Source: Actinomycetes bacterium | GTDB lineage: Bacteria; Actinomycetota; Acidimicrobiia; Acidimicrobiales; Bog-793 | Length of the DNA: 59,033 nt | Assembly: GCA_021798985.1 (NCBI GenBank) | Contig: JAJZBI010000024.1 | Span: 1-59,033 of the forward strand | Direction: 5' to 3' | Part shown: positions 1 to 59,033 of the stretch, one piece after another | Layout of the letters: each line of letters starts with the position of its first letter | How positions within the stretch are numbered: position 1 is the stretch's first letter | The notes under the pieces: generated by a model | Database searches by the model: none | What the model was told of the DNA's origin: nothing | What the model saw: the letters and a program-made list of their open reading frames with translations, nothing else | Position numbers and translations under genes: made by a program

Positions 1-205
1 ACGGCGAGGAGAACTCCCCTTCTGCGTCCTCGCGGACCTGGGCATCGCGAGCTCCAACTGTCGGCGCTCGGGTGCGCACCGCCGCACTCGTCACGCAGGG
101 GCCGCGTCGCGGTCCTTCATCGCATCAGATGGCGGTCAAGAGCAGATCCCGGTGGTGGGGTGGTGTGATTTCCTAGCGAAGCAATTTCTGGCGCTTCCGG
201 CCGGT
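1..205. other. No recognisable gene at the left edge
   Basis: I see no convincing coding frame, RNA or repeat here. The stretch lies downstream of the RNase P RNA gene, which reads leftwards, and may contain its terminator, but I found no strong hairpin followed by a U-run. It could also hold the end of a gene that begins outside the window. Confidence 0.5.
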
Positions 206-570
<365 letters not shown>

Positions 571-632
571 CCGCCATTGTCTCACTCCAGACGGTGGTGC
601 GTGGCGTCCCCGCCTGGAGAGCACCTGTTCGA

Positions 633-638
633 TAGCCT
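633..638 (+). promoter_or_regulatory. Probable -10 element of xseA (leaderless arrangement)
   Basis: TAGCCT fits the actinobacterial TANNNT -10 consensus and ends six bases before the xseA ATG, so transcription would begin at the start codon. No Shine-Dalgarno sequence is visible, and no good -35 either, which is common in this phylum. Confidence 0.45.
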
Positions 639-644
639 GCGCTC

Positions 645-2252
645 ATGGCACGCGGGCGAGGCGGTGAGGCGCTCCGCTTCTTTGACCCCGACGAGGTGGT
701 CGAGGCGGCTCCTGACCAGGACCAGTACCCAGAAGAGGCCTCCGTTGCGGCGCGCGCATCTGGCCAGCGACCCTCTGCTGCTGCGCTGCAGCAACGTGTC
801 GAGGAGCTGAGCGCGCACGCACTTGCTCCGTCGTCTGACGTCGAGGAAGTGCGCGAGCCCGAGCCATCGGAGTTCGAAGGGGAAACCGGCGAGGAGACGC
901 TGTCCATCGCCGGCTTCTACGACCGCGTGCGCCGCGCCCTCAGCTTCGCCTTCCCTGGTGAGGTCTGGGTCACCGGCGAGATCCGCGGCCTCAAGGAGTC
1001 CCGGGGGCATCGCTACCTCGAGCTCGCCGACCACGACGCGCAGGCGTCGCCACGGGGCGCGACCCAGCAGCTCGAGGTGATCTGCTGGGCAGGGGAGTGG
1101 CCCCGGGTCGCCGCCGCCCTAGCCAGCGTGGGCGTGCGGCTCGAAGTGGGCCAGGTGGTGCGGGTCCGCGGCCGGGTGTCGGTCTGGGAGGGTGGCTCTC
1201 GTCTCCGCTTTGTCCTGCGGGCCATCGACGTCGAAGCCCTGCTCGGCGGCATCGCCGCGGCGCGCCGCCGGCTGCTCGCCGCCTTGGCCGCCGAGGGCCT
1301 GCTCGAGGCCAACCGGCGCCTCCCGCTCTGCCTCGTGCCGCTGCGCATCGGCGTGGTGACGAGTCCGGGCAGCGAGGCGCACCGCGACTTCATCGGCCAG
1401 CTCGAGCGGAGCGGGTTCGCGTTCTGCGTGCAGCTCGAGCGGTCACTGGTCCAAGGCCCCGAGGCGCCGCGTCAGATCGCCGCGGCGCTCGGGCGCCTCG
1501 AGCGCTTTGGTCCCGATCTCGCCGTGGTGGTCCGCGGCGGGGGAGGCCGTGGCGACCTCGCCGCCTTTGACAGTGAGGAGGTGGCGCGCGCCATCGCCGG
1601 CGCCCCCTTCCCCGTATGGACCGGCATCGGCCACACTGGGGACCGCTCGGTCGCCGACGAGGTCGCCCATCGAGCCTGCATCACGCCGACGGCGTGCGGC
1701 GAGGCCGTGGTCGCCGTCGTGGCTGCCTATCGCGACCAGGTCACCCGGCACGCCGCCGAGCTCACGCGGCTCGCCCGCGCCCGTCTCGAGAGCGCCGCAC
1801 AGCGCCTCGAGGGGTGCGAGGCCGCCGTCGGCCGGGGCGTTCGCCACCAGCTCGCCCGCCGTGCCGATGCGCTCGATGCCTGCCGGGAGGCGCTCGGGCG
1901 GGGCGTCGTCGCCAGCCTCGAGCGCGACCGTGTCCGGCTCGAGGCCACGGCTCGCGATAGCGCCGCAGCGACCCAGCGCCTGCTCGAGCGGCTCGAGCGC
2001 GACCAGCTGCACGACGTGCAGGTGCTGCGCGCGTACGATCCCCGCCGCCAGCTCGAGCGCGGCTGGTCGCTCACCCACGACGCGGCAGGGCGGCTGATCC
2101 GAAGCGTCGCTGGGCTCGAGGTGGGGACTCGGATCCGCACCCGCTTCGCGGACGGCTCGGCGCGCTCGGTGGTGGAGGAGACGGACGTGGAAGACGGCCC
2201 CGCGCCGGCGCACGGTGTGGCGCTGGGGGCTGAGGAGGAAGAACGAGCGTGA
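645..2252 (+). CDS. xseA: Exodeoxyribonuclease VII large subunit
   Basis: The large subunit of the cytoplasmic single-strand-specific exonuclease ExoVII acts with XseB in mismatch and recombination repair. The family OB-fold begins around residue 85 (SIAGFYDRVRRAL, then VWVTGEI). The conserved catalytic-domain segments VVRGGGGRGDLAAFDSEEVA and WTGIGHTGDRSVADEVAHR follow in the middle, then a long coiled-coil stretch rich in Glu, Arg and Leu. The first 85 or so residues are an acidic, low-complexity extension not usual for the family, so translation could start later, but the ATG is preceded by a well-placed TANNNT box. The stop codon overlaps the xseB start (GTGA), giving translational coupling. 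Confidence 0.95.
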   Translation: MARGRGGEALRFFDPDEVVEAAPDQDQYPEEASVAARASGQRPSAAALQQRVEELSAHALAPSSDVEEVREPEPSEFEGETGEETLSIAGFYDRVRRALSFAFPGEVWVTGEIRGLKESRGHRYLELADHDAQASPRGATQQLEVICWAGEWPRVAAALASVGVRLEVGQVVRVRGRVSVWEGGSRLRFVLRAIDVEALLGGIAAARRRLLAALAAEGLLEANRRLPLCLVPLRIGVVTSPGSEAHRDFIGQLERSGFAFCVQLERSLVQGPEAPRQIAAALGRLERFGPDLAVVVRGGGGRGDLAAFDSEEVARAIAGAPFPVWTGIGHTGDRSVADEVAHRACITPTACGEAVVAVVAAYRDQVTRHAAELTRLARARLESAAQRLEGCEAAVGRGVRHQLARRADALDACREALGRGVVASLERDRVRLEATARDSAAATQRLLERLERDQLHDVQVLRAYDPRRQLERGWSLTHDAAGRLIRSVAGLEVGTRIRTRFADGSARSVVEETDVEDGPAPAHGVALGAEEEERA

Positions 2253-2506
2253 GCACACCAACGCCGCCTGAGGCCGAGCGCCCGGCCGCAGAGCTCGGCT
2301 ATGCCGAGGCGTCGAGCGAGCTCGAGCAGCTGGTGCGCGAGCTCGACCAGGGCCTGGTCGACGTCGACGTGCTCGAGGCGCGCTTTCGGCGGGCCATCGA
2401 GATCGTCGAGGAGCTGGACCGTCGCATTCGCGGCGCGCGCGAGCGCGTCGACGCCTTGATGCCGAGGCTCGACGCCCTGCGCGGCGAGGAGCCCGAGACC
2501 CGCTAG
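2249..2506 (+). CDS. xseB: Exodeoxyribonuclease VII small subunit
   Basis: XseB is the small helical subunit that binds several-fold to the coiled coil of XseA. At 85 residues it is of normal family size. It shows the signature LGYAEASSELEQLVRELDQG near residue 17, then VDVLEARFRRAIEIVEELDRRI. It starts at a GTG overlapping the xseA stop by four bases, with GAGGAGG immediately upstream. The acidic-basic N-terminal tail before residue 15 is variable in the family. Its TAG stop overlaps the stop of the convergent kinase gene (CTAG shared by both strands), so no terminator separates them. Confidence 0.95.
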   Translation: MSTPTPPEAERPAAELGYAEASSELEQLVRELDQGLVDVDVLEARFRRAIEIVEELDRRIRGARERVDALMPRLDALRGEEPETR

Positions 2507-3948
2507 AAGCTGAGCGCGGAGAGCATCGGGATTGCGCCCTCCGCCTTCGCCCGCACCTCGCGCCACCGGGAGCGGTCGAGCTTGCGACGGGGCGCCACGA
2601 TCGCGCGCGGGCGCACCGTGGCGACTGCCTCGTCGAGGTCGCCCCAGACGCCGACGGCCACGCCGGCGAGGAATGCCGCGCCGAGGGTGGTCGCCTCGAG
2701 GACCGCCGAGGGCGCGATCTCGCGGCCTGTGGCGTCGGCGAGGAGCTGGAGGAAGGTCTGATTGGCGCTCATCCCCCCGTCGACCCGCAGCGACTCGACG
2801 CCAAGACCGGCGTCGGACTCGACGGCCTCGAGGAGATCGGCGCCACCGTGCGCGATCCCCTCGAGCACGGCCCGGACCATCTCCGGCCGCCCGACCGAGC
2901 CGTCGAGGCCGAAGAACGCCCCTCGGGCGCCGAAGTCCCAGCGTGGGGTGCCGAGCCCCGACAGCGCTGGGACGAAGCTCGCAGATCCGGCATCACGGAC
3001 CGATCCGGCGAGCGCGTCGGACTCCCCGGGGTGCGAGAGCAGGCCGATCTGGCAGCACCAGTCGATGCAGCTTCCCGCCGAGAGCATCACCGCTTCGAGG
3101 CCCCAGCGGCGCGCTCCACCGCGTTGGAACGTGACGATGGGGAACGTCCCGGACGCGCCTCGCCGGGCAAAGGGCGGACGGAGCTCCCCGACCGCGCAAT
3201 CCAGCATGCCGCCGGTCCCAAAGGTGGCCTTGGCCGCTCCGGTCGCCAGGCAGCCCTGGCCGATCAGTGACGCCTGTTGATCTCCCACCAGCGCGGCGAT
3301 CGGTGGCGCGCCGCTGAGCGCGGTCGCCTTCGCGACCACGCCGAGGGAGTCGACGAGCTCGGGCAGGCACCGCGGCGGGATCGCGAGCGCCTCGAGGATC
3401 GCTGGGTCCCAGGCCGAGACGTCGTCATCGACGAGGCCCGTGACGCCGGCGTTGGTGGCGTCGGTGACGTGGCACGCGCCTTGGCTCAAGACGAACGCCA
3501 GGTAGCTCTCGATCGTGCCGAAGCAGACGTCGCGCTCACGAGGGCGGTCGTAGCGGTCCAAGAGGTAGCCGAGCTTGGTGGCGGACTGGTTGGGGGCGAG
3601 CGTGATCCCCCGCTGGGCGAGCATGAGGCAGGTTCCGGTGGTTCGCAGGTCCTGCCAGCTGATCGCCGGCCCGAGCGGCGCTCCGCTCGCGCGCTCCCAC
3701 AGGATCGTGGTCGCTCGCTGGGCGGCGATGCCCAGCCCGGCAACCGCTCCGTGCTCGCCGATCAGGCGCTCGGCGAGGGTCTGCGCCGCGGTGGCGATGG
3801 CACCCGCGTCGTGCTCGACGACGCCGGGCGAGGGCCGAGCGGGCAGCAGCCGCTCGTGGCGGGCGTGGGTGATCGTGCCCGATTCGTCCACCCGCGCGGC
3901 CCGGACCCCGCTCGTGCCGATGTCGATGACCAGGAGGTCTGTCGTCAT
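2503..3948 (-). CDS. FGGY-family carbohydrate kinase, glycerol-kinase-like
   Basis: This 481-residue protein would phosphorylate a polyol or sugar with ATP in the cytoplasm. The N-terminal phosphate-binding motif is VIDIGTSGVR. The glycerol-kinase-like segment GIAAQRATTILWE is followed by ISWQDLRTTG. Mid-protein AAKATFGTGGMLD and the C-terminal LRVDGGMSANQTFLQLLAD with EATTLGAAFLAG are classic FGGY signatures. Overall it resembles GlpK more than xylulo- or ribulokinases, but the canonical GlpK substrate loop QGTTSSR reads GTSGVR, so the substrate is uncertain. No glpF or glpD lies beside it, although an aquaporin occurs at 37 kb. Confidence 0.85.
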   Translation of the reverse strand: MTTDLLVIDIGTSGVRAARVDESGTITHARHERLLPARPSPGVVEHDAGAIATAAQTLAERLIGEHGAVAGLGIAAQRATTILWERASGAPLGPAISWQDLRTTGTCLMLAQRGITLAPNQSATKLGYLLDRYDRPRERDVCFGTIESYLAFVLSQGACHVTDATNAGVTGLVDDDVSAWDPAILEALAIPPRCLPELVDSLGVVAKATALSGAPPIAALVGDQQASLIGQGCLATGAAKATFGTGGMLDCAVGELRPPFARRGASGTFPIVTFQRGGARRWGLEAVMLSAGSCIDWCCQIGLLSHPGESDALAGSVRDAGSASFVPALSGLGTPRWDFGARGAFFGLDGSVGRPEMVRAVLEGIAHGGADLLEAVESDAGLGVESLRVDGGMSANQTFLQLLADATGREIAPSAVLEATTLGAAFLAGVAVGVWGDLDEAVATVRPRAIVAPRRKLDRSRWREVRAKAEGAIPMLSALSF

Positions 3949-4025
3949 CGCCGGCCCTTTGGTCCCCGCACGGCGGACAGCCTGCCACAGGTCCCTGCAC
4001 CCACTGCGGCGCGAACCATTGACTC

Positions 4026-4054
4026 TTTACAAATGCTCGCGGAGCCGACACAAT
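4026..4054 (+). promoter_or_regulatory. Candidate sigma-70-type promoter of whiB
   Basis: TTTACA (4026-4031) and CACAAT (4049-4054) are separated by 17 bases in the 250-base gap between the kinase gene and whiB. This would give a leader of about 140 bases, long enough for post-transcriptional control. It rests on consensus match alone. Confidence 0.35.
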
Positions 4055-4200
4055 GGATGGTCCGCTGAGCAGTTGCGTCGCGCGCTACTGCGCGATGCGA
4101 CGAGCGTACCGCACTTCCCAGTGGTCGTTGGGAGGCGCCGCGCGCCCGGCGGGTACAGCGGTGAGACAAACGTCAGAGCAAGCGCCAAGAGAGAGTGACG

Positions 4201-4431
4201 ATGAAGGGGACCTGGAGACAGCGTGCGGCATGTCGGGGGATCGACCCGGACGTGTTCTATCCCGCCTCCGACGAGGAGGCCGAGGAGGCCAAGGCGATCT
4301 GCGACGTCTGCCCGGTCCGCCAGCTCTGCCTCGAGCACGCTCTCAACAACCGCGAACGCGAAGGCGTCTGGGGCGGGCTCACTGAGCGTGAGCGTCGCCG
4401 CATCATCCGGCAGCGCCGCAAGTCGGCCTGA
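4201..4431 (+). CDS. WhiB-family iron-sulfur transcriptional regulator
   Basis: WhiB-like proteins bind a [4Fe-4S] cluster and partner with the primary sigma factor; they are confined to Actinobacteria and their phages. The 76-residue protein has the four cluster cysteines: one in RAACRG near the N-terminus, then CDVCPVRQLC, followed by the GVWGG turn and a basic tail (RERRRIIRQRRKS) that contacts DNA. I chose the ATG because GAGAG lies just upstream; a GTG two codons earlier is possible. The short length and the spacing of the Cys motif fit the WhiB1/WhiB2 group, but I cannot assign a subtype. Confidence 0.93.
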   Translation: MKGTWRQRAACRGIDPDVFYPASDEEAEEAKAICDVCPVRQLCLEHALNNREREGVWGGLTERERRRIIRQRRKSA

Positions 4432-4462
4432 CCCTGCCGCTCGGGCGCGGGCGGGGGCCGCG

Positions 4463-5569
4463 GTGGCATTCGTGACTCCCTCTCCGGCGCCTGGGCGCGC
4501 GGCGTTGCACGCCCACGGCTGGTCGAAGGTCTTATCCGAGCTCGTGGCACGCCGCGAGCTCGAGCCGGAGGTCGCCGACACGGCCTTCGCCGACGTCCTC
4601 GAGGGGAACGTGAGCGCGCCGCGCCTTGCTGCGTTCTTGGTCGCGCTGCGTGCCAAGGGCGAGAGCGCCGTCGAGCTCCTGGCCTTCGCCGCCGCTCTGC
4701 AGCGCGTGAGCGAGCACGTCGAGCTCGGCGCGAGGCACGAGCGTGCCGTCGACATCGTTGGCACGGGGGGTGATCGCGCCGGCACGGTCAACGTCTCCAC
4801 ACTCGCTGCACTGGTCGTGGCGGGAGCTGGTGGCGTCGTCTGCAAGCACGGCAGTCGTGCGGCCTTCTCGCCGACGGGCGCAGCGGATCTCCTCGAGGCG
4901 CTCGGGGTCGCGATCTCCCTGTCGCCGGCCGGCGTGGCCCGCTGCGTCGAAGAGACGGGTTTCGGCTTCTGCCTCGCCGCGCGCTACCACCCGGCGATCG
5001 CGCCCGCCCGGGCGATGGGGCGCGAGCTCGGCGTGCCGACCGTGCTCGACGTCTTGTGCCCCCTCGCCAACCCCGCGCGGGTGAGCCGCCAGGTGGTCGG
5101 TGTCGCCAATCCTGCCGGTGCGCTGCCGATGCTCGAGGCGCTCGAGCGTTCGGGCTCTCGCCACGCGATGGTTGTCTATGGCGCCGACGGCCTGGACGAG
5201 CTGTCCACGACCAGCCGCTCGCAGGTGCTCGAGAGTCGCCTTGCGCCAGATGGGACGCGCGCCCGGCGCAGCTATGAGGTCGATCCCGGCGCCCTCGGGC
5301 TTGCGCCGGCGGCGCCCGCCGCGCTGCGGGGTGGCAACCCGGCCCACAACGCCCGGCGCGCCCTCGCGGTCTTGTCGGGCGAGCGCGGTCCCCAGCGCGA
5401 CTTCGTGGTGTTGAACGCGGCGGCCGGGATGATCGTCGCCGGCCTGGCGGACGACCTCGCCGAGGGCATGGCGATCGCCGCGGCCACCTTGGACCGTGGT
5501 CGGGCGATCAAGGTGCTCGAGGCGCTGATCGAGGTGTCACAGCGCGCCGAGGCAGAAGGCCTCGTCTGA
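4463..5569 (+). CDS. trpD: Anthranilate phosphoribosyltransferase
   Basis: TrpD transfers phosphoribosyl from PRPP to anthranilate, the second step of tryptophan synthesis. The PRPP and magnesium binding motifs are clear: DIVGTGGDRAGTVNVST around residue 95, KHGSRAAFSPTGAADLLEALG around 125, then the family pattern GFCLAARYHPAI and LGVPTVLDVLCPLANPA. The frame is open upstream through whiB, but homology begins only after 4463. GTG codons at 4463 and 4472 are the realistic starts. No other trp gene is adjacent, and a stand-alone trpD beside whiB suggests the pathway genes are scattered. Confidence 0.93.
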   Translation: MAFVTPSPAPGRAALHAHGWSKVLSELVARRELEPEVADTAFADVLEGNVSAPRLAAFLVALRAKGESAVELLAFAAALQRVSEHVELGARHERAVDIVGTGGDRAGTVNVSTLAALVVAGAGGVVCKHGSRAAFSPTGAADLLEALGVAISLSPAGVARCVEETGFGFCLAARYHPAIAPARAMGRELGVPTVLDVLCPLANPARVSRQVVGVANPAGALPMLEALERSGSRHAMVVYGADGLDELSTTSRSQVLESRLAPDGTRARRSYEVDPGALGLAPAAPAALRGGNPAHNARRALAVLSGERGPQRDFVVLNAAAGMIVAGLADDLAEGMAIAAATLDRGRAIKVLEALIEVSQRAEAEGLV

Positions 5570-5635
5570 CCGCCCTTCGCCCGATTGACCGGTCGATCGG
5601 GGCAGGGCCCGCGATTCGGCGTCTTCGGCGGGCGC

Positions 5636-6904
5636 TCACGGCGAGCACGGCACCGGGTTCCACGGCTCGGGCCCGTTGTTGTAGACGACCGGGCCGCTCG
5701 CGCCCGTCCCCGGGAGCGTGGTCACCGTCACCGAGGCCGGGTCGGCGACGTGTAGCGCGGTGAGCTCGCCCGTGGTCCCAGCCCGAAGCGCTCCGCGCGT
5801 CGGCGTTGCGGTCGTGCCGAAGGCGAGGAATGCGCCGAGCGCCTGGGCGTCGGGGCCGGCGGCGGGCACCAGCACGTCGGCCCCGCCGACCACCGCCTCG
5901 ATCGTCGGTAGCGTCTCGGCGCGTAGCCCGGCGAGGCTGATGCTCCGCAGTGTCCGCGCGAGCGAGAACGCCGCGCCGGCCGACAAGGTGTTGTCGAAGG
6001 TGACGTTGCCCGCCGCCGCGCTGAGGAAGCCGTTCAACGCGAACGGGTTCATGGACTCGCTGTGCAACTTCGCCACGACGGCTCGGAAGAAGGCGTCTTG
6101 GCGCTGGATCCTGCTGAAGTCCGAGTTCCCGTCGTAGTTCCAGCTGCCGTGCAAGAAGTAGTAGAGGTGGCGGGAGCGCACGAGCGCGAGCGCCTGGGCG
6201 CCGTCCACGCTCTGACATCCAGTCGTCGTGATGTCGAGGCCGGAGTAGGCGTCCTTCACCGGGTCGGCGAAGTCAAGGCCGATCCCGCCGAGCGCGTTCA
6301 CCATCCCGGCAAAGCCCGGGAAGTTCACGCCGGCGTAGTAGGTGATGGGCAGGTGGAAGCTCTGATCGATGGTCTTCACGAGCAGGCTCGGGCCGCGGTT
6401 GAAGGCGGCGTTGATCCGGTTCGGCCCCGAGACGCCAGGGAGGTGGCCGGGGATGTCGACGAAGGTGTCGCGGGGGATGGAGAGCAGCTCGACCGAGTGG
6501 GTGAGCGGCGCGATCCGGGCCACGATGATGACGTCGCTGCGCTGGCCGGTCTGGGCGGCCGCCGAGCCGAACTGGGCCGCCTGGGTCTTGGTCGAAACGA
6601 AGGCGCGGGAGTCCGAGCCCACCAGCAAGATGTCAAAGGGATGGCTCCCCTGGCGGGGGGCGAGGCCGGAAACCGCCACCTTGTGGAACTGGCCGAAGCG
6701 ATACCAGGCGTAGCCGGTGGCCGCCGCCGCGGCGAGGACGACCAGCGCCACGAGGCTGAGCGTCCCGATGAGGACGCGCCGCGGCCAGCGCCGCTTGGCC
6801 AGGCGGACGGGCGAGGGACCGATGGGCCCGCGTCCCCGGCGCCGGGCGCGGTGCAGGTCGCCGCGAAGCGGGCGGGCGCTCGGCGGTGGCAGCGGGCTCG
6901 ACAC
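5636..6904 (-). CDS. LytR-CpsA-Psr (LCP) family cell-wall glycopolymer ligase
   Basis: LCP proteins attach lipid-linked glycopolymers to peptidoglycan outside the membrane. The protein has a basic cytoplasmic head, one transmembrane helix at about residues 43-70, and the LCP domain with VGSDSRA, RSDVIIVARI (phosphate-binding Arg and Asp), LLSIPRDTFVDIPG, NRINAAFN and the later LVRSRHLYYFLHG followed by FSRIQRQDAF. A C-terminal region of about 130 residues without LCP motifs may be an LytR_C-like domain. The start is a GTG preceded by GGGAGG. It is transcribed away from the secreted protein at 7170, with which it shares a 265-base divergent promoter region. Confidence 0.9.
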   Translation of the reverse strand: MSSPLPPPSARPLRGDLHRARRRGRGPIGPSPVRLAKRRWPRRVLIGTLSLVALVVLAAAAATGYAWYRFGQFHKVAVSGLAPRQGSHPFDILLVGSDSRAFVSTKTQAAQFGSAAAQTGQRSDVIIVARIAPLTHSVELLSIPRDTFVDIPGHLPGVSGPNRINAAFNRGPSLLVKTIDQSFHLPITYYAGVNFPGFAGMVNALGGIGLDFADPVKDAYSGLDITTTGCQSVDGAQALALVRSRHLYYFLHGSWNYDGNSDFSRIQRQDAFFRAVVAKLHSESMNPFALNGFLSAAAGNVTFDNTLSAGAAFSLARTLRSISLAGLRAETLPTIEAVVGGADVLVPAAGPDAQALGAFLAFGTTATPTRGALRAGTTGELTALHVADPASVTVTTLPGTGASGPVVYNNGPEPWNPVPCSP

Positions 6905-7169
6905 GCCTCCCGAGGCTAGTTTCGCCGCACCCGAACGCCATTCGCGCCACCAATGTGCGCGGCTTGGTGGCAGGTGGGAGGGGGCGGGGAGCGACCCTCG
7001 GGCCCCGGGCGGATGCCCCTTACAGTCTGCTCACACGTAGCCGAAGCTTCCTCAACACTGGGCGGCGATGATGGGCGCCAGGCGGTCGCCGCCGGCCAGT
7101 GGCAGGCCGGACCATTGCCGGCGGCGGCCGACTGCCTCGATCCTGCAACGCAAGCAAGGAGCACCACCG

Positions 7170-8051
7170 ATGAGCACGCGTACTGGCCGCCGCTGGGCCG
7201 CTTCGCTGCTCGCGGCGCCCTTGCTGAGCGCGGTCTTGGCCTCGGGCGCGGGACTTGGTGCGACCGCTGCGGGCGCCACCACCACCAGCGAGCCGGGCGG
7301 CAGCACGACCACGACGCTCGCCGCCCCGGCACAGCCGACGTGGCCGCTCCCCTACACCGACGATGACGACGTCCCGGTCTTCCCCTCGGGCATCTCGCTC
7401 GGTGCAGCGACGACCTGGCTCGGTACCGCCCTCGCCGTGCGGATCCAAGAACTCGTCAACCTCGGCAACAGCATCGACGCGTCGCGCCTGTTGCCGCAGC
7501 AGACGAAGTCGAACCTGGACGGCACAATCCTGTCGGACTACCACGGCCTCTACGGCCTGCTCCACACGGTGGCCAACGCCACCGACCTGCCGACCCTGCA
7601 GGGCGCGGCGGACGCGATGGTCATCGACTACCGCGTCAATTCGGTCCTGCTGCCGAGCGTGCACGCGATCGTCGCCCTCGAAGCCCAGCTCGCCGAGGTG
7701 CGCAAGCTTCAGGGGATCGAGACCGCTTTGCAGACCGCGATCGGCTCGGTGCAGTCCGGCAAGCTCGCCAACCAGCTCGGCAATCTCGCCGGTGACTTCG
7801 GCAACAAGCTGACGAGCGTGGTGAACGCCGATCAGCTGGTGGTCAGCCAGCTGCTCAACCTGACCCCGAGCGACTACCCGATCGACTCGGCGATCGGCGA
7901 CGCCCAGGCCACACTGGGCTCGAGCGGGGCGACGCTGAAGAACGCGGACGACGACCTGCGCCAGATCCTCAATGCGCTCGGTGGCGCCAACCTCGGGATC
8001 GGCGCGGTGCGTTCGGTCACCTCGCTGCGCACCCATCTCCTGAAGCACTGA
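7170..8051 (+). CDS. Secreted helical protein of unknown function
   Basis: I do not recognise a family. The 293-residue product starts at an ATG with AAGGAG eight bases upstream. It has a Sec-type signal peptide (RTGRRWAASLLAAP, hydrophobic run to about residue 34, likely cleavage near AGA-TTT). A Thr/Ser/Gly-rich low-complexity linker runs to about residue 50. The remainder is predicted mostly alpha-helical, with regular Leu/Ala/Gln-rich heptads and no cysteine, suggesting a helical bundle acting outside the membrane. Its divergent neighbour is the LCP ligase, so a wall-associated role is possible but unsupported. Confidence 0.8.
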   Translation: MSTRTGRRWAASLLAAPLLSAVLASGAGLGATAAGATTTSEPGGSTTTTLAAPAQPTWPLPYTDDDDVPVFPSGISLGAATTWLGTALAVRIQELVNLGNSIDASRLLPQQTKSNLDGTILSDYHGLYGLLHTVANATDLPTLQGAADAMVIDYRVNSVLLPSVHAIVALEAQLAEVRKLQGIETALQTAIGSVQSGKLANQLGNLAGDFGNKLTSVVNADQLVVSQLLNLTPSDYPIDSAIGDAQATLGSSGATLKNADDDLRQILNALGGANLGIGAVRSVTSLRTHLLKH

Positions 8052-8078
8052 GATCGCGCCGGGTTTCGGGTGCACCGA

Positions 8079-8807
8079 TCACTCCGCTGCCTCGGCCCGC
8101 AGCAGCCGCCGCAGGCGCACGACGCCGATCCCCGACTCGATGCTGCGCTCGATGACCGACGTGCGGGCGGGACGTCGCTCGACCACCACGGCTGGGACCT
8201 CGTGCACCCGCAGGCCGGCGCGCATCGCCCGGGCGACTACCTCGACGTCAAAGAGGCTGCCGCGCAGCTCACAGCGGGCGACCACTGGCGCGAGCGCGGC
8301 GCGGTCCATCGCCTTCATCCCGTGCGCGTCGCTGACGCCGAGGCCCACGGCGCGTCGCAGCAAGGTCGCGAAGCCGAACGTGAGCACCCGACGCCCGAGC
8401 GGGCGACGGTCGCGCGCTCCGGGCGCCCGCTTGGAGGCGAGCACGAGCTCGCAGCGTTGCTCGGCGAGGGCCTCCAGGGCGGCGTCGAGGAACGACAGGT
8501 CGTAGTAGTCGACGTCAAAGTTGACGACGACGTCGCCGCGGGCGGCTGCGAAGCCGGTGGCGAGGGCCGCGCCGTAGTCGCCCCGCTCGAGCGCCAGCAC
8601 GCGGATGGCGGGGACCTGGACGGCCAGCACCCGGGCGAGCTGCAAGGTGCCGTCGGTCGACCCGTTCTCGACGATCACGATCTCATAGCCAAGGCCGCGG
8701 TCGTCGAGCCCGGTGAGCAGGTTGGTCACCGTCGAGCCGAGCAGGGTGAGCTCGTTATGGGCGGGCAGGACGATGCTGAGCGCGGGCGTCGGCACGGGGC
8801 TGGTCAT
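8079..8807 (-). CDS. Family 2 glycosyltransferase (dolichol-phosphate-mannose-synthase type)
   Basis: This 242-residue GT-A enzyme probably transfers a sugar from a nucleotide donor to a polyprenyl phosphate at the inner membrane face. LSIVLPAHNEL opens the fold, EIVIVENGSTDGT follows, then the metal-binding NFDVDYYDLSFLDAAL in place of the usual DADLQ. KRAPGARDRRPLGRRVLTFG and SDAHGMKAMDRAAL are typical of the DPM1-like branch. It has no membrane helices. The ATG overlaps the stop of the upstream membrane-protein gene (ATGA), so the two are translationally coupled and probably cooperate in exporting or assembling a glycan. Confidence 0.88.
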   Translation of the reverse strand: MTSPVPTPALSIVLPAHNELTLLGSTVTNLLTGLDDRGLGYEIVIVENGSTDGTLQLARVLAVQVPAIRVLALERGDYGAALATGFAAARGDVVVNFDVDYYDLSFLDAALEALAEQRCELVLASKRAPGARDRRPLGRRVLTFGFATLLRRAVGLGVSDAHGMKAMDRAALAPVVARCELRGSLFDVEVVARAMRAGLRVHEVPAVVVERRPARTSVIERSIESGIGVVRLRRLLRAEAAE

Positions 8808-11368
8808 GCGCCGAGCTCCTCGTCCATCCCATCGCGTCCCGCGCGCCGCGCCGCCGGCTCGTCCTCTTGCTCGTCGGCGTCCTCGTTGTCGGGAGCGCCA
8901 CCAGCTGCGGCGCCCGCCGCAGCGTCGGGCTCGGCGTCCTGGGCGACGTCGGACGGCTGGCGCTGGCGCCCTGGTGGCGGCACCGGCGCGACGGGGGGAA
9001 CTGAGCCGACGAGCGCCAGTGTTCCGAGGATCCCGAGGAACGAGCCGAGGCGGCCCGCCCAGTCGATCGTGGTGGTGCCGTAGTCCAAGACGACGTGGTG
9101 CTGGCTCGGGACGACCGCCATGAAATCGGGTGTCACCTCGTAGGGACCGGCAGCGCCGTGGGCCTGCCAGTTCGGGAAGTAGGGGATGGTGACCATCACG
9201 GGCACGCCCGTCCGCTTGACGTCGAAGGAGATCTGCTGGTCCCCCATGTGGACGTGGGAGACCGTCGTGGTGGGCACGCGGATCGCATCTTTGGTGGGCA
9301 CGGTGGTGCCCGGCGCGTACACGGGCCAGCCGAGCGGCCCGGAGTCGGCGATCTCGACGGGCCACTCGCTCTCGTTCTGGAACCAGGCGATCGACGTCGA
9401 CTTCCACTGCGTGCGGGAGAGGTGCTCGACGACCGGATCGAAGCGCAGCGGGGTCACCAGCGGGGCGTCTTTGATCTCATAGAGGACGAAATTGAAGCTG
9501 GAAGAGAGCGGCGGCTGGCTCGACCCCGAGGGGCGGTCGACCACGTCGGCGGTCTCGGGGCTCGAGCCCACCGCGACGAGGGCTGGGTCGGCGGCCGCCT
9601 GCTCCTCGACCGTTGGGGAGCTGGCGAGGAAGTACTTCACCCCTTCGAGCTGGAGATGGCGAATCCCGTCCGCCACGTTCAAGCTGAGATAGGGCAGGTT
9701 GGCGACGGGGTTGGAGGGATCGAGGGAGAGTTCGGCCTGGTCGAGGAAGTGGTAGTAGATCGCCGTCGAGGACTCGTAGTAGACGCCCTCCATCGGCTGG
9801 ATGCAACCGTTGGTCCACAGCGGGAAGGACATCGGCACGAGGGTCGAGCCGAAACCATTCGTGGTGTTCGGCGAGTACTCGTAGTCGAGCCGCCCGCACC
9901 CGTGCACCTTGGCGACCCGCTCGAGCATCGCGGTCAGCTGCTGGAACTCCCCCCAGTCCGGCTTTCTCTGGTAGCCGGTGTAGTTGAACTGGACCCACGA
10001 CGGCGTCTCGATGCGGTCCCCGACCGGCGTGTAGTAGCCGGGGAGCACGCCGCAGTAGGCGGCGGTGACGGCGAGGCTCGCGAGCCCGACGACGAGCGGC
10101 GCGACGGCGGCGGCCCAGTGGATGCGGGCGCTCGCGCCAAGGGCCACGCGTCCGAGCTCGCCGAGCGCATAGGCCGCGAGCAGGCAGGTGAGGAGCGACC
10201 AGAAGGGGAGCCAGCGGGCGTTGTAGACGAGGCCGTCCGGCAGGAGGCTGAAGGCACCGATGGAGAGCACGGCGGCGATCGCAAGCGCGATCGCGATGCG
10301 GCGGCGGAAGAACACGGCGAGCACGACGCCGACGGCGGCGAGCGCGCAGACCGCGTCGTCAGTCGGTCCGGGCAGGAAGTTGGCGACGATGCCCTGCACG
10401 CGCTGGTAGCCCATCGATGCCGAATAGCCGAGGTAGACACCGAAGGGCATCAGCCAGAACGAGGCGAGCAGGGCGCCGATGAAGCCCGTCGTCGCGAGCA
10501 CGAGGAGCGGCTGGGGGACCCGCGCCCGGAGGCGGAGGTGGAGGCGGCGAAGTGCCCCGAGGCCGTCGAGGGCCGTGTCGCCCAGCAATTGAGCCCGCGC
10601 CACCCTCGTGTGGCGGCGGGTCGAGACGAGGGCGATCAGGCACGCCGTGGTGCCGGCGAACAGCGCCGGGACGACATGGCTGAGCAGGGTGAGGGCGAAA
10701 AGCAGCGCGGCGAGCCAGCGCAGGCGGCCCGTGCGCAGCGCGTAGCAGAACACCCCGAGGAAGAAGAGCGCGAGGGCGAGGGCGAGGCTGAAGGAGAACT
10801 CGCCGGCCATCGTCGAGACGATGTCGCCACCGTCGATCGTGTAGGAGGTGTTGAAGAGGAAGGCCAGCATGGCGACGCTCATCAGCGCCGGGACCGGGCG
10901 CTCAAAGTCGGCGAGCTCGCCGAAGGTGTAGGCGGCGACCGGGGTGAGGACCGAGCCGATGACCGTGACGAGCTTGAAAGACACGGCGTAGGAGAAGAAC
11001 AGCGACAAGAACGCGACGAGGGTCGGCGGCAGGGGGAAGTAGAAGACGTAGAGGGGGAAGCCGCCGAACCACTGCGGGTCCCACCCCGACAGTTCGCCGT
11101 GGGTGATGAGGTGGTGGACGAAGTAGTTGACGGCGACCACGTGGGCCGCGTTGTCCCCGCCGACGTCCATCGTCTGCGCGAAGAGCAGGTCCGGACGCAG
11201 CTCGCCGATCACGAACGCCGTGATGCCGGCCACGACGACGAAGGTCGAAAAGCCGCCACTCGCGACCCAGCGCCCGAGTAGCCGCAGCGATCGCCCGACC
11301 AGGGCCATCACGGCGTTGACAGGCCCGATGGTGTCGGCGCCTGACCCGCGTCGGGGGAGGGTCAGCAC
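8804..11368 (-). CDS. Large polytopic membrane protein, PTPS-related/GT-C-like
   Basis: About 854 residues with 10-12 hydrophobic helices in the first 470 residues, then a soluble, presumably extracytoplasmic domain and a last helix near residue 800, ending in an acidic low-complexity tail. The layout matches the actinobacterial 6-pyruvoyl-tetrahydropterin-synthase-related membrane proteins, which look like GT-C glycosyltransferases: GDNAAHVVAVNYFVHHL in the first outer loop, WFGGFPLYVFYFPLPP after it. I prefer the GTG at 11368 because TAGGAT stands eight bases before it (leaderless type). An in-frame GTG at 11470 would nearly touch tRNA-Val. It is coupled to the downstream glycosyltransferase, so a lipid-linked sugar is the likely shared substrate. 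Confidence 0.8.
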   Translation of the reverse strand: MLTLPRRGSGADTIGPVNAVMALVGRSLRLLGRWVASGGFSTFVVVAGITAFVIGELRPDLLFAQTMDVGGDNAAHVVAVNYFVHHLITHGELSGWDPQWFGGFPLYVFYFPLPPTLVAFLSLFFSYAVSFKLVTVIGSVLTPVAAYTFGELADFERPVPALMSVAMLAFLFNTSYTIDGGDIVSTMAGEFSFSLALALALFFLGVFCYALRTGRLRWLAALLFALTLLSHVVPALFAGTTACLIALVSTRRHTRVARAQLLGDTALDGLGALRRLHLRLRARVPQPLLVLATTGFIGALLASFWLMPFGVYLGYSASMGYQRVQGIVANFLPGPTDDAVCALAAVGVVLAVFFRRRIAIALAIAAVLSIGAFSLLPDGLVYNARWLPFWSLLTCLLAAYALGELGRVALGASARIHWAAAVAPLVVGLASLAVTAAYCGVLPGYYTPVGDRIETPSWVQFNYTGYQRKPDWGEFQQLTAMLERVAKVHGCGRLDYEYSPNTTNGFGSTLVPMSFPLWTNGCIQPMEGVYYESSTAIYYHFLDQAELSLDPSNPVANLPYLSLNVADGIRHLQLEGVKYFLASSPTVEEQAAADPALVAVGSSPETADVVDRPSGSSQPPLSSSFNFVLYEIKDAPLVTPLRFDPVVEHLSRTQWKSTSIAWFQNESEWPVEIADSGPLGWPVYAPGTTVPTKDAIRVPTTTVSHVHMGDQQISFDVKRTGVPVMVTIPYFPNWQAHGAAGPYEVTPDFMAVVPSQHHVVLDYGTTTIDWAGRLGSFLGILGTLALVGSVPPVAPVPPPGRQRQPSDVAQDAEPDAAAGAAAGGAPDNEDADEQEDEPAARRAGRDGMDEELGA

Positions 11369-11472
11369 GGCCGGCATCCTAGGACAGGGCCCTGCCAGCA
11401 CTGGCCGCGCCACCTGCACCGGAGCGGCTTGGCCCCCTCGGCGACGGCACCTGCTAGCCTCAGGGGTCACAC

Positions 11473-11545
11473 GGGCCGTTGGCGCAGCTGGTAGCGCACT
11501 TGCATGACGCGCAAGGGGTCAGAGGTTCGAGTCCTCTACGGCCCA
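11473..11545 (+). tRNA. tRNA-Val (anticodon GAC)
   Basis: A full cloverleaf of 73 bases: acceptor GGGCCGT/ACGGCCC, D-stem GCGC/GCGC, anticodon stem CTTGC/GCAAG with loop ATGACGC giving anticodon GAC at 11506-11508, T-arm AGAGG-TTCGAGT-CCTCT and discriminator A. Only CC of the CCA tail follows. The gene is intact and serves as the attachment site of the element to its right, which supplies the copy from the anticodon loop onward. Confidence 0.96.
11504..11534 (+). repeat. attL core (31-bp direct repeat, left copy)
   Basis: Covers the anticodon loop, variable region and most of the T-arm of tRNA-Val. It is identical to 16545-16575. Here the repeat continues into a correct acceptor stem, so the tRNA remains functional after integration. 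Confidence 0.88.
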
Positions 11546-11588
11546 CCCGTTGACCAGGGAAGATGTCCGACTAGTCGCACGGAGGCTG

Positions 11589-11626
11589 TCGGTAGCAGGC
11601 TCCCAGTGCTACCGAACTGCTACCGA
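11589..11626. promoter_or_regulatory. Cluster of TGCTACCGA repeats, candidate integrase arm-type sites
   Basis: TGCTACCGA occurs at 11607-11615 and 11618-11626, with an inverted copy (TCGGTAGCA) at 11589-11597. A fourth copy lies near the other end at 16419-16427. Repeats close to both att cores but distinct from them are what the arm-binding domain of a tyrosine integrase would use. Confidence 0.5.
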
Positions 11627-11642
11627 GCCCTTCGGAGGACGG

Positions 11643-11954
11643 TTGGAGCTGATCGAGGCGCAGGCTCGCCAGGCGATCGAGCAGCTACGGGCGCAAGGTT
11701 GGGCGGTAGGACCGCCCGCAGCGTGCGAGGAGTGGCGCCGGGCCGTTCGGGCCGAGGCGCGCCGAGCCGGGCTCAAGATCCGAACCGGGAAGGCCCGGGG
11801 CAACAGCGACGACGCTGACGGGCAGGTGCACCCGTGGGCGGCGACCGTGGAGGGTCACAACGCGGCGCGCGAGCGCTTCGGAGGGATGGACCTCGCGACG
11901 CTCGGGACTGTGCTCGTCACAGCGGACGCCGGACGGCGAACAGGGGGGAGATAG
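11643..11954 (+). CDS. Small element-encoded protein of unknown function
   Basis: Not recognised. The frame is open from just after the tRNA, but the TTG at 11643 has GGAGG four bases upstream and begins a helical segment (LELIEAQARQAIEQLRAQGW), so I take it as the start (103 residues). The protein is charged, rich in Ala, Arg and Glu, with no membrane segment. Its TAG stop abuts the ATG of the next gene, so the two form an operon at the left end of the element. Confidence 0.5.
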   Translation: MELIEAQARQAIEQLRAQGWAVGPPAACEEWRRAVRAEARRAGLKIRTGKARGNSDDADGQVHPWAATVEGHNAARERFGGMDLATLGTVLVTADAGRRTGGR

Positions 11955-12158
11955 ATGGCTGACTCCACAGTCACCTTGTCCATGAGTCGGGAGGCGGCGG
12001 CGCAGCTCGACCGCCTGCTTCAGATCATGGAGCGCGCGAGCGCTAATCCGTCGAGTGAGCCCGTCACCATGGAGCTGCTCTATTCGGCCGGGTTTACGAC
12101 CGGTGCTCTTGGCGAGGCACATCGCGCGATCCGCGAGGCCCTCGCCGCGGGACGCTAG
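11955..12158 (+). CDS. Small helical protein of unknown function
   Basis: A 67-residue acidic/neutral protein starting at an ATG directly after the preceding stop; the GGGGGGAG of the upstream gene acts as ribosome binding site. MADSTVTLSMSREAAAQLDR looks like a strand-helix of a small dimeric DNA-binding or antitoxin-like protein, but there is no clear RHH signature. The stop overlaps the convergent integrase stop by four bases. Confidence 0.55.
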   Translation: MADSTVTLSMSREAAAQLDRLLQIMERASANPSSEPVTMELLYSAGFTTGALGEAHRAIREALAAGR

Positions 12159-13408
12159 ACGTTCGCTGAGTCGATCAGGGCGGCGACCTGATCGGCCGCA
12201 GCCTGGTCGACGGCCGCAGTGACGTGGCTGTAGGTGTCGGCCGTGATCCGGATGGAAGCGTGGCCGAGGCGCTTGCTCATCACCGCCAGGGGCACGCCCG
12301 ACTCGAGGCCGTGGGTGGCGTGCCCATGGCGCAGGGCGTGAAGGCGGACCGGAGGTAGACCCGCGCCCCGGGCCCGCGCGGTCAGGGTCCGCGTGAGGTA
12401 GCCCGGGTGAAGGGCGCGCCCCAGTTCGTCCACAAAGACAAGATCGGTCGTGCCCTGCCAAAGCTCGCCAGCCCGGAGGCGCTCCTCGAGCTGGGCCTTG
12501 CGGTGCTGGCGAAGCGTCGCCACGCTCCCGGCGTCGAGGCCGATCACCCGGGCGCCTGCGTGAGTCTTTGGCCCGCTCTCGACGACCTCCCACCCGACGA
12601 CGACCCGGGTCGTTGACACCTTGAGCGCTCCACTATCGAGGTCGATATCGCTCCAGCGCAGGCCAGCCAGCTCACCACGGCGTAGGCCGGTACAGGCCGC
12701 GAGTCGCCACAACGGATAGAGGCGGTCGCCGCGCTGGGAGTCGAGAAAGGCTCGCGTCTGCTCGGGCGTCCACACAACCGGCGCGGGCGCCTTGGCGGTG
12801 CCACGCGCCGCTCGTACCGCCCGGTTGTCAGCCGGGTTGCGGGCGATCAGCTCGAGGTCGAGCGCAGCGGAGAGGATCTTGTGCAACGTCGTCCCTGCCA
12901 GCTCGACTGTCCGGGCGCCCGTACCCGAACCCTTGAGGCCGGTCAACCACACCACGATCCGCGCCGGGCTGAGGTCGCGCAACTTCACCGAGCCGAGGTG
13001 GGGGAGGACGTAGTTCGTCGTCGTGCGGAGGTAGAGGTCCCGCGTCGTCGGGCGCAATTCGCTCGACTCGATGGCCGGCCGCCAGTGCTTCTCGATGAAG
13101 TCCCGCACCGTGAGAGCGGTAGCCGGTGCGAACGTTCCCTCGTCTACGGTGCCCAGCATCGCCGTGAGCGCCTTGTTCGCCTCGCCCTTGTTCCGGTAGC
13201 CGGAGTGCCAGACGCGGCGCCGCTGGAGCGTCGGAGGGGCCAGGGGCGCTCCGCAGCGCTCGCAAACCATGTCGCCGGCGCGCTCGGTGAATACCGAGCC
13301 GGTGCACTTTGATGTGGGGCACTTCCGCCACGGCTGCTCGCCGAGGTCAAGCACGACGCTGATCGACTTCCCGCGCACCCGGACGCTTCCTCGCTTACGG
13401 CTTGCCAT
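12155..13408 (-). CDS. int: Tyrosine site-specific integrase
   Basis: The recombinase that presumably integrates and excises this element. 417 residues. After an N-terminal region with two Cys pairs (CPTSKC, then CERC about 20 residues later, a possible zinc ribbon) come an arm/AP2-like part, a SAM-like core-binding domain (FIEKHWRPAIESSELRPTTR), and the catalytic domain: Arg in TGLRRGEL, HxxR in LHALRHGHATH, LGHASIRITADTYSH with the nucleophile Tyr. All catalytic residues are present, so it should be active. The ATG has GGGGGACGGAG upstream. Its start overlaps the end of the HTH gene at 13395. Confidence 0.93.
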   Translation of the reverse strand: MASRKRGSVRVRGKSISVVLDLGEQPWRKCPTSKCTGSVFTERAGDMVCERCGAPLAPPTLQRRRVWHSGYRNKGEANKALTAMLGTVDEGTFAPATALTVRDFIEKHWRPAIESSELRPTTRDLYLRTTTNYVLPHLGSVKLRDLSPARIVVWLTGLKGSGTGARTVELAGTTLHKILSAALDLELIARNPADNRAVRAARGTAKAPAPVVWTPEQTRAFLDSQRGDRLYPLWRLAACTGLRRGELAGLRWSDIDLDSGALKVSTTRVVVGWEVVESGPKTHAGARVIGLDAGSVATLRQHRKAQLEERLRAGELWQGTTDLVFVDELGRALHPGYLTRTLTARARGAGLPPVRLHALRHGHATHGLESGVPLAVMSKRLGHASIRITADTYSHVTAAVDQAAADQVAALIDSANV

Positions 13409-13868
13409 CTCCGTCCCCCTTTCTTTCGCGACGCGGTGCATCGGCCGCCCGCAGCTTCTTGGCTCTCTCGATGTGTTTCAGTGCGGCGGCGTCCGTGAGG
13501 CCGAAGGCTTCGGCGACCGCCTTTGTCGTGGGCTGGCGGAAGTGCTGCGCCTCCTCGTAGACCTCGAGCACCTGCGCGTAGTGCTCGCGCCCCCAGCGCC
13601 GCCCGTTCCCTTGCCCGGTGGCCTTGACGAGCTCCAACATGCGCGGTGCCATCTCGCCCTGATCTCGCCAATATCGCTCGCGGTTCGCGTGGAACTCCTC
13701 GTCTAGTACGGGCCCCGGCGTTGATGTCGTCGAGCGATCGACGTAGCGCCCGGTGGACTCATCGAACTCGATGCAGGTCTTGACAACCGGGAGGGGGGCG
13801 CTGAGTCGTGGCAGTGGCCTCTGCGCTTCTTGAGCGAAGAGTCGAGCGTCGGCGAGTGCCTGCGTCAC
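13395..13868 (-). CDS. HTH protein of actinobacterial integrative elements
   Basis: The C-terminal half (RWGREHYAQVLEVYEEAQHF, then TTKAVAEAFGLTDAAALKH and a basic tail) matches the short helix-turn-helix protein often found beside integrases in actinobacterial elements, where it is thought to bind DNA near the att or replication region. The N-terminal start is uncertain: GTG at 13868 is the best in-frame codon but lacks a clear ribosome binding site, and residues before about 30 may be non-native, being the frameshifted tail of the recombinase upstream. It overlaps the integrase start by 14 bases. Confidence 0.6.
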   Translation of the reverse strand: MTQALADARLFAQEAQRPLPRLSAPLPVVKTCIEFDESTGRYVDRSTTSTPGPVLDEEFHANRERYWRDQGEMAPRMLELVKATGQGNGRRWGREHYAQVLEVYEEAQHFRQPTTKAVAEAFGLTDAAALKHIERAKKLRAADAPRRERKGDGDGKP

Positions 13869-13906
13869 CAGACGTTGAACCGGAAGGCGACGAAGGAGAT
13901 CGCTCG

Positions 13907-14668
13907 TTAGGACGCGCGGCCTCTCCCGATGAGCCCGTAGGCAAAGGAGTGCCGGAGCGCGTGGCCCGATTCCTTCACCCCCGCTCGCTTCATCGCCCTG
14001 CTCACCTGCACGACGACCGTGTGCGGCTTCACGCCGTCCTCCTCGTTCCACACAGAGTGCAAACGGGACTGGATGAGGCGCCCGGACCGCGGGCCGCGCT
14101 CCTCGGCCACGTACTCGCGAATGACCTCGGCCGTCTCTTCGGTGAGCGGGATCACGCGCTCGTGGCCGCCCTTGCCCTTCACGAACAGCGTGCGGTCCTG
14201 GAAGTCGACGTCGCCGATCTCTAAGCCCGCGACCTCGAGCGCCCGCAGGCCCTCGCGCACCATCAGCGAGATCATCAGTCGCTCGCGGGCGTCCTTCGCG
14301 TGTGCGAGGACCGCCCCCACCTGCTGATCTCGCAGCCCTCGCGGCACCGAGCGCGGCTTGCGCGGCATTTGAATGCCCGTGAAGGGATTGCCGGCCGTCA
14401 AGCCTTCGAGGGTCGCCCAGGTGAAAAACAAGCGCACCGAGGTCGCCCGCATCCGGTAGCTCGCCACGCTGACGGTCGGCGCCGTCTCGGTCATCCACGC
14501 AAGGATCTCATCGCGAGTGATGCTGCGCACCGTGCGATCAGGCCCCACGAACGTCACGAAGTACCGCAGCCCGTCCCGGAGCCATTTCGCAGTGCTCTCG
14601 GCGATCTCGTGTCGCATCAGTCGCTCGTCCACAAAGCGCCGCGCCGCCTCACCGACATGCTCGGCCAT
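13907..14668 (-). CDS. Truncated XerC/D-like tyrosine recombinase
   Basis: A second recombinase of 253 residues. It has the SAM-like N-terminal domain and the first catalytic elements: Arg in REGLRALEVAGL, Lys in VKGKGGHERVIPL, HxxR in HALRHSFAYG. Translation then ends at GLIGRGRAS, before the second His and the Tyr nucleophile, roughly 40 residues short of the family norm. A weakly related remainder (PVQRLVTQALADAR) can be read in another frame downstream, suggesting a frameshift. It may be inactive, or act as a DNA-binding accessory. The start is coupled to the previous gene (TGATG). Confidence 0.75.
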   Translation of the reverse strand: MAEHVGEAARRFVDERLMRHEIAESTAKWLRDGLRYFVTFVGPDRTVRSITRDEILAWMTETAPTVSVASYRMRATSVRLFFTWATLEGLTAGNPFTGIQMPRKPRSVPRGLRDQQVGAVLAHAKDARERLMISLMVREGLRALEVAGLEIGDVDFQDRTLFVKGKGGHERVIPLTEETAEVIREYVAEERGPRSGRLIQSRLHSVWNEEDGVKPHTVVVQVSRAMKRAGVKESGHALRHSFAYGLIGRGRAS

Positions 14669-15006
14669 CACGAGCGCTCCAGGTGCCGCAAGATTGCCGC
14701 GGAGTCGGGGATGCCTGCGAGCTGCTCGTCACTGAACGCGCCGTCGCCGGTGATCGCGGAAACGCACTTTTCGAGCCGAACGAGTAGCGCCGCCACCTCG
14801 TCGGTGTGGGTTTCCCGCATGAGCTGGTCGAACTCCTCGTCGCCCTCGACCTGGAGCGGCCCGTTGATCTGCGCGAAGGCGAACGCGAGCGGGCTGACGA
14901 GCGCCTCGACGGCATCGACGGCCTCGATCAGCGCTGGCATGAAGAACTCGACGTGATGGCGGAGCGATTCGGGCGTCGTGGCGGGCAGGTTCGTAGAATC
15001 GGACAT
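14668..15006 (-). CDS. Element protein of unknown function
   Basis: 112 residues, acidic and alpha-helical, no recognised domain. The ATG has AAGGAGG at ideal spacing. It is the first gene of the leftward operon that runs on to the recombinases and the integrase, and is expressed from the operator region at 15070-15110. A TGATG overlap couples it to the next gene. Confidence 0.6.
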   Translation of the reverse strand: MSDSTNLPATTPESLRHHVEFFMPALIEAVDAVEALVSPLAFAFAQINGPLQVEGDEEFDQLMRETHTDEVAALLVRLEKCVSAITGDGAFSDEQLAGIPDSAAILRHLERS

Positions 15007-15069
15007 GTCAGGTGCCTCCTTGGGTGGCTGACCAGTCCCCGGGCCGTTCCAGCGGCGCCGGGGACACTC

Positions 15070-15117
15070 TTAACTGTGTTAATCCTCTCGCCGTGGCTTA
15101 ACTCTGTCAAGTAGAGT
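15070..15117. promoter_or_regulatory. Divergent promoter/operator region of the element
   Basis: Two similar sites lie 28 bases apart: TTAACTGTGTTAA (15070-15082, perfect TTAAC-N3-GTTAA palindrome) and TTAACTCTGTCAA (15098-15110, one mismatch). Read leftwards, the second contains TTGACA, a consensus -35 for the operon starting at 15006. Read rightwards, TAGAGT (15112-15117) ends six bases before the GTG at 15124. A repressor binding here could switch both directions, as in phage immunity regions. Confidence 0.6.
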
Positions 15118-15123
15118 GTGGCC

Positions 15124-15300
15124 GTGGACCTAGTAGGGCTGACCGAGATCGCCGCCATGCTTGGCGTGAGCCGGGCGCGCGCACACCAGCTCGCTGAGTC
15201 TGATGGGTTCCCCGTCCCGGTAAGCGAGATTGCCGCCGGCCGGATCTGGCGACGCGAGGATGTCGAGCGCTGGGCGCGAGAGACAGGGAGGCTCGAGTGA
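15124..15300 (+). CDS. Excisionase/MerR-like small HTH DNA-binding protein
   Basis: 58 residues folding as a single winged helix-turn-helix: VGLTEIAAMLGVSRARAHQL, then GFPVPVSEIAAGRIWRREDV and the terminal helix VERWARETGRL. This is the AlpA/excisionase pattern. In an integrative element such a protein either acts as recombination directionality factor or represses the operator just upstream. I choose GTG 15124 over GTG 15118 because TAGAGT stands at the leaderless distance from it. No Shine-Dalgarno sequence is visible. Confidence 0.75.
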   Translation: MDLVGLTEIAAMLGVSRARAHQLAESDGFPVPVSEIAAGRIWRREDVERWARETGRLE

Positions 15301-15334
15301 GGCCCGAACCCTGGCGGGCGCCCTCATCTCCCCT

Positions 15335-15340
15335 TACGCT
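15335..15340 (+). promoter_or_regulatory. Probable -10 element, leaderless SHOCT gene
   Basis: TACGCT (TANNNT) ends six bases before the ATG at 15347, the same geometry as the neighbouring genes at 15124 and 17850. There is no ribosome binding site between it and the ATG. Confidence 0.4.
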
Positions 15341-15346
15341 GGGAAG

Positions 15347-15850
15347 ATGCCTCTAAAGGCAAAGGACGCGGGCGGGGCTGGCTGCATCGGGTGTCTGTTC
15401 GGCGGCCCGCTCATGGGAATCGCGTTCGTGTTTCTGTACGTCTTCCTCTATGTTGCGCTCCCCCTCGCGCTGCTCGCAGGGGGCGTCATGGTTGTCGTTG
15501 GAGCGTTTGCGACGGTAGGGGTAGCGGGCGCATCGTGCCTTCTGGTGGACCTTGGGCTCCGGGTGTTTCCGTCGTATCGGGCACGACGCGTTCGCAAGGG
15601 GCCGGTGACTTGGCCGAAGCGAGCTCTCGCAGAGATGTTCCGATCCTTTGGGAGCACGTGGGACAAGCAGAAGGCCCTGCGCCCCGCCCAGCGGCGCAGC
15701 CGCGCTGAGGGGGCTGCGCTGGCGACAGTCGAGGCCCCGCTCGCCACGCCGTCGCTTGTCGGGGAACTCGAGAGACTGGAACAGCTCCACAGTTCCGGTG
15801 CACTGAGCGACGAGGAGTACGCATCTGCGAAGGGGAAGCTCTTGGGCTAG
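15347..15850 (+). CDS. SHOCT-domain membrane protein
   Basis: 167 residues. A Gly/Cys-rich start is followed by two adjacent transmembrane helices at about residues 18-65 (GIAFVFLYVFLYVALPLALL and VVVGAFATVGVAGASCLLV). A basic cytoplasmic stretch follows, and the C-terminus LERLEQLHSSGALSDEEYAS ending AKGKLLG is the SHOCT motif, a short helical hairpin thought to mediate oligomerisation or peptide binding. SHOCT proteins are common cargo on prophages and islands. Function unknown. Confidence 0.75.
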   Translation: MPLKAKDAGGAGCIGCLFGGPLMGIAFVFLYVFLYVALPLALLAGGVMVVVGAFATVGVAGASCLLVDLGLRVFPSYRARRVRKGPVTWPKRALAEMFRSFGSTWDKQKALRPAQRRSRAEGAALATVEAPLATPSLVGELERLEQLHSSGALSDEEYASAKGKLLG

Positions 15851-15897
15851 GTACCTCCCCGGTGCGCCGTCGCACGGCAGAGGTGCCCAGCCCGGCA

Positions 15898-16386
15898 CTA
15901 GTAGGAGGGGATCTGTGAACGCAGAGTCCAGTCGCTGTCCTTCCAGCGCCCCGGCCAGTCCGTTCGTGTAAGGCAGTCCAGGCACCTCGGAACAGGCTTT
16001 CCTTCGTCGGGTCCCCCCGCTTCGCGCCAGGCGATCACCGGCTGAGAGGGCACTATGGTCCAGCCCTCGCGGCTCTTGTTCAGCTTCGACCTGTTACAGA
16101 CGGGATCACCGTCGAGGAGCGCGTGAGCCACGCGATCGGTGCTCCCAATGAACTGACCTCGTTCGTCGTAGACGTTCGGCCGCTCCCAGCCGACGATGTA
16201 AGAAGTCGCCGGCTCCCAGCCAAGCTCGACGCCACCCTGCACCGTCAGCGAGCGCTTGTCCTCGGAAACCTCAGTCAGCGTGACGTCGGTACCGTCGCTC
16301 AGATGGATCGTCTCGCCGATCCCGACGGCCGCAGCGAGTGGCTCGTCCAGGCGGAGAATGACGGTTGCTGTTCCGATGCGTGCCAC
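15898..16386 (-). CDS. Element cargo protein of unknown function
   Basis: 162 residues starting at a GTG with AAAGGGAG upstream. The first 80 residues are beta-rich (ATVILRLDEPLAAAVGIGET). The C-terminal half has a Cys pair CLDC and another Cys at GDPVCNRSK, which could bind a metal; the segment GKPVPRCLDCLTRTDWPGRW resembles a broken zinc-binding motif. It is a single gene at the right end of the element, convergent with the SHOCT gene. I recognise no family. Confidence 0.6.
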   Translation of the reverse strand: MARIGTATVILRLDEPLAAAVGIGETIHLSDGTDVTLTEVSEDKRSLTVQGGVELGWEPATSYIVGWERPNVYDERGQFIGSTDRVAHALLDGDPVCNRSKLNKSREGWTIVPSQPVIAWREAGGPDEGKPVPRCLDCLTRTDWPGRWKDSDWTLRSQIPSY

Positions 16387-16418
16387 GGTCTAACTCCCTT
16401 TCCCGTTGCCCCCGAACC

Positions 16419-16427
16419 TGCTACCGA
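16419..16427 (+). promoter_or_regulatory. Right-side TGCTACCGA repeat (candidate arm-type site)
   Basis: A single copy of the nine-base repeat found three times at the left end, here about 120 bases inside the right att core and flanked by CC and AC as at 11607. Confidence 0.4.
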
Positions 16428-16455
16428 ACCGCGTGTAACCATCCGTCACGGACGA

Positions 16456-17113
16456 TCATCGCAGGGTCGACGGGGGGATGCCTGACCACTGTTGACCAGC
16501 ACTTCTCGCCACCAGCCGGCAGCCGTTGACACTGCTGCCCGAGAATGACGCGCAAGGGGTCAGAGGTTCGAGTCCGGCAGCGCCCACCACATCGTCGTAT
16601 TCGAACTTCGGCGAAGAGAAGAGCAGATCGAACGGTTCCTTGTAGGCCGCTTCGACGACGTGACCGTCACGCACGCGAACGTCGTCGAGCACGGCGGCGT
16701 TGAACAGCCTCCTGGTCCGGTCGCTCCCACGCCGGTAGGCGGTGGCGCAGCGGGTGGAGAAGCGGATGGCGAGGTCCATGACCTCTTGCCAGTCGTCCAG
16801 GTTGGCGTCGAGGGTGGCTTGGCGGGACTCGATGGCCCGTAGCTCGGACCCGATGCGCTCCTGTTCGCATCGGAGCATGGTGACGTGATGGCGTTGGCGT
16901 AGTAGGGCTCCATGAGCTTGTAGCGCTCGGCCTCGGTGCGTTCGTGGCGGTGGGCGAGCAGCTCGCGTTCGGCGGTGGTGTCCTCGTGCTGCGTGTCCAC
17001 TTCGGTGGCGATCGCTTGGCGCAGGCCGTCGGCCCAGTCGGTCGGTACCTCGATGCGGCCGTAGAGGCCCTCGATCTCGGCTTCGAGCTGGTCGGCGGCG
17101 ACGTAGCGCTCGC
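16456..17113 (-). pseudogene. Large serine recombinase, C-terminal remnant
   Basis: Two frames together give the C-terminal third of a large serine recombinase: GERYVAADQLEAEIEGLYGR and HEDTTAERELLAHRHERTEA with YKLMEPYYANAI in one frame, then EQERIGSELRAIESRQATLD, AIRFSTRCATAYRRGSD and FNAAVLDDVRV in the next. A frameshift lies near 16885. The N-terminal catalytic and zinc domains are missing, cut off where the IS3-type remnant begins. The last residues (VVGAAGLEP...) read through the reverse complement of a tRNA T-arm, as these integrases often do when they abut their own attachment site. It marks an older integration at this locus. Confidence 0.8.
16545..16575 (+). repeat. attR core (31-bp direct repeat, right copy)
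   Basis: Identical to 11504-11534. Beyond it the sequence reads GGCAGCGCCCACCA rather than the tRNA-Val end TCTACGGCCCACC. The distal flank therefore comes from a different tRNA-like 3' end. Confidence 0.85.
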
Positions 17114-17397
17114 CGGAGTGCCTTCACCTCTTCGGCGAGCTCGCTCGACACCCCGGCGCGCGTCCCGGTATCGACCTCGTGCCGCTCGATCCAGTGCCGC
17201 AGCGTCTCGGTGTTGACGCCGAGGAGCTCTCCAACGTGTCGGCGGGCTGCGGAAGCAGATTCCGAAGGAACCTCACGCCGTCGCTCTTCATACAGCCGTG
17301 CCGCTCGCTCTCGAGTCTCCTGGTCATACTTCCGGGGTGCAGGCATAGCTCAGTCTCCTTGTCGGGACAGAGCCTCCGGTGGATCCAGGGCAGTTCA
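17111..17397 (-). mobile_element. IS3-family remnant: one terminus and start of orfA
   Basis: Read leftwards, the terminus begins TGAACTGCCCTGGATCCACC at 17397, a typical IS3-family inverted end, followed by a ribosome binding site AAGGAG and an ATG at 17346. OrfA begins MPAPRKYDQETRERAARLYE, with the transposase HTH continuing as VNTETLRHWIERHEVDTG and ending at EEVKALRR. There homology stops and serine-recombinase sequence begins. OrfB and the other end are absent, so it cannot move by itself. Confidence 0.8.
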
Positions 17398-17802
17398 GTC
17401 GCCACTGGCGCCACGCTCGAGATCGTCCCGCAGGGACCCACGTACTCCGAGTTCGAGACCGACGAGCCGATGGCGGCGACCTACAAGGCGAACGCCGAGG
17501 CGCTCGACCGCGTCTTCCCGCCCCCGCAGGGCAGGCCGATGAGCGGCTCGACCGACATGGCCAACCTGTCGCTCGCCATCCCGTCGATCCACCCGATGCT
17601 CGGGTTCGACTGCCTGCCGGCGGTCAACTACCAGCCCGAGTTCACGGCGGCGGCCGCCTCCGCCGCGGCCGACCAGGCCGTCGTCGACGGCGCCCTCGCC
17701 ATGGCCTGGACCGTCGTCGACCTGGCGATCGACGAGGCGCAGCGCACGAGGCTCGCCGCCACGGCCTATTCGCCAGGAGCTCGCAGGGGCGGCACGCTCT
17801 AG
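17398..17802 (+). pseudogene. M20-family metallopeptidase, C-terminal fragment
   Basis: The frame is open from the IS3-type terminus with no start codon of its own. SGSTDMANLSLAIPSIHPML is the metal-ligand segment of AbgB-like M20 amidohydrolases, followed by a final helix (VDGALAMAWTVVDLAIDEAQ). About two thirds of the protein, including the first metal ligands, were lost where the insertion sequence landed. There is no frameshift in what remains. Confidence 0.75.
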
Positions 17803-17813
17803 ATCAAGAGCCA

Positions 17814-17849
17814 TTGCACAAGATTCGTTGATCAACGTATCTTGTGCAA
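17814..17849. promoter_or_regulatory. 36-bp palindromic operator with embedded promoter
   Basis: TTGCACAAGAT-T-CGTTGATCAACG-T-ATCTTGTGCAA: the outer arms and the inner 12 bases are perfectly symmetric, with one mismatched pair. It includes a -35 (TTGCAC, 17814-17819) and a -10 (TATCTT, 17838-17843) 18 bases apart, and ends at the base before the ATG at 17850. A dimeric regulator bound here would block its own promoter. Confidence 0.8.
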
Positions 17850-18416
17850 ATGGCACAACAGCCAATGCCCGCGGAGTCCGAGGCGCGCCGGCTGCGCGCG
17901 CTCGCCCATCCGCTGCGCTGGAGGATCATCGGCCTCCTCGAGGCAGAGGGCTCGGTGACCGCCACCCGCTGTGCCGAGGCGCTCGGGGAGAGCGTGGCCA
18001 GCTGCTCCTACCACCTCGGTATCCTCGGGAAGTACGGGTACCTCGAGCCGGTCCCGCAGCAGGGCGGGCGCGAGCGGCCGTGGCGCCTCGCGAGCCAGCA
18101 CCAGGACCTGCGGCCGTCGAGCGACGACGCCGTGCCGGCCGCCCTCGCCGCCGCCGCCGCCTTCCTCGAGCACGAGTTCGCCCGCCTGAAGGCACGCCTG
18201 CACAACCTCCCGCACGAGCGGCCCGAGTGGCAGGAAGCGAGCTTCGTCGGGTCGACGAGCGCCTACCTCACCGCAGCCGAGCTGCACGAGCTGAAGGACC
18301 TGCTGCACGCACTGCTGCAGCGCCACGAGGACCGGAAGGACCGAGCGGTGGCGCCGGAGGGGGCCCGTCATGTCCGGATCTTCGTGAGCACCTCGGTCGC
18401 GCCGGAGGAGCCGTGA
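17850..18416 (+). CDS. ArsR-type winged-helix transcriptional regulator
   Basis: 188 residues. The first 90 form an ArsR-like winged helix: EARRLRALAHPLRWRIIGLL, VTATRCAEALGESVASCSYH (recognition helix) and LGKYGYLEPVPQ (wing). The C-terminal half is helical, ligand- or dimer-binding. There is no ArsR metal motif, so the effector is probably organic. The ATG sits at the predicted transcription start, making the mRNA leaderless. The large palindrome just upstream implies autoregulation. The stop overlaps the GTG of the MFS gene, so it likely controls that exporter. Confidence 0.9.
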   Translation: MAQQPMPAESEARRLRALAHPLRWRIIGLLEAEGSVTATRCAEALGESVASCSYHLGILGKYGYLEPVPQQGGRERPWRLASQHQDLRPSSDDAVPAALAAAAAFLEHEFARLKARLHNLPHERPEWQEASFVGSTSAYLTAAELHELKDLLHALLQRHEDRKDRAVAPEGARHVRIFVSTSVAPEEP

Positions 18417-19699
18417 GCGCTCCGGAGGCCCTCCGCCCGCTCCGCCAGCGCTCGTTCCGGCTGCTCACCGCTGGCCAGCTGACCTCGAACGTCGGCGACG
18501 CCTTCTACGCCGTCGCCCTGCCGTGGTACGTGCTTGCCACGCACGGCGGGGCGCTCCTGCTCGCGACCGTGCTGACGGCCTACGGGATCCCGCGCACGGT
18601 GCTCGTCGCGGTCGGCGGGAGCGCCAGCGACCGGTGGCGCCCCTGGACGGTGATGATGGTCGCCGACTCCGTCCGCGCCGTGCTCGTCGCGCTGCTGGCC
18701 GTGGTGGCCTTCGCCGGCCCGGCGAGCCCGGACGTGCTCATCCCCATCGCGGCGGTCATCGGCGCAGGCGAGGGCCTGTTCCTCCCTGGATCCATGGCGA
18801 TCGTCCCCTCGCTCGTGCCCGACGACGACCTCCAGGCGGCGAACGCGCTCTCGTCCGGCGGCACGCAGCTCGCGGCTCTCGTCGGGCCGGCCATCGCAGG
18901 TGCCGTCGTCGCGACGGCCGGACCGGCGACGGCCTTCGTGGTCGACGCGGCGTCGTTCCTCGTCTCTGCCGGATCCCTCGCCGGCATCCGCCAGCAGCGC
19001 TGGCGCCTCCCGTCTGCGGCCGAGCCCGCGGACCACGGGACAGCCGGGGGCGCGCCGTCCGGGGCGCCGACACTCTGGCGGGTGCTGCGGTCCGAGCGCG
19101 TGCTGCAGCTGATCCTGCTTGTGATCCTCGCCGCCAACCTCGGCACGGGAGGCCTGTTCGAGGTCGCCCTGCCGGCCCTCGCCCACGGGCCTCTCCACTC
19201 CGGCGCCGCCGGCTACGGCGGCCTCGTCGCCTCGATCGGCGCCGGCGCGCTCGTCGGGTCGGTCGCGGCGGCGCAGGCCGGTCGGCTGCGGCGGCCGGCC
19301 CTCGTGGCGTCGGCGGCGTTCCTCGGCGACACCGTGTTCATGACCGTGCCGCCGTACCTGCACTCGACCTACCTGGCCGGCGTCTGCCTCGCGCTGTTCG
19401 GGGTGCTCAACGGCTTCGGCAACATCCTGGCCCTCACCGCCCTCCAGCGGTGGGCGGACCCGCAGCTGCTCGGGCGCGTGATGGGCCTCATCGTGCTCGC
19501 CTCCTTCGGGACCTTCCCGCTGTCGGTCGCCCTCGCCGGAGCCGTCGTCCACGCCTACGGCCCGGCGCCCTTCTTCCCGATCGCGGGCGGCGTGCTGGCC
19601 CTCGCCCTCCTCGTGGCGCTCTCGCAGCGGAGCTGGAGGACATTCGGCATGCCGGAGGCGGCCAACGTGCCGGCACCGGCCGAGGTGCTCACGTTGTAG
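18413..19699 (+). CDS. MFS transporter (exporter)
   Basis: 428 residues, about 12 transmembrane helices, with the MFS signature after helix 2 (GGSASDRWRPWTVMMV). The sequence resembles the MFS-3/enterobactin-exporter-like group often paired with ArsR-type regulators. The start is a GTG overlapping the regulator's stop, with GGAGGAG five bases upstream, so the frame's long upstream extension is discarded. Probably a drug or metabolite exporter in the inner membrane; substrate unknown. Confidence 0.9.
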   Translation: MSAPEALRPLRQRSFRLLTAGQLTSNVGDAFYAVALPWYVLATHGGALLLATVLTAYGIPRTVLVAVGGSASDRWRPWTVMMVADSVRAVLVALLAVVAFAGPASPDVLIPIAAVIGAGEGLFLPGSMAIVPSLVPDDDLQAANALSSGGTQLAALVGPAIAGAVVATAGPATAFVVDAASFLVSAGSLAGIRQQRWRLPSAAEPADHGTAGGAPSGAPTLWRVLRSERVLQLILLVILAANLGTGGLFEVALPALAHGPLHSGAAGYGGLVASIGAGALVGSVAAAQAGRLRRPALVASAAFLGDTVFMTVPPYLHSTYLAGVCLALFGVLNGFGNILALTALQRWADPQLLGRVMGLIVLASFGTFPLSVALAGAVVHAYGPAPFFPIAGGVLALALLVALSQRSWRTFGMPEAANVPAPAEVLTL

Positions 19700-19710
19700 C
19701 GATCTTGGCG

Positions 19711-20905
<1,195 letters not shown>

Positions 20906-20995
20906 GTTCTCTCCGATCCGAAGATCAGGGTGGACCCAGCTCACCCAGGGAGGTCTCGATGTCTCGTCCGTCCAGGACAGCACCGAGGATGTGCT

Positions 20996-21107
20996 CGTAG
21001 AACCTGCAAGGCACGACGTCGACCGCATCGCCTCATCAGCTACCGTCATCGTGTGCTCATAGGGTGCAGCCGTAGAACCTGCAAGGCACGACGTCGACCG
21101 CATCGCC
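20996..21107 (+). repeat. 37-bp direct repeat, two copies 75 bp apart
   Basis: The segment beginning CGTAGAACCTGCAAGGCACG occurs perfectly at 20996-21032 and 21071-21107, preceded in the first copy by GTGCT and in the second by GTGCAGC; GTGCTCATAG also occurs between them. The gap 20906-21185 contains no gene that I can see. Two copies are too few for a CRISPR array. It may be a duplicated att fragment or a recombination scar. Confidence 0.7.
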
Positions 21108-21185
21108 CTCCGCAAAGTTGTCGACGACTTCAGCAGCCGCTGGCCCTGGTGGACTGCTGGGTGTCGCAGATGACTCTCCTCGGAC

Positions 21186-22001
21186 CTACGAGACGAGTGG
21201 GTCGAGATGCTCGACGACGGCGCGGCGGACGTAGTGGACGAGGTTTCGTAGGGAGGCGGGGACCTCATCCTGGATCTCGGGTGGTTGCGGTTCCCGCAGG
21301 GTGAGGTGCGTCCCTCCGCTCGCATGCACATCGGCTTCCACCCCAGTATCTGGAAGGGGGAAGACGCCGACGACCGCGCCGCTTACCGCCCAGGAGGCCG
21401 GAGCGAAATGGTTGGGCACTTCCACACCATCGAAGGTGCACCTAACCTCAACATTGCAGATTCCATCAATGAGTGCTAAAAGACGGCGGTGTTTGTCGGC
21501 GTTGGATAACCGTTTGAGGATCGCGAGCGGGTGCGGCCACGGGGGTGGAAAGCCCTCAAGTACATACGGCTGAGACGCACGAATCAGCTCGACCGCACCT
21601 ACGGGCATCCCCTTCGTGTAACCCTTGAAGTCTTGGCGGCGTCGCGCATTGATCCGCTCAACTTCGGGGTCTTCGGAGACGGCCCACGGGTCGGTCTCGA
21701 AGATCGGGTACTGGGATCGGTCGTTCCCCGACAGAGCAACGCAGAGGTGGTCGAGCGCTGAACGTGCGTTGAAGACGATGTCGCCGACCACGGCTGCCAC
21801 GTCATCCCGGTAGACCTCAGGCGGTTCGGCGCGGGCTTCGAGCATCGTCCCGGTTCTGAACTCGTAGGGCTGCGCGGTGACGAGGTAGGGGATCCGCTCG
21901 TGCTGCAGGCGCTTGGACTCCGCTTCGAACTCAGCCACGTGGCGATCGGCACGCTCAAGCTTCGCCCACCAAGTTCGACGAACGGCAGGAGCGTCAGTCA
22001 C
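21186..22001 (-). CDS. RSALDHL-motif protein of unknown function
   Basis: 271 residues. The segment AAVVGDIVFNARSALDHLCV is the hallmark of a widespread, uncharacterised family often seen on islands; the helical R-x4-H pattern resembles HEPN-like proteins but lacks a clear RX4-6H nuclease motif. NADKHRRLLALIDGI is the second conserved block, followed by a beta-rich C-terminal domain. It is the last gene of the leftward unit with rloB and rloA, 87 bases after rloB. A role as third component of that unit is inferred from position only. Confidence 0.7.
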   Translation of the reverse strand: MTDAPAVRRTWWAKLERADRHVAEFEAESKRLQHERIPYLVTAQPYEFRTGTMLEARAEPPEVYRDDVAAVVGDIVFNARSALDHLCVALSGNDRSQYPIFETDPWAVSEDPEVERINARRRQDFKGYTKGMPVGAVELIRASQPYVLEGFPPPWPHPLAILKRLSNADKHRRLLALIDGICNVEVRCTFDGVEVPNHFAPASWAVSGAVVGVFPLPDTGVEADVHASGGTHLTLREPQPPEIQDEVPASLRNLVHYVRRAVVEHLDPLVS

Positions 22002-22088
22002 GGCGTACCTGACTTACGGATTCGCCCAAGCCGTGGCGATCCGGCACGCGGAGACAGTTGAGCCCGCGCGATCTCGAAGCCCTCCGAC

Positions 22089-22772
22089 TCACTGCGTACC
22101 GCCCTCGCCTCGACGGTCCGGCGCCTCTGCGCCGGCCAATCCGCCTACCGATGCAGGCAAGCGGTGCATCCCAGATGACGGATTGTCTTGCGGGAAGACA
22201 GTGCCGTTCTGGGCGTGGCGCTCGTCGAGTACCGCGGCGCGCTGCGCTGCATCTCGGATGTGCGGCATGTACTTCTGCGAGTCGAGACCCTTGTGAGTGG
22301 AACCGTCGAGCTGGCGGCGCAGCCTGCGGGCATCGTCGTTGTCCAGCCAACTGCTGTGATCTTGAAAGTGCAGGATCAGCCACAGCTCGAAGCAGGGGTT
22401 AGAGATGGCGAGCTCAACGCCGCCTTGGCGCGCTTGATCAGTTGCCTCGTTCAAGCCCGGATGGTTACCCGGCCATTCGACGTCGAAGACACACCAGACC
22501 TCGTCGATCTCCCCCTCTTTGCCTGCGGCTCTTCGGCGGGCGGCAACGGCCATGGTGACGAGGGTCATCGGCACCGACCCTCCATGCCGGGTTTCCACCC
22601 GGAGATCGACTGCAGCGATATCACGCACCCATGGTTGACGCTTCAAGGCGTCGAGGTACTCCGGCTCGGTCCGTTCCCCTTCGCAGAAAATCTGGACCGT
22701 CTTTCGCGGCTGGCGGACCGCAACCCGACGCTTGAGCGGCCGCTCTCGATCCCTCCGACGGTTCGCGGCCAT
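22089..22772 (-). CDS. rloB: RloB-family protein (TOPRIM-like effector)
   Basis: 227 residues. VQIFCEGERTEPEYLDALKR near the start carries the Glu of a TOPRIM-like site; EVWCVFDVEW follows where the family usually has DxD (here D-V-E), and ELAISNPCFELWLILHFQDH is the RloB signature. RloB was named from ORFs linked to type I restriction loci and pairs with an ATPase; the pair resembles the AriA-AriB (PARIS) and OLD logic of ATPase sensor plus nuclease-like effector. The last 25 residues are low-complexity. ATG 22772 overlaps the rloA stop (TGATG); a GTG one codon earlier is possible. Confidence 0.88.
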   Translation of the reverse strand: MAANRRRDRERPLKRRVAVRQPRKTVQIFCEGERTEPEYLDALKRQPWVRDIAAVDLRVETRHGGSVPMTLVTMAVAARRRAAGKEGEIDEVWCVFDVEWPGNHPGLNEATDQARQGGVELAISNPCFELWLILHFQDHSSWLDNDDARRLRRQLDGSTHKGLDSQKYMPHIRDAAQRAAVLDERHAQNGTVFPQDNPSSGMHRLPASVGGLAGAEAPDRRGEGGTQ

Positions 22773-24076
22773 CACGCATCGCTCGAGACCAGACCGAGCG
22801 CCCGACGCAACCTGAACTGGTCGAGCTCGGGTACGGCACCAAACCTCCCTTGGAGGTAGGCCCGCTCCAGGTTCAGCGACCTCCGCACCTTGTCACCGCC
22901 GTACTCCGCCAACGCGGTGAGGGAGGTAGCACCGCTCTCGTTCTTCTCGGTCAGCCAGACCTCGTCTCGGTTCAGGTGGTTGAGAAGGCTCGTGTCGTGC
23001 GTCGTGAAGATGAGCTGGGCGCCATAGGGGTTCGTCTCGGGATCCTGGAACAGCTCGAGTAGGCGCGCCGAGAGGCGGGGGTGAAGACTCGCGTCGATCT
23101 CGTCGAAGAGGAGGATCCGGCCGCCTCGAAGAGCGTTCAGGGTCGGTCCAATGAGGGCGAACCAGGTCTGGGTGCCGGCTGACTCCTCCTCGAGATCAAA
23201 GGGCAGTTCCTGTCCCAACACGCGATGGATGAACCTCAGCTGCCTGCGTGGTTCTCGTCGCGCCTGGGGCGTGGCTTGGATCTCCTCGATGTCGTCGTCC
23301 ACGATCTGCACGTCGTCGATCCCGAGATCGGCGAAGCGGAGCAGAGCCAAGGCGGACTCGCGAGGCGACAGCTGGACGATGTCCGGATCGTCGAAGAGGG
23401 AGGACTGCAACGAGGTGGCTTGCTCGTCGAACAGGCGCCCGGTCGCGGACAACCCGGACACACCCGCGCCGAAGGTTCGTCGCCATGGCGCCCGACGGCG
23501 TAGGCCGAGGACTGCGATTCCTGCGAGTGCGCGGGCGAAGTGCTGCACCTCGGGCTCGTCGAAGCGCATGGCCGCCGAGAGCGCGAGAGTCGTCGCGGTC
23601 AGCAGTTCCCTCGTTCCCGACAGCGCACCGAGCCCGCGCCGGAAGTGGATCTTGGATCCTTCCCGTTCGAACAGCGCTCGCCGACGACGTTCGGGATAGC
23701 TGTACAAGCCCTCGAAGAGCACCTCGGCGTCGTCCACCTCGAGCCGGTAGGCGTACCGCACGCCGTCGATGACCATCTCGACCCCGTAGGTTGACGGCGT
23801 ATTCGGCCCATGGCCGAATTTGAAGGGGTCGCGAGGGATGAACTGATCCCAGGCTCGCAACGATCGGGCCACAGCCATCGAGAGCCAGGCGAGCGCCTCG
23901 ATGACGTTCGACTTGCCCGAAGCGTTCGGTCCATAGACGCCGGCCACCGCCAGCACGCGCTCGGTGAGCAGGTCGAATGCCCGGACCGACGGCCTGTCCT
24001 CGTCGACGGCGACCATGGACAGCTCGACAGGCTCCACGATCGACCGGTGGTTGGAGACCTCGAATCTGAGGAGCAC
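22772..24076 (-). CDS. rloA: RloA-like AAA/ABC-type ATPase
   Basis: 434 residues, an SMC/ABC-type ATPase of the AAA_15/21 group. Walker A is VYGPNASGKSNVIEALAWL near residue 47; the Walker B/signature region is GGRILLFDEIDASLHPRLSA near 320; the H-loop is LIFTTHDTSLLNHL. The centre, including IVDDDIEEIQ, is a helical insertion typical of OLD/RloA-like sensors. It would act in the cytoplasm as the nucleotide-dependent sensor for RloB. First gene of a three-gene leftward unit; no helicase or restriction subunits accompany it here. Confidence 0.88.
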   Translation of the reverse strand: MLLRFEVSNHRSIVEPVELSMVAVDEDRPSVRAFDLLTERVLAVAGVYGPNASGKSNVIEALAWLSMAVARSLRAWDQFIPRDPFKFGHGPNTPSTYGVEMVIDGVRYAYRLEVDDAEVLFEGLYSYPERRRRALFEREGSKIHFRRGLGALSGTRELLTATTLALSAAMRFDEPEVQHFARALAGIAVLGLRRRAPWRRTFGAGVSGLSATGRLFDEQATSLQSSLFDDPDIVQLSPRESALALLRFADLGIDDVQIVDDDIEEIQATPQARREPRRQLRFIHRVLGQELPFDLEEESAGTQTWFALIGPTLNALRGGRILLFDEIDASLHPRLSARLLELFQDPETNPYGAQLIFTTHDTSLLNHLNRDEVWLTEKNESGATSLTALAEYGGDKVRRSLNLERAYLQGRFGAVPELDQFRLRRALGLVSSDA

Positions 24077-24262
24077 GGGTCCAGGTTAGTAGTTCAGCTG
24101 CTCGTTCAAGCGTTATCTCGTCATACTCTTACGTAATCGCCTCCAAACGTGTATCTGACCGGCAAAGTAGCTGGATCAGCCGGGAGCAGGGACAGGAGGC
24201 GACAAGTCCGACCGGCGCACCCGTCTGCACCGCGAGGAGTGTGACCTGTCAGGCTGAAGGTC

Positions 24263-24982
24263 GTGGGCAGGGTTGACAACCGTCGGGTTGCTCTTCGAGG
24301 TGCCATCTTCGATGCGGACGATCGACTCGTCGTCGTGGCACTGTCGAAGGGTCCCTGGGACGGCCTGCTCCAGCTCGCCGGCGACGGACTCCTTCTCGCG
24401 CTGGCCCAAGGCGTAGCGGGAGCGCCCGGCCTGGCCCGACGCTGCGCCGAACAGCTGCGACAGCGCAGCTGGGAGGGTGACGACGATCTCGCCCTCCAGC
24501 TCGACGTAGCGCTCGGCGATCGGCCAGCGCCTATGTTGCGCCCGCTTCCCGCCGACCTCGAGGAGCTGGCGGGCATCCTCGAAGGCGACCCGGTCCACGG
24601 CGGCGGGCGGATCGACCTTCGCACCGGCGAGGTCTGGCCGCAGGCGGCGATCGACTTCGCCCGCGAAGAGGGTGAAGACGATCCCCACGACGAGGACCCC
24701 GACCGCTGGCTCCCCGTGTCGTGCGAGGGCTCCCGAGCCGCCTACGGCGACATGGAGGACTTCATCGAGGCGCTCTCCGACGAGGACCGAGCCGATCGGC
24801 TGTCGATCGCGATCTCGGGCCAGGGCGCCTTCCGCCGCTTCAAGGATGTCCTCGAGCGTTGGCCCGGCGAGCTCGAGGCCTGGTACGCCTTCTCCGACGA
24901 GCGCCAACGGGGCCGAGCCCGAGCCTGGCTCGCCGCTGCGGGGTTCTCGCCTCGCGTGCCGGGTCGTCCCAGCTCCCCATGA
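24263..24982 (+). CDS. UPF0158-family protein
   Basis: 239 residues. The C-terminal 140 residues carry the UPF0158 pattern: IDLRTGEVWPQAAIDF, WLPVSCEGSRAAYGDMEDFI, AISGQGAFRRFKDVLERWP, YAFSDERQRGRARAWLAAAG. The N-terminal 95 residues (DDRLVVVALSKGPWDGLLQL) are specific to actinobacterial homologues. No biochemical function is established. It stands alone, divergent from rloA across a relatively AT-rich 186-base gap, and 53 bases ahead of the SWIM-like gene, so the latter two may be cotranscribed. Confidence 0.85.
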   Translation: MGRVDNRRVALRGAIFDADDRLVVVALSKGPWDGLLQLAGDGLLLALAQGVAGAPGLARRCAEQLRQRSWEGDDDLALQLDVALGDRPAPMLRPLPADLEELAGILEGDPVHGGGRIDLRTGEVWPQAAIDFAREEGEDDPHDEDPDRWLPVSCEGSRAAYGDMEDFIEALSDEDRADRLSIAISGQGAFRRFKDVLERWPGELEAWYAFSDERQRGRARAWLAAAGFSPRVPGRPSSP

Positions 24983-25035
24983 CCCGCCCGGTGCGGGCTC
25001 TGCGATGGGTGTCGCGCCGCTCGTAGCATGCTGGG

Positions 25036-25635
25036 ATGGCCTCTGCATCCTCTCGGCGGGTGCCTGGCGACCTCGGAGAGGTCTTCAATCGGCGCCGGGT
25101 CCGCTCGCTCGCTGGTCCTCGAAGCTTCGAGCGCGGGGAGGACTACGCGAGAAGCGGCACGGTGACGAAGCTGCGCGTCACCGGGGCGTCCGCCGAGGCG
25201 GACGTCGAAGTGCGGACCTACCTCGAGGGCCTCGCCCACGAGCGGCTCGTGGACCTCGTGCTCGAGCTCGCCTCGGCCGACGAGCTGGCCCTCGCGCGGC
25301 TCCGTCTCGACGCGGCGAAGGCGGTCTCCGGCCCTCCGCCGTTTCGGGCCTTCCTCGACGCGATCGACGGCGCCTTCGAGACCGACGACTACGTCTCCTA
25401 CCGCGAGGCCTACGACTATGCCGAGCGCATCCGCGAGGTGACTGGCGCGGTCCGGGGCATGCTCGACGACGGCGAGCCCGAGGCGGTGATCGAGCTGTGC
25501 GAGCACGCCCTCGAACGAGCCGAGGACGCGTTCGGTTCAGTCGACGACTCCGACGGCTGCCTCGTCGAGATCGCCGCCGAGCTCCAGGAGCTCCACCTCG
25601 CCGAGGTGTATTGCGACCCGGCATCGCTGTGGTGA
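25036..25635 (+). CDS. SWIM zinc-finger family protein lacking its zinc finger
   Basis: The opening RSLAGPRSFERGEDYARSGT and the later YLEGLAHERLVDLVLELASA and DYVSYREAYDYAERIREVTG match actinobacterial SWIM-family proteins. In those the two parts are separated by a CxCx(n)CxH SWIM finger of 60-80 residues. Here the first part runs directly into the second (SAEADVEVRTYLEG) with no Cys-His motif, and the C-terminus stops at CDPASLW, short of the usual length. The frame is otherwise open, so this is an in-frame deletion derivative, perhaps still translated, or a recent pseudogene. Confidence 0.65.
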   Translation: MASASSRRVPGDLGEVFNRRRVRSLAGPRSFERGEDYARSGTVTKLRVTGASAEADVEVRTYLEGLAHERLVDLVLELASADELALARLRLDAAKAVSGPPPFRAFLDAIDGAFETDDYVSYREAYDYAERIREVTGAVRGMLDDGEPEAVIELCEHALERAEDAFGSVDDSDGCLVEIAAELQELHLAEVYCDPASLW

Positions 25636-25678
25636 ACGAGCCTTGCGGCGCTGAAGTGCACGTCGGGATCCTTCTCCG

Positions 25679-26719
25679 CTACGGCCGTCCGGGTTCGTTG
25701 AAGCGGCCGTCGGACCAGTCGATCAGCACGCCGAGGTGCCCGCCTCGCTCGCGAGCGAGCGTGGCGTAGGTCGCCGGTGCTTCCTCGGGCGTGATGACCT
25801 GGCTGACGATGTTGCCGACGTCGAGCAATCCGCGCGCCATTAAGTCGAGGACGAACTCCCGGTTCTCAAGCTCGTTCCAGCGGTCTTTTCGCGTCGAGGT
25901 CTCGGGATGCGTCGTCACGTGCGCCCCGATGACGGTGATCCCCTTCAGGTGGATGTCTGCGTAGGGGTCGAAGTGCTCGACCAGACCGCGCGTGCTGCCC
26001 AGCAGGACTACCCGTCCACCCGGCGCGGCGAGAGACATCGCGGTCACGACCGGCTCGGGGTCCCCGGTCGCCTCGATGACGACGTCGAAGCCCGCAGGCG
26101 CCACCTCGGCGAGCTGGCCATTGGTCTCGGCAGCCGCTGGGTCGACGGCGAGGTGCGCGCCGCAGGCAATCGCAGCAGCCTGCCGGCGCTCGATGGGCTC
26201 GAACACGACGAGCCGGCGGGCCCCGCTCAACGCGCAAAAGCGCGTCGCCAGGAGACCGACGACGCCTCCGCCGACGACCGCGACGCGATCACCGAGCTCG
26301 ATGGCGGCCTTGCGCACGCCGTTCAGCGAGATGCAGCACAACTGGGTGAGCGCAGCCGCGCGGTCTGCCACGGCGTCGGGCACCACGGCGAGCCGGGCGA
26401 GCACGTCCGGCCGGGTCTCGAGCGCGTAGGCCGCGTGGGGGAGCGGGCCCGAGATCCGATCGCCGACCGCAAAGCGGTTCTCTCCAGGACCCGTTGCGAC
26501 CACCTCACCGGTGAAGCAGTAGCCCGGGTAGTACGGCGCCGTGCTCGTGGGAGTCCGAACGGTCGTGCGACCCAGGTAGTTCGCGATCTCGGTGCCTGCG
26601 CTGATCGCGGTCATGGACGCGCGAGCGAGGATGGCGCCTGGCGGCAGCTCATCAGGCAGCGATCGTTGCTCGAGGGCCAGCGTGCCGATGGCGTGCGAGA
26701 CAAGCTGCGCGGTCTGCAT
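25679..26719 (-). CDS. Medium-chain dehydrogenase/reductase, zinc-independent type
   Basis: 346 residues. GroES-like N-terminal half with YYPGYCFTGEVVATGPGENR, and a Rossmann half with VAVVGGGVVGLLATRF and an acidic residue (FEPIERRQ) after strand 2, implying NAD(H). The four structural-zinc cysteines and the catalytic GHE motif of classical alcohol dehydrogenases are absent, as in BchC-like and related sugar or keto-acid dehydrogenases. The substrate cannot be read from the sequence. It is transcribed away from the sugar permease at 26984, so both may respond to one regulator. Confidence 0.8.
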   Translation of the reverse strand: MQTAQLVSHAIGTLALEQRSLPDELPPGAILARASMTAISAGTEIANYLGRTTVRTPTSTAPYYPGYCFTGEVVATGPGENRFAVGDRISGPLPHAAYALETRPDVLARLAVVPDAVADRAAALTQLCCISLNGVRKAAIELGDRVAVVGGGVVGLLATRFCALSGARRLVVFEPIERRQAAAIACGAHLAVDPAAAETNGQLAEVAPAGFDVVIEATGDPEPVVTAMSLAAPGGRVVLLGSTRGLVEHFDPYADIHLKGITVIGAHVTTHPETSTRKDRWNELENREFVLDLMARGLLDVGNIVSQVITPEEAPATYATLARERGGHLGVLIDWSDGRFNEPGRP

Positions 26720-26771
26720 GCACGAAGTCTCGCGTGAGGACGTGGACGCGTCGAGAGAAATCCGGGCGGTG

Positions 26772-26782
26772 TTTGCAGCAAA
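26772..26782. promoter_or_regulatory. Candidate operator in the divergent promoter region
   Basis: TTTGCAGCAAA is a perfect 11-base palindrome between the MDR gene and the permease fusion, in the style of LacI-family half-sites. No regulator gene is adjacent, so the assignment is tentative. Confidence 0.3.
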
Positions 26783-26983
26783 GTTTGAGGTGTTCAGTGG
26801 TGCAGGGCCGGCCTTGGCGGAATCAAAGGCCGCCCAAGGGAGAGCGCTGACGTCGTAAGGCAGAGCCGGTTAGGGTCCTCCGATGCACGCGGCGTCCGGT
26901 GAGCTGTTCGCCACCGGCGCGCGTCGCCAACGGTCGACGAAACGACTCCCCGGCCGGTCACTGCGCGGTCATGTCGGAGATGA

Positions 26984-28843
26984 GTGCGCGTGAGCGTCGC
27001 CGGCACGTGGCTTCAGCGAATCGGCGCGGACAGAGCGAACCACGAGCGTCACCTCGCCCGTTCGTGGCCGCGTGTCGCCTGGCTCAGCGTGCTCGGCACG
27101 GCCGTTGTGCTTCCCTTCGTCTACCTCGCGCTGGCGAGTGTTGGCCCATTGATCGACCAGGCCGTCGGCAGCTTGTTCTCCTGGCATCACGTCCACCCGC
27201 AGCACTTCGCCGGCCTGACCTACTACCGCCAGGTCCTGGCAGACTCCGCGGCGCGCGCGGCCATCGTGCACACGGTGATCTACGTCGCCATCACGGTGCC
27301 GATCGAGCTCGCGGTCGGGATCGCCGGGGCGTGGCTCATCTTTCGCGTCCGTCGGGGCAAGGGCCTCATGACGGCGCTGTTCGCGCTGCCCTTGGTCGTG
27401 CCGTGGAGCGCGGGTGCCGCGTTGTTCGCCGGTCTGTTCGGCGTCGGTGGGGTGCTCCAGGGGATCCGTGCGCACGTGTTCGGCGCCACCACGCCACTGT
27501 TTTGGAACTTGAATCCCTGGCTCGGCTTCGCGGCGATCGTGGCGATCGGCATCTGGAAGGGCGCTCCATGGTGCTTTTTGTTGCTGCTCGCGGCACTGGG
27601 CGGCTGTCCGCCAGAGCTGTTCGAGGCCGGTCGGATGGATGGCGGGCGTGGCTGGTCGTACTGGCGCCACGTCGTCTTGCCGGCGGTGTGGCCGATGCTC
27701 ATCTTCGTTGCGATCTTCCGGCTGTTCGCCGAGGCGCAGATGGCGCAGTCGGTCGACCTGCTCACCCAGGGCGGCCCGTTCGGTGCCACCGACCTGATCG
27801 GCAGCTACGTCAACGGCCTCGCCTTCACCTCGCTGCAGTTCCCGAACGCCGAGGCGCTCGCCACGCTGACCGGAGGCGTCCTGCTGCTCCTCGCGCTCGG
27901 CGGCCTCGTCGCGTTGCGCCATCCGGCGATGTCGCCGCTCCGCACGCGCCGGCGGACCGGTCGCCGGCGGTTGTCGTGGGCCGGGACGCCGTCGGCCGCG
28001 CGCGAGCTCGCCGATGCTGGGCCCGGCGCGGTCCGAGGCGCGCGCCGCGCGCGCCGACCTGGCTGGATCGGGCAGGCCCTTTGGTGGCTCAGCGCGTCCG
28101 AGCACCGGACGCGTCGCCTGGTGGCCGTCGCGCTCATCGCGATGGCGACCCTCGAGCTCTTCCCGATCACCGGTGGGCCCCCCGGTGGAGCCTTGCGTCC
28201 GGACTTCCACCTGGCCTGGTCACAGATCGCGACGGGGCTCGCCAATAGCGCGGTGATGACCGCCGGGACCCTGGTCGGCACCTTGGTACTGGCGGTGCCC
28301 GCTGCCTACCTCCTCGCGCGCGTTCGCATCCGCGGTCGCGCCGCCTTGTTCGCGCTCGTCCTTGCCGCCATGGCGATCCCGGGAGCCTTGACGCTGTTCC
28401 CCGAGGCCCGCGCGCTCGTCTTGGTGGGGCTCATCAACACGCGCCTCGGCGTCATCCTCATCTACATCGCTGCGGACCTGCCGATCGCGGTCTTCTTCCT
28501 CCGCGCAGCATTCGCCGCGGTGCCCGAGGCCCTGGTGGAAGCGATGCGCCTGGACGGGGCCTCCACGCTGCGGGTCGCCGTCCGCCTCGTCCTTCCCCTT
28601 GCGGCGAGCACGCTCGTCGCGGTCGGCCTGCTCACCGTCTTGCAGGCCTGGGGCGAGTCGTTGGTCATGGTCGTGATGACGGACAACCAGGCGCTCTACA
28701 CCTTGCCGGTGCTCGTGGCCGACGGATTCGGCGGCGTGGGCACGCTGAGCGCCAGCTGGCTGTCGATCGGGCCGCCCTTGGTGGCCTTCGTGGTGCTCCA
28801 GCGTCATTTCCGGCGCGGCCTCGCACCGGGGGCGCTGTGGTAG
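26984..28843 (+). CDS. Fused MalF-MalG-like sugar ABC permease
   Basis: One 619-residue chain holding both transmembrane subunits of a CUT1-type carbohydrate importer. The first half (about residues 30-315) ends with the EAA loop LFEAGRMDGGRGWSYWRHVV; a basic linker at about 320-370 joins it to a second six-helix half with EAA loop LVEAMRLDGASTLRVAVRLV. The two genes are normally separate. No ATPase or binding protein is adjacent; a shared MsmX/MsiK-type ATPase elsewhere is likely. The start is GTG 26984 with GGAG upstream; GTG 26990 is possible. The downstream GH43 enzyme suggests arabino-oligosaccharides as substrate. Confidence 0.88.
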   Translation: MRVSVAGTWLQRIGADRANHERHLARSWPRVAWLSVLGTAVVLPFVYLALASVGPLIDQAVGSLFSWHHVHPQHFAGLTYYRQVLADSAARAAIVHTVIYVAITVPIELAVGIAGAWLIFRVRRGKGLMTALFALPLVVPWSAGAALFAGLFGVGGVLQGIRAHVFGATTPLFWNLNPWLGFAAIVAIGIWKGAPWCFLLLLAALGGCPPELFEAGRMDGGRGWSYWRHVVLPAVWPMLIFVAIFRLFAEAQMAQSVDLLTQGGPFGATDLIGSYVNGLAFTSLQFPNAEALATLTGGVLLLLALGGLVALRHPAMSPLRTRRRTGRRRLSWAGTPSAARELADAGPGAVRGARRARRPGWIGQALWWLSASEHRTRRLVAVALIAMATLELFPITGGPPGGALRPDFHLAWSQIATGLANSAVMTAGTLVGTLVLAVPAAYLLARVRIRGRAALFALVLAAMAIPGALTLFPEARALVLVGLINTRLGVILIYIAADLPIAVFFLRAAFAAVPEALVEAMRLDGASTLRVAVRLVLPLAASTLVAVGLLTVLQAWGESLVMVVMTDNQALYTLPVLVADGFGGVGTLSASWLSIGPPLVAFVVLQRHFRRGLAPGALW

Positions 28844-29014
28844 CGGGGGAGCCGGCTTCTCGCGCTGGCATCACGACGCTCGTGCGCACGGGCACGCGCC
28901 TACCGTGAGCATCGCGATCGAGTGGCACCGGCTGTTGCGGGCGCGCCCGCTCGCGCCCGCTCGGCTCGATGAGGTGCGCGAGGTGGCGCCTTGGGAGATG
29001 GAGCGCGAGCAGCG

Positions 29015-30175
29015 ATGCGGAGGAGAATGCGAGGGCACGAGGTGATCTCACGGGCCGCTGCGGTGCACGGGCGGCGATCAGCGCTCGGAACACGGCGATG
29101 CCGGGGCCGGCTCGGACGCTCGAGGCGCCGGGCCGTGCTGAGCGCTGTTGTGGTGCCGATGATGGCGCTCATGCCCTTCAGCCCGACGCTCGCGAAGACA
29201 GCGGTGGCGGCAAAGGGCCGGGCGAGCGTGCCGGTGCCCTCGTATCAGTTCATCCACGATCCGAGCATGATCCGGCAGGGAACCACGTGGTACCTGTACT
29301 CGACCGGTGACCCCAATGGCGCCGTGAACGGCGGGGACATCCAGATCCGAACCTCGACGAACCTGCGGAGCTGGAAACTCGTCGGCACCGTGTTCTCGTC
29401 GATCCCAGCGTGGATCACCGACCGCCTCGGACCGATCCCGAACCTGTGGGCGCCGGACATCTCCTATTTCGGCGGTCGCTACCACCTCTACTACGCGGCT
29501 TCCTCGTTCGGCTCGAATCACTCCCTCATCGCCTTGGCGACGAGCCCCACTTTGGATCCGCACGCCAAGGGCTACCACTGGACCGACCGCGGCGAGGTCT
29601 ACGCCTCGAACTCGAGCGACGATTACAACGCGATCGATCCGGCGCTGATCTCGGGAGCTGGCGGCTCGAAGTGGCTGGTCTTCGGCTCGTTCTGGAGCGG
29701 GATCAAGCTGCTCGCGCTCGACGCGGCGACGGGCAAGCCCTCCTCTCGGGCCGCTCGGCTCTACTCGTTGGCACAGGCGGCGCCTCCAGATCCCGAAGAG
29801 GGCGCCTATGTCGTCCACCACGGCCGTGACTACTACCTGTTCGTCTCGCGAGGCACGTGCTGCTCGGGCATCGGGAGCACCTATGAGGTGATCGTGGGGC
29901 GTTCACGCTCCATCACCGGTCCCTATGTCGATCCGCGCGGCCGGCCGATGAGCGCAGGCGGCGGAATGGAGTTGCTCGGAAGCTCCCGGGGCATGATCGG
30001 TCCGGGGTCCGGCTCGGTCACCACGGGTCCTGGTGGCGACCTGTTCGACTACCACTACTACGACGCGTGGAACCACGGCGACCCGTGGCTGCAGGTTCGC
30101 CGCCTGCTGTGGACGCCCTCGGGCTGGCCGGTCACCGGGCCGCCCCTCGTGCCGGTCCCCGGCGCACCGCGGTAG
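29015..30175 (+). CDS. Secreted GH43 arabinanase-like glycoside hydrolase
   Basis: 386 residues with an N-terminal basic region and hydrophobic export segment (AVLSAVVVPMMALMPFSPTL). A GH43 five-bladed propeller follows: YQFIHDPSMIRQG with the general-base Asp, LWAPDISYFGGRYHLYYAAS, the pKa-modulating Asp in YNAIDPALISG, and the acid Glu in PDPEEGAYVVHHGRDYYLF. This is the endo-1,5-alpha-L-arabinanase pattern. It would cleave arabinan outside the cell and feed the permease encoded upstream. The start is uncertain: ATG 29015, ATG 29027 and an upstream TTG are all in frame. Confidence 0.85.
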   Translation: MRRRMRGHEVISRAAAVHGRRSALGTRRCRGRLGRSRRRAVLSAVVVPMMALMPFSPTLAKTAVAAKGRASVPVPSYQFIHDPSMIRQGTTWYLYSTGDPNGAVNGGDIQIRTSTNLRSWKLVGTVFSSIPAWITDRLGPIPNLWAPDISYFGGRYHLYYAASSFGSNHSLIALATSPTLDPHAKGYHWTDRGEVYASNSSDDYNAIDPALISGAGGSKWLVFGSFWSGIKLLALDAATGKPSSRAARLYSLAQAAPPDPEEGAYVVHHGRDYYLFVSRGTCCSGIGSTYEVIVGRSRSITGPYVDPRGRPMSAGGGMELLGSSRGMIGPGSGSVTTGPGGDLFDYHYYDAWNHGDPWLQVRRLLWTPSGWPVTGPPLVPVPGAPR

Positions 30176-30330
30176 CCGAACCGCTCGACGCAGCCTTCCC
30201 CCCAGGGGGCGACGGAGCGGTCCCGTGGAGTCGATTCGCTCGACGGCTCGCTCGCGCTCGCATGCCGATCGCGCTGCGTGGCGCCGAGACGAGCGGGCGA
30301 GCGAGCGCGGCGCGCGGACTTTGCCGGTGA

Positions 30331-30360
30331 GCGGGGTCTCCTCGACCAAAGGAGCCCCGC
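30331..30360 (+). terminator. GC-rich hairpin, possible terminator after the GH43 gene
   Basis: GCGGGG-(T)-CTCCT and AGGAG-CCCCGC pair as an 11-bp stem with one bulged T and a seven-base loop. It lies 155 bases after the hydrolase stop and 90 bases before the next start. There is no T-run, so factor-independent termination is uncertain. Confidence 0.35.
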
Positions 30361-30447
30361 CAAAGTGGCGACGGCATCGACCAGCGCATTATGAAGGTGG
30401 ACGCGGCTTAGTACGCCGCGTGCGTCAGCAAAGGAGCAGCGGTCCCA

Positions 30448-31434
30448 ATGAACACAGCGCGTCTCAGCTCCGCCGGTCACGTCTCGCCGTTCGAAGACGA
30501 GGCGGTCCCCGACCCCGGAGCGGGCGAGAGCCTGGTGCGGGTGCTCGGCGTGGGCCTGTGCGGGTCGGATCTGCACTGGTTCGGTGAGGGCAGCATCGGC
30601 GACGCCGTCCTCAGCCACCCGCTCGTGCTCGGCCACGAGTTCGGCGGGCGCGTCGAGGGCGGGCCGCTCGACGGCAAGCTCGTCGCCGTCGACCCTGCGA
30701 TCCCCTGTGGGACGTGCGAGCGCTGCCGCGAGGGCTACTTCAACCTCTGCCCGAAGGTTCGCTTCGCCGGCCACGGCGGCACCGACGGCGGCCTGCGCGA
30801 GTACGTCGCCTGGCCGACCGAGCTCCTCCACGTGCTCCCCGAGGGCTTCACGCCGGCAACCGCCGCGCTCTTGGAGCCGCTCGGGGTCGCGCTGCACGCC
30901 TTCGACCTCGGCCACGTGCGCCTCAACAGCTCGGTCGCCGTCGTCGGCTGCGGGCCGATCGGGCTGATGGTGCTGCAGGCCTGCCGGGCCGGTGGCGCGG
31001 GGCGCCTCGTCGCCGTCGAGCCGCTCGCGCACCGGCGCGAGGCGGCCGAGCGCTGCGGCGCCGAGATCGTGCTCAGCCCCGAGGAGGTCGCGGGGCGCGC
31101 CGATGAGTTCGACGTCGTCTTCGAGGCCGTTGGGCCCGACGACGCGGTGGCCGAGAGCGTCGAGCTCGTGCGCCCCGGCGGCAACCTCGTGCTCGCTGGC
31201 ATCCCCAATGTCGACCACACGACACTGCCGGCCTCTGCTGCCCGGCGCAAGGGGCTGACCATTCGCCTGGTGCGCCGGATGAACGAGGCCTACCCCCGGG
31301 CGATCGACATGGTCCAGCGCGGCCTCATCGAGCTCGACTGGCTGGTGTCACACCGCTTCCCCCTCGAGCGGATCGACGAGGCGTTCAAGACGGCGGCGGC
31401 GCGCGAGGGCCTGAAGGTTCTCGTCGAGCCCTAG
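30448..31434 (+). CDS. Zinc-dependent polyol/threonine-type dehydrogenase
   Basis: 328 residues. Catalytic zinc ligands: Cys in GLCGSDLHWF, His-Glu in VLGHEFGG. All four structural-zinc cysteines are present in CGTCERCREGYFNLCPK. The Rossmann motif is VAVVGCGPIGLMVLQAC with an acidic residue (VAVEPLAHR) after strand 2, indicating NAD. The pattern is that of sorbitol, idonate or threonine dehydrogenases. A ribosome binding site AAAGGAG lies upstream of the ATG. It is followed 27 bases later by the DUF1801 gene. Confidence 0.88.
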   Translation: MNTARLSSAGHVSPFEDEAVPDPGAGESLVRVLGVGLCGSDLHWFGEGSIGDAVLSHPLVLGHEFGGRVEGGPLDGKLVAVDPAIPCGTCERCREGYFNLCPKVRFAGHGGTDGGLREYVAWPTELLHVLPEGFTPATAALLEPLGVALHAFDLGHVRLNSSVAVVGCGPIGLMVLQACRAGGAGRLVAVEPLAHRREAAERCGAEIVLSPEEVAGRADEFDVVFEAVGPDDAVAESVELVRPGGNLVLAGIPNVDHTTLPASAARRKGLTIRLVRRMNEAYPRAIDMVQRGLIELDWLVSHRFPLERIDEAFKTAAAREGLKVLVEP

Positions 31435-31461
31435 CGGCACCAGCGGGCGGGAGGCGGAGCC

Positions 31462-31857
31462 GTGGGAGAGGACGTGTCGGCCGTGATCGACGAGCTGCTC
31501 ACCGGCCTCGATGACTGGCGCGGAGCGATGCTCTCCCGGCTACGGGCGGCGATCCGCCAGGCCGATCCACAGGTCGACGAGGCGCTGAAGTGGAAGAAGC
31601 CCTCGAACCCCGACGGGGTGCCGGTGTGGTCCGACGGCGGCATGCTCTGCACCGGCGAGGTCTATAAGGACCACGTCAAGCTCACCTTCGCCAAGGGCGC
31701 GTCGCTCGAGGACCCTGACCACCTCTTCAACGCCAGCCTCGGCGGCAACCTGCGCCGGGCCATCGACCTCTTCGAGGGGGACGAGATCGATCTTGCCGCG
31801 TTCGGACGGCTCATCCAGGAAGCGGTCGAGCTCAATCGCGGCGCCACGCGCACCTGA
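31462..31857 (+). CDS. DUF1801 (YdhG-like) protein
   Basis: 131 residues, start GTG with GGGAGGCGGAG upstream. EALKWKKPSNPDGVPVW and GEVYKDHVKLTFAKGA are the DUF1801 blocks, ending in ALFEG-type IDLFEGDEIDLAAF. The fold is small alpha/beta and the function is unknown; some family members are annotated as iron-chaperone-like without strong evidence. Confidence 0.85.
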   Translation: MGEDVSAVIDELLTGLDDWRGAMLSRLRAAIRQADPQVDEALKWKKPSNPDGVPVWSDGGMLCTGEVYKDHVKLTFAKGASLEDPDHLFNASLGGNLRRAIDLFEGDEIDLAAFGRLIQEAVELNRGATRT

Positions 31858-31927
31858 GGCTCGGCGCCGCGCCCCTTCGCGCGGCGAGCGTGTCGCGGCG
31901 CGAAGCGAAGCGCTCGGGCGGTTCGCG

Positions 31928-32515
31928 CTAGGGCTCGGTGGACGGTGCGAGCACCCGCTCCATGCGCCGGTCCGGCACCAGCCAGATCAGCGCGACGAGC
32001 ACGTACAGCCCGAGCCCGATCCAGCGCTCGGCAAAGGTCAGGCCGATCGCGGCAAGGTAGATCACTGGAGACGCCTTGCCCTTCCAGTCCTTTCCGACCG
32101 CCACACGCAGCTTCGAGCGCGGGCCCTGCTCGGCAATGATCGCCGACTGGAGGATGAAGTAGGCGATGGCGCTGAGCAGCAGGACCGTGCCGTAGGCAGC
32201 CGTCGGCAGCGTCGCGAAGCCGTTCTCGCCCATCCAGCCCGTGGTGAAGGGAACGAGGGACAGCCAGAACAATAGGTGGAGGTTCGCCCACAGGATCGTG
32301 CCGTTGACGTGCTCGGTCACCTGGAGCATGTGGTGGTGGTTGTTCCAGTAGATGCCGAGGTAGACGAAGCTCAGCAGGTACGTGAGGCAGATCGGCAACA
32401 GGGGGCGCAGCGCGTGCAAGCTCGCCCCGCGCGGGATCTTGAGCTCGAGCACCATGATGGTGATCAAGATGGCGACGACGGCGTCGCTGAACGCCTCGAG
32501 CCTTCCGGTCCGCAC
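31928..32515 (-). CDS. TMEM175-family potassium-channel-like membrane protein
   Basis: 195 residues with six hydrophobic helices. The first helix carries the family selectivity-filter motif: RLEAFSDAVVAILITIMVLE, where FSD is the conserved element. WNNHHHMLQVTEHVNG and WANLHLLFWLSLVPF are further TMEM175/DUF1211 signatures. Bacterial members form tetrameric K+-permeable channels. I set the start at GTG 32515, just before the conserved helix; the frame is open further upstream but without homology. Confidence 0.85.
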   Translation of the reverse strand: MRTGRLEAFSDAVVAILITIMVLELKIPRGASLHALRPLLPICLTYLLSFVYLGIYWNNHHHMLQVTEHVNGTILWANLHLLFWLSLVPFTTGWMGENGFATLPTAAYGTVLLLSAIAYFILQSAIIAEQGPRSKLRVAVGKDWKGKASPVIYLAAIGLTFAERWIGLGLYVLVALIWLVPDRRMERVLAPSTEP

Positions 32516-32584
32516 GGCACCATCATGGCGGCGGGTCGGCCAGGCGACAATCGGCGCGCGGGGTGACACCAGGTCCGGGGAACG

Positions 32585-33316
32585 ATGCGGGTTGTGATCG
32601 CCGGTGGCATCGGCGCGGCGGGGAGCTACGCCCTGCAGGCCGCCAGCGCGGCTGGTCACGAGGTGGTCGTGGTGTCGCGCGCGGTCGGGGTAGACGCGCG
32701 CAGCGGGGACGGCTTGGCGGCCACGCTCGCCGGAGTCGACGTGGTCATCGACGCGACCAACGCAGGGACGACCGACGAGGTGCTCGTGACGGAGTTCTTC
32801 GTGGCCTCCACGAGCAATCTCATGCGCCTCGGCAAGCGCGCCGGCGTCCGCCACCTCGTCGTCTTGTCGATCGTCGGGATCGACGGGGCGCGCCGTGGCT
32901 ACTACGCCGCCAAGCTCGCGCATGAGCGCGCCGCCCTCGAAGGGCCCCTCTCGGCGTCGGTCGCGCGGACGACCCAGTTCCACGAGTCCCCGCCCAGATG
33001 AGCGAGCGCCAGCGTCCGCCCATTCGCCTCGGCGACGTCCTCGTCCAGACGGTCGCGGCGCGCATGGTGGGCGAGATCCTCCTCGAGACGGCCGAGTCCC
33101 CACCCGGCGAGCGGGCGCGCGACGTCGCCGGGCCGCCTCGTCGCGCTCGCTCGATGCTTCGCGCAGCAATTTGGCTGGGATGTGGAGATCGAGCCGGTCG
33201 GAAGCGACGGGCCGGAGACGGCGTTGCTGCCGAGCGACGATGCGAGGCGGGTGGGCCCGAGCTTTGCGGAGTGGCTGGCAAGCGACGACGTGGCGAGGCT
33301 GGCGGCCCGTCGCTGA
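32585..33316 (+). pseudogene. NmrA/SDR-type NAD(P)-binding reductase, frameshifted
   Basis: An atypical SDR split over three frames. Frame one holds the Rossmann start and core (VVIAGGIGAAGSYALQAASA, VRHLVVLSIVGIDGARRGYY) and ends after RTTQFHE near 32990. The second supplies VLVQTVAARMVGEILLETAE and ARDVAG. The third, after about 33130, gives GRLVALARCFAQQFGWDVEI and PSFAEWLASDDVARLAARR. Together these make a full-length protein of about 240 residues, so one or two indels (or sequencing errors) broke an otherwise recent gene. Confidence 0.75.
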
Positions 33317-33364
33317 GCGCGCGGGCATAAGCCCGAGCGCGCCGAAACGGTGCCGGCGGGCTGA

Positions 33365-33655
33365 TCAGTCGACTCCGTCGACGATGTACATGCGCCCGTT
33401 GGCCGCGTTGACCCGCAGGGCGCGTGCGGTGCGGTAGGCCTCGCCGTGGTACCAGTCGAGCGCGGCGCCTCGATCGGGGAACTCCACGATGACCGTCCGA
33501 CCCGCCGGAGCGTCGCCCTCAAGGACCGTGATCGCCCCGCCGCGCGCGATGAAGCGCCCTCCTGCCGCCGCAATCGTCGCCGGGGTGGCGGCCCGGTAGC
33601 GGTCGTACTGCTCTTGATCGGTGATGTCCGCCTGGAAGATCACGTAGGCCGCCAT
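33365..33655 (-). CDS. DUF1330 protein
   Basis: 96 residues with a ferredoxin-like fold: AYVIFQADITDQEQYDRYRA at the start, GGRFIARGGAITVLEG in the middle, and VIVEFPDRGAALDWYHGEAY near the end. DUF1330 proteins resemble monooxygenase-type dimeric alpha-beta barrels, and no function is firmly known. The ATG follows a plausible AAAGGACGG. Convergent with the decayed reductase. Confidence 0.88.
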   Translation of the reverse strand: MAAYVIFQADITDQEQYDRYRAATPATIAAAGGRFIARGGAITVLEGDAPAGRTVIVEFPDRGAALDWYHGEAYRTARALRVNAANGRMYIVDGVD

Positions 33656-33839
33656 GGGTGCCGTCCTTTGTCGAGTGCGCCGAGATGGGGCAAGCCTGTT
33701 CGTTCCCCACCTCGCTGTCCAGCGAGCGAGACTGGACGCGGCGCGCTGGCCTCGGCGCGCTGAGGCGGCGCGCGGTCCCTGGTCGCTTCTCGCCGATCCT
33801 TTCGTCGAGGTGCCGATGCGACGGTGAAGGGGCTCGCGC

Positions 33840-34535
33840 ACCCAGGTCATCCACGAGCAGCCGCTGGCCCACTTCCCGGTGCTGCCTGCGGCGATCCTCG
33901 ATGGCGGTGGGCACCGGACACCAGTCCTGGCCAGTGGCCCCGCATTGGCTGCGAGGTGACGATCCTCGACTTCTCTCCGGCGATGATCGAGCGTGCCGAG
34001 CAACGGCTCGCCAACGAGGCCAAAGCGGTGCGTCGGCGCGTCACTCTGATCGAAGGCCGCGGCGAGGAGGTGTCGGTGCGTTGCGGCGAGCGCGCCTTCG
34101 ACGGCGTGCTGTGCCACGGGGTGGTGATGTAGCTCGCCGACGCCCCCCTAATCGCATCGATCAGGGCGTGCGCGGCGCCCGGCGGCGTCGCCTCGCTCGC
34201 CGCGCTGAACGCGGTGACGATGGCGGTGCGTCCAGCCCTCGAGCGGCGCTGGTCGGACGCGGTCGCCGGCTTCGACGCCCGACACGGGCGCGGCGTGCTC
34301 GGCGTCGGCACGCGCGCCGACACCGTCGAGGGGCTCTCCAGTCTCCGCTCGGCGCTGGCGTCGCGCCCGAGGCGTGGCACCGGTTGTGGCTGTTCTCAGA
34401 TCTGGCCGAGCGTGCCGGGTCGCCGTTTTCGAGCGACGACCTCAAGGGGGTGGCCGCGGTCGAGCGGTTCGCCGCGAGCCGCGATCCCTCCCGGCAGCTG
34501 AGCCGCCTTTTCCATCTCCTTGGACGGCGGGCGCT
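33840..34535 (+). pseudogene. SmtA/CmoM-like SAM-dependent methyltransferase, decayed
   Basis: Motif I is degraded (AAILDGGGHRT where LDxGxGTG is expected). A shift follows, then CEVTILDFSPAMIERAEQRL, RVTLIEGRGEEVSV and FDGVLCHGVVM. A TAG replaces the next residue (usually Tyr) at 34130-34132. The same frame resumes with SLAALNAVTMAVRPALERRW and FDARHGRGVLGVGTRADTVE. A final shift gives VAPEAWHRLWLFSDLAERAG and DPSRQLSRLFHLLGRRA. At least two frameshifts and one nonsense codon rule out a product. Confidence 0.75.
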
Positions 34536-34853
34536 AGCCGACGGCGAAGCGTCCTGGGCGCGGCGATCGGCTGGCCGCCCGGGCGCCCGGACAGGTGTGC
34601 TCGGTGGCGGCGCGAACAAATCTGCAGAACATCAGCACGCGGCGCGCGAACATTCCTTGGCGCGCGTCGAGAATCCTTAGATTTCTGCTGATGATCGCCG
34701 CATCATCCCGGCGCTCCGCGGATCGTGACCACCAGACGTCCGCCAAATGCCTTGGAAGTGGCCGAATCCGTCCGTTCGTTCGCCTCAAGCCGACTCGCGC
34801 TCGTTCGGTTGGCTCTAGACTGGGCGAAAGAAGCTCGGATTGGGACGATTGGC

Positions 34854-36176
34854 GTGAGTGCGGAGCGGGACGTCTGGACGGGAGATCTGCCCGACGCCCC
34901 AGGCGCGCCAGCAAGACCGCTCATGCGGGTCGCCGATTTCCAGAGGCTCTTCCTCAGCGCGAGCAGTTCCGGGCTCGGCCAGCAGGTGTCGTTGCTCGCG
35001 CTGCCACTCGTCGCCATCCTTGGCCTGCACGCCAGCCCGCTCCAGGTCGGCACGCTGTCGGCGCTCGGGACGTTGCCCTATCTGCTCGTCGGGCTGCCGG
35101 CCGGCGCCTACATCGAGCGCGTTCGCCTCAAGCCGCTGCTCACCCTCTCGGCGTTGATCCGCGCCTGCGTGCTGACGTCGGTGCCGGTGCTCTGGGCGTT
35201 CCATCGGGTGAACATCGAGGTGCTCGACGTCGTCGCCCTGCTCGTCGGGCTGCTGTCCACCTTCTATGACATCGCCTGGCAGACCTACCTCCCCTCGCTG
35301 GTGGGCACCTCTCGGTTGCACGAGGCGAGCTCTCGCCTCACCATCGCGAACTCGGGGTCTCAGCTGTTCGGCCCCGGTCTCGCCGGCGTCTTGGTCCACG
35401 TGCTCTCGGCTCCGCTCGCCCTGCTCGCCGACGCCTTCGGCTTCATCGTGGCCGGCCTGTCGGTGCGCTCGATCAAAGCACCCGAGCCGGCACGCCATTC
35501 GGGCGATGACGATGCCGGGATGCTCCGCCGGGTCGTCGAGGGAGTCGCCTACGTCACGCGCCACGACCTGCTCCGCTGGATCGCGGTCGGGACCGGCGCC
35601 TGGAACTTCGTCGGCACGGCGCTCAACGTGGTGCTCGTCCTCTTCGAGGCGCGCGTGCTGCACTACTCGGCGGGCACGATCGGCCTCGTCTTTTTCATGG
35701 GCAACGTCGGCTACCTCATCGGCGCGCCGTTGGTTCGCATGGTCACCAGCCGGCTCGGCGTCGGCCGGACGATGCTGCTCGGCGCGACCCTCGGGGGGCT
35801 CGGTCCGGCGATCCTTCCCTTCGCCCGCGTCGGCGACGCAATGGCGGTGCTCGTTGCGGGCTGGTTCTTCCGGGCACTCGGCTCGCCCTTGTACATGGTG
35901 AACCAGCTGAGCCTGCGCCTCGCGATCACGCCGGCGGCACTCACGGCGAGGATGACGGCGACCATGAAGTTCTTCGTGATGGGGGCGATGCCGCTCGGCT
36001 CGTTCCTCGGCGGCGTGCTCGCCGGGGCGCTCGGAGACCGTCCGACCCTGTGGCTGATCGCCGCCGTCGCCGCCTGCTCGGTGCTCGCGACCGCGCTCAG
36101 CAACCTCCGACAGGTCCGCACGCCGCCCGAGCACCTCGGCCCCCCCGGCATGGTCTTCGACCCCAACCCGAGCTGA
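34854..36176 (+). CDS. MFS transporter, MFS-3/enterobactin-exporter-like
   Basis: About 440 residues and 12 helices: LLALPLVAILGLHASPLQVG, the loop GLPAGAYIERVRLKPLL (MFS signature) and FFVMGAMPLGSFLGGVLAG near the end. The group includes macrolide and siderophore exporters; substrate unknown. The start is uncertain: GTG 34854 is preceded by GGGACG; a GTG at 34725 and an ATG at 34923 are in frame. The 300 bases before it (34536-34853) hold only the tail of the decayed methyltransferase and no feature I can name. Confidence 0.85.
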   Translation: MSAERDVWTGDLPDAPGAPARPLMRVADFQRLFLSASSSGLGQQVSLLALPLVAILGLHASPLQVGTLSALGTLPYLLVGLPAGAYIERVRLKPLLTLSALIRACVLTSVPVLWAFHRVNIEVLDVVALLVGLLSTFYDIAWQTYLPSLVGTSRLHEASSRLTIANSGSQLFGPGLAGVLVHVLSAPLALLADAFGFIVAGLSVRSIKAPEPARHSGDDDAGMLRRVVEGVAYVTRHDLLRWIAVGTGAWNFVGTALNVVLVLFEARVLHYSAGTIGLVFFMGNVGYLIGAPLVRMVTSRLGVGRTMLLGATLGGLGPAILPFARVGDAMAVLVAGWFFRALGSPLYMVNQLSLRLAITPAALTARMTATMKFFVMGAMPLGSFLGGVLAGALGDRPTLWLIAAVAACSVLATALSNLRQVRTPPEHLGPPGMVFDPNPS

Positions 36177-36259
36177 GCCCGCTCGGCCACCGGCAACTCG
36201 CGCCCGCGGCCTTATGGTCCCCGCCACGGCGCGATGGGCAGGTGAGCTGCGGAGCTGCC

Positions 36260-36823
36260 CTATCGCCCGAGCTCGATGATGCGCAGGCCCGCGAGGAACG
36301 CGTCGACGTCCTGCTTGGTTCCGGACGCGGAGGCATAGAGGTCGAGCGAGCCCGATCGCATCGAGAGCGAGCCCCAGCACGGCGGGCGTAAGACGGCGCT
36401 CGCGCCGATCGGCAGCATCACCTCGTCGGCCCGATGCCCGCCGACGAGCACGGTGGTATGGGTCGCGCCGCAACTGGTCGCGGTGGCGAGTGGCGCATAG
36501 CCGGTCCAGCCCGCAAGGAGCCCATGGGGATGGTGTGTCAGCAACTCGCGAGCCAAACGGCTCGCTGCGGCTCGCTCGTTCCGTCCCGGCGCGATCGAGA
36601 CCATCGCGAGCTCGTCGGACTGGTGCGGCTCGACGACCGTCCAGGCGACCAAGGTGCCGTCCTTGCCCGCGACGGCCATGCGGTGCGCGGGGCGAGGGAA
36701 GTGCACGGACGCCTGGATCTCACCAAAGCGGTAGTCCGGGGCACCCGGGCCCGCCGCGCAGGCCGCCACCCCGATTCCGATGGCGAGGAGCAACGTGGCC
36801 GTCATGAGGAGGAAGCCCCGCAC
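36260..36823 (-). CDS. Putative lipoprotein of unknown function
   Basis: 187 residues starting at GTG. The N-terminus (RGFLLMTATLLLAIGIGVAA-C) is a type II signal with Cys 22 as likely lipidation site, though the lipobox is loose. The mature part is a compact alpha/beta domain with DYRFGEIQASVHFPRPAHRM near the start and a Cys pair later (TSCGATHT, PPCWGSL) that could form a disulfide. I recognise no family. It is convergent with the MFS gene. Confidence 0.7.
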   Translation of the reverse strand: MRGFLLMTATLLLAIGIGVAACAAGPGAPDYRFGEIQASVHFPRPAHRMAVAGKDGTLVAWTVVEPHQSDELAMVSIAPGRNERAAASRLARELLTHHPHGLLAGWTGYAPLATATSCGATHTTVLVGGHRADEVMLPIGASAVLRPPCWGSLSMRSGSLDLYASASGTKQDVDAFLAGLRIIELGR

Positions 36824-37043
36824 GGGGCTGTTTGTAGCAGCTCGGACCCGGTGCGTCGACGGTGGTCCGACGCGGGTGGCTGCGGCCAGTGACGTTGGAC
36901 CCTAGCGGTGGCGTGCGTCTCGGGTGGATCCTCAGCGCGAGGGAGGTCGGAGCGATGGGGCACGCGTCGTGTCGGACTGTGGCGGCGGACCGCCCTGGCG
37001 AGACCGGGGTGACCCGAAGGGGCGCCCGGGCGCCGCGGTGGCC

Positions 37044-37934
37044 GTGAGCGGCCCAGGCGAGCGCCGAGGGGACGAGGGCGCGGATCGCGTGCGGGAGGTG
37101 TCGCCGGCCCTCGCCCGGGCGCTGTTCGGTGACGGCGCGCCCTGGATGGGGGACTTCTCCAACCTCGCGTATGAATGGCGCCGGTTGATCGCCGAAGTGG
37201 TCGGCACCTTCCTCCTCGTCCTTGTGGCAGCCGGCTCGACGGTCGTCGGTGTGGTGAGCGGTGGGGCGGTGACCCGGCTTGCCGCCGTCGTCGCTCCGGC
37301 GTTGATGGTGATGGCGGTGATCCTCGCGATCGGAGCCGTGTCGGGCGCGCATCTCAATCCGGTCGTGAGCGTCGCCTTCGCGCTGCGCCGGGAGTTCCCC
37401 TGGCGCCGCGTCCCTGCCTACCTCTTCGCCCAGTTCGCCGGCGCGCTCGGGGCGTGCGCGTTCCTATGGGCGATGTTCGGCAAGGTCGCCATGCTCGGCG
37501 CGACGGTGCCGGGTGCCCACAGCGGCGATGTGCGGGCGATGCTGATCGAGGCCGTCCTCACCTTCGGGCTCATCACCACCATCCTCGGCACCGCCTCGGG
37601 CGCGCAGAACGTCGGTCCGCTCTCGGCGCTCGCCGTGGCGGGCTACCTGGCGCTCGCCGGCATGTGGGCGAGCCCGGTGAGCGGTGCGTCGATGAACCCC
37701 GTCCGCTCGCTCGCCCCCGAGGTCCTGCTCGGCTCGTACCGATACTGCTGGGTGTACCTCGTCGGACCGGTGATCGGCATGCTGGTCGCTGTCGCCCTCG
37801 CCTACGTGCTGCGGGGCCGGGGCGCCGACCCAGTCGCGGCGCGCGCCGCCCAGGGCAGCATCGGCACCCTCGTCCTCGAACGCCGTCGGGATCCCGGTCG
37901 ACGTGGCCCGCGCGCTGATCGCCCCGCGCGCTGA
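37044..37934 (+). CDS. MIP-family aquaporin/glycerol channel
   Basis: About 296 residues, six helices and two half-helices. Both pore motifs are altered from NPA to NPV: SGAHLNPVVSVAF and SGASMNPVRSLAPE; the selectivity-filter Arg is kept. Shape and length are closer to AqpZ-like water channels than to GlpF. GTG codons at 37038 and 37044 are possible starts, as is ATG 37146. The last ten codons run into a 16-bp tandem repeat, so the tail (GRRGPRADRPAR) is probably not native. Confidence 0.88.
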   Translation: MSGPGERRGDEGADRVREVSPALARALFGDGAPWMGDFSNLAYEWRRLIAEVVGTFLLVLVAAGSTVVGVVSGGAVTRLAAVVAPALMVMAVILAIGAVSGAHLNPVVSVAFALRREFPWRRVPAYLFAQFAGALGACAFLWAMFGKVAMLGATVPGAHSGDVRAMLIEAVLTFGLITTILGTASGAQNVGPLSALAVAGYLALAGMWASPVSGASMNPVRSLAPEVLLGSYRYCWVYLVGPVIGMLVAVALAYVLRGRGADPVAARAAQGSIGTLVLERRRDPGRRGPRADRPAR

Positions 37935-37999
37935 TCGACCCGCGCGCTGATCGACCCGCGCGCTGATCGACCCGCGCGCTGATCGACGCGCGCTGATTC
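37909..37999 (+). repeat. Tandem repeat, five 16-bp units plus a partial
   Basis: CGCGCGCTGATCGACC is repeated head-to-tail from 37909, with a first unit ending GCCC and a fifth ending GACG, then a partial. It overlaps the aquaporin stop codon and extends towards the metallo-hydrolase. Unit length 16 is not a multiple of three, so copy-number change would alter the aquaporin tail. Confidence 0.9.
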
Positions 38000-38094
38000 G
38001 CTCCGCCCGCGCTAGCCGTGGACTCGAGCGCGCCGGCTCGGGCCCGTCGTGGAATAGTGCAGCAGCAAGCGGCAGGCGGCGAGGGAGTCACGGC

Positions 38095-38931
38095 ATGGTC
38101 GAGCAGGGCGGAGCGGGCGCGGGCAGCGGGCGCGGCGAGCTACGGATCACCTGGCTCGGCCAGGCGGGCTTCCAGCTGCAGGCGGGGGAGGAGCAGGTGC
38201 TGATCGATCCGTTCTTCTCGCCCCACCCTGGGCGCGCCTATGCACCGCGGCCCGACTGGGGAGCGCTCGCTCGCACCACCGTCGTGCTGTGCACCCATGA
38301 GCACGAGGACCACCTCGATGTGCCTTTCCTAGTCCAGCTCGCCGAGACGGGGGTGCGTCCGGCCGTGATCGTGCCCGCGCCCGTGCGCAGCGCCGCGGCG
38401 AGCGCCGGCATCGAGGCGGCCGTGTTGCTCGGCGCCGAGCCGGCGCGTGCGCTCGAGCGCGGTGGCGTCGTCGTCCGTCCCGTCCCCGCCTACCACGGCC
38501 GGGGCGGCGACGAGCCCGTCGCGTACGGCTTCAACCACGCCACCGACGCGTCCGGCGCGGTCCGCTACCTCGGCTACGTCGTCGAGCTCGGCGGTGTGCG
38601 CGTGTACCACTCGGGCGACACCCTCGCATACCCCGAGATGGCCGAGATCTTGCGGGCGCTCGAGCCGGACGTGATGCTGCTGCCGATCAACGGCCGCGAC
38701 TTCATGCGTGAGCGCACGGGTTGCGTCGGCAACCTCAATGAGGACGAGGCGGCGTGGCTGTGCGCCGAGGTCGGGTCGCGCTATGTGATCCCGATGCACT
38801 ACGACGCGATGGGGGACAACCTCGGCGACGTCGGTCGCTTCGTCACTGCGTTGCGGGCGAGTGCTGCCCCGGTCACAGCGGTCGTACCGGCGCGCGACGT
38901 CCCCGTCGACCTCCTCGTGCGCCGCGTCTGA
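38095..38931 (+). CDS. UlaG-like metallo-beta-lactamase-fold hydrolase
   Basis: 278 residues. ITWLGQAGFQLQAGEEQVLI opens the fold; CTHEHEDHLDVPFL is the HxHxDH zinc motif; VYHSGDTLAYPEM and YVIPMHYDAMGDN supply the remaining ligands. The layout matches the ascorbate-6-phosphate lactonase (UlaG) group and its many uncharacterised relatives. In the cytoplasm it would hydrolyse a lactone or phosphodiester. It stands alone, convergent with the histidine kinase. Confidence 0.85.
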   Translation: MVEQGGAGAGSGRGELRITWLGQAGFQLQAGEEQVLIDPFFSPHPGRAYAPRPDWGALARTTVVLCTHEHEDHLDVPFLVQLAETGVRPAVIVPAPVRSAAASAGIEAAVLLGAEPARALERGGVVVRPVPAYHGRGGDEPVAYGFNHATDASGAVRYLGYVVELGGVRVYHSGDTLAYPEMAEILRALEPDVMLLPINGRDFMRERTGCVGNLNEDEAAWLCAEVGSRYVIPMHYDAMGDNLGDVGRFVTALRASAAPVTAVVPARDVPVDLLVRRV

Positions 38932-38940
38932 GGGAGGGCT

Positions 38941-40059
38941 TTAGGGCGCGCCGGGCGCGCGTGGGCTCAAGGGGAGCTCCAGGGAGAAGCATGCCCCGTG
39001 TCCCGGGCCCGATGAGGTGGCGGTGAGGCTGCCACCGTGCGCCTCGGTGATGGCGCGGGCGATCGTGAGGCCGATCCCGGTGCCCGGCCCGCCGGGGTTC
39101 GACCCCCGCCAGAAGCGCTCGAAGACATGGGCGAGGTCCTCGCTCGTGAGGCCGATCCCGCTGTCGCGGACCGTGAGCGTCGCGCCCGTGGCGGCCCGTC
39201 GCACCGCCACCTCGACGACCCCTTCAGCAGGCGTCGCCCGGAGGGCGTTGCCGAGCAGGTTCGTCACGACCTGCACGAGTCGCTCGGCGTCGGCGTCCAC
39301 CACGGTTGCAGATGCGGCGTGCACGTGCAGGCTCACGCCCTTGTCCTCGAACTGGGGGGCGAGGCGCCGCGCCGCCTTGTCGGCAAGCGTGGTGAGGTCG
39401 ACGGGCGCACGCCGCAAGCTGAGCGCGCCCTCTTCGGCGCGCGAGAGCGCGGCGAGGTCGCCGCTCAACCGCTCCAGGCGCCCGGTCTCCTCGAGGGCGG
39501 ACGCGAGCATCGGGCCGTCGGGGGCGATGACCCCGTCGAGCGCCCCTTCGAGCATCCCGCGCAGCGTGGTGACGGGTGTCCGCAGCTCGTGGGCGAGGTC
39601 GCCGATGAGGCGCGTGCGCCGGCGCTCGGTCGCTGCCAGCGCCGCCGCCAGGCCGTTCACGTCCTCGGCGAGCGCGGCGAGCTCGGGCTCGCTCGGCGGG
39701 CGGACCCGCTCGTCGAAGTGCCCGGCCGCAAGGCGCCGGGCCGCCGCGCGCACGGCGTCGAGCGGGCGGAGGATGTGGCGGACGGCGAGCGTGGCGATGA
39801 GCGCGGCGACGCACAGCGCTGCGCCGACGCCGATCAGCAGCGACCAGTTGAGCGCGGAGACCAAGGTGGCGTGGGGGATCGCGTTGGCACCGGCGCGCCC
39901 AAGCCCGAGCCCTCGACCCTGTCGCCCGAGATCCCGGCCGAGGAGATAGGGGTCGAGGAGCCGCACGGCGAGGACGACCGTCGTGGCACCGATCAAGATC
40001 ACGAGCGCGTAGGAGCCGACCAGGCGGGCCCGCAGTGTGGGGCGGTGGCGCGCGCTCAC
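38941..40059 (-). CDS. Two-component sensor histidine kinase
   Basis: 372 residues: transmembrane helices at about 13-32 and 76-98 around a short extracytoplasmic loop, HAMP (RHILRPLDAVRAAARRLAAG), HisKA with the phosphorylated His in DLAHELRTPVTTLRG, and HATPase with NLLGNALRATP, VRDSGIGLT and GTGIGLTIARAI. It is EnvZ-like. The sensor loop is only about 40 residues, which suggests sensing in or near the membrane, as in kinases that respond to peptides through a partner ABC transporter. GTGA overlap with the response-regulator gene. Confidence 0.92.
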   Translation of the reverse strand: MSARHRPTLRARLVGSYALVILIGATTVVLAVRLLDPYLLGRDLGRQGRGLGLGRAGANAIPHATLVSALNWSLLIGVGAALCVAALIATLAVRHILRPLDAVRAAARRLAAGHFDERVRPPSEPELAALAEDVNGLAAALAATERRRTRLIGDLAHELRTPVTTLRGMLEGALDGVIAPDGPMLASALEETGRLERLSGDLAALSRAEEGALSLRRAPVDLTTLADKAARRLAPQFEDKGVSLHVHAASATVVDADAERLVQVVTNLLGNALRATPAEGVVEVAVRRAATGATLTVRDSGIGLTSEDLAHVFERFWRGSNPGGPGTGIGLTIARAITEAHGGSLTATSSGPGHGACFSLELPLSPRAPGAP

Positions 40060-40757
40060 GGCCGCCCCGGCTCGACGAGGCGGTAGCCGACGCCACGCAC
40101 CGTGCCGATCGCCTGGGGCGCCTCGGCGTCGTCGCCAAGGGCGCGGCGGAGGCTGGAGATGTGGACGTCGACGACTCGCTCGTCGCCGAAGAAGTCATAG
40201 CCCCACACCTGCTCGAGCAGCTGGCGCCGCGTGAAGACTCGCCCGGGCGATGACGCCAGTGCGCACAAGAGGTCGAACTCGAGTGCCGAGAGCACGATCG
40301 GCTGGCCGTCGCGCCGGACCTCGCGACGTCCGCGATCGATGTGCAGCGCACCGAGCTCGATGATCTCCTCCTCGCCACCGCTCGGCTGGCGCCGGCGACG
40401 CAGCACGGCGCGGACCCGGGCCGAGAGCTCTCGGGGGCTGAAGGGCTTGGTCACATAGTCATCGGCGCCGAGCGAGAGACCGAGCAGCTTGTCGACCTCC
40501 TCGGTGCGCGCCGAGAGGACGATGACGTAGACCGACGAGCGCTCCCGCAGCCGGCGCAGGACCTCGAGGCCATCAAGGCCAGGAAGCATGAGGTCGAGCA
40601 CGATCACGTCGGGCGGCAGGCGCTCTGCGGCGGCAAGCGCGGCCTCGCCGGTCGCGGCTTCGAGGACGACGAAGCCGTCCGCCTCGAGGTAGGCGCGAGC
40701 GACCTGGCGGATCTTGTCCTCGTCGTCGACGAGGAGCACGACCGGTTCAGGATCCAT
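40056..40757 (-). CDS. OmpR/PhoB-family response regulator
   Basis: 233 residues. The receiver domain has VVLLVDDEDKIRQVARAYLE, the phospho-acceptor in VIVLDLMLPGLDGLEV, and YVTKPFSPRELSARV with the conserved Lys. The winged-helix output domain has VLSALEFDLLCALASSPGRV and VDVHISSLRRALGD. The ATG has GGGAGGAGGG upstream. Cotranscribed with the histidine kinase. Its likely targets are the neighbouring ABC transporter and secreted peptide genes, inferred from position. Confidence 0.93.
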   Translation of the reverse strand: MDPEPVVLLVDDEDKIRQVARAYLEADGFVVLEAATGEAALAAAERLPPDVIVLDLMLPGLDGLEVLRRLRERSSVYVIVLSARTEEVDKLLGLSLGADDYVTKPFSPRELSARVRAVLRRRRQPSGGEEEIIELGALHIDRGRREVRRDGQPIVLSALEFDLLCALASSPGRVFTRRQLLEQVWGYDFFGDERVVDVHISSLRRALGDDAEAPQAIGTVRGVGYRLVEPGRP

Positions 40758-40775
40758 CGTCCCTCCTCCCTGCCG

Positions 40776-40805
40776 GCCGGGCCCCGCCCAAAGGCGGGGC
40801 CCGGC
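40776..40805 (-). terminator. Strong GC hairpin between peptide gene and two-component operon
   Basis: GCCGGGCCCCGCC and GGCGGGGCCCGGC pair perfectly over 13 bp around a CAAA loop, just after the peptide gene's stop. There is no U-run, so it may be an actinobacterial-type (tail-less) terminator or a processing/attenuation structure that lowers read-through into the regulator operon. Confidence 0.6.
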
Positions 40806-40822
40806 GGACTGATCAACGATGT

Positions 40823-41131
40823 TCACCGCAGCCAGTGCCACTGGCTTCCTGTGCCATCGAGCGGCCGCACGCCGGTCCGTGTCCCGTCGGTGGGACCGGA
40901 CGCGTGGTGGTACCCGCCGGGGACCGCGGCCGACGCGCGCGGCGCCACGGCGCCGTGCAGGGCGCGCCCGCCGGTGCCGTCGCGAAGATGCAGGCGCTGC
41001 TGGTCGCCGGTGCAGGTGCCCGGGCCGGGGCTGGTGCCGGTCACGCTCGCGGCGCTGGCGACGCCAACGGGCACGAGCGACATCGCGGCGAGCCCGGAAG
41101 CAACGATGCCGTAGCGAAGTCCTCTCCTCAT
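40823..41131 (-). CDS. Small secreted peptide/protein of unknown function
   Basis: 102 residues. ATG with AAGGAGG eight bases upstream. Clear signal peptide: basic MRRGLRYG, hydrophobic core to residue 24, and cleavage site ASA-ASV near 27. The mature 75 residues are Gly, Arg, His, Thr and Pro-rich with a single Cys (GPGTCTGDQQRLHLRDGTGG), ending in GSQWHWLR. No family recognised. It lies between a MacB-like ABC transporter gene pair and a two-component system, all on the minus strand, and is bounded by palindromes upstream and a strong hairpin downstream. Confidence 0.7.
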   Translation of the reverse strand: MRRGLRYGIVASGLAAMSLVPVGVASAASVTGTSPGPGTCTGDQQRLHLRDGTGGRALHGAVAPRASAAVPGGYHHASGPTDGTRTGVRPLDGTGSQWHWLR

Positions 41132-41144
41132 CTTGTCCACCTCC

Positions 41145-41176
41145 TTGCACGACTTGTCGTGCAATGACATTGCACG
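41145..41176. promoter_or_regulatory. Two overlapping palindromes upstream of the peptide gene
   Basis: TTGCACGA-CTTG-TCGTGCAA (41145-41164) and CGTGCAATG-A-CATTGCACG (41158-41176) share their middle arm, giving three alternating copies of the half-site TTGCACG/CGTGCAA. The first also forms an mRNA hairpin overlapping the Shine-Dalgarno sequence by two bases. Either protein binding or alternative RNA folding could control the peptide gene. Confidence 0.65.
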
Positions 41177-41290
41177 CCACTCGCATCAAGGTTCGACCAT
41201 CGCCACGATGAAGCTTTCGTGTTGGGCGCTGCGGGGCCCCTTGGCCGGCCTTGGGGCCGCCGGGGCCGACGCGGCAGGCCGAGACGGCGC

Positions 41291-43729
41291 TCATTCGACG
41301 ACCCGAAGGGTCGAAGGAACATCGAGGTGAAGGATCCTCCGGGTGGTGAGCACGGGAGCGAGCGCGACGGCACCAATCCCGATCCCGAGCGCGCCGAGCA
41401 CGCTCGGGATCGATAGCGCCGCAGAGATCGCCACCTCGGGCAGCACGTCGGCCACGGTGGTCCGCGTCAGCCACTCGATCAGGCCCTCGCCGACCCCGAT
41501 CCCGACCAGGGTGCCGATCGAGCCGACGAGCAAGGACTCAACGACTCCGATGCCAAGCACCGAGCGCACCGGCAGCCCGAAGGCGATCATCGTCGCGTGC
41601 TCGCGCGCCCGTTCGTCCGTGCCGATGGTGGCGGTGTTGAAGGCGATCGACACGACGAGGAGGAGCGCCACCCCTGAGGTCAAATTCAAGATGCTGCGGA
41701 ATTGGTCGAGGCTGGCGTCCACGGCGGTGAGCGTGGCGCGGATCGACTGGGTGGAGGAGATCCCCGGGACGTTGAGCAGGGTGCGCTGGAGCCTCAGATC
41801 GGTCACGCCTGGCTTGGGGACAACGGTGAGCGCGTTGATGCGCAACGGTTCATCGAGGAGGCTCGCCGCCTCGTGCTCGCCGAGATAGGCGAGCGCCCGC
41901 AGCGGGTTCGCCTCGATGCCGGCGACGCGCACTGCATCGCGCGCGATCTGCATCCCGCCGGCAACGGCGCGGGGGTGCTCGAGCATCACCATGGCGCCGA
42001 CGTCCACGCCGAGCTCAGCGGCCGCCTTCTCGGAGATGACGAGCCCCGGACCGAGCCGGCCGGCCAACAGCCGTGGCCGCCAGGGCGCCGACGCCGCCAG
42101 CGACTCGATGGTCACGGGGACGGCGTGGTCCGAGTCGAGCAGGCGGGCGCCGAAGGTGAGCCCGCCGACCACTTGCCCCGCGGGTGACCGGGCGCGCACC
42201 GTCGCGACGAGCTCGCCGTCGCGGGGGACCCAGGCGGACAGCGTCACGCTCACCCGGTCGGGGGCGGCGTGCAGCAGCTCGGCGGAGGTGCGCTCGAGCG
42301 TGGCGCGGAACGTGTCGATCAGCCCGAGGATCGTGACGAGCGTGGCGATCGTGGCGGCGATCCCGGCGAGGGTGAGCAATGAGCGCCGCGGGGTTCGCAG
42401 GGCGTCGCGGAGGGGAATCTCGCGATAGCCCGGTCCGGGCACACGCAGCGCCCGGATGAGGGGCGCGGGTGCGGTTCGGCGCGGCGCGAGGTGGCCGGCG
42501 CGGATCGCGTCGATCGGCTGGACGCGCACCGCGCGCCAGACCGGCCAGATCGCTGCGACGAAGGGCAGGACGAAGCCGATGGCCGCCGATTGGGCGAAGA
42601 TGCCGGGCTGGAAGGGCGTGCGCCAGATCGGCAGCGGCTGAAGACGCTCGAAGAGACCGGCGAGGGGGAGGTCGACGAGCTCGCCAACCACGACACCGAG
42701 CACGACACCGATCAAAGAGACCGCCGCCGCGAACAACAGTGGGCGGGTGGCGATCAGTCCCGGTCGGGCGCCGAGCGCCATCGCGATGCCCATCTCGCGG
42801 CGCTCGGCCTCGACCACCCTGGTCGTGAGGTTCACGGTGGCGAAGGCGGCGCCGGCGAGCACCAGGAGCGCGATCACCCGCCAGAGCTTCTCGTCGCTGT
42901 TGATGTCGGCGTACAACAAGTTGTAGGAGGCGAGCTGATCGCGTGTCGTCACGGTCGCGGCGAGCGCGGGTGAGGCGGTCGCGAGCCTGCGGCGCAGCTC
43001 GGTAGCAATGGGCGTGAGCGGCGCCCCGGCGCGCAGCGTCATCACGGCGTTGTTGACGCGCCCCGGCGCATCGGCGATGCGCTGTGCCTCGGCGAGCGAG
43101 GTGAACAGCGGGGCATAGCTCGCCTGGCTGACGAAGGGGACGCCCGCCGCGCCGGCGGTCGCGACGAAGTACTCGGGCGACTGGCCAAGGCCGACGTAGC
43201 GCACGACGCGGCCTCCGGCGACCCGTGCGATGCCCTTCGGGGCGAGGCCGTGCTTGCGGGCGAAGCCGAGGTCGAGCACGACCGCAGGAGGCGTTCGGGC
43301 GCGACCGTCGCGAGCGGCCGAAACGGCGGCGCCCTGAGCGATGGCGACGCCGTCGACGGCCACACCACGCGGCGGTCCCGCCCCGACGATCTCACCGGGC
43401 ACCAAGAGGCGGCGGATCTCCACCTGGGTGGGAAGCACGAGGCGCTCGCGCAGCCCGGTGAGGAGGTGGGCGTCCGGGAGCGCCTGGATCAGATGGCGCA
43501 GGCGTCCTTGGGGGGCCGTTGAGCCGGCGGCGAGCGCGACCTCGAGCGAGTGCACGTGCAACAGCGCGAAGCTGGCATCGTTCGACTGGCGCCGCCACGG
43601 CGAGGTGCTCAGCAAGGAGGCGTAGGTCCCCGTGCCGAGGGCGATCACCAGCGCGAGGGCGCCGACCTGCAGCCAGCGTGCCCGCAGGTCGCGCCCCGAC
43701 CAGCGCACCAAGAGCGAGCGGTTGCGCAC
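41291..43729 (-). CDS. FtsX-like ABC transporter permease (two FtsX domains)
   Basis: 812 residues with about ten helices. An N-terminal helix and a large periplasmic-type domain are followed by a helix trio at about 275-410, a second extracytoplasmic domain and a terminal trio near 690-800. This is the MacB/SalY arrangement of exporters for peptides, lipoproteins or lipids. I chose GTG 43729, one base after the ATPase stop (TGACGTG); upstream in-frame codons overlap the ATPase gene. Membrane partner of the ATPase at 43731. Confidence 0.9.
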   Translation of the reverse strand: MRNRSLLVRWSGRDLRARWLQVGALALVIALGTGTYASLLSTSPWRRQSNDASFALLHVHSLEVALAAGSTAPQGRLRHLIQALPDAHLLTGLRERLVLPTQVEIRRLLVPGEIVGAGPPRGVAVDGVAIAQGAAVSAARDGRARTPPAVVLDLGFARKHGLAPKGIARVAGGRVVRYVGLGQSPEYFVATAGAAGVPFVSQASYAPLFTSLAEAQRIADAPGRVNNAVMTLRAGAPLTPIATELRRRLATASPALAATVTTRDQLASYNLLYADINSDEKLWRVIALLVLAGAAFATVNLTTRVVEAERREMGIAMALGARPGLIATRPLLFAAAVSLIGVVLGVVVGELVDLPLAGLFERLQPLPIWRTPFQPGIFAQSAAIGFVLPFVAAIWPVWRAVRVQPIDAIRAGHLAPRRTAPAPLIRALRVPGPGYREIPLRDALRTPRRSLLTLAGIAATIATLVTILGLIDTFRATLERTSAELLHAAPDRVSVTLSAWVPRDGELVATVRARSPAGQVVGGLTFGARLLDSDHAVPVTIESLAASAPWRPRLLAGRLGPGLVISEKAAAELGVDVGAMVMLEHPRAVAGGMQIARDAVRVAGIEANPLRALAYLGEHEAASLLDEPLRINALTVVPKPGVTDLRLQRTLLNVPGISSTQSIRATLTAVDASLDQFRSILNLTSGVALLLVVSIAFNTATIGTDERAREHATMIAFGLPVRSVLGIGVVESLLVGSIGTLVGIGVGEGLIEWLTRTTVADVLPEVAISAALSIPSVLGALGIGIGAVALAPVLTTRRILHLDVPSTLRVVE

Positions 43730-43730
43730 G

Positions 43731-44489
43731 TCACCAGCGCAGCGACGCGACGTGTGCCCGACCACCCGCAGGTGGGCCGTCGGCGACGAGATGGCCGCTC
43801 GAGAGCTCGATCACGCGGTCGGACATGCGCGAGATCTCGCGATTGTGGGTGACGACGAGCACCGTCGACCCGGCATCGGATTGGGCGCGGAGCAGTTCGA
43901 GGATCTGCACGCCGGTGCGGAAGTCCAGCTCGCCGGTGGGCTCGTCGGCGAGCAGGATCGGGTTCTCGGTCGCGAGCGCTCGCGCGATCGCCACACGTTG
44001 CTGCTCGCCGCCCGACAGCTCGTGGGGGAAGTGCCCAGCCCGCTCGGCGAGGCCGACATCGGCGAGCGCGGCTAGGGCGACCTCACGAGCATGCGGCCGA
44101 CCGGCGATGTCGGCGCCGAATTGGATGTTCTCGAGCGCGGTCAGGGCGGGGAAGAGGTTGAAGCTCTGAAACACGAAGCTGACCGTGCTCCGCCGGATCC
44201 GGGAGCGCTCGGGCTGCGTCGCATTCGTCAGCTCATAGCCTGCGAGCCGCACGCTTCCGCTCGTCGGCGTGTCAAGGGCGCCGATTAGGTTGAGCAGCGT
44301 GGTCTTGCCAGAGCCCGACGGGCCGAGCACGACGACGAAAGCCGCAGCATCAACGTGCAAGTTGACGTCGTCGATCGCCTTGACGGCTCCTGTGCCCGTC
44401 CCATACCACCGGCAGGCGTGGACGAGGTCAATCCGGTGGGGACGGGCCAGAGCCTCCGGCCGCCCTGCTGTGCGGGGGGCAGCGCCCAT
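43731..44489 (-). CDS. MacB/LolD-type ABC transporter ATPase
   Basis: About 252 residues. Walker A VVLGPSGSGKTTLLNLIGAL, Q-loop FVFQSFNLFPALTALENI, signature HELSGGEQQRVAIARALA, Walker B PILLADEPTGELDF and switch His in LVVTHNREIS. Typical of ATPases that drive mechanotransmitting FtsX-type permeases. I prefer the ATG at 44489; another lies at 44516, and the frame runs on without homology. Operon with the permease. Confidence 0.93.
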   Translation of the reverse strand: MGAAPRTAGRPEALARPHRIDLVHACRWYGTGTGAVKAIDDVNLHVDAAAFVVVLGPSGSGKTTLLNLIGALDTPTSGSVRLAGYELTNATQPERSRIRRSTVSFVFQSFNLFPALTALENIQFGADIAGRPHAREVALAALADVGLAERAGHFPHELSGGEQQRVAIARALATENPILLADEPTGELDFRTGVQILELLRAQSDAGSTVLVVTHNREISRMSDRVIELSSGHLVADGPPAGGRAHVASLRW

Positions 44490-44672
44490 GGGGCCACCAT
44501 GCGACGCCGCCTGCATCGGCGGCAAGAGGAGAACGGCCCCTTTGGCCGCGCCGAAGCGCCGCGGCACCCTGTGCCCGCGTAGGCGTCACGAGGAAACGGG
44601 TGCCTCGAGGGGTCCGAAGCGTGGGTCGCGCCGATGCAGGCTGCTCAGCGCGCCTTCCTCGCGACGGTGGGC

Positions 44673-45425
44673 TCAGCCGCGCGCCACCCAGCCACCGTCG
44701 CATATCAGCGTCGTGCCGGTGATGTAGCGGCTCGCCTCCGGGCACGCCAGCATCAACAAGCTCTGGGCGAGGTCCTCGGCACTGCCGATGAACTTGAGCG
44801 GCGTCTGCTCGGTCACCCAGGCGCCGAGCTGGGGGGCCTCGGCGTACTGATTGGTGAGCATGGGCGTGTCGATGAACCCCGGCGCGAGCACGTTGACCCG
44901 GACGCGCGGCGCGAGCTCGATGGCGAGCGCGCGGGAGAACGCTTCGATCGCCCCCTTGGTGGCTGAGTACGCGGCACATCCCGGAAACCCTTTGTGCGCA
45001 ACGGTGGAGGAGCAAAAGACGATGGCGGCACCATCGTGCAGGTGGGGCAGCAGGGCGCGGGTGAGCAACATCGGAGCGCGAGCGTTGACGCGCCACATAC
45101 GATCGATGCTGGTGACCTCGGCGGCCGCCAGGTTGCCGGTCTCAAAGAGCGCGGCGCAGTGCAGGAGGGCATCCACGCCACCCAGCCCGGCGGCGGTGCT
45201 CGTCGCGGCCTCGAGCGTGCCGTCGTCGGCGAGGTCACCACAGACGAGCTCGACGCGCCGGCCTGTGGCTTCGACCGCCTTGGCGGTCCAAGCCAGCCGG
45301 TCGCGGTCGCGTCCGACGACGACGACGTCGGCTCCTGCCTCGGCGAGTGCTCGCGCCGCTGCGGCGCCGACGCCGGAGCTCGCACCGGTCACCACGGCGA
45401 TCTTGTCGCGAAAGTTGTAGGTCAT
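44673..45425 (-). CDS. Short-chain dehydrogenase/reductase (classical SDR)
   Basis: 250 residues. Cofactor motif VVTGASSGVGAAAARAL; GRDRDRL after strand 2 suggests NADP(H). CGDLADD, the NAG-like VNARAPM, catalytic Ser in VFCSSTVAHKG and YSATKGAIEAF with Tyr and Lys. It ends ITGTTLICDGGWVARG. It is the last gene of the sugar-transport operon, 104 bases after the ATPase-permease gene, so it probably oxidises the imported sugar or polyol. Confidence 0.88.
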   Translation of the reverse strand: MTYNFRDKIAVVTGASSGVGAAAARALAEAGADVVVVGRDRDRLAWTAKAVEATGRRVELVCGDLADDGTLEAATSTAAGLGGVDALLHCAALFETGNLAAAEVTSIDRMWRVNARAPMLLTRALLPHLHDGAAIVFCSSTVAHKGFPGCAAYSATKGAIEAFSRALAIELAPRVRVNVLAPGFIDTPMLTNQYAEAPQLGAWVTEQTPLKFIGSAEDLAQSLLMLACPEASRYITGTTLICDGGWVARG

Positions 45426-45529
45426 CGCTGTCCCCCTTCGTCGCTAGCGCGCGGTCGCACCGTCGACCCCTCGTGCTTCCTATCCGGGCACGCGGCACGC
45501 GTCAAGTGCCACTGAACGATTCCCTGTGC

Positions 45530-48049
45530 TCATGTGGCCACCCCGGCGTGCTCGGCTCGTGTGGCGCGCATCTTGGAGTAGACGGCGGCGCCGAGGAGGA
45601 TGAGGGCGCCGGGCAGCCATTGCTGCCACGCCTGGGCAAGGCCCAAGAAGTTGGTCGCCGTCGTGATCTCTTGGAGCAACAGCGCGCCGAGCAAGGCGCC
45701 GACGAACGACCCGCGCCCACCGAAGATGCTCGCGCCGCCGAGGACCGCGGCGGCAAGCGAGGTGAGGGTGTAGTCCGTGCCGAGCGACGGGTCGCCGATG
45801 CCGACCTGGGCGGCGAGCAAGATCCCCGCCGCCACGGCGAACAGCGAGCAGACGACCTGTGCCAGCAACAGCGTGCGCCCCACCGGAGCGCCGACGCGAA
45901 AGGCGCGCACCTCGTCGGAGCCGACGGCGCGAAGGGTGCGGCCGCCATGGCGTCGGCGCAGCCAGAACTCGGCGCCAATCGCGATGGCGACCACGACGAG
46001 GAAGGCGAGCGGCACTGCGCCGAAGCTCGTCTCGATGCCTCCGGTTACCGAGAAGTCGAGCGAACCCGCGGGCTGAGGGCGCAACAAGAGCGACACGCCC
46101 TGCAGCGCCGTATAGGTGACGAGCGTGGCGATCACGGGCCCAAGGCGGACCGAGCGGATCAGCGTGGCGTTGAGCGCACCCACCCCCGCACCGACTCCGA
46201 GCGCCACGAGGGCGCCGAACGCGAGGCCGCCATAGCCGGCTCCGGTGGTCGCGAAGAACGAGACGATCACCACCGTGAGTCCCATCAACGGCCCGACCGA
46301 GAGGTCGAAGCTGCCGGCGACGAGCGCGACGAGCTGACCGAACGCGACGAGGATGCTCGCCGCCGCCAAAAAGAGCATGCTCGACATGCTCCGCGCGCTG
46401 AAAAACAGAGGGTGCCCGCTGCCCGTCGCGACGGCGAGCGCGACGGCGAGCAGTCCGAGGACCGCGCTCGGGCCTGAGTCGCCCCGTGCGAGGCGTCCCT
46501 GGTGGCGGCGCTGGCGCGCCGAGGGGTCGGCAGCGGGAGCATCGTGGCGCACGTTGGCAGTGACCGCCGCCTCGGTGATCGCGGCCTCACTGAGGTGCTC
46601 AGAGGAGAGCTCGCGCACGACGCGCCCGCGGGAGAAGACGAGCACGCGGTCACACAGGCCCTGGAGCTCGTGCGCGTCCGCTGAGGCCACGAGCACGGTC
46701 CCCCCGCGCGCCGCGATCTCGCGCAGCAGGCGGTAGATCTCGATCCGGGCGCCGACGTCGACGCCTCGCGTGGGCTCGTCGGCCAGCAGGACGACCGGAG
46801 TGGCGAGCAAGGTGCGGGCGATCACCACCTTTTGCTGGTTGCCGCCCGAGAGCCCGGCGACCGGGGTCTCGGGCGAGGGGGCCTTGATGGCGAAATCCGA
46901 GATCTGGCGCCGGGCCACACTGAGCTCGCGTGCCGGACGCAGGAGCCCATGGCGCGCTACCTCGCGCAGGGTGAGCAGGGACAGGTTCTCGCGGACCGAG
47001 AGCGGAGCGAGGATCCCCTCGCGATGGCGGTCGCGCGGCAGATAGAGGATGGCGGACTGGCGCGCCCGCCGGGGCGAGCGGGTGTCGGCGAGCTGGCCAA
47101 GCACTCGCACCTGCCCGCTGTGGCGGCCAAGGCCACCGAGGGCGCGGATCGCCTCGCGCTGTCCGTTGCCCTCGATCCCCGCAAGACCGACGATCTCCCC
47201 GCTCGCTGCGGACAGCGTGACGCCGTCAAGGCGCCGGCCAGTGAGGTCGTGCACCTCAAGGACCGGGCGGGTGTGCGGGAGCGTGGATGCCTTATCGGGG
47301 AATGCCTGTTGGACGGGGCGCCCGACGATCAGCCGGAGCAGCTCGCTGTCCCCGACGCTCGCCGCAAGAAACGTGCCCTGGGTCTCGCCGTCGCGCAGGA
47401 CGGTGATGCGGTCCGCGATCCGCCGCACCTCGGGGAGCCGGTGCGAGATGTAGACCACGCTCGAGCCGCGCTGGCGCAGCCGGGCGATCTGCCCGAAGAG
47501 GCGCTCGGCCTCGGTCGCGGTCAGCGACTCCGTCGGCTCGTCCAGGACGAGCACCTTCGCGTCCAGGACGAGGGCCTTCGCGATCTCGACGAGCTGGCGT
47601 TCGGCGACACTGAGCTCGCCGACGCGCGCCCGGGGATCGAGGTCAGCACCGAGCACGGCGAGCTGCTCGCGGGCGAGACGCTCCCCGCCGCGCTCGGCGC
47701 TGCGCCGCGTCGGTGGCAGGGCGAGGAGGAGGTTCTCGGCGATGCTCAGGTCGTCGAGCACCGACGCGTGCTGGTAGACGACGGTCAGGCCGTACGCCTG
47801 GGCAGTCGCGGGGTGGGCATGGTCAAGGCGGTGGCCGCCGATCTCGACGCTTCCCGCGTCGGGAGCGGTCGCACCGGCGGCCACCGCCATCAGCGTCGAC
47901 TTGCCTGCACCGTTCTCGCCAACCAGCGCATGGACTTCGCCGGCGCGGACCTCGAAGGTCACCTGCTTCAGGGCGCGCACGCCGGGGAATGACTTCTCGA
48001 TGCCTTCGAGGCGCAGCGTGATGGCAGTGACGGTGCTAGGCATGATCAT
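45530..48049 (-). CDS. RbsA-RbsC fusion: sugar ABC ATPase joined to permease
   Basis: 839 residues. The first 500 are a tandem-ATPase RbsA: VGENGAGKSTLMAVAAGATA and LSVAERQLVEIAKALVLDAK in the first cassette, LAGIEGNGQREAIRALGGLG (degenerate Walker A) and GLSGGNQQKVVIARTLL in the second. After a charged linker (about 505-535) comes a complete RbsC/AraH permease with LVALVAGSFDLSVGPLMGLT and LTSLAAAVLGGASIFGGRGS. Both are normally separate polypeptides. It follows the binding-protein gene by four bases. Together with the free permease at 49270 this makes a CUT2-type importer with one fused and one free membrane subunit. Confidence 0.93.
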   Translation of the reverse strand: MIMPSTVTAITLRLEGIEKSFPGVRALKQVTFEVRAGEVHALVGENGAGKSTLMAVAAGATAPDAGSVEIGGHRLDHAHPATAQAYGLTVVYQHASVLDDLSIAENLLLALPPTRRSAERGGERLAREQLAVLGADLDPRARVGELSVAERQLVEIAKALVLDAKVLVLDEPTESLTATEAERLFGQIARLRQRGSSVVYISHRLPEVRRIADRITVLRDGETQGTFLAASVGDSELLRLIVGRPVQQAFPDKASTLPHTRPVLEVHDLTGRRLDGVTLSAASGEIVGLAGIEGNGQREAIRALGGLGRHSGQVRVLGQLADTRSPRRARQSAILYLPRDRHREGILAPLSVRENLSLLTLREVARHGLLRPARELSVARRQISDFAIKAPSPETPVAGLSGGNQQKVVIARTLLATPVVLLADEPTRGVDVGARIEIYRLLREIAARGGTVLVASADAHELQGLCDRVLVFSRGRVVRELSSEHLSEAAITEAAVTANVRHDAPAADPSARQRRHQGRLARGDSGPSAVLGLLAVALAVATGSGHPLFFSARSMSSMLFLAAASILVAFGQLVALVAGSFDLSVGPLMGLTVVIVSFFATTGAGYGGLAFGALVALGVGAGVGALNATLIRSVRLGPVIATLVTYTALQGVSLLLRPQPAGSLDFSVTGGIETSFGAVPLAFLVVVAIAIGAEFWLRRRHGGRTLRAVGSDEVRAFRVGAPVGRTLLLAQVVCSLFAVAAGILLAAQVGIGDPSLGTDYTLTSLAAAVLGGASIFGGRGSFVGALLGALLLQEITTATNFLGLAQAWQQWLPGALILLGAAVYSKMRATRAEHAGVAT

Positions 48050-48053
48050 CGGA

Positions 48054-49232
48054 TCAGGGCTTGCCCCACTTGGCGAGCACGCTCGGGGCGATGCTGTCGG
48101 ACAGGTATGCCGCCGCCGGTTGCTTGGGCGCGCAGTGCGGGGTCATGCCAGCAAGCGAGTTCTCGTAGAACGTCAGGTCGTACAGGCTGGGCTCGGTGTC
48201 CTTGATACCCTCGGCCGCGGCGATCGCCTTGCGTGCCGCGACCCGGCCGAGCCAGTTGCGCGTCGAGACGGTCGCGAGCGCAAAGGCGTTCTTGGTGTTC
48301 TTGTTCTGCTTCCACAGGCACCCGAGCCCGTTGGCATCCGCGACGGCGAGGTCGGGCAACTTGCGGTTCGCCGCCTGGAAGGCGTGGAGCGCCGACAGCC
48401 CGTCGGTGCCGTAGTCGGAGAAGATGCCGTTGATCGTCGGGTATTTCGCGAGCAGCGAGGCGGTTACCTGCTGCGCGGTGGCCGGGTCCCAGTTCGTGAC
48501 CGCCCAGTTCTTCGTTCCGGTGAGAATGCGGATGCCGGGATGGCTCTTCAAGACGTCAACCACCCCAGCGAGCATGCTGGCCGAGACCGGGTTGCCGGCG
48601 GGGCCGCCGAGGACGATCACGTTGCCCTTGCCGTGCAGCGCGTTCACCATCCAGTGGGCGAACAGCCTGCCGGAATACGCCGGAACCCAGTCGACGTAGC
48701 TGACGTAGTCCACGCCCGGCTTGCCGCCAGGGTTCGCAGCCCACGGAACGACCTTGACCCCTGCCCGCGTGGCCGCCTCGATCGCCGGAAGCTCTGCTGC
48801 GCCGAAGTCGGGGATCACCGTCATGGCATTGACGCCCTGGGAGACCATCGAGTTGATCTGGGAGATCGCCGTCTGTAGGTTTCCGTCGGCGATCTCGACG
48901 ACTTGCTTGACGTTCTTGCACTTCGCGGCCTCGGAGCGGACGGCTGCCATCGAGTACTGCGACCAGGCGTTCACCCCGAGGCCATCGAGGATCCCGAGCG
49001 TGATCGGCTTGGTGCCGCAGAACGCGTTCGTTTTCAGCTGGCCGGCGTGGGCGATCTCGTAGGCCATTGTGGCGGTGACCACCTTCGTGCTGGCGTGCGG
49101 GCGGTGCGACGCGCTGGCACCGGCCCCGACGGCGGCGGTCGCCCCCGTCGCGATCGCCAAGGCCAGCACGAGGCGGCTCGTGAGCCGTCGCCGCAGGCGG
49201 TCGGGGTGCTTGGCAGTTTGGCGATGGTTCAT
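48054..49232 (-). CDS. Sugar ABC transporter substrate-binding protein (RbsB-like)
   Basis: 392 residues. Signal peptide with RLRRRLTSRLVLALAIATGA and likely cleavage near ASA-SHR; there is no lipobox, so it may be soluble or held by charge. Type I periplasmic-binding fold: ITLGILDGLGVNAWSQYSMA, the hinge-region ISQINSMVSQGVNAMTVIPD, and GIFSDYGTDGLSALHAFQAA. The ATG has AAGGAGG upstream. Ligand not predictable beyond the CUT2 class (pentoses, hexoses, inositol). Confidence 0.9.
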   Translation of the reverse strand: MNHRQTAKHPDRLRRRLTSRLVLALAIATGATAAVGAGASASHRPHASTKVVTATMAYEIAHAGQLKTNAFCGTKPITLGILDGLGVNAWSQYSMAAVRSEAAKCKNVKQVVEIADGNLQTAISQINSMVSQGVNAMTVIPDFGAAELPAIEAATRAGVKVVPWAANPGGKPGVDYVSYVDWVPAYSGRLFAHWMVNALHGKGNVIVLGGPAGNPVSASMLAGVVDVLKSHPGIRILTGTKNWAVTNWDPATAQQVTASLLAKYPTINGIFSDYGTDGLSALHAFQAANRKLPDLAVADANGLGCLWKQNKNTKNAFALATVSTRNWLGRVAARKAIAAAEGIKDTEPSLYDLTFYENSLAGMTPHCAPKQPAAAYLSDSIAPSVLAKWGKP

Positions 49233-49269
49233 AGGGTTCCTCCTTGGATCTCGGTTCTGACGTGGAACA

Positions 49270-50376
49270 TCAAGGAAGCGGGGCGGCAGATGGACGGCCC
49301 TGGCGTCGAGCGCGGTGCACGAGCGCGGAGATGAGCTGCCCTGCCCGCGCCGTCCGCAGTGCCATCGCCAGCGCGATCACCCCCGCCTGGATGAGGTACT
49401 GCACCGAGCTCGGTGCGCCGGCCCCGAAGACGTCCTGTTGCAGCTGGGTCAAGAACAGCGCCCCGATCGCCGTTCCCACCGCGCTGCCCGACCCGCCGGC
49501 GAGCGACGCACCCCCGAGGACGACGGCGGTGATCGTGGGGAGGAGGTAGTTGTCGCCCGCCGACAGCCCCGGTGTGCCGACGTAGCCTGCGAGCAAGATC
49601 GCCGCGAGGCCGTAGAAGAGGCTCGCGAGCACGTAGGTCATGAAGACGTACGGGTTGGTCCGAATGCCCGCCACGTAGCTGGCGGCGGCGTTGGTCCCGA
49701 CGGCGACGAATCGCCTGCCCACCGTCGTCGTGCGGAAGAAGAGCGCGACGACGCCGACCACCCCGGCGGCAACGACCGCGGTGTTGGGGATGCCGCCGCT
49801 CTTTCCGAAGGCGAAGCCGACGAGGGCCGGTGGCGGTGCGTTCGTCGAGGTCCCGTTCGTGATCTGCAGGATCGTCCCGAGCAACAGGGCGTTCACCCCG
49901 AGCGTCGCGACGAGTGGCGTGATGCGCAACCTCGTGACCGCGAAGCCGCTGAGCGCACCGCTCAGGACACAGGCGAGGATGACCAGGAGGATGCCGAGCG
50001 CAAAGCGCGAGTCGAGCTGATCCGGGGCTTTGGTGATGATGATGGTGGCGAGCGAGATCATGCCCGGTACCGACAGGTCGAGGCCGCGCTGCTGGATGAC
50101 GAGCGTCTGACCGATGCCGGCGATCGCCAGCAGTGCAGCGAACGGGAGGGTGGAGGTGAGCGCGCTCGCACGCAGGCTCCCGGGATCGATGAGCGGAGAG
50201 ACGGCAAAGAGGAGCGCGGTCGCCGGCCAGATCGGAAAGAACGGGCTGCGCACCATCCGGCGCAGCCCGGCGACTGCACGAAGCCTACCGAGCGGCGCCT
50301 GGTGCCCACCGAGCTCGTCGGGAGGCACCACTCCCGTCGACAGGCGTGCGCCCAGGCCTTCGGTCGTAGGGAACAA
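49270..50376 (-). CDS. Sugar ABC transporter permease (RbsC-like)
   Basis: A CUT2 permease of about 330-368 residues with some ten helices. GIGQTLVIQQRGLDLSVPGM is the family motif near the second helix, and PTITAVVLGGASLAGGSGSA the EAA-like coupling region. The first gene of the importer operon, 37 bases before the binding protein. The start is uncertain: TTG 50376 gives a 40-residue N-terminal extension; ATG 50256 gives the usual family length but lacks a ribosome binding site. Confidence 0.88.
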   Translation of the reverse strand: MFPTTEGLGARLSTGVVPPDELGGHQAPLGRLRAVAGLRRMVRSPFFPIWPATALLFAVSPLIDPGSLRASALTSTLPFAALLAIAGIGQTLVIQQRGLDLSVPGMISLATIIITKAPDQLDSRFALGILLVILACVLSGALSGFAVTRLRITPLVATLGVNALLLGTILQITNGTSTNAPPPALVGFAFGKSGGIPNTAVVAAGVVGVVALFFRTTTVGRRFVAVGTNAAASYVAGIRTNPYVFMTYVLASLFYGLAAILLAGYVGTPGLSAGDNYLLPTITAVVLGGASLAGGSGSAVGTAIGALFLTQLQQDVFGAGAPSSVQYLIQAGVIALAMALRTARAGQLISALVHRARRQGRPSAAPLP

Positions 50377-50500
50377 CGAAGATCCGACTCCCCCACCTCG
50401 TCGGGGCGCGTGATCCCCCAGCTGCCACGCCCCCGGGGCCGCTCGCGGCCCGCCGCGGCAATGTAGCGACGCACCGTCCCGCCGTCAAACAGCGCTTACC

Positions 50501-50516
50501 ACCACTGTGCAGTGGT
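50501..50516. promoter_or_regulatory. Palindromic site upstream of the sugar importer operon
   Basis: ACCACTGTGCAGTGGT is a perfect 16-base palindrome 125 bases upstream of the permease start and about 200 bases upstream of the oxidoreductase gene. A LacI- or GntR-type regulator could bind here. The remaining sequence of this 340-base gap shows no other feature that I can name. Confidence 0.45.
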
Positions 50517-50718
50517 CCGTGACGCGGACTTCACGCTGAGCGTCGTCCGGCAACTCGACGACCGACGGCGCGAGTCCTGGAAATAGGGGTTGCGCGCGTG
50601 CGGTAATCGTGCTGGAGTGACGGCGTGGGCGCCCGGCCCCGGGGGCATTTTCCCTGCCGTCCGCCCGCCGTGTGTTCATCGCAACGCAACATTGACTCGA
50701 CAAGGGGATTGGGGAGCG

Positions 50719-51117
50719 ATGCCAGGGGTGATTCCGGACAGCCACGCGGACATTCTGAAGAAGAAGGGGTTCGCCCACATGGCGACGGTCGGTCCACGTG
50801 GTGAGCCGCAGAGCTCACCGGTGTGGTACGAGTGGGACGGCGAGCACCTCCTGCTCAGCCAGACAACCGGTCGCCAGAAGTACAAGAACCTCCAGCACGA
50901 GCCGCGCCTTGCGGTGTCGATCACCGATCCTGACAACCCGTACCGCTATCTCGAGATCCGCGGCCGTGTCGCGTCGATCGAGGACGATCCGAACAACGGC
51001 CTCATCAACGCGCTCGCGAAGAAATACATCGACCAGGACGAGTACCCCTGGCATCAGCCTGGTGACCACCGGGTGGTCGTCAAACTGGTACCCGAGCACA
51101 CCACGACCCAGGGCTGA
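50719..51117 (+). CDS. PPOX/FDOR-family flavin (F420 or FMN) oxidoreductase
   Basis: 132 residues forming a split beta-barrel. GFAHMATVGPRGEPQSSPVW is the N-terminal strand pair, TGRQKYKNLQHEPRLAVSIT the cofactor phosphate-binding region, and YRYLEIRGRVASIEDDP the middle strand. This pattern is frequent in actinobacterial F420-dependent reductases. ATG with GGGGAG upstream. It precedes the amidohydrolase by 109 bases on the same strand. Confidence 0.85.
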   Translation: MPGVIPDSHADILKKKGFAHMATVGPRGEPQSSPVWYEWDGEHLLLSQTTGRQKYKNLQHEPRLAVSITDPDNPYRYLEIRGRVASIEDDPNNGLINALAKKYIDQDEYPWHQPGDHRVVVKLVPEHTTTQG

Positions 51118-51226
51118 GTGCCCACCGCGCGCTGGCGCGTGCCGCGCGATGACGCGAAATCGCGCCGCGGCGTGCCGCGCCGTAGGGCGCGATGCGCCAA
51201 GAGCGTGCAACGAGAGGGGGAGGGAT

Positions 51227-52600
51227 ATGGCCAAGCGCTACTTGATCCGCGGGGCTCGGGTGCTCACACAGGACGCCGAGTTGGGCGACTTCGATCGCGG
51301 CGACGTCCTGGTGAACGATGGCGCGATCGAGGCGGTCGGTCACCTTGGCGAGGGGATTGATGCCGAGGTGATCGACGGGACGGATCGCATCGCGCTTCCG
51401 GGATTCGTCGACACGCACCGCCATAGCTGGCAGTCACTCATCCGACACGTGTCGACGGACTGGACGCTGTCTCAGTACTTCTCAGGCGTCCGAGGAGTGC
51501 TCGGAAAGGCCTACGAGCCAGAAGACATGTACGCGGCCAACCTGATCGCCATGCTCGATGCGCTGGACTCGGGGATCACCACCCTCGTGGACTGGTCGCA
51601 CAACAACAACACGCCCGAGCACGCGGACGCAGCGATCCAGGCCGTGGTCGAGTCCGGCATCCGTTGCGTGTGGGGATATGGCAACTCCAACGACGAGTGG
51701 CTCCCGATCAGCTCGATCCCTCAGTCCCGTGACGTCGTACGGATCGCCGAGCAGTGGTTCCCGACCAAGGACGACCGCGTGACGCTCGCTTTGGCGCCCC
51801 GGGGGCCGCAGTTCGCCACCGAGGAGGTGACGCTGCAGGATTTCGCGCTGGCCAAGGAGCTCGGCATTCCCGTGACCGTCCACACCGGCGACGGGGTATG
51901 GGGCAAGGGGCTGCCCGTGCGCTGGATGGCCGAGCACGGGCTCACCGATGAGCACACCACCTACGTGCACTGCTGCGCGCTCGCCGATGAGGAGTTCGAC
52001 ATCATCGCCGCGACCGGCGGCGCGATCTCGTGCGCTCCCGAGCTCGAGATGCACATGGGCCATGGCAAGCTCGCCGCCTTGCGGGGCCATGCCCGCGACA
52101 TCCCGACCTCGATCTCGATCGATGTGTGCACGTCGGTCGGGGGCGACATGTTCTCAGCGATGCGCGCCCTTTTGGCGGGCAGTCGCTATCTGGTGAACCT
52201 CGCGGCGTTGGAGCGCGACGAGGTGGTCGACCCATTGCCGTTGACGGCCCGTGACGTGCTGCGCGATGCGACGCGAGCAGGTGCGAGAGCGGCGTGGCTC
52301 GCCGACAAGGTGGGCTCACTAACCCCCGGGAAGCGCGCCGACGTGATCCTGGTGCGCACCGACACCTGGGGAATGCAGCCGCTCAACTACCCGGTCGGGG
52401 CGATCGTCGAGTCGGGTCACCCGATGCTCGTCGACCTCGTCATGGTGGACGGTGAAGTGGTGAAGCGAGACGGCCAGCTGGTCGGCCATGACTTCGCCCG
52501 AGTCCGCCAGCTCGCCGAGACGGCCAGGGACGCGCTGATGCAGCGCGCCGGGGTCGCGGATCCCGGGCTGTGGCAACCGGCGGTCTACGAGAACCGCTAA
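51227..52600 (+). CDS. TrzA/AtzB-type amidohydrolase
   Basis: 457 residues, a TIM-barrel metal-dependent deaminase or hydrolase. Metal ligands: HxH in GFVDTHRHSWQSLI, His in IPVTVHTGDGVWG, His in TYVHCCALADEEF, and an Asp in TSISIDVCTSVGGD. C-terminal GSLTPGKRADVILVRTDTWG is the small beta-sandwich domain of the group that includes hydroxyatrazine and guanine-type deaminases. Substrate unknown; a role in nitrogenous ring or lactam opening is possible. ATG with GGGGGAGGG upstream. Confidence 0.88.
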   Translation: MAKRYLIRGARVLTQDAELGDFDRGDVLVNDGAIEAVGHLGEGIDAEVIDGTDRIALPGFVDTHRHSWQSLIRHVSTDWTLSQYFSGVRGVLGKAYEPEDMYAANLIAMLDALDSGITTLVDWSHNNNTPEHADAAIQAVVESGIRCVWGYGNSNDEWLPISSIPQSRDVVRIAEQWFPTKDDRVTLALAPRGPQFATEEVTLQDFALAKELGIPVTVHTGDGVWGKGLPVRWMAEHGLTDEHTTYVHCCALADEEFDIIAATGGAISCAPELEMHMGHGKLAALRGHARDIPTSISIDVCTSVGGDMFSAMRALLAGSRYLVNLAALERDEVVDPLPLTARDVLRDATRAGARAAWLADKVGSLTPGKRADVILVRTDTWGMQPLNYPVGAIVESGHPMLVDLVMVDGEVVKRDGQLVGHDFARVRQLAETARDALMQRAGVADPGLWQPAVYENR

Positions 52601-52720
52601 GCCTCGGGCAGCTCGGGCGCCGTTGACGTGAGGCGTCGCGGCACCCGGGGGGTTGGGCAGAGGGATCGGCGGCCCGAGTCGATCCTGGTCAGCTGCGTCG
52701 AGCGCGCCGAACTGATCGGA

Positions 52721-53539
52721 TCACATCCAGCCGGCGTCGACAACCCAACGTTGGCCCGTCGCTCCGCGGCTGTCGTCCGCGGCGAGCCAGAGAACGAGGC
52801 GGGCGACGTCGGCCGGCGTCAGCCTGAGCCGGAGGCTCTGGGCGGCATCGAGCGCGGCGAGCACCTCCTCGGTGACCAGGCCTTCACGCTGACGCTCGGT
52901 CATGATCCATCCCGGGATGACACAGTTCACACGGATTCCGGCGGGTCCGAGCTCCCGGGCGAGCGTTCGTGTCAGGCCCTCGATACCCGCCTTGGAGGCG
53001 ATGTAGCCGGCGAGATCGACAAAGTTCGTGTGCGCGCTGACGGATCCGAGATTGATGATCGATCCGCCGCCGTTCGCCCTCATGGTCGGTGCCACTGCCT
53101 GCGTAGCGAAAAAGTGCGGGCGGAGGTTCGTGGCGATCGCATCGTCCCAGTCCTGCACCGACATGTCCGCGCTCGGCACGCGCCGGTCGTTCGCCGCGTT
53201 GTTGACCAGCACAGAAATCGACCCGAGCTCGCTCTCGGCGCGTCCGAGGGCAGCGCGCAGGGCGTCGACGTCGCGGACGTCTGCGGTCAGGGCAAGCGGG
53301 CTCGGCAGGCCGTAGGCGCGAAGGTCCTGACAAAGCCGCCGCGCTGGGGCTTGCGCGAGGTCGACGAACGCGACGGACGCGCCCTGCGCGCAGAAGTGGG
53401 CGACCAGGGAGGCACCGATCCCACTTGCCCCGCCCGTGATGACCACCACGCGGTCCGCGAGGCTCGGATAGCGCGCGAAGCGCTCGAGCTCCGAGAGTTC
53501 CGCGTCTCGTCCGGGCGGAATGGCGCGGGCAGTCGCCAT
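52721..53539 (-). CDS. SDR-family sugar dehydrogenase-like enzyme
   Basis: 272 residues. VVITGGASGIGASLVAHFCA is the cofactor motif, and VAFVDLAQAPARRL (acidic after strand 2) suggests NAD(H). DVRDVDAL, VNNAANDRR, catalytic Ser in NLGSVSAHTN and YIASKAGIEGLTRTLA follow. The shape, including a 28-residue N-terminal extension, is like xylose, galactose or 2-keto-3-deoxy-fuconate dehydrogenases. ATG directly adjoins the stop of the alcohol dehydrogenase gene (TGAATG). Confidence 0.88.
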   Translation of the reverse strand: MATARAIPPGRDAELSELERFARYPSLADRVVVITGGASGIGASLVAHFCAQGASVAFVDLAQAPARRLCQDLRAYGLPSPLALTADVRDVDALRAALGRAESELGSISVLVNNAANDRRVPSADMSVQDWDDAIATNLRPHFFATQAVAPTMRANGGGSIINLGSVSAHTNFVDLAGYIASKAGIEGLTRTLARELGPAGIRVNCVIPGWIMTERQREGLVTEEVLAALDAAQSLRLRLTPADVARLVLWLAADDSRGATGQRWVVDAGWM

Positions 53540-54637
53540 TCAGGTGCCCGGGAGCAGCACGCCGCGGCCGTGGCCTCCGGCCACGAGATCGGAGAGGGCG
53601 TCGTTGACGGCTTCGAGGGGATACGTGGCGCCAAGGAGGCGATCCAGGGGAAGCTTGCCGGACTGGTAGAGCGAGAAGATCCGCGGTAGCTCGAGGGGCG
53701 GGCTGGCTGAGCCATAGAGGCTCCCGACGACGCGCTTTTCTTGTTGCACGAGCTCGTTGATCGGCAGCGCGAAGTCTTGGCCGACGGTGCCGAGGCCGAC
53801 CCCCACGAGTGTTCCACCAGGTCGCAGCGCACTGAACGCCAGACGCAACGTCTCGGGTCGGCCGACGGCCTCGATCGCGCAGTCGACGCCATCGGTGTAT
53901 CGTTCCCGAATCGCCGAGTCGGCATGGTCCCCTGCAAGGAGCGTGTCGGTTGCCCCGAGCGATCGAGCAAGGTCCAACGCCCGGTCGTTGGCATCGATCA
54001 CGACGATCGGAGAGGCGCCGGCGACCACGGCGCCCATGACCGCTGCGCAACCCACACCGCCCGCGCCGACCACGAGCAGTGAGCGCCCGGCGAGATGATC
54101 GAGCGCGTTGAGCGCGGCACCGACCCCGGTGATCACCGCGCAGCCCGCGACCGCGGCCACCGGGAAAGGGATGCCGTCGGGGAGTCGCACCACGGAGTGC
54201 TCAGGGACGACACACCGCTCTGCGAAGCAAGAGACGCCGAGCAAGTGATTGACGGGGCTCCCTCCACGCGACAGACGAGTCGTGCCATCGAGCAAACCAC
54301 CAGTCGTCGCCTGGACGCGCCCCAGCACGCAGCGTTCGGAGTGGCCCGACAGGCAAGCGCGGCACTCTCCACAGCGGGGGCGCCAGAGCAGGGACACGGC
54401 GTCACCCACTGCGACGTGTTGGACCCCTGGCCCAACGGCCTCGACCATGCCCGCCCCTTCATGACCGACCACTACAGGGAGCGGGCAGCGTAGATCGCCT
54501 TGGACATAGTGGTAGTCGCTGTGGCAGACCCCGGCGGCCTCCACGCGGACCAAGACCTCGCCTCCTCGGGGCGGAGCGAGGTCGACGTCCGCGATCTCGA
54601 GCGGCCTCCGCGGCTCGCTCAACAGCGCCGCCCTCAT
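53540..54637 (-). CDS. Zinc-containing alcohol dehydrogenase (class III-like MDR)
   Basis: 365 residues. Catalytic zinc: Cys in GVCHSDYHYVQG, His-Glu in VGHEGAGMVEAVG. Structural-zinc cysteines in CGECRACLSGHSERC. The insert GGLLDGTTRLSRGGSPVNHL and VGAGGVGCAAVMGAVVAGAS with VVIDANDRALDLA place it with the mycothiol/formaldehyde- and aryl-alcohol-type enzymes, NAD-dependent. ATG 54637 begins the conserved domain; upstream in-frame codons lack homology. Middle gene of the AKR-ADH-SDR operon. Confidence 0.9.
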   Translation of the reverse strand: MRAALLSEPRRPLEIADVDLAPPRGGEVLVRVEAAGVCHSDYHYVQGDLRCPLPVVVGHEGAGMVEAVGPGVQHVAVGDAVSLLWRPRCGECRACLSGHSERCVLGRVQATTGGLLDGTTRLSRGGSPVNHLLGVSCFAERCVVPEHSVVRLPDGIPFPVAAVAGCAVITGVGAALNALDHLAGRSLLVVGAGGVGCAAVMGAVVAGASPIVVIDANDRALDLARSLGATDTLLAGDHADSAIRERYTDGVDCAIEAVGRPETLRLAFSALRPGGTLVGVGLGTVGQDFALPINELVQQEKRVVGSLYGSASPPLELPRIFSLYQSGKLPLDRLLGATYPLEAVNDALSDLVAGGHGRGVLLPGT

Positions 54638-54659
54638 GGAAGCGTCCTCGCATGGGTCG

Positions 54660-55613
54660 TCATCGCAGCCAGAGCGCCTCGGGCGCTGCGAGCGCGTCAA
54701 GCTCTTCCCACAGCTCTTCGGGGATCGGGAGCGCGGCATGATCGAGGGTCTCGGCGATCCGCTCGGGCCGGGTCACGCCGACGATGGTCGAGGTGATGAG
54801 CGGCTGGCGTAGCGAGAACTGCAAGGCGGCAGCGGCGAGCGGGACATCGCGGCGCTCACAGGCCCGCTGCATCGCCCGCGCCCGCTCCCGGATCTCCTCG
54901 GCCGTCTCTCGGTAGCCATAGCGCGGCTGGGTGTCGGGTCCCTTGGCGAGCATCCCGCCGCCAAAGGGAGCCCCGTTCACGACCGCGACCCCCGCCACTG
55001 CGCACTGCTCGAACAGGGCGAGCGCCGAACGGTCCAACAAGGTGTAGCGGTTGTGGGAGATCAGGACCTCGAACAGGCCCGTCGCGACGAATTGCGACAG
55101 GAGATCGATTGGTCCCCCGGCGACGCCGAGGTGCGCGATCACGCCGTCGTCGTGCAGTCGTCGCATGGCCGCCACCGGCCCGTCGGGCGCCATGGCCTCC
55201 TCGAAGGAGATGCGCTCGGGATCGTGGAGGTAGACGAGCTGGAGAGCCTCGAGACCGAGGCGTGACCGGCTTTCGGCGACCGAGCGCCGCGCGCGTTCGC
55301 CGGTGAAGTCGAGCTCCCCTCCATCGCGCGATGGGTCGATCTTGGTCGCGACGACGTAGCCGTCCGGAAGCCCACCGATCTCAGCGAGCACCGCTCCGAT
55401 GCGGCGCTCGGCCTCACCGCCCGCGTAGTCGTTGGAGGTGTCGAGGAAGTTGATGGGCCCTGCAAACGTCGCCCTGAGCGTCGCGCTGGCTCGCTCGGTG
55501 TCCACGGCGTAGCCATACAGGTGTGGCATCGAGCCGAGTGCGCTCGTGCCAACGCACAACGGTGTCACCGACAGACCGGTGCGCCCGAGCGGGCGGCGAG
55601 CGAGATCAGCCAT
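54660..55613 (-). CDS. Aldo/keto reductase, D-threo-aldose 1-dehydrogenase-like
   Basis: 317 residues, TIM barrel. GRTGLSVTPLCVGTSALG at the start, catalytic Asp and Tyr in NFLDTSNDYAGGEAERRIG, Lys in VVATKIDPSRDG, His in LVYLHDPERISFEEA. These motifs match the L-fucose/D-threo-aldose 1-dehydrogenases. First gene of a leftward operon with the zinc alcohol dehydrogenase (22-base gap) and the SDR. Together they could take a free sugar through lactone and keto-acid intermediates. Confidence 0.88.
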   Translation of the reverse strand: MADLARRPLGRTGLSVTPLCVGTSALGSMPHLYGYAVDTERASATLRATFAGPINFLDTSNDYAGGEAERRIGAVLAEIGGLPDGYVVATKIDPSRDGGELDFTGERARRSVAESRSRLGLEALQLVYLHDPERISFEEAMAPDGPVAAMRRLHDDGVIAHLGVAGGPIDLLSQFVATGLFEVLISHNRYTLLDRSALALFEQCAVAGVAVVNGAPFGGGMLAKGPDTQPRYGYRETAEEIRERARAMQRACERRDVPLAAAALQFSLRQPLITSTIVGVTRPERIAETLDHAALPIPEELWEELDALAAPEALWLR

Positions 55614-56288
55614 GAGGAACTCCCAAAGTTGGGGAAAGCTACACAGACTATCGAGGGCGCGGCGTGGTGAGGCGCCGCCCTCCAACGAGTACCGGACCAC
55701 GTCTCAACGCGCTAAAGGTGCGTGAGGATGAGAGGGCACCGTTCATGGGGCTCGTGGAGTTCTGCGTGGCCAGAATCCTATGCCGTGGGGAACGCGGGTT
55801 GCCCACTGAATCGGCCCTGGGACAGCGGGGACTCGGCGAGGAATGGCGTCGACCGCGATCACCTATCTCTCCATCCGACACGCGCACACCTACCACATGG
55901 GTGCATGGGCCCAGGCTGTGTCGTCCATGATCCTCCCTCCGTGCGCGCCCTCCCACGGTGGCGGGGCGCGAGCCGCCTCGATCTGGCCGGCCCCTCATCC
56001 CTTCTATTCGAAAAGATTGCGAAACATCGGATCCGTGTCTTTCTTGAACCCAGACGGTAAGGCGGGACGGCACGGCGGGTCAAGGGCGTTGAGCCGTCGG
56101 GCTGCCGACCTCGACGCGGAGGAGCCCCCGCGGTCGAAGTACCGACTCCAGCTGGGATCCGTCAAGATTCAACGGAGGATCCGTGCGCTTGACGAGCTGA
56201 AAGTGCTTCGCTACCGTCCCATTGCATTTCGAAGATCAGGTCGTAACTTTCGGTATTTCGCCGCGCTTTCTGGCGAGGTGACAGGGGG
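55614..56288. other. Long divergent intergenic region between AKR operon and lacI-type gene
   Basis: 675 bases without a gene I can support. It contains a seven-base inverted repeat CGTCAAG...CTTGACG (56160-56194), the octamer GGATCCGT twice (56155 and 56177), and a relatively AT-rich patch near 56005-56045 (TTCGAAAAGATTGCGAA). These are plausible regulator sites for the divergent promoters. Confidence 0.4.
56222..56249 (+). promoter_or_regulatory. Candidate promoter of the LacI-tautomerase-epimerase operon
   Basis: TTGCAT (56222-56227) and TAACTT (56244-56249) with a 16-base spacer, about 40 bases before the ATG. The adjoining ATTTCGAAGAT and GGTATTTCG offer possible operator half-sites. 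Confidence 0.45.
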
Positions 56289-57338
56289 ATGGTGGTGGTC
56301 CAGATCAGCACCCGAGGCGCAACGATGGCGGAAGTCGCCGCGGCTGCTGGCGTCTCGATCCCCACAGTCTCGAAGGTGTTGAACGGCCGCGCCGATGTCG
56401 CCCCCCAGACGCGCGAGCGTGTCGGGCGACTGCTGACCGAGCTCGGCTACGTGGCCCAGCCTCGGTTTCGGCGCCGCGCCGGCGTGATCGATCTCGTCCT
56501 GAGCGAGTTCAGCGAGTGGGCGACCGAGGTCGTGCGTGGCGCAGAGGAAGCGGCGCTGGCCTCTGGGAGCCGGATCGCCGTCACCGCGCTGCGAGGTGAC
56601 GTTGCGGAGCGGCTTTGGTGGCGAAGCCTGGTGGCCAGCCGGACGGATGGGGTCCTCCTCGTTCTCGCCGACCTTGCGCCGCTGCGGCGGGATCAGCTCG
56701 CCGCCCTCCGCGTGCCGGTCGTGGCGATTGAGCCCGCGTCGGGTCCTGATCCTGGCGCGTTCTCCGTGAGCGCTGCGAACTGGGCCGGCGGTCTCCGTGC
56801 GACCGAGTACCTCTTGGGGCTCGGTCATTGCCGCATCGGGACGATCACGGGCCGGCGGGGTCTCGAATGCAGCCGCAGACGTCTCGATGGCTACACAACG
56901 GCGCTGCGTCGTGCGGGAATCCCCGTCGACCCCGCGCTCGTTGCGCTGGGGAACTTCCACTACGAATCGGCCCTCGACGCGGCAGCGGCGATGCTCAGCC
57001 TGGTCGACCCGCCGACCGCGATCTTCGCCGCGAGTGATGTTCAGGCGATGGGCGTGTATGAAGCAGCACGTCGGCGCGGCTTGCGGATCCCCGAGCACCT
57101 CAGCGTCATTGGCTTCGACGATGTCCCGATGGCGGCGCTTGCCTGTCCGCCCCTCACCACGCTCCACCAGCCTCTCGCGGAAATGGCGGCGCTTGCAGTG
57201 GGCCGCCTCGTCGGCCGTGGCGAGCCTCCATTGAGCGGACACGTGGAGCTCGACACGAACCTGGTCGTCCGAGCAAGTACTGCGCCCCCTCCCGCCCGGA
57301 TCGCCGCAGCCGAACAATGCAGAACGACAGGAGCCTGA
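56289..57338 (+). CDS. LacI-family transcriptional regulator
   Basis: 349 residues. N-terminal HTH ATMAEVAAAAGVSIPTVSKV with hinge helix LNGRADVAPQTRERV, then a type I periplasmic-binding-like effector domain (IDLVLSEFSEWATEVVRGAE, AIFAASDVQAMGVYEAARRR, VIGFDDVPMAALACPPLTTL). Probable repressor of the surrounding sugar genes, with a monosaccharide or derivative as inducer. ATG with CAGGGGG upstream. One base separates its stop from the tautomerase ATG. Confidence 0.93.
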   Translation: MVVVQISTRGATMAEVAAAAGVSIPTVSKVLNGRADVAPQTRERVGRLLTELGYVAQPRFRRRAGVIDLVLSEFSEWATEVVRGAEEAALASGSRIAVTALRGDVAERLWWRSLVASRTDGVLLVLADLAPLRRDQLAALRVPVVAIEPASGPDPGAFSVSAANWAGGLRATEYLLGLGHCRIGTITGRRGLECSRRRLDGYTTALRRAGIPVDPALVALGNFHYESALDAAAAMLSLVDPPTAIFAASDVQAMGVYEAARRRGLRIPEHLSVIGFDDVPMAALACPPLTTLHQPLAEMAALAVGRLVGRGEPPLSGHVELDTNLVVRASTAPPPARIAAAEQCRTTGA

Positions 57339-57339
57339 A

Positions 57340-57708
57340 ATGCCGCTCGTCCAGATCGACCTCGACCGCTCGTTGATGGCGCGCAAGGAGGACATCAGCA
57401 ACAAGATCCAGGAAGCCTTCGTCGAGAGCGAGCTCGGGGTCCCAGCGAACGACAAGTTTCAGATCTTCCGTCCACATGATGCAGGAGAGCTGGTCGCAGA
57501 TCCGACCTACAACGGCGTGGACCGGCGCTCGGTCACCTACATCCACATCACGATGGTGCACATGTACCCGGTCGAAGCGAAGAACCGCTTGTATAAGAAC
57601 ATCGTCCAGCGCATGGAAGAGTGCGGAGTGCGACGCGAAGACCTGCTCATCTGCATCGTGGAGAACGGTTTCGAGGACTGGTGTGCCGGCAAGCTGCGTG
57701 GCGAATGA
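57340..57708 (+). CDS. Tautomerase-superfamily protein (Tautomerase_2 type)
   Basis: 122 residues. Pro-2, the catalytic nucleophile or base of the superfamily, follows the initiator Met (MPLVQIDLDRSL). Two beta-alpha-beta units follow, with QIFRPHDAGELVADPTYNGV and SVTYIHITMVHMYPVEAKNR. It resembles the malonate-semialdehyde-decarboxylase/CaaD-like branch. It would isomerise an enol intermediate. The ribosome binding site AGGAG lies inside the end of lacI, so the two are coupled. Confidence 0.88.
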   Translation: MPLVQIDLDRSLMARKEDISNKIQEAFVESELGVPANDKFQIFRPHDAGELVADPTYNGVDRRSVTYIHITMVHMYPVEAKNRLYKNIVQRMEECGVRREDLLICIVENGFEDWCAGKLRGE

Positions 57709-57736
57709 GGATCGTTCGAGGACAAGGTAGGTACGT

Positions 57737-58762
57737 ATGGAGGGATTGAGCGTTCTCTATGTTGGCGGGACTGGCACCATCAGCTGGTCGTGCGTCAAGC
57801 GATCGCTTGCCGATGGTCATCGCGTCACCGTGTTGAACCGCAATCAGAGCGCAGCCGGTCGACCCTTGCCTCCATCGGTTGAGCATCTCAAGGCCGACAT
57901 CGCGGACGTCGCGTCGGTGCAGTCCGCGATTGACGGCAGGACTTTCGATGCAATCGTGAACTTCTTGTCGTTCGGCCCTGAGCACGTCGAGGCGGCGCTG
58001 TCTTGCCTCGCCGGCCGGACCGCTCACTACGTGCACATCAGCACAGCGGCGCTATACCAAAAGCCGCCCCGACGGGTCCCCTACTTGGAGTCGACGGCCC
58101 GCAACAGCCCCACGTCCGCGTATGCGCAGGGAAAGATCGCTGCGGAGGATCTGCTGAATGCTACATACGTCGAGCGGGGCCTTCCGGTAACGATTGTGCG
58201 GCCGTCGCACACCTATGACGACGCTCGTCCGCCGATTCCTGGTGACTGGACCGTGATCGACCGCATGGTGCGCGGTCAAGACGTCGTCGTGCACGGCGAT
58301 GGCACATCGCTGTGGACGGTGACGCACGCGGAGGACTTCGCAGTAGGCCTTACCGGGTTGCTTGGCAATTCCCAGGCGTTCGGCGAGGCGTTCCACATCA
58401 CTTCGGAGTTCGTGTATTCCTGGAACCAGCTCTATGGGCTCGTTGCTTCGGCGCTCGGAGTCGAGGCGCACATCGTGCACGTGCCGACCGACCTGCTGCG
58501 CGTGGGGGCACCCGACTGGTTCTGGAGCGAGCTAATCGAGGGAGACCTCCAATACAGCGTGACTTTTGACAACTCGAAGATTCGTTCGCTGGTGCCCGCG
58601 TACTCGCCACGGATCTCCTTTGACGAAGGTGCGCGCCGGATTGCGGCGTGGCGCATGGAACACAGCGCGCAGACGAAGCCTGATGGAGCGCTCGACGCGA
58701 TCTTCGAGCGCCTAGTGACTGGCTACCGGCGCGCCGAGGAGGCATTTCGCGGGCTGGTGTGA
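57737..58762 (+). CDS. NAD-dependent epimerase/dehydratase (extended SDR)
   Basis: 341 residues. The cofactor motif is modified: VLYVGGTGTISWSCVKRSLA, then VLNRNQS after strand 2, suggesting NADP(H). KADIADVASV, STAALYQKPP and YAQGKIAAEDLL (Tyr-x3-Lys) follow; then TIVRPSHTYDDARP and the substrate domain with VVHGDGTSLWTVTHAEDFA. Similar to the isoflavone-reductase/sugar-epimerase-like group next to LacI regulators. Third gene of the operon, 28 bases after the tautomerase. Confidence 0.88.
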   Translation: MEGLSVLYVGGTGTISWSCVKRSLADGHRVTVLNRNQSAAGRPLPPSVEHLKADIADVASVQSAIDGRTFDAIVNFLSFGPEHVEAALSCLAGRTAHYVHISTAALYQKPPRRVPYLESTARNSPTSAYAQGKIAAEDLLNATYVERGLPVTIVRPSHTYDDARPPIPGDWTVIDRMVRGQDVVVHGDGTSLWTVTHAEDFAVGLTGLLGNSQAFGEAFHITSEFVYSWNQLYGLVASALGVEAHIVHVPTDLLRVGAPDWFWSELIEGDLQYSVTFDNSKIRSLVPAYSPRISFDEGARRIAAWRMEHSAQTKPDGALDAIFERLVTGYRRAEEAFRGLV

Positions 58763-58922
58763 TGTGGCGCAGGCAAGCCGGCAGGGAATCGAGTCCGGCA
58801 CGTTAGGGGAATCGGTGAGCTCGAAGCGGCACATGTCACGCGGACGATCGAGCGCTCGGCCGATTGCTGGCTGCAGCTGCATGAACTCCTGGCATGGACT
58901 AGCTACACCTGAATGCCATGCA

Positions 58923-58988
58923 GGAGGTGGGGCCTCCCCCGAGTGGGATGGTGGGTTCTCAAGGAACCAACCACACGAAGGAGGCCCC
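58923..58988 (+). promoter_or_regulatory. Structured leader of the IS110 transposase; candidate bridge-RNA segment
   Basis: GGGGCCTCC (58929-58937) is complementary to GGAGGCCCC (58980-58988), which contains the transposase ribosome binding site. Inside this outer stem, GGTTC-TCAAG-GAACC extended by TGGT/ACCA forms a second hairpin. A competing local hairpin is GGAGG-TGGGG-CCTCC (58923-58937). IS110-family left ends are known to encode a bridge RNA, and this could be its part, or a translation switch. Confidence 0.5.
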
Positions 58989-58995
58989 GGACACC

Positions 58996-59033
58996 ATGTT
59001 GCACGTTGGAATGGACTTGAGCAGGACACGTCT
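58996..59033 (+). CDS. IS110-family transposase, N-terminal fragment cut by window edge
   Basis: ATG with AAGGAGG 11 bases upstream. The 12 visible codons read MLHVGMDLSRTR, matching the start of DEDD-type IS110 transposases, whose first catalytic Asp is in this GMDLS turn. The remainder lies outside. Confidence 0.6.
   Translation, partial: MLHVGMDLSRTR

Follow-up and report, generated by a model that had tools for sequence, protein, structure and literature searches.

What do two overlapping palindromes do at the head of a gene for a small secreted protein? The question is raised by contig JAJZBI010000024.1 of an uncultured member of the Actinomycetota (assembly GCA_021798985.1, 96.89% complete); "the window" refers here to this whole stretch of 59,033 nt. 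A preliminary description of the DNA had reported two palindromes with three TTGCACG half-sites at this leader, and had offered two readings of them: hairpins in RNA, only one of which can form because they share an arm, or overlapping sites for protein dimers in DNA. As an account of the letters, this description was exact. Both palindromes are present where it had placed them, their shared arm is 41158-41164, the three half-sites, at 41145(+), 41158(-) and 41170(+), are identical 7-mers, and the arm 41145-41151 does touch the Shine-Dalgarno sequence, supplying two bases (AA) of AAGGAGG. Palindrome 1, written there with arms 8-4-8, is correct as given and extends to 9-2-9 (41145-41164). The features of the locus are collected in Table 1, and positions in the leader are also given as offsets, where offset i is position 41224-i.

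Table 1. Positions of the genes, promoter elements and palindromes of the locus in the window.
Feature	Position	Strand	Basis or remark
ABC ATPase gene	44567-43731	minus	
FtsX-type permease gene, upstream of small gene	43765-41291	minus	
Predicted response-regulator box 0, CAACAC (degenerate copy of CTTCAC)	41219..41224	minus	comparison; weak alone
Predicted response-regulator box 1, CTTCAT, 11 bp from box 0	41208..41213	minus	matrix
Third conserved box, CTTGAT, offset 34	41185..41190	minus	matrix
Predicted -10 element, TGCAAT, offset 50	41169..41174	minus	T at 50 and 55 across the family
Palindrome 2, CGTGCAATG-A-CATTGCACG, arms 9-1-9	41158..41176	no strand	over predicted -10 and start
Palindrome 1, TTGCACGAC-TT-GTCGTGCAA, arms 9-2-9	41145..41164	no strand	reaches from near the predicted start to +18; in contact with the Shine-Dalgarno sequence
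Shine-Dalgarno sequence of small gene, AAGGAGG	41140..41146	minus	seen in sequence
Small secreted protein gene, 102 aa; signal peptide-like N-terminus; CTGD and DGTG motifs	40823..41131	minus	homologues
Intercistronic hairpin between small gene and regulator gene, 13 bp, GC-rich, without T-run	40776..40805	minus	
OmpR/PhoB-type response regulator gene	40056..40757	minus	PF00072, PF00486
Sensor histidine kinase gene (HAMP, HisKA, HATPase_c)	38941..40059	minus	domain matches

The arrangement was compared with chance at several levels. The window contains 12 copies of the half-site where 6.07 would be expected, a count equalled or exceeded in 3 of 100 shuffles, and three of the 12 copies are found here. 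Single palindromes with arms of at least 8 and loops of 0-6 are common, with 31 in the window, where one palindrome with another loop is counted again, and a shuffle mean of 23.5. The two that share an arm form the sole distinct pair of this kind in the window; of 200 versions of the window shuffled by dinucleotides, 9 held at least one such pair, and a second palindrome sharing an arm with palindrome 1 appeared in 72 of 5000 shuffles of its 60-base flanks. The shared-arm pair exceeds chance at a modest level, and its location adds weight to which no number is given. In the organism's own assembly, palindrome 1 has no other place at up to two mismatches and one at three (the reversed control also gave one), so there is no regulon to help name its binder. 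No second copy of palindrome 2 exists in the window with three mismatches or fewer and, with two extra bases, it has no exact match in viral contigs. As a regulon motif, palindrome 1 was rejected: its matches at up to two mismatches are scattered over 23 of 298 genomes of the order, and those of the reversed control over about 68 (counted by eye).

The promoter of the minus-strand operon provides the frame in which the palindromes can be placed. Comparison of the window with the leaders of L040, L049, L051 and L053 revealed CTTCAC boxes at offsets 0, 11 and 34 and TNNNNT at offset 50, and promoters of this type have been found at 13 related loci (the same four, L065-L068, L085-L088 and L090). 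A matrix made from eight of them (L040, L049, L051, L053 and L065-L068), with the window left out, puts 41224(-) at the top of about 118,000 window positions, with 32.6 bits against 14.1 for the next, and still first when the -10 columns are removed (27.0 against 11.0 bits); four of the eight training promoters had been picked by the three-box pattern itself, and L067 and L068 are near-identical. T is present at both offsets 50 and 55 in all nine promoters that had not been selected by their -10 (five pattern matches, the window, L049, L051 and L053). As in direct-repeat sites, the boxes of the window lie about 11 bp apart and at a fixed distance from the core promoter, with box 0 degenerate. 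Scans for sigma-70 consensus and for terminators found nothing; the promoter itself is well supported by computation. From the -10 at 41174-41169 and the usual distance between a -10 element and the start of transcription, the start would fall at about 41162.

The same signature has been found by pattern searches in other genomes. The three-box pattern, in which no -10 was demanded, matched in 5 of 298 genomes of the order, namely G261 (the genome of L040) and four in which the first gene encodes a SHOCT-like small membrane protein, confirmed as SHOCT by Pfam for one, and is followed by a regulator gene. The exact pattern misses the window by two mismatches, box 0 being degenerate. Boxes and -10 together matched in 3 of 396 genomes of the phylum: L085 is an operon for a SHOCT-like protein, a Met-rich protein and the regulator, L086 has a DUF2202 gene behind the same signature, and L087 has a short gene, a Met-rich protein and, farther down, a regulator. 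A search of the family around G176 gave matches in 4 of 19 genomes, of which two had been met before. That the promoter is not universal is shown by the small-protein gene of G049 (L004), which has no boxes; the rubrerythrin-like gene of the same genome has boxes 0 and 11 only. In the organism's own genome, L056 (C43) has one mismatch to the three-box pattern against the window's two, but it points away from the adjoining long frame and was not counted as a second target. Elsewhere, a DUF2202 gene adjoins the signature at L053, and a literature search found no paper joining DUF2202 with two-component systems. At L085 and L087, Met-rich secreted proteins with MMGG repeats stand beside SHOCT-like small proteins and the regulator under the same promoter, and one may guess that these operons serve in the sensing of copper or another metal.

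In the window, the regulator and kinase genes follow the small gene on the same strand, which would place the regulator gene inside the operon that it is predicted to control; the regulator gene also lies downstream in the operon at L040, L049, L051 and L065-L068. The small protein has no family match in Pfam or NCBIfam and no plasmid match. In G049, a rubrerythrin-like secreted protein (L054) has the tail DGTG-x-(R/Q)W, nearly that of the small protein, which suggests a C-terminal module common to both. A strong GC-rich hairpin in the gap that separates the small gene from the regulator gene recurs with differing sequence, being plain in the window and L065-L068, visible by eye in L051 and less clear in L040 and L049. 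It may let the message of the small gene outlast the rest, as an excerpt of PMC5927463 describes for other operons.

Relative to the promoter, palindrome 2 (offsets 48-66) runs across the -10 (offsets 50-55) and the start, and palindrome 1 (offsets 60-79) extends from about the start to the Shine-Dalgarno sequence. A dyad thus overlaps the core promoter, 41158-41176 against a predicted -10 at 41174-41169, the start also being predicted. The promoter architecture and the placement of both palindromes over -10, predicted start and leader have been established by computation. The reading of the palindromes as overlapping dimer sites in DNA stands as far as position is concerned, since this fits the predicted -10, start and leader, but it is weakened by the fact that the palindromes are mostly not conserved.

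This lack of conservation emerged from a comparison of 14 promoters, the window included (L066/L090 and L067/L068 are near-identical pairs), and goes against the expectation that the arms would recur in relatives. Palindrome 1 is found in the window alone and is absent from the 13 related promoters. At the centre of palindrome 2, at least 6 of 7 pairs are present in 2 of the 14, the window and L040, with different letters; L040 has the inverted repeat TTCACT-GAT-AGTGAA on that very centre (offset 57), where 6 of the 7 positions pair. Symmetry of this degree or higher is seen at 0.28% of centres, so that one chance match of the L040 kind among 13 promoters has a probability of about 4% (13 x 0.28%). 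Perfect arms of at least 6 at offsets 40-100 are found in three of the 14, that is, the window, L040 (centre 57) and L065, whose palindrome CCGGTGAA-TGG-TTCACCGG is centred on 76 (offsets 68-86). Moreover, a single TTGCACG half-site spans the start (offset 59) in each of L049 and L051, where 0.065 such 7-mers would be expected in the 13 other leaders; it stands in an identical 18-base block, and because of this shared block the two copies are taken as one event. The window differs from the commonest letters of the family at offset 60, which is paired in palindrome 2, and at the unpaired centre, offset 57. Judged by this comparison, the palindromes are a lineage-specific feature.

Which protein, if any, would bind them? 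The response regulator encoded in the operon, the binder that had been proposed, has its predicted sites upstream, at 41224-41185, and its matrices give the half-sites low scores. With an 11-mer matrix, these reach 1.3 to -0.2 bits, a level attained by 1.0-1.7% of positions, against 10.8 bits for box 1 (0.008%), 12.7 for box 34 (0.003%) and 2.8 for box 0 (0.6%). With a 6-mer matrix, boxes 1 and 34 again score above the half-sites (11.7 and 10.8 bits; 0.017% and 0.029% of positions), which at 0.1 bits (2.4%) exceed box 0 at -3.4 (7.4%). Given the scores of boxes 1 and 34 against those of the half-sites, the regulator seems to have its main sites upstream, though weak extra sites at the palindromes are conceivable. 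If the half-sites were such weak extra sites, the regulator could exert negative feedback at high levels of regulator-phosphate. This would agree with the presence of the regulator type at the window and the seven loci named above, with the match of TTGCACG to the box form CTTCACG in 5 of 7 letters, and with the rank of the half-sites over the degenerate box 0 in the 6-mer matrix; however, the 11-mer matrix ranks them behind all three boxes and the 6-mer matrix behind boxes 1 and 34, and PhoP, a regulator of the same type, is described in an excerpt of PMC7866108 as using direct and not inverted repeats. We regard feedback of this sort as rather improbable. A neutral coincidence, in which a lineage-specific start region merely happens to be palindromic, is also improbable: the frequency of shared-arm pairs in shuffled windows, the scarcity of the palindromes among relatives and the departures of the window at offsets 57 and 60 would all suit it, but the window has its one such pair where the predicted -10, start and leader lie, and L049 and L051 have a TTGCACG half-site in common.

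The RNA readings depend on where the transcript begins. The proposed switch between two hairpins fits poorly, as the predicted start lies inside the palindromes; if it is right, palindrome 2 should be missing from the main mRNA, which would carry hairpin 1 only. RNAs starting at 41166-41160 and running to 41095 form hairpin 1 with a mean pair probability of 0.84-0.96. In longer RNAs, the winning hairpin shifts with the ends chosen, and exposure of the Shine-Dalgarno sequence follows these ends and not the hairpin. Since hairpin 2 would lie outside the main mRNA and the fold depends on the ends, the switch is poorly supported for this transcript. It might instead control translation in read-through RNA from the upstream permease gene, and hairpin 2 does dominate folds from 41300 or 41250 to 41095 (0.77 and 0.82); yet folds from 41300 to 41080 or 41050 favour hairpin 1 (0.90 and 0.86), that from 41300 to 41110 favours neither, Shine-Dalgarno exposure is 0.32-0.48 in all these long folds, and in short RNAs it varies from 0.11 to 0.52 with the 3' end and is 0.11 in the one without any arm (start 41144). 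A switch of this kind is highly improbable. Rfam gave five matches up to E 1, all below the gathering score. The main rival gives a role to palindrome 1 alone: its stem-loop, at the extreme 5' end of the mRNA, would protect the transcript or govern initiation beside the Shine-Dalgarno sequence, and the small-gene message would be stabilised by having this stem on one side and the intercistronic hairpin on the other. Apart from the ready formation of hairpin 1 in RNAs from the predicted start, the leaders of L065, L066, L067, L068 and L090 carry hairpins of differing sequence soon after their predicted starts (G-U pairs break the DNA symmetry in L066/L090 and L067/L068, and L065 has a perfect DNA palindrome), L088 can form one at about offset 62, and an excerpt of PMC5927463 refers to work whose title names the importance of a 5' stem-loop in the longevity of papA mRNA. 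On the other hand, 7 of the 13 related leaders (L040, L049, L051, L053, L085, L086 and L087) have no comparable hairpin after the start, the leader of the window has only a slight folding advantage over shuffles (for 50 nt, z is -1.41 and 7% of 300 shuffles fold as well; for 201 nt, z is -0.62 and 50 of 200 are as good), and palindrome 2 is left unexplained in spite of its low frequency in the flank shuffles. It is the hairpins of other sequence in five related leaders and in L088 that keep this explanation, although unlikely, as the main rival.

The explanation that we tentatively prefer, binder included, sees in the palindromes a DNA operator placed on the core promoter of a self-controlled operon that is activated by the regulator. 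Bound to the CTTCAC-type boxes upstream, the response regulator would activate transcription; the TTGCACG half-sites would be recognised by a dimeric DNA-binding protein, with one dimer per palindrome and the two competing for the shared arm. A bound dimer would block RNA polymerase and so cap expression of the small secreted protein and, via read-through, of the regulator and the kinase; the short hairpin at the 5' end of the message is probably a side effect of the operator. Among the protein readings, the leading guess for the binder is a separate dimeric repressor, followed by the regulator as its own brake. The operator is favoured because a correctly predicted start would leave palindrome 2 without an RNA role in the main mRNA, and yet this palindrome is an unlikely chance companion of palindrome 1; the inverted repeat of L040 and the half-site at the start of L049 and L051 also speak for it. 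Against it are the centre-to-centre spacing of the half-sites, which at 12-13 bp is no whole helical turn, the occurrence of the site only once in the genome, and the fact that no repressor gene common to the loci was noticed when the stretches read were looked over by eye. A very unlikely extension of the operator is a two-layer switch that depends on the start site, in which dimers compete on the -10 and start in DNA while the origin of the transcript sets the leader in RNA: mRNA made from the promoter would open with hairpin 1 on the Shine-Dalgarno sequence, and read-through RNA from the permease gene could fold hairpin 2.

The kind of feature proposed is an ordinary and already known one, with a putative function. 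Classical repressor operators can overlap the -10 and +1 with dyads, and the perfect-armed dyads over the core promoter are alike; in contrast, the two dyads of the window share an arm, are a single genomic site and have only a candidate class of binder. In ompA, a 5' stem-loop prolongs the life of the mRNA. The predicted stem of the window, within the first 20 nt of the mRNA, resembles this and the stem-loop of papA, but it abuts the Shine-Dalgarno sequence and lacks a counterpart in seven related leaders. With Bce-type modules (BceRSAB), the locus has in common that genes for an FtsX-type permease and an ABC ATPase adjoin a two-component system, whereas its kinase has a HAMP domain and scores best against BaeS models, below their cut-off. 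The outer loop of the kinase is short by eye. Filing it as Bce-type was rejected, as in G001, a genome of the same genus (68% complete), the ATPase/permease pair is followed by other genes and not by small gene, regulator and kinase. The closest likeness of the boxes is to the PHO boxes of Streptomyces PhoP, an OmpR-family regulator, which consist of two or more 11-nt direct repeat units according to an excerpt of PMC7866108: here too, two CTTCAC-type units lie 11 bp apart upstream of the start, and an OmpR/PhoB-type regulator is encoded. The window differs in its third box at offset 34, its -10 fixed at offset 50 and the control of its own small-protein/regulator/kinase operon, and its regulator scores under the NCBIfam cut-offs for PhoB and MtrA.

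The distribution of the operon is patchy. Convincing relatives of the small protein are found in G049, in G261 and, in two named MAGs, at L049 (JAUXQB010000072.1) and L051 (JAUSLQ010000286.1); a signal-like N-terminus, CTGD and a terminal DGTG-x-QW are common to them. Behind the small gene in L040, L049 and L051 (the last cut by the contig end) stands a regulator of the same type; in G049, no regulator follows the small gene within the stretch read. At E <=0.01, 9 of 60 relatives match the small protein, most of them doubtfully. Matches were obtained in 10 of 298 genomes of the order, three of them convincing (own, G049 and G261), and in 3 of 395 of the class, with 12-16 candidates scored per genome in each search and misses possible; in addition, there are three loci in genome_contigs, one being the G049 contig, and matches in 2 of 32 genomes of G261's family. 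The two other genomes of the genus in the set gave no small-protein match. The regulator is matched at E 1e-60 or better in 16 of 35 genomes of its family, own included, with 47-54% identity in the other 15, and has no match at this level in the remaining 19 of the 34 other genomes. At these 15 loci, no three-box score in the 900 bases upstream exceeds 13 of 18 letters, whereas the true relatives that were scanned reach 17-18, and no close relatives with the operon turned up among the genomes searched. The regulator is nearer to those of other families (59-60% identity to L040 and L049) than to the best matches of its own, a pattern that hints at horizontal gain or repeated loss.

If the preferred explanation is right, an operator specific to one lineage would have been added onto a conserved, regulator-activated promoter in these uncultured Actinomycetota. 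The signature itself, with boxes at offsets 0, 11 and 34 and a -10 at offset 50, marks operons for small protein, regulator and kinase, and makes their regulons searchable.
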